In this document: positions 1-13,220 of the stretch, piece by piece
How positions within the stretch are numbered: the first letter of the stretch is position 1
Layout of the letters: each line of letters opens with the position of its first letter
Assembly: GCA_902984215.1 (NCBI GenBank)
Contig: CADWAF010002587.1
Coordinates: forward strand, 1 to 13,220
DNA length: 13,220 nt
Origin: Willaertia magna
Taxonomy: Eukaryota; Heterolobosea; Eutetramitea; Acrasida; Naegleriidae
Reading direction: 5' to 3'
The notes under the pieces: generated by a model
Seen by the model: only the letters and a program-made list of their open reading frames with translations
Database searches by the model: none
Told to the model about the DNA's origin: nothing
Position numbers and translations under genes: made by a program

Positions 1-84
1 AACTATTTTTCAAAATAAAAAAGACATTATTACCGAAGAATTTATTACAATCTTTGATTTGTGAAATATTGACAAGAATTGTAC

Positions 85-102
85 AAATTGACTAGTCAAT
101 TT
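85..102. repeat. 18-bp perfect palindrome upstream of the small gene
   Basis: AAATTGACTAGTCAATTT is its own reverse complement. In copy 2 the core TTGACTAGTCAA (4431-4442) is kept but the outer three bases on each side no longer pair, so only 12 bp remain. It could be a dimeric DNA-binding site. No factor is assigned. Confidence 0.6.
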
Positions 103-358
103 ACATTACAATTAACTAGAATATACTTTGCGATTCTTTTGCATAACTAGTTTTGTATCTTTCTTATGAATTTGTGTTTGTAGATTGAGAGTTAGAAACT
201 GTGAAACAGTTCATTTAAAACAATCAGCAGTTCATAACCAGCAATGCTGTCCAGTATTGTAATCCACGCACAGTTAAAATTTTTTTTGTAATTCCATATT
301 CATTCCTTTCAACATTTATTTAGAAGTCCACTTACTACATTCTGAGAATTGGTGAATG

Positions 359-374
359 AAACCGTGAACGGTTT
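359..374. repeat. Short hairpin AAACCGT-GA-ACGGTTT, lost in copy 2
   Basis: Seven-base arms with a two-base loop, followed by more T. In copy 2 (about 4693-4707) the left arm is missing, apparently by an 8-bp deletion between two TGAA direct repeats. The other hairpin (197-211) is intact in copy 2 (4541-4555). The loss in one copy argues against an essential function. Confidence 0.5.
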
Positions 375-443
375 TTAATTAAAAGAGGCTTGCTGTAATG
401 TTGACACTGTTAATTAACAAAAAAAATTAACATTAATAATACA

Positions 444-887
444 ATGAAATCTAAAAAACAACAAGATTTTGCATTCGTCAATATTTTCTTCGATAAGGAA
501 GGAGTGAAACATACAGTCTCCACTAGGCCAATAACTTTTGTTTATAATGAAATGGGGTTTGTGAAATCAAACCAATCAGTTCTGCATTTCCAAGCTAAAC
601 CACAGACCAGTTGTAATAAGAACAGTCCTTTAAGTATTGGTAGTTCAACAACAAAGGCTTCCCCAAGCATGCAGGAGAAAGAAGGACTTGTGAAAGTTAA
701 TAAAGTAAATAAAGGCAAGAGAAGAAATTCATTAGTTTTAGATAAAATTGAAAAACAAACCAAAACTAAGGATATTAGGTCTTCTTCAATACTGAAAGCT
801 GTTGTTTCTGAGACAATAATAACGCCTAAAGAAGAACCTAAAAGAACCTTTAGAACATCTATATCTATTAAAGAATTATTGAATTAG
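444..887 (+). CDS. Small basic Ser/Lys-rich protein of unknown function, copy 1 (147 aa)
   Basis: I do not recognise this family. The protein has a short N-terminal part with alternating hydrophobic and charged residues (FAFVNIFFDKEGVKHTVSTR, residues 9-28). A Ser/Lys/Thr-rich, probably disordered middle follows, with a basic RRNS patch near 93-96 that resembles a basophilic kinase site. The tail ends SISIKELLN. There is no signal peptide, membrane segment or known catalytic motif. An in-frame stop at 411-413 precedes the ATG at 444, and the start is conserved in copy 2, which supports it. GC is visibly higher than in the flanks. The homologue at 4773-5222 differs by scattered substitutions and one 6-nt in-frame indel (SPSMQEKE versus SPSIKPQEKE), with the frame kept throughout. 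That suggests selection on the protein. It is transcribed opposite to the other genes of the unit and ends 59 bases from the RCC1 gene's 3' end (convergent). Confidence 0.8.
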   Translation: MKSKKQQDFAFVNIFFDKEGVKHTVSTRPITFVYNEMGFVKSNQSVLHFQAKPQTSCNKNSPLSIGSSTTKASPSMQEKEGLVKVNKVNKGKRRNSLVLDKIEKQTKTKDIRSSSILKAVVSETIITPKEEPKRTFRTSISIKELLN

Positions 888-945
888 CAAAGTAGATTTT
901 TCCTTACATTTCATAACTTAAGCCACAAAGTTAGTGAAAAAATAT

Positions 946-2392
946 TTAAAAATTGAATTGGACATCCGATAATTCATCACTAATATCAATTTTGCACATT
1001 TCTTGTAATTTCATAAAAAAGTACTTTAAATCCTTTGAATCATTGTCATTTACATCTTTATCAAAAGCAATAAAGTAATGCCATCCTCCACAAACAACTT
1101 CATTTGGAAAATATTCATTACTAATAATATTATATTGTTCCCTTAATGATTTTAATTCCATTTTATAAACATTATTGACATTTCCATTAATTATCATTCT
1201 TTTCTCTTTAAACTTTTCAACAACTTCTCCAACAAAATAAATTTCATCCTCTTCATTCCAAAAATAAGATCCTCTTGAAGAACAACCAATCTTTTTGATT
1301 TTACCTAAATTAGGAATATATTGATCTAATAAACAATAACTGAAATCACAACTATTATTTTGTAGTACAGTAAATGATCCATTTAAATCACAATTTGCTT
1401 GTTTCAACCCATTATATCCAACACCAATTACTTTACCATTCTCTAATAAAAAGATATGATGCCAATAGCCGGCTTTCACTGAAATTATTGGTGATTTTTC
1501 ATTCTCCAATAAAGGACTATCAATCTTAACAAAATTTGAACTGTTACTGTGATAATTAACACCAAATCCACCTAAAGTATTCACACCCATCGAGTAGGCG
1601 ATGTTGTTGTTGTTGTATTGATATGGTGGTACAAGACAAAATCCACATCCTCCACTTGAACCACAAAAGATTGGAACATTATGTATGTCAAATGACAGTT
1701 GTTGTTGCATTGGATTGAATGGTGACAGTGTTATACATTTAATTGTGGCATTTTTGTAAATTTCATAATTTTCTAAAATTACTAAAAAATCGTTGCTAAT
1801 TGGTCCTGAAATGATTTGTTTAATTTTTTTACCTTTAAAATATATTTTTAGAATTTTACGTGTAGTTAAATCTATTTTAATTAAATGTAATTTATTTTCA
1901 TCCAATAAAATTAAAAATTTGTTATTGCAATAAATAAGTGCATTACTATTAGTCAACCAACCAATCTTTACAAAGGTTTCATCCAAATTAATAAAATAAC
2001 TTTCATTTAAATAATATTTTTCATTAGTTATTACATTTTTAAATTCTAATTTCTTATATTTTTGTTGTAAATCTAAATTACAATTTTTATTCATTTTTTT
2101 AAATTCTTCTTTGCAAAATTTTCGAACTAATTTTACAATATTTTTTGATAAATTTAATAAATCATTTGTGGGAGTTCTAAATAGAACTATGGTTGAAGAG
2201 TGTGTATAAATTTTTGTGTATTTAAAGTTTAAACATTCTAATGGAGTGAAAACAAAAACAGTTTCTCTTGGAACTGGATTAGAGTTTTCATATTGAAAAG
2301 GTAAACCTAATAAATGTAAAAATTTAAAAGTAATTATTGGAATACTTACCTGATGGTTGTGTGCTGGCAGCATAGAGGAATAGTTTTGACAT
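946..2392 (-). CDS. RCC1-repeat protein, two exons, likely lacking a BTB domain (467 aa)
   Basis: Spliced model: exon 1 2392-2350, intron 2349-2307, exon 2 2306-946. The unspliced frame would start inside the intron. Splicing gives an N-terminus MSKLFLYAASTQPSGLPFQY, which resembles the first blade strand of RCC1 proteins (K-L-F-x-x-G-x-N). RCC1 proteins fold into seven-bladed propellers and act as exchange factors or interaction scaffolds. The clearest repeats are around residues 290-315 (AGYWHHIFLLENGKVIGVGY) and 418-430 (VVCGGWHYFIAFDKD), matching the family pattern G-x-x-H-x-x-x-L-x-x-x-G-x-V-x-x-x-G. The middle (about 90-220) is K/I/N-rich and poorly matched. The last residues, DELSDVQFNF, look like the opening strand of a BTB domain, then a TAA follows, so this may be an RCC1-BTB protein cut at its BTB start. 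A 12-codon upstream ORF (2435-2397) precedes the start. The gene lies 71 bases downstream of the kinase gene on the same strand. Confidence 0.75.
2307..2349 (-). other. 43-nt intron in the RCC1-like gene
   Basis: Reverse-strand donor GTAAGT directly after CCATCAG, acceptor TTTATTAG before GTTTACC. The intron interrupts codon 15 after its first base. Removing it restores one 468-codon frame including the stop, and replaces an unlikely N-terminus with an RCC1-like one. Confidence 0.75.
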
Positions 2393-2463
2393 TTTTTTAG
2401 AAAGTTGTTGCAATTTTTGTAAATATAATTGACATTTTTTTTACAACATTTACAAAAAGTGAT

Positions 2464-3740
2464 TTAAGGAAACACAAATGAAATATCTCTGTACATTATA
2501 TTTGTTTTTAAATTATTAAAATATTCCTTCTTCTTTTTAAAAATCTTTTTAATTTCCTTTCTTTGTCTTTTTAATAATAATTTAAATTTCTTTACATGAC
2601 AAATAGCAACATCAAAATCAAACGTTAAGCTTTTATCCAAAACATCATTAAAACCATTGTAATCTTTTTCAAAAAAATCATCATAAAATTCATAAGAATT
2701 AAATAAAGAAAACAAAGGATGTTTCATTGCTTCTTCAATTGAAATCCTTTTACTTGGTTCAAAATAAATTAACTTTGCAATTAAATCACATGAATTTTCA
2801 TAGAAATCATCCCACTCTAAAGTTGGTTGTTCTTTTAGGATCTTTTCTTTCAAAGTAGTTTTAACATGTTGTAAGTAAAGTTGGTAATCTTCATTGGTAT
2901 CGTTCCAAACTTTATTATTGACATTTCCTGAAGCTACTGAAATTAATTCTTTGGCATATTTTGCCATTTCATTTAATTTATCTTCTGTCACGTATCCAGT
3001 AATATTAATTAAATTTTTGAGTGAAGTTACAGTACTAGTGTGTATCATTGAATTTTTATAAATTAAATATAATAAGATAATTCCAACTGAAAATATATCT
3101 AATTCTTTTGTAATTGTTCTATTTCCCATTTTCTAAAGATGGTTCTTACAAAAATATTGTAAAAAACATAACTTACCCATTCTGGAGCGATTGTAAAAGT
3201 ACCACCCAAATTGGAATCAAAATCATCAAACTCATATTCACTATTTATTTCACAAATTGATAAAAATTTTGAATAATTAATTTTAATTTCACAATTTTCA
3301 GTAATACCAATATCATTAAATCTAATTGGGAAAAAAGAAATATTAAATTTAGTATGAAAATAATTACAAATTTTTAATAATTGATAAATAATAAATTGTT
3401 TATGAATATTTTCTAAAATACCTGATAAACAATAATAAACATAGGTAGGTACATATTCATAGATTAAATATATTTTTTGATTTTCATAATCGCATTCAAT
3501 ATCTCTTAAATTTAATAAATTTCTATAAATGTGACTTAAATAAATTGAGACAAAAAACATGTTTTTTTCTTGTTGAAATCCAAACTTGTCATTGTCCTTG
3601 TTTTTAAAATCCATTACACTTATCAATACTTTCTTTTCATTTTCCTTTCCAACAACGTGTGCTTCTATAAATAAATCCACTGCTGATCTATTTTTCAAGA
3701 TGGAATACTTTTGTGAAATATTGCTTGGCAATTTATCCAT
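2464..3740 (-). CDS. CMGC-like pseudokinase, copy 1, two exons (410 aa)
   Basis: Exon 1 3740-3177 (188 codons), a 44-nt intron 3176-3133, exon 2 3132-2464. The junction joins FTIAPEW to KMGNRTITKELDIFSVGI, rebuilding the kinase APE motif followed by the alpha-F segment with its structural Asp. The C-lobe ends with PSKRISIEEAMKHPLF, the conserved Arg helix typical of MAPK/CMGC kinases. The catalytic apparatus is gone. There is no glycine loop, the VAIK strand reads VLISVMDF with no Lys, the HRDLKPxN loop reads roughly SFFPIRFND with no catalytic Asp, and DFG is replaced by NYSKF. It should therefore bind or scaffold rather than phosphorylate. The tail after about residue 340 is strongly Lys-rich and helical-looking. 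A second copy at 6817-5538 keeps the same splice sites and only in-frame indels, so the degenerate form is being maintained. Start ATG sits in AAAATGG context. Confidence 0.82.
3133..3176 (-). other. 44-nt intron in pseudokinase copy 1
   Basis: Donor GTAAGT at 3176-3171, acceptor TTTAG ending at 3133, phase 0. The intron contains in-frame codons, so the unspliced exon 1 frame runs on for 25 non-homologous residues. Copy 2 has a 44-nt intron at the same site with diverged internal bases. Confidence 0.82.
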
Positions 3741-3862
3741 TTTTTTTTGAAGGGTTTACAAAAAAGGGTGGATAATTGTTTTTAAGCGTGTTACAAAAAG
3801 AATTGGTGGTTTACAATAATAATGTGTAAAGTTCTTTTTGTTTAAAATTGCAGGATAATTTA
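3741..3862 (-). promoter_or_regulatory. Region upstream of pseudokinase copy 1
   Basis: 122 bases between the leucine-rich fragment's stop and the kinase ATG. It is nearly identical to the same stretch in copy 2, unlike other non-coding parts of the repeat. On the minus strand it has TTTTTGTAA motifs ahead of an A-run and the ATG; a similar TTTTTGTAAA plus A-run and ATG occurs before the RCC1 gene. It may be a promoter or an intercistronic spacer. Confidence 0.4.
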
Positions 3863-4342
3863 TTATTGGATAAAACATTTTTTTTGTTGTTCAAAGTTAT
3901 TAGTATTATTATTATTTGATAAACGTGTATAATCTGATCTATTTGAATCATTATTTTTATCTTTCTGTTCATTATTATTTTTTGATTTGTCGTCTGTCAT
4001 CATTTCATCAGTAATCATCGCATTTGAAATATTAGAATAAAATGGTAATTCAATATTTAAATAAATTAAATTAGAAATATCTAATAATTCTACTTTATAT
4101 TTCATTTTCTTATCGTTGTTATTATATATTAATTCAAAATATAATAAATTTTTTGCTTTTAATTTAAAATTAAAGTTAAGGACAGTACTACTGTTCATTT
4201 TTAATTTAAAATAAGTTAAATAATTAAATTCAATAAGATTATCAATTATTAAATCTAAAGTTTTACAATCTATATTTACTCTTTCTATAATTGGAAAATT
4301 TTTTAAGTAGATAGAACAATCTTTACAATAAATAACTATTTT
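3863..4342 (-). pseudogene. C-terminal fragment of a possible leucine-rich-repeat (F-box-like) protein
   Basis: An open frame of 159 residues runs from just after a TGA (4345-4343) to TAA at 3865-3863; the first ATG is only at 4198 (111 residues). The N-terminal part reads as irregular leucine-rich repeats, for example NFPIIERVNIDCKTLDLIID and FNYLTYFKLKMNSSTVLNFN, as in the LRR tails of F-box proteins. The C-terminal part is Asp/Lys/Asn-rich low complexity. The frame opens almost exactly where the second repeat copy begins (4334), so the gene's 5' part was probably cut off by the duplication. The last codons (KKCFIQ) survive in copy 2 before that copy diverges at about 6969. A spliced 5' exon outside the obvious frame cannot be excluded. 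Confidence 0.5.
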
Positions 4343-4772
4343 TCAAAATAAAAAAGATAATAATATTATTATCGAAGAATTTATTACAATCTTTGATTTG
4401 TGAAATATTGACAGAAAGGAATTGTACAATTTGACTAGTCAATTTACATGATAATTAACTAGAATATACTTTGCGATTCTTTTGCAAACTAGTTTTGTAT
4501 CTTACTTGATGTATTTGTGTTTATAGATTGTGAAGTTAGAAACTGTGAAACAGTTCATTTAAAACTGGGTAGTCCATAACCAGTAATGCTGGCCAGTATT
4601 GTAATCTACGTACAGTTAAATTTTTTTTTGTAATTCTATATTCATTCTTTTCATTATATATTTAGAAGTCCACTTACTACATTCTGAGAATTGTGAATGA
4701 ACGGTTTTTAGTTAAAAGTAGCTGCGCTTGCAGTAATAACATAATTAACTAAAAAAAAATAACAATAATACA
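4343..4772 (+). promoter_or_regulatory. Gene-free upstream region of the small gene, copy 2
   Basis: Counterpart of 1-443. The hairpin AACTGT-GAA-ACAGTT is intact at 4541-4555. The palindrome is reduced to TTGACTAGTCAA (4431-4442). The third hairpin has lost an arm. The ACTAG-rich block and the A-rich leader before the ATG are conserved. I see no gene here. Confidence 0.45.
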
Positions 4773-5222
4773 ATGAAATCTCAAAAACAACAAGGTTTTG
4801 CATTCGTCAATGTTTTCTTCGATAAGGAAGGAGTGAAACATACAGTCTCCACTAGGCCAATAACTTTTGTTTATAATGAAATGGAGTTTGTTAAATCGAA
4901 CCAATCTGTTCTGCATTTCCAAGCTAAACCACAGGCTAGTTGTAATAAAAACAGTCCTTTAAGTATAGGTAGTTCAACAACAAAGGCTTCCCCAAGCATT
5001 AAGCCGCAGGAGAAAGAAGGACTTATGAAAGTTAATAAAGCAAATAAAGGCAAGAGAAGAAATTCATTAGTTTTAGATAAAATTGAAAAACAAACCAAAA
5101 CTAAGGATATTAGGTCTTCTTCAATACTGAAAGCTGTTGTTTCTGGGACAGTAATAACGCCTAAAGAAGAAACAAAAAGAACCTTTAGAACATCTATATC
5201 TATCAAAGAATTATTGAATTAG
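4773..5222 (+). CDS. Small basic Ser/Lys-rich protein of unknown function, copy 2 (149 aa)
   Basis: Paralogue of the protein at 444-887: same start context, same stop (TAG) and full-length collinearity. Differences are scattered and mild (for example KKQQDF/QKQQGF, NIFF/NVFF, MGF/MEF, VSETII/VSGTVI), plus two extra codons in the SPSIKPQEKE stretch. No function is recognised. It keeps the RRNS basic patch and the ISIKELLN tail. An intact frame in both copies while the neighbouring RCC1 copy has decayed suggests both small genes may still be used. Confidence 0.8.
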   Translation: MKSQKQQGFAFVNVFFDKEGVKHTVSTRPITFVYNEMEFVKSNQSVLHFQAKPQASCNKNSPLSIGSSTTKASPSIKPQEKEGLMKVNKANKGKRRNSLVLDKIEKQTKTKDIRSSSILKAVVSGTVITPKEETKRTFRTSISIKELLN

Positions 5223-5293
5223 CAAAGTAGATTTTTCCTTACATTTTATAACTTAACAATTAAGAATTTGTATTTTTATTCTTTTAGCCACAA

Positions 5294-5540
5294 TATTACA
5301 TTTTTAAATTCTAATTTTTTACAATTTTGTTGTAAATTTAAATTACAATTTTTATTAATTTTTTTACAATATTTTTTGATAAATTTAATAAATCATTTGT
5401 GGGAGTTCTAAATAGAACTATGGCTGAAGAGTGTGTATAAATTTTTGTGTATTTAAAGTTTAAACATTCTAATGGAGTGAAAACAAAAACTTTTTCTCTT
5501 GGAACTGGATTGGAGTTTTCATATTGAAAAGTTAAGCCTA
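5294..5540 (-). pseudogene. Relic of the RCC1-like gene (copy 2), start of exon 2 only
   Basis: Matches copy 1 about 2030-2310, which is the 5' part of RCC1 exon 2. Reading on the minus strand gives TFQYENSNPVPREKVFVFTP and onward for about 65 residues, then an internal loss of about 40 bases shifts into a stop. Exon 1, the intron and everything after about residue 105 are missing. The fragment has no start codon and cannot make a propeller. Confidence 0.85.
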
Positions 5541-6817
5541 AAGAAACACAACTGAAATATCTCTGTACATTATATTTGTTTTTAAATTATTAAAATATTC
5601 CTTCTTCTTTTTAAAAATCTTTTTAATTTCCTTTCTTTGTCTTTTTAATAATTTAAATTTCTTTACATGACAAAGAGCAACGTCAAAATCAAATGTTAAA
5701 CTTTTATCCAAAACACCATTAAAACCATTGTAATCCTTTTCAAAAAAATCATCATACAATTCATAAGAATTAAATAAAGAAAATAAAGGATGTTTCATTG
5801 CTTCTTCAATCGAAATCCTTTTACTTGGTTCAAAATAAATTAACTTTGCAATTAAATCACATGAATTTTCATAGAAATCATCCCACTCTAAAGTTGGTTG
5901 TTCTTTTAGGATCATTTCTCTTAAAGTGGTTTTAACATGTTGTAAGTAAAGTTGGTAATCTTCATTGGTATCGTTCCAAACTTTAATTGTATTCTTGTCA
6001 TTTTCTGAAGCTACTAAGATTAATTCTTTTGCATATTTTGCCATTTCAATTAATTTATCATCTGTCACATATCCAGTAATATTAATTAATTTTTTGACTG
6101 AAGTCACAGTACCAGTGTGAATCATTGCTTTTTTATGAATTAAATATAATAAGATAATTCCAATAGAAAATATATCTGATTCTTTTGTAATTTTTAAATT
6201 TCCCATTTTCTATCGTTAAACGTTACAAGAAATATTGTAAAAAAATAACTTACCCATTCTGGAGCAGTTGTAAAAGTATTACCCAAATTGGAATCAAAAT
6301 CATTATACTCACATTGACTATTTATTTCACAAATTGACAAAAATTTTGAATAATTAATTTTAATTTCACAATTTTCTGTAATACCAATATCATTAAATCT
6401 GATTGGGAAAAAAGAAATATTAAATTTAGTATGAAAATAATTACAAATTTTTAATAATTGATAAATGATAAATTGTTTATGAATATTTTCTAAAATACCT
6501 GATAAACAATAATAAACATTGGTAGGTACATATTCATAAATTAAATATATTTTTTGATTTTCATAATCACATTCAATATCTTTTAAATTTAATAAATTTC
6601 TATAAATGTGACTTAAATAAATTGAGACAAAAAACATATTTTTTTCTTGTTGAAATCCAAACTTGTCATTGTCCTTGTTTTTAAAATCCATTACACTTAT
6701 CAATACTTTCTTTTCATTTTCCTTTCCAACAACGTGTGCTTCTATAAATAAATCCACTGCTGATCTATTTTTCAAGATGGAATACTTTTGTGAAATATTG
6801 CTTGGCAATTTATCCAT
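5538..6817 (-). CDS. CMGC-like pseudokinase, copy 2, two exons (411 aa)
   Basis: Exon 1 6817-6254, a 44-nt intron 6253-6210, exon 2 6209-5538. Splicing joins FTTAPEW to KMGNLKITKESDIFSIGI, as in copy 1. The same catalytic losses are present (no VAIK Lys, SFFPIRFND in place of HRD, NYSKF in place of DFG), as are the retained APE, alpha-F Asp and KRISIEEAMKHP. The first 75 residues are identical to copy 1; exon 2 is more diverged, with a two-codon insertion (ENDKNTIKVW versus GNVNNKVW) and one lost Leu codon, both in frame. The stop TAG (5540-5538) lies at the deletion junction, so the C-terminus was re-made by the rearrangement (VVFL instead of FVFP) with almost no change in length. Confidence 0.82.
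6210..6253 (-). other. 44-nt intron in pseudokinase copy 2
   Basis: Donor GTAAGT at 6253-6248, acceptor AACGATAG ending at 6210, phase 0. It has the same position and length as in copy 1, but the acceptor side is diverged while the exon borders are conserved, as expected for a working intron. Confidence 0.82.
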
Positions 6818-6969
6818 TTTTTTTGAAGGGTTTACAAAAAAGGGCGGATAATTGTTTTTAAGCGTGTTACAAAAAGAATAGGTGGTTTACAATAATAATG
6901 TGTAAAGTTCTTTTTGTTTAAAATTGCAGGATAATTTATTATTGGATAAAACATTTTTTTGTTGTTCAA

Positions 6970-7029
6970 CAGAAGCTATTGGTGAGTATTTTAGAAGAGG
7001 TTTTTCTCGTCACCAATTAAATTCTTCTG
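6970..7029. repeat. Imperfect inverted repeat at the end of the recombinase relic
   Basis: The left arm is CAGAAG (6970-6975) then ATTGGTGAG (6978-6986). The right arm is CTCGTCACCAAT (7006-7017, one extra base) then CTTCTG (7024-7029). The loop is about 19 bases. It starts exactly where the segmental duplication stops and overlaps the last codons and stop of the recombinase frame. It could be an element terminus or a 3' RNA hairpin. Confidence 0.6.
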
Positions 7030-7269
7030 ACATACCTATTTTTTGCAACACTACTCCAAGAACCTACAAACTTAACCATTTCTAAAGGTTCTCCACTTTT
7101 AACTAATTGAGAGGCTCCATTAATTCTGAGTGAATGTCTAGAGACAACAGCGTTAGTGTTGTTAATGATTTTGATGACAAAAGAAATAAATTCAGTACTT
7201 AAATAATTATTACTTCTAAAATTAGAAAAAAAAATCTAAAAGTTGTTTGTCATCATTTAATAAAATGCT
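7017..7269 (-). pseudogene. C-terminal fragment of a tyrosine recombinase (Crypton/DIRS-like), frameshifted
   Basis: Minus-strand translation contains VSRHSLRINGASQLVKSGEP, then LEMVKFVGSWSSVAKNRYVR and a stop at 7019-7017. This is the classic C-terminal part of a tyrosine recombinase: the H-x-x-R motif, the Trp at the H/W position (GSW) and the Tyr nucleophile (NRY), at normal spacing. Such enzymes cut and rejoin DNA through a 3'-phosphotyrosine bond and mobilise Cryptons, DIRS/PAT/Ngaro retroelements and some plasmids or viruses. Just upstream, DDKQLLDF continues in another frame across a run of nine T (7234-7226 on the minus strand). One base fewer would keep the frame, so a single-base slip broke it. 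A TAA lies before 7269, and nothing recognisable of the N-terminal core-binding domain or first catalytic Arg follows. Non-functional as it stands. Confidence 0.82.
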
Positions 7270-7309
7270 TTAGTATTAAAATATTAGCTTTTAAATGGAA
7301 ACTATATAA

Positions 7310-7396
7310 AGTAATACTATATATGAAAGAGAGGGAAAAAATGAAGTGGAAAAAGTTGAGAAAGAAATAATAAAAAAAGAAAAGGTAAAAGAAATT
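7310..7396 (+). pseudogene. Charged, Glu/Lys-rich frame fragment
   Basis: 29 codons without a stop, containing EREGKNEVEKVEKEIIKKEK. A high Glu content is not expected from random AT-rich DNA and suggests the helical, charged part of a former protein. The frame continues after a TAA at 7397 with further TAA interruptions to about 7500. Family unknown. Confidence 0.35.
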
Positions 7397-7529
7397 TAAA
7401 TAAATTACAAAGTAATCAAATAAAAAAATAAATACTTATTGACTATCTAAAAATAATATCTAAATGAAATACATTAAAAAGAGAACATGTTAAAATATTT
7501 AATGAATTTTTTTTAAATAAATTTTATAA

Positions 7530-7885
7530 TTTAAACCTCAATTAAAAAATAACAACTATGATAAATATTACATTTTAGAAAAAGGTCAAATTAAAAGTAT
7601 TGATATATTTAAAATTTTATTAAAAATTTATAAAATTGTAATACTAAGAAGAAATTTAATTTTAATAGATTTTTAATAATATTAATTAAATTTAATAAAA
7701 AAAGAATAATTATTATAAATAATTTTAAATATAAACACATACATAAAAAGAATAATTATAGTAAAATAAATAAAAATTTGATGACATAATTAAATTCCAG
7801 AGATGATAAATTATTATTATTAAATTATTTAAGAGATATTCAGGTTATTGATTGTAAAAATTATGTTTATTATAAGGAAATGATT
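7530..7885 (+). pseudogene. Broken protein-like frame, two overlapping reading frames
   Basis: First part, 7530-7673: 48 stop-free codons including NNYDKYYILEKGQIKSIDIF, ending in TAA TAA at 7674. Second part, frame +1 nt off, about 7691-7885: 65 codons with a single TAA (7787), including LNSRDDKLLLLNYLRDIQVI and DCKNYVYYKEMI. Random DNA of this composition would carry a stop about every ten codons, and D, R, E, Q, C and V residues are over-represented here. I read it as one former gene broken by a frameshift and stops. Product not recognised. Confidence 0.45.
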
Positions 7886-8013
7886 TAAAAAAAAAAGTTT
7901 TATAGAATTTAATAATAAAATTAATTTAAAGAAATTTAAATAATTTAAAAAATTATAATAAAATTCAAAAATCTAATAATAATAAACTAAATAGTTTAAT
8001 ATAGATTAATATA

Positions 8014-8142
8014 TTAAATGAAGATAAAATATTTAATATTTTAATATTACTTAAAAATTTAAATTATTTTAAAGAAAATTAAATAAATAATATAATAATA
8101 TTAAATATTATTTCATATCAATCTTTATTTTCATTATATAAA
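8014..8142 (+). pseudogene. Protein-like frame fragment
   Basis: A frame starting LNEDKIFNILILLKNLNYFK, one TAA, then INNIIILNIISYQSLFSLYK, closing with stops near 8144. About 43 codons hold only one stop. It probably belongs to the same broken gene as the frames on either side, separated by small indels. Confidence 0.35.
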
Positions 8143-8735
8143 ATGTAATAATATTATTATTAAATGTAATAATAAATAAATTAATTAGACTTATAAAAAT
8201 TAATAATTTAATATATCTAAATATTGATCAATCAATTACTATTATAATCTAACAACAATAAATCAAAATAATAAATAAAAAAGTTATTAAAATAATAATT
8301 AAATTATAAATATCAATAACAATATTAAAAATTTTTATTTTATTTGTAATAGATATTATTATATTATTAATTAATGATCAATCAATAATTTTATTAATAA
8401 ATCAAATTAGAATTAAATAAATAATTTTATTAGTAAATCAATTAAATAATTTAAATACATTAATAAAAAAAAAAACAATTTATAGCATGATTAAATATAA
8501 AATTATAAATTTAAAAACAACAAAAAATTATAGAGATTCTAATTTAAGAAGAGATTTTGATTATAAAAATAAATATTTATTCTATAATTTTAAAGAAAGT
8601 TTATAATATATTTTATATTATAATAATATAAAAGATTTTATTTTATTATAAAATATTAATTTTTATAGTTTATTAATGATTATATTTTTATTTTTAATAA
8701 TATTCAATTATAAAAATAAAGTATTAAATAAATAA
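8142..8735 (+). pseudogene. Long frame broken only by TAA, with a C-terminal membrane segment
   Basis: One reading frame of about 197 codons carries six internal stops, all TAA, at points where the surrounding sequence stays protein-like. It includes IKYKIINLKTTKNYRDSNLR followed by RDFDYKNKYLFYNFKES, and ends with a strongly hydrophobic stretch FYSLLMIIFLFLIIF then NYKNKVLNK and TAA, which looks like a tail anchor. A 12-codon repeat (IILLINQ and IILLVNQ, 8386-8441) lies in the middle. Two of the TAA codons flank two CAA codons (8250-8261). No family recognised. Confidence 0.5.
8386..8441 (+). repeat. 36-nt tandem repeat, 12 codons per unit
   Basis: TAATTTTATTA(A/G)TAAATCAA occurs at 8386-8405 and 8422-8441, spaced exactly 36 nt. 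A related unit with GATCAATCAA precedes it (about 8350-8385), and another GATCAATCAA lies near 8226. The spacing is a multiple of three, which is more natural in coding than in non-coding DNA. Confidence 0.5.
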
Positions 8736-8844
8736 TGTTTAAATTTTTTTATTTACATACAATTATATATAACTTTTTGTAAAAAAATAATTTAAAAAAT
8801 ATATTTTACAATTATTATATTAATTATAATTTCTAAAATATTGA

Positions 8845-8865
8845 TACTATTATATTATTAGTATA
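8845..8865. promoter_or_regulatory. Hairpin and TATAGTAT-like stretch between two broken frames
   Basis: ATACTA (8845-8850) and TAGTAT (8860-8865) can pair across a nine-base loop. Immediately after comes TATATAGTATATAAAT, about 45 bases before the ATG of the next frame (8912). It sits in the gap between two plus-strand frames, where a terminator or promoter would be expected. Function is inferred from position only. Confidence 0.3.
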
Positions 8866-8911
8866 TAGTATATAAATATTATTTTTATTTAGTTGTATTA
8901 TTTTTTTAAAA

Positions 8912-9720
8912 ATGAAAATATATTGATTTGTATTGATTTTTATGATAGAATTTTTGATGATTTATTTGTTATTAATTTTTTTTTTAATTAAAACATTATA
9001 TTTTCATAATAAAATTGACATTATTAAAAAATTTTATCAAAAATAAAATATTTAAATCTTATAATTATATTTTGAATGTAATGTTAGTATTTATATATAT
9101 ATTATATTGAAATTAATAATCAAATTTAAAGATTTAAATAAAATATTATGAATTGTTTATAATTTAAAAGATATATATAATAAAAAAAAAGAAATTTAAA
9201 ATAAATTATTTAATAAATAATAATAGTTAGATTATTATTTAATATATAAATAATGAAATAATAAGAATAAAGATGAAATAAATAATTTTTTAAAAATTAT
9301 AAATTTATTTAAAAAAATTATAAATCAGTATATTTATAATAAAAATTATTTAAAAATTTTATTATTAACTTTGTTAAAACTTTATAATTATTTAATAAAA
9401 ATTAATTTACTTTTTAATATGTATAAAGATTAATAGATTGATTGTATTAAAAAATAATTAATATTATATAATCTATTAATATATAGTAAACAAAAATATA
9501 AAAAATTACTAATAGATTATTTTAAAACAATATATAGAAAATAGATATATTTAAGTGAATATTATAATAATAAATTTAATAATAATTTATAAATTTTTTT
9601 AAATCTTTATATTAATAGAATTTTGTAATTTTAATATTTAAAAATAAAAAATAGATATACTAGTTATGAAGTTAATTAATTATTTAAGACATAATAATAT
9701 TAATAAAATTTTTAGTAAAA
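8912..9720 (+). pseudogene. Broken frame beginning with a hydrophobic N-terminal segment
   Basis: From the ATG at 8912 the frame reads MKIY, a TGA, then FVLIFMIEFLMIYLLLIFFL and IKTLYFHNKIDIIKKFYQK: 39 stop-free codons with a clear membrane or signal-anchor segment right at the start. The same frame continues with scattered TAA, a few TAG and TGA to about 9720, including a stop-free run of about 50 codons (around INNFLKIINLFKKIINQYIY). A start codon followed at once by a membrane segment looks like a real gene 5' end. Family not recognised. Confidence 0.42.
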
Positions 9721-9737
9721 GATTGAAGATTATAAAT

Positions 9738-10340
9738 TTTAAAGTTTTTGTTAATATTAATGATTATAAAATTTATTTAAATAAAATAACTATTAAATAA
9801 CTATTGTACAATTAATTTATAATTTAAATAAAAATAAATTTATAACATCAATATTGTTTATTATTTAATTGATTATAAAAGAATAAAATTGATAAAATTT
9901 AATTTAAATAATTTAAAAATTTTAAGATATAACATATTGATTATAGATAAAAAAATAAAAAAAAATATTTATTTTTTAATATTCTTATTTTAATAAATTA
10001 TATTTATAATAATATAATAAAAATATCTTTTGATCACAATAAATATAAATTAATATTTAAATACAATAATAAAAAAATAGTATAAACAGTTAGAAATCTA
10101 ATAAAAAATAATATTTATTTTATTAAAACCCTAAAATAGAAATTAAAATTTTAAAAATGTTAGAAAATAAAAATAATATTAAAATATCTTAAGTATTTAT
10201 TTGAATTATTATAATATATAAAATCTCTTTATATATTAAATATATTTAATAAATTTATTAAAAAGAAATAAGAAAATAAATTAATATATAATTATAAATA
10301 TCATAAATATTTATTAAAAAATTAAAAGAATAATAAAAAT
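9738..10340 (+). pseudogene. Broken protein-like frame
   Basis: One frame (first codon at 9738) stays protein-like for about 200 codons with roughly fourteen TAA, two TAG and one TGA. The best stop-free part is 9951-10082 (44 codons), including NNIIKISFDHNKYKLIFKYN. The stop count is close to what random AT-rich DNA would give, so most of this frame may be chance; the 44-codon core is the better-supported part. Confidence 0.28.
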
Positions 10341-10413
10341 AATAATTTAATTTATTGTTTCTTCAGAGATATTTTTTTTTATATTTATATATTTGATTAT
10401 TAAATAAAATTAT

Positions 10414-10680
10414 TTAATTTTTTATTTTATTTTTTATATCTTTATTAATCTTTAAATTAATTAAATTTTTCATAAAATTATTTAAAATTTCATGAATTCT
10501 CACTAATATAATAATTAACCATAAATGATCAAATATATTTTTATTATTTTCAATTATTGTCTTATCTTTTAATTTATTTTTACTATTTTAAATAAACTTT
10601 CTTTTATAATCTAAATCACTTAGAACATAATTAAATTTAACAAGTTTTATTACTTTTTTTAATATTTTCATTAAAATCAT
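10414..10680 (-). pseudogene. Minus-strand frame of 88 codons with one internal TAA
   Basis: From ATG at 10680 the frame reads MILMKILKKVIKLVKFNYVL then SDLDYKRKFI, one TAA (10590-10588), then 57 stop-free codons including NIFDHLWLIIILVRIHEILN, ending in TAA at 10416-10414. W, H, V, R and D residues, rare in random AT-rich DNA, make this the most convincing former gene on the minus strand. About nine stops would be expected by chance. Product unknown. Confidence 0.5.
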
Positions 10681-11006
10681 TGTTTAAAATGTTTAATAAT
10701 AATAATTTGTTTATTTTTTTATCTTTTATTGTAAATAAATTTTTTTTAAAAGAATATTTTATTTTATTGATCATTATATTTTTTTTTAAAAAAATTGAAA
10801 TATAAATTTTTGAAAAAATATTTTTATTAAAATGATTAAAAATAATTAAACTTAATATTTTTTATTAATTATTAATAACAAAATTAAGTTATATAATTTT
10901 ATTTGTTTTAATAATATTCTATTTTTTAATGGCTTTATATAATTTATTAAAATTATATAAATTAATAATTATTAACTAATAAATTAATTTAAAATTCATA
11001 AAATTA

Positions 11007-11546
11007 TTTTTTATCAATTTTTTTATTTTTATATCTATTGCTATTATTTATAAATTGTTTAAAATTAATTTTATTAAGAATTTTCAATTATTTACATAGT
11101 TAAAATAAAATATTTTTTTTATCACAAACACTAAATAACAAAACAGCAATTCTATATATATTAATATTTAAATTATATTAATTCTTTAAATATTCTAAAC
11201 AAGCTAATTTTTTTCTATTTTTAAAAATTGTATAAACTTTATTTAACAAATTAATAATTATTCTTGTTTTTTAATATATTAATATATTTTTGTTTTATTT
11301 TTTAATAATTTTTATATCAATTATAAATTTCAATAAATTGAATTCAGTTTTAGTTTGATAGGGAGTAATTATGTATTATTATTTGAAATATTTTAAAGTT
11401 TTTTTAAAATTATCATAATATTTATCTCTTTTCAATTTAAAACTATTTTCAGTCATACTTTTAATTATTTTAAAAACATTCTTTTTTTTAGTAATTAATA
11501 TATTATTATTTAAAAATAAATCAAAAATAATCTTTTTACTAACCAT
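11007..11546 (-). pseudogene. Minus-strand frame of 180 codons interrupted only by TAA
   Basis: From ATG at 11546 there are 55 stop-free codons (MVSKKIIFDLFLNNNILITK, and later KSMTENSFKLKRDKYYDNFK). The same frame then continues to 11007 with seven TAA and no TAG or TGA. The later parts remain protein-like: YIITPYQTKTEFNLLKFI, NRKKLACLEYLKN and YRIAVLLFSVCDKKNILF. G is concentrated at first codon positions (GTT, GAT, GAA, GCT), as in coding DNA. No family recognised. Confidence 0.52.
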
Positions 11547-11602
11547 ACTACTTTTAACAAATAAAAATAATAAAAAATTAAATTAAAAAATATAATGTTT
11601 AC

Positions 11603-11860
11603 TTGTTATTATTATTTTTAAAAAAATTCTTTCTTAATTATATTAAATTGATTAATTAAATTTTAAGAGATTATAATTTTTAATATTTTTTTTTTAAAAT
11701 TAATTAATTAATTATTAACTTAAGATAATGTAATATTAATTATTTTTTTATTACTTTTCTTATTTAACAATAGTAAAATAAAAATAATAAAATTAATACT
11801 TTAAATAAAAGTAAATATTAATAAAAATAATATTTTTTCTTTTTTAATAATATCTTCAAA
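11603..11860 (-). pseudogene. Minus-strand broken frame upstream of the 11546 frame
   Basis: Reads FEDIIKKEKILFLLIFTFI, a TAA, then 26 codons (SINFIIFILLLLNKKSNKKI and onward), more TAA, and ends near a run of TAA codons next to a CAA (11620-11603). A related frame one step off just upstream (FEEKLSKKIILKEFNKKIY, about 11945-11888) probably belongs to the same former gene. Family unknown. Confidence 0.35.
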
Positions 11861-12119
11861 TAAAAATAAAGAAAAATTAATTATATCAATAAATTTTTTT
11901 ATTAAATTCTTTTAAAATTATTTTTTTACTTAATTTTTCTTCAAATAATAATGAAATCTAATTATTTATATAATAAATAATTCTAAAACATTAAAAATAT
12001 AAACTTTAAAAAAGTTAGTTAATTTTATAGATTTATATTTAAAAAACTAAAATAATTAAAATTTTTTTTATCAATAATTATTTCTTTATCATAGCAATCT
12101 CTAATTTATAAATTTGAAA

Positions 12120-12352
12120 TCATTTTTTTTAAATTAAATTACTTTAATATGTTTATATATTTTAAAATGTAAAATTTATAATAAAAAGATTCTAAAAAAG
12201 GAATTTTAAAATTTTTCTTTAATTTTTTTACAATTTATATTAGTAAATATATATTTATAAAATTGATTATATTTATAATTTTTTTATTAGATCTTTTTAA
12301 AAAATTGCAATAAACAATTTAATAAATTTAATTTTCTTAAAAATACTACTAA
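12120..12352 (-). pseudogene. Minus-strand protein-like fragment
   Basis: Reads LVVFLRKLNLLNCLLQFFKK, two TAA, then a 24-codon stop-free part including YKYNQFYKYIFTNINCKKIK, with further TAA to about 12120. It is weakly supported because the composition is mostly K/N/I/F/Y/L. Confidence 0.28.
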
Positions 12353-12638
12353 TTTTTACAATTTATAAAATTTAAATTTTTTTTAGTATTATTTATTAAA
12401 TTGTTCAAAGAAAATTTAAATTATAATCAATTAACTTACTTAAATATTTATAATAATGATATTAATAATACTATTTTATCACAATTTAACTACTTTACAT
12501 TATAATAATAACATTTATAAAAATCATTTAGTTAATATTTTAAAAAGTTTAACCATTATAAATAATAATTATATATTTTATATAAAATTTAAGATATGTA
12601 ATAAATTTTAAAAAAATTATTATATTACTTTATAATAA

Positions 12639-12764
12639 ACAAAAAAAAGTAAAATATCTTTTAATATAAATGAGATTCAATGTGTTAATTTAGATAAATA
12701 GAATGTATATTTTTTTATAAATAGAGAAAAAATAGTAAAAAACAGTTATTTATTTAAATTATAT
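12639..12764 (+). pseudogene. Plus-strand protein-like fragment, 42 codons with one TAG
   Basis: Reads KKSKISFNINEIQCVNLDK, a TAG (12699-12701), then NVYFFINREKIVKNSYLFKL before a TAA. One stop in 42 codons, and E, Q, C, V, D and R residues, suggest former coding sequence. The local switch back to an A-rich plus strand agrees with its orientation. Confidence 0.35.
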
Positions 12765-12934
12765 TAAATTAATATTAAACTATATAATATTTAAAGTATT
12801 GTTTATGTTTGGTTTTAAAGTTGAGATTTAAATAATATTAAATAATAATTTTTTAAATTTATATATAATTTAACAGTTTTATAGTTTTTTTTTTAAAAAA
12901 TAAATAAAGATTTTTTATAAAATTTTGTAAAATC

Positions 12935-12978
12935 AGTATAAATTATATTATTAAATAGTATAAGTTATATTATTTAAT
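12935..12978. repeat. 22-bp tandem repeat, two units
   Basis: AGTATAAATTATATTATTAAAT (12935-12956) is followed directly by AGTATAAGTTATATTATTTAAT (12957-12978), two mismatches. Confidence 0.65.
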
Positions 12979-13041
12979 AAAATAATATTTTTATTTGAAA
13001 TATTCTTTTAAAAAAATTTAAAATGAATTTTTTTTAAAAAA

Positions 13042-13059
13042 TAGTATAAATTTATACTA
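13042..13059. repeat. 18-bp perfect palindrome sharing the AGTATAA motif
   Basis: TAGTATAAATTTATACTA equals its reverse complement. It carries on both strands the AGTATAAA word that opens each unit of the nearby 22-bp repeat. In DNA this AT-rich short palindromes are common, but the shared motif is notable. Confidence 0.5.
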
Positions 13060-13220
13060 ATTTTATTATTATTATAAAAATTTTTTTACTTAAATAAAAT
13101 ATCTTTAATATTTTTTAATCTTTTATTACTTATTTTTGTTAATAAAATACTTGTAATTATTGTTAATTTATTTATTAATTTATTTATTTAAGTTTTAAAA
13201 TATAATTTCTTTAATTGTAA

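Follow-up and report, generated by a model that had tools for sequence, protein, structure and literature searches.

The window, a stretch of 13,220 nucleotides from Willaertia magna, ends in some 6 kb of very AT-rich DNA that holds long protein-like frames interrupted mostly by TAA, and the question raised by this locus is whether such frames are decayed genes or genes written in another code. The AT-rich island described in the original prediction does exist, and decayed coding sequence lies within it. It runs from 7251 to 13220 with 9% GC, the A+T content being 91% against 75% to its left in the composition profile of the window; scanning the whole window for Rfam families and tRNA genes gave no matches. 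The island is probably nested mobile DNA of the W. magna nucleus, eroded from C:G to T:A through cytosine methylation in every context followed by deamination of 5-methylcytosine.

Probable nesting of mobile elements in the island

The left edge of the island, at about 7251, is the point where the terminus of a mobile element meets the relic of a DIRS-type retrotransposon. This relic (6979 to 7250, minus strand) is a putative tyrosine-recombinase 3' end truncated at about 7250, with 80% identity to copy C42, 79% to C489 and 75% to C226, and all three matches end at window positions 7249-7250. The C42 copy contains a reverse transcriptase (Pfam RVT_1, E 4e-19); the C terminus of a second, overlapping frame resembles a recombinase, with the label of tyrosine recombinase assigned by eye, and Pfam at E 0.01 gave no recombinase match in this copy. 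The window relic matches the 3' end of that copy, but its length is only about 272 bases and the element next to it is unrelated. The recombinase relic reported beside the island belongs to a probable DIRS-type retrotransposon, whose 3' end it forms; the adjacent island is part of a different mobile element.

Judged by alignment, the blocks 7251-7555 and 12590-12868 are the broken gene (gene X) of a multi-copy mobile element, other copies of which are better preserved. The first block comprises the decayed left terminus and leader (7251 to 7357, plus strand), placed by conversion-aware alignment to C735, and the decayed 5' coding part (7358 to 7555, plus strand), 81% identical to C735 and C415; homology among C487, C231 and C269 ends at the place corresponding to this terminus. 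The second block is the decayed 3' coding part (12590 to 12868, plus strand), aligned to C735 with 246 bits and to C415 with 234, reversed controls reaching at most 30. With a neutral aligner, 22 of 45 C/G sites were converted in the 5' part and 44 of 68 in the 3' part, with no transversions in either. The two blocks lie about 170 bases apart in C735 and 5,034 bases apart in the window; young gene-X elements (C269, C231 and C487) measure 3.2 kb.

Gene X is split by an insert of 5,034 bases (7556 to 12589, no strand assigned) with about 8% GC, no CpG and a three-base periodicity, which would be a second and more eroded mobile element. To the right of gene X begins a dispersed AT-rich repeat (12867 to 13220, plus strand) that continues past the contig end and recurs on over 30 further contigs (69-91% identity, 40 of 253 candidates scored). 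Its left edge falls at 12867-12869 in five of the nine loci compared and at 12866 in C371. The order of events would be a landing of the gene-X element, apparently a multi-gene mobile element, in the DIRS relic at 7250/7251, with a later splitting of gene X by the insert; the dispersed repeat would follow.

Spectrum and context of the substitutions

The gene-X lineage of the window, polarised with C735 as sister and C231 as outgroup, shows 53 of 94 C/G sites changed to T/A (C>T 24/34, G>A 29/60) and no transversion at such sites, and 14 of its 320 A/T sites changed; the C735 sister branch has 2 conversions against 26 other changes. With C415 as outgroup the window lineage gave 59 conversions at 109 C/G sites, no transversions and 13 changes at 394 A/T sites. 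The C371 copy, whose converted sites partly differ from those of the window, presented 36 of 45 converted, 2 transversions and 9 changes at 171 A/T sites; conversion is strongest in these two copies. In the young elements C269, C231 and C487 summed, 178 of 2253 C/G sites were converted and 2 had transversions, the 6949 A/T sites having 46 transitions and 3 transversions. The DIRS copies C42 and C489 together contain 44 conversions at 1370 C/G sites and no transversions, with 20 transitions and no transversions at 2940 A/T sites. Two rows are less clean: C226 has 18 conversions at 144 sites, yet 32 transitions and 4 transversions at 454 A/T sites, and C231 has 21 A/T transitions against 37 conversions, which parallel conversion in other copies may partly explain. 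In both families, gene-X and DIRS, individual copies have their own C-to-T and G-to-A changes, which lie on both strands and are accompanied by almost no transversions. In young copies about 8% of the C/G sites are converted and transversions amount to 0.05% per site, a conversion level that seems high for passive deamination. The decay by changes of the CAA-to-TAA type that had been proposed for the island is borne out in the gene-X blocks by alignment to better-preserved copies, and is likely in the insert.

No sequence context is exempt from conversion, and the converted sites lie on both strands and over the full length of the copies, with a variance-to-mean ratio of 0.56 to 1.76. The window has CpA 38/61, CpC 20/30, CpG 4/6 and CpT 26/60, CpT being converted less; the corresponding values are 8.3%, 6.4%, 14.5% and 6.8% in gene-X elements and 4.4%, 4.4%, 6.8% and 5.3% in DIRS. 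No CpA preference is found in the window, the gene-X elements or DIRS.

Cytosine methylation and other proposed sources of the decay

A DNMT1-type protein is encoded on C319 (PDB DNMT1, E 5.8e-43) in a reading frame broken by stops, either introns or damage, and genes of the DNMT1 and DNMT2 types are both present in the partial W. magna genome. In Naegleria gruberi, which has two DNMT1 enzymes, all four CX contexts are methylated at similar levels and disproportionately in repeats (PMC12344493). A passage in the discussion of that paper treats 5-methylcytosine as mutagenic in general, and one in PMC12695648 (Nature Genetics) confines it to transposons in Naegleria; as a counterpoint, the latter concludes that 5-methylcytosine has no substantial effect on base composition across eukaryotes. 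In the preferred reading, silencing of transposons in W. magna would involve methylation of cytosines in every context by a DNMT1-type enzyme, and the 5-methylcytosines would then deaminate, passively or with enzymatic help, giving C-to-T decay. Some features that such a decay predicts are observed: changes on both strands, spread along the copy, in contexts matching the methylation of N. gruberi (not of W. magna). The two systems share close relationship, a DNMT1-type enzyme, targeted repeats and lack of context preference; they differ in that methylation was measured in N. gruberi and mutation in W. magna, section 7 of PMC12344493 describing no mutational scar. The proposal ties genome composition to the all-context methylation of Heterolobosea in a way that can be tested. 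C-to-T decay could help to explain the GC content of W. magna, given as 24.8% in PMC6892926, about 10 points below the 33-37% that PMC12482156 gives for Naegleria. Among the titles listed in searches of the open-access literature, none describes this decay in Willaertia or Naegleria.

In fungi, repeat-induced point mutation (RIP) changes C:G to T:A in repeats and leaves AT-rich islands. It targets any long duplication, host genes included, produces same-strand mutation patches, prefers CpA in its classical Neurospora form and depends on a methyltransferase of the RID/Masc1 type and a premeiotic phase. Repeat-directed C-to-T decay is, to our knowledge, known so far mainly as a fungal genome defence. 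An active RIP as in Ascomycota, where a single process recognises duplicated DNA by its homology and mutates the cytosines in it, is an unlikely explanation here, despite the likeness of C:G to T:A changes without transversions in gene-X and DIRS repeats (A/T transitions also occur), AT-rich islands and a sharp edge near 7250/7251. A crude shuffle gave same-strand clustering in two of three stretches (window 5' block 0.001, C371 0.008, window 3' block 0.25), but a position-aware runs test removes it for the window as a whole (0.23) and was not significant in any of eight lineages, C371 not among them, the lowest fraction being 0.0625. Strand patches do not exceed chance in the eight position-aware tests, and the CpA preference is absent. 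A duplicated host block in the same window (identity 94.7% over 873 aligned bases and 95.8% over 1590) was apparently spared: it shows no AT bias, with 33 C>T plus G>A against 33 T>C plus A>G, although this is one case, unpolarised and of uncertain relative age. Finally, W. magna is a heterolobosean, not a fungus, and the enzyme recognised in it is of the DNMT1 type, not a demonstrated RID/Masc1 enzyme. In this lineage, distant from fungi, young transposon copies differ almost solely by transitions, mostly polarised from C:G to T:A.

Plain neutral drift of dead DNA to an AT-rich equilibrium, with no special process, is improbable. It would suit the AT-rich genome, the gene-X copy of the window with its little sign of selection, and the dispersed repeat, whose pairwise differences are 1543 transitions and 1540 transversions, mostly A/T (11 rows, 82% identical), and which, an old family, lacks a clean C:G-to-T:A spectrum. 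For gene X and DIRS, drift is contradicted because it should yield transversions at C/G sites. The window lineage has none at its 94 C/G sites and the young copies have 2 at 2253, whereas the host block has 46 transversions beside 66 transitions.

More doubtful still is an APOBEC-like deaminase editing one DNA strand of a retroelement, a reading to which the C-to-T changes in the DIRS retrotransposon family would conform: individual copies contain both C>T and G>A changes with no dominant 3' neighbour base, the eight lineages tested have no strand-pure, motif-bound clusters, and a scan of four gene-X element ORFs revealed no reverse transcriptase.

A wider view can be put forward tentatively, and with less than even confidence: Heterolobosea would run a transposon-destroying hypermutation keyed to chromatin or methylation instead of duplication, acting on cytosines in any context, independent of fungal RIP and turning old elements into islands whose GC content is at most 10%, perhaps by means of DNMT1 and TET-like enzymes.

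Stop-poor frames and the genetic code

Five frames had been reported to contain fewer stops than chance, and four of them hold: 8142 to 8735 (plus strand) has 7 stops in 198 codons, six internal and one terminal; 11007 to 11546 (minus strand) has 7 in 180; 10680-10414 has two TAA in 89 codons, one of them terminal; and 8912-9040 has one TGA in 43. The fifth, 7530-7885, does not: its 118 codons include 12 stops (TGA in 3 cases), roughly as many as chance would give. All stops in the first two frames are TAA, as had been claimed, yet this is unremarkable because the base frequencies of the island predict by arithmetic about 83% TAA, so that six of six or seven of seven arises about one time in three. 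Against shuffled controls the scarcity of stops stands at one scale only: the 7 stops of the best 600-base frame were equalled by 2 of 100 dinucleotide shuffles, whereas counts in 300-, 400- and 900-base windows were not exceptional (17, 12 and 21 of 100 as good). The three-base periodicity does exceed that of shuffles, with a mean chi2 of 8.9 over 7570-13220 against 5.85 (reached by 0 of 200), and over 7570-12589 it persists after masking of tandem arrays (1/100).

No homologue of the insert emerged among 59 loci, the best match being 31.1 bits against 30.9 in reversed controls, and its frames translated with TAA as Gln reached E 0.06 at best in Pfam, PHROGs and PDB. So translated, frame 8142-8735 had no match in these databases and returned only itself from its own genome; for frame 11546-11007 a large protein search scored 473 candidates, of which not one passed E 1, and its best PHROG stood at E 0.064 and its best PDB entry at E 0.48. 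The latter frame also has weak matches in its own genome (C719, C618 and C464, E 0.0015 to 0.06), with no clear result at the DNA level: conversion-aware DNA alignment gave C719 30.8 bits (window 11436-11472) against 29.4 in a reversed control, and the other two only 25.3 and 23.8. A baculovirus Ac81 likeness of frame 8912-9040 was discarded at a Pfam E of only 0.39, and a phage DNA search with 10000-11600 found no match. The suggestion of an inserted virus or plasmid-like element found no hallmark of either kind in the frames scanned, and the neighbouring relic is a DIRS retrotransposon.

The alternative that these are genes of an element reading UAA (and UAG) as glutamine, suggested by stop-poor frames with only TAA stops, is extremely unlikely, and is rejected for gene X because its seven aligned in-frame stops replace three Gln codons, three Trp codons and one Lys codon and conversion reaches beyond third positions (29/54, 23/39 and 16/22 at positions 1, 2 and 3, or 54%, 59% and 73%, small counts rising to position 3); the frames so translated have no convincing homologues, and six ORFs of the left flank terminate in TAA or TAG. 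Two of the three Trp-site stops were already stops in C735. The cytosine decay in the window gives no indication of a novel genetic code, and TAA-rich frames in such genomes should not be read as alternative codes.

Matches at 66-69% to the first 2 kb of this island occur in other AT islands (C431, C503, C18, C443 and C312) and are read as composition, because each of these matches the opposite strand as well. The three-base periodicity in five such islands was absent in L003, L005 and L008, borderline in L002 and significant in L007.

Gene X and its copies

The assembly searched comprises 894 contigs and 19.24 Mb (the window being contig C483) and probably represents roughly half of the W. 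magna genome, since the W. magna C2c maky genome is described in passages of PMC6892926 as having 36.5 Mb, 24.8% GC and 4,505 scaffolds. In the window, GC drops at about 7251 from about 20-34% to mostly 7-11%. Near this edge, a DNA search matched 7286-7358 to contigs C735 (93%) and C415 (85%), and 7358-7555 to both at 81%. A conversion-aware alignment, where a source C may read T and a source G may read A, lengthened the left match to 7251-7555 and uncovered a second block of this decayed gene (gene X) at 12590-12868 (246 bits to C735 and 234 to C415, reversed controls reaching at most 30). The symmetric aligner agreed: over three blocks together, 79 of 148 C/G sites were converted with no transversions, and 21 of 424 A/T sites were changed.

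The two blocks are about 170 bases apart in C735 and 5,034 in the window, where the insert (7556-12589) contains no CpG and would be a second mobile element. The other copies for which the original prediction advised a search were identified for the island ends, in C735 and C415; the best match of the insert among 59 loci reached 31.1 bits, reversed controls reaching 30.9.

Judged by its sequence, the gene-X family is mobile. Contigs C487, C231 and C269 have 3.3-3.5 kb in common at 94-95%, and one end breaks into mutually dissimilar flanks; the boundary is seen at this end only, the compared stretch stopping short of the other. The element in C231 carries an open frame of 266 codons, which together with three adjacent ORFs gave no Pfam family above cut-off. 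By eye, several unrelated proteins of or near the element in C231 (L048, 2680-5879) and C735 (L004/L014) have common short motifs like SSRDNDDTGS or SSRVDDRGSDPKK, which look like a common leader copied between genes. The members in C735 and C415 sit within a longer, older duplication of several kb (L014 and L016), where three blocks presented 382 GC>AT transitions from C735 to C415, 73 in reverse and 174 transversions in total.

Mutation spectra

Polarised against sister copy C735 and outgroup C231, 53 of 94 C/G sites were converted on the window lineage, without any C/G transversion, and its 320 A/T sites underwent 4 transitions and 10 transversions; 2 conversions and 26 other changes fell on the C735 branch. 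Conversion was likewise extensive in the C371 copy (36/45 C/G sites, 2 C/G transversions, 9/171 A/T changes), located at a contig end and adjoining an importin-alpha-like gene identified by eye. The window and C371 have 50 C/G sites in common: 16 converted in both, 6 in the window only, 20 in C371 only and 8 in neither. In C415, 40/145 sites were converted (6 C/G transversions, 24/476 A/T changes), and in C735 5/106 (2 C/G transversions). Among the youngest copies, 3.2 kb of three gene-X elements were compared: C269 (88/781 converted, 2 C/G transversions; 7 transitions and 1 transversion at A/T), C231 (37/728, none; 21 and 0) and C487 (53/744, none; 18 and 2). DIRS elements were converted at 16/679 sites in C42 and 28/691 in C489 (no transversions; 11 and 9 A/T transitions), and at 18/168 and 21/172 in two C679 copies (0 and 1 C/G transversions; 6 and 3 A/T transitions). 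C226 is the least clean (18/144; 32 transitions and 4 transversions at 454 A/T sites). The DIRS relic adjoining the island (6979-7250, minus strand) is mildly affected (21/84 converted, 2 C/G transversions, 11/141 A/T changes).

The internal control is a tandemly duplicated host block, a small ORF and a kinase-like gene (1-900 with 4331-5230, 2150-4330 with 5380-7000; 95-96% identity). Its 66 transitions and 46 transversions include no GC-to-AT excess (33 versus 33, unpolarised); it is not hypermutated. The RCC1-like protein at 946-2373 (minus strand) is 100% identical to W. magna ABK040_014030 across 95% of its length; three paralogues among its database matches are all from W. magna.

A dispersed AT-rich repeat starts at about 12867; of 253 candidate matches 40 were scored, and these place it on more than 30 other contigs. 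Across 11 aligned rows, 333 of the 594 cells in C-containing columns carry T and 121 carry A or G; in AT-only columns 92 of 2535 cells are variant. A clean transition spectrum is nevertheless absent from this old family, because row pairs differ by 1543 transitions and 1540 transversions, misalignment contributing. At loci L064 and L063 GC falls from about 0.3 to below 0.1 close to the repeat edge. By eye, 12930-13060 and copies L060-L068 contain near-palindromes around AGTATAAATTTATACT, which may represent a transposon's terminal or subterminal repeat.

Periodicity and genetic code

Stop-poor frames do exist in the island, as originally predicted, although their stop statistics alone are modest (of four window sizes, one was exceptional). 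There is stronger evidence for three-base periodicity, which 0 of 200 shuffles matched, and 1 of 100 with tandem arrays masked. Among five other AT islands, L007 was significant and L002 borderline; L003, L005 and L008 lacked periodicity. These five have sharp edges and a GC content of about 1-10%; they lie elsewhere in the genome, some inside long contigs, and may be final products of the same mutation process.

The suggestion that UAA is read as Gln failed on gene X. Seven window stops fall on aligned codons, where C735 has CAA (three), TGG, AAA, TGA and TAG; C231 has TGG at both of the last two and a Pro codon at one CAA site. Since Trp and Lys codons, not Gln alone, became stops and coding positions show little protection (29/54, 23/39 and 16/22 converted at positions 1, 2 and 3), a functional UAA=Gln gene is ruled out here.

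Process behind the conversions

Conversions occur in all contexts, on both strands and along the full length of copies (variance-to-mean ratio 0.56-1.76). CpT is somewhat low in the window, and CpG is about twice other contexts in the young gene-X elements. No strand patches beyond chance were identified in eight position-aware tests, C371 not being among them; a cruder shuffle gave same-strand clustering in the window 5' block and C371. On the whole the pattern differs from single-strand editing and from classical RIP, the fungal repeat-induced point mutation, which prefers CpA.

We favour methylation-driven deamination: silenced transposons would be methylated and 5mC deaminated, passively or with enzyme assistance, giving C-to-T decay. 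This reading is based on the conversion pattern, on N. gruberi, which has two DNMT1 enzymes and methylates cytosines in each of the four contexts, with repeats disproportionately affected (PMC12344493), and on DNMT-type genes in W. magna. Against it, PMC12695648 concludes in general that 5mC is not a substantial shaper of base composition across eukaryotes. No report of C-to-T transposon decay in Willaertia or Naegleria was found among the open-access titles, preprints excluded, that literature searches listed. In W. magna, a DNMT1-type protein is encoded in C319, its reading frame broken by stops that may reflect introns or damage, and a DNMT2-type protein in C456; two weak matches to the TET/JBP family, neither reaching its cut-off, lie in C226 (14862-15140) and C754 (5881-6069).
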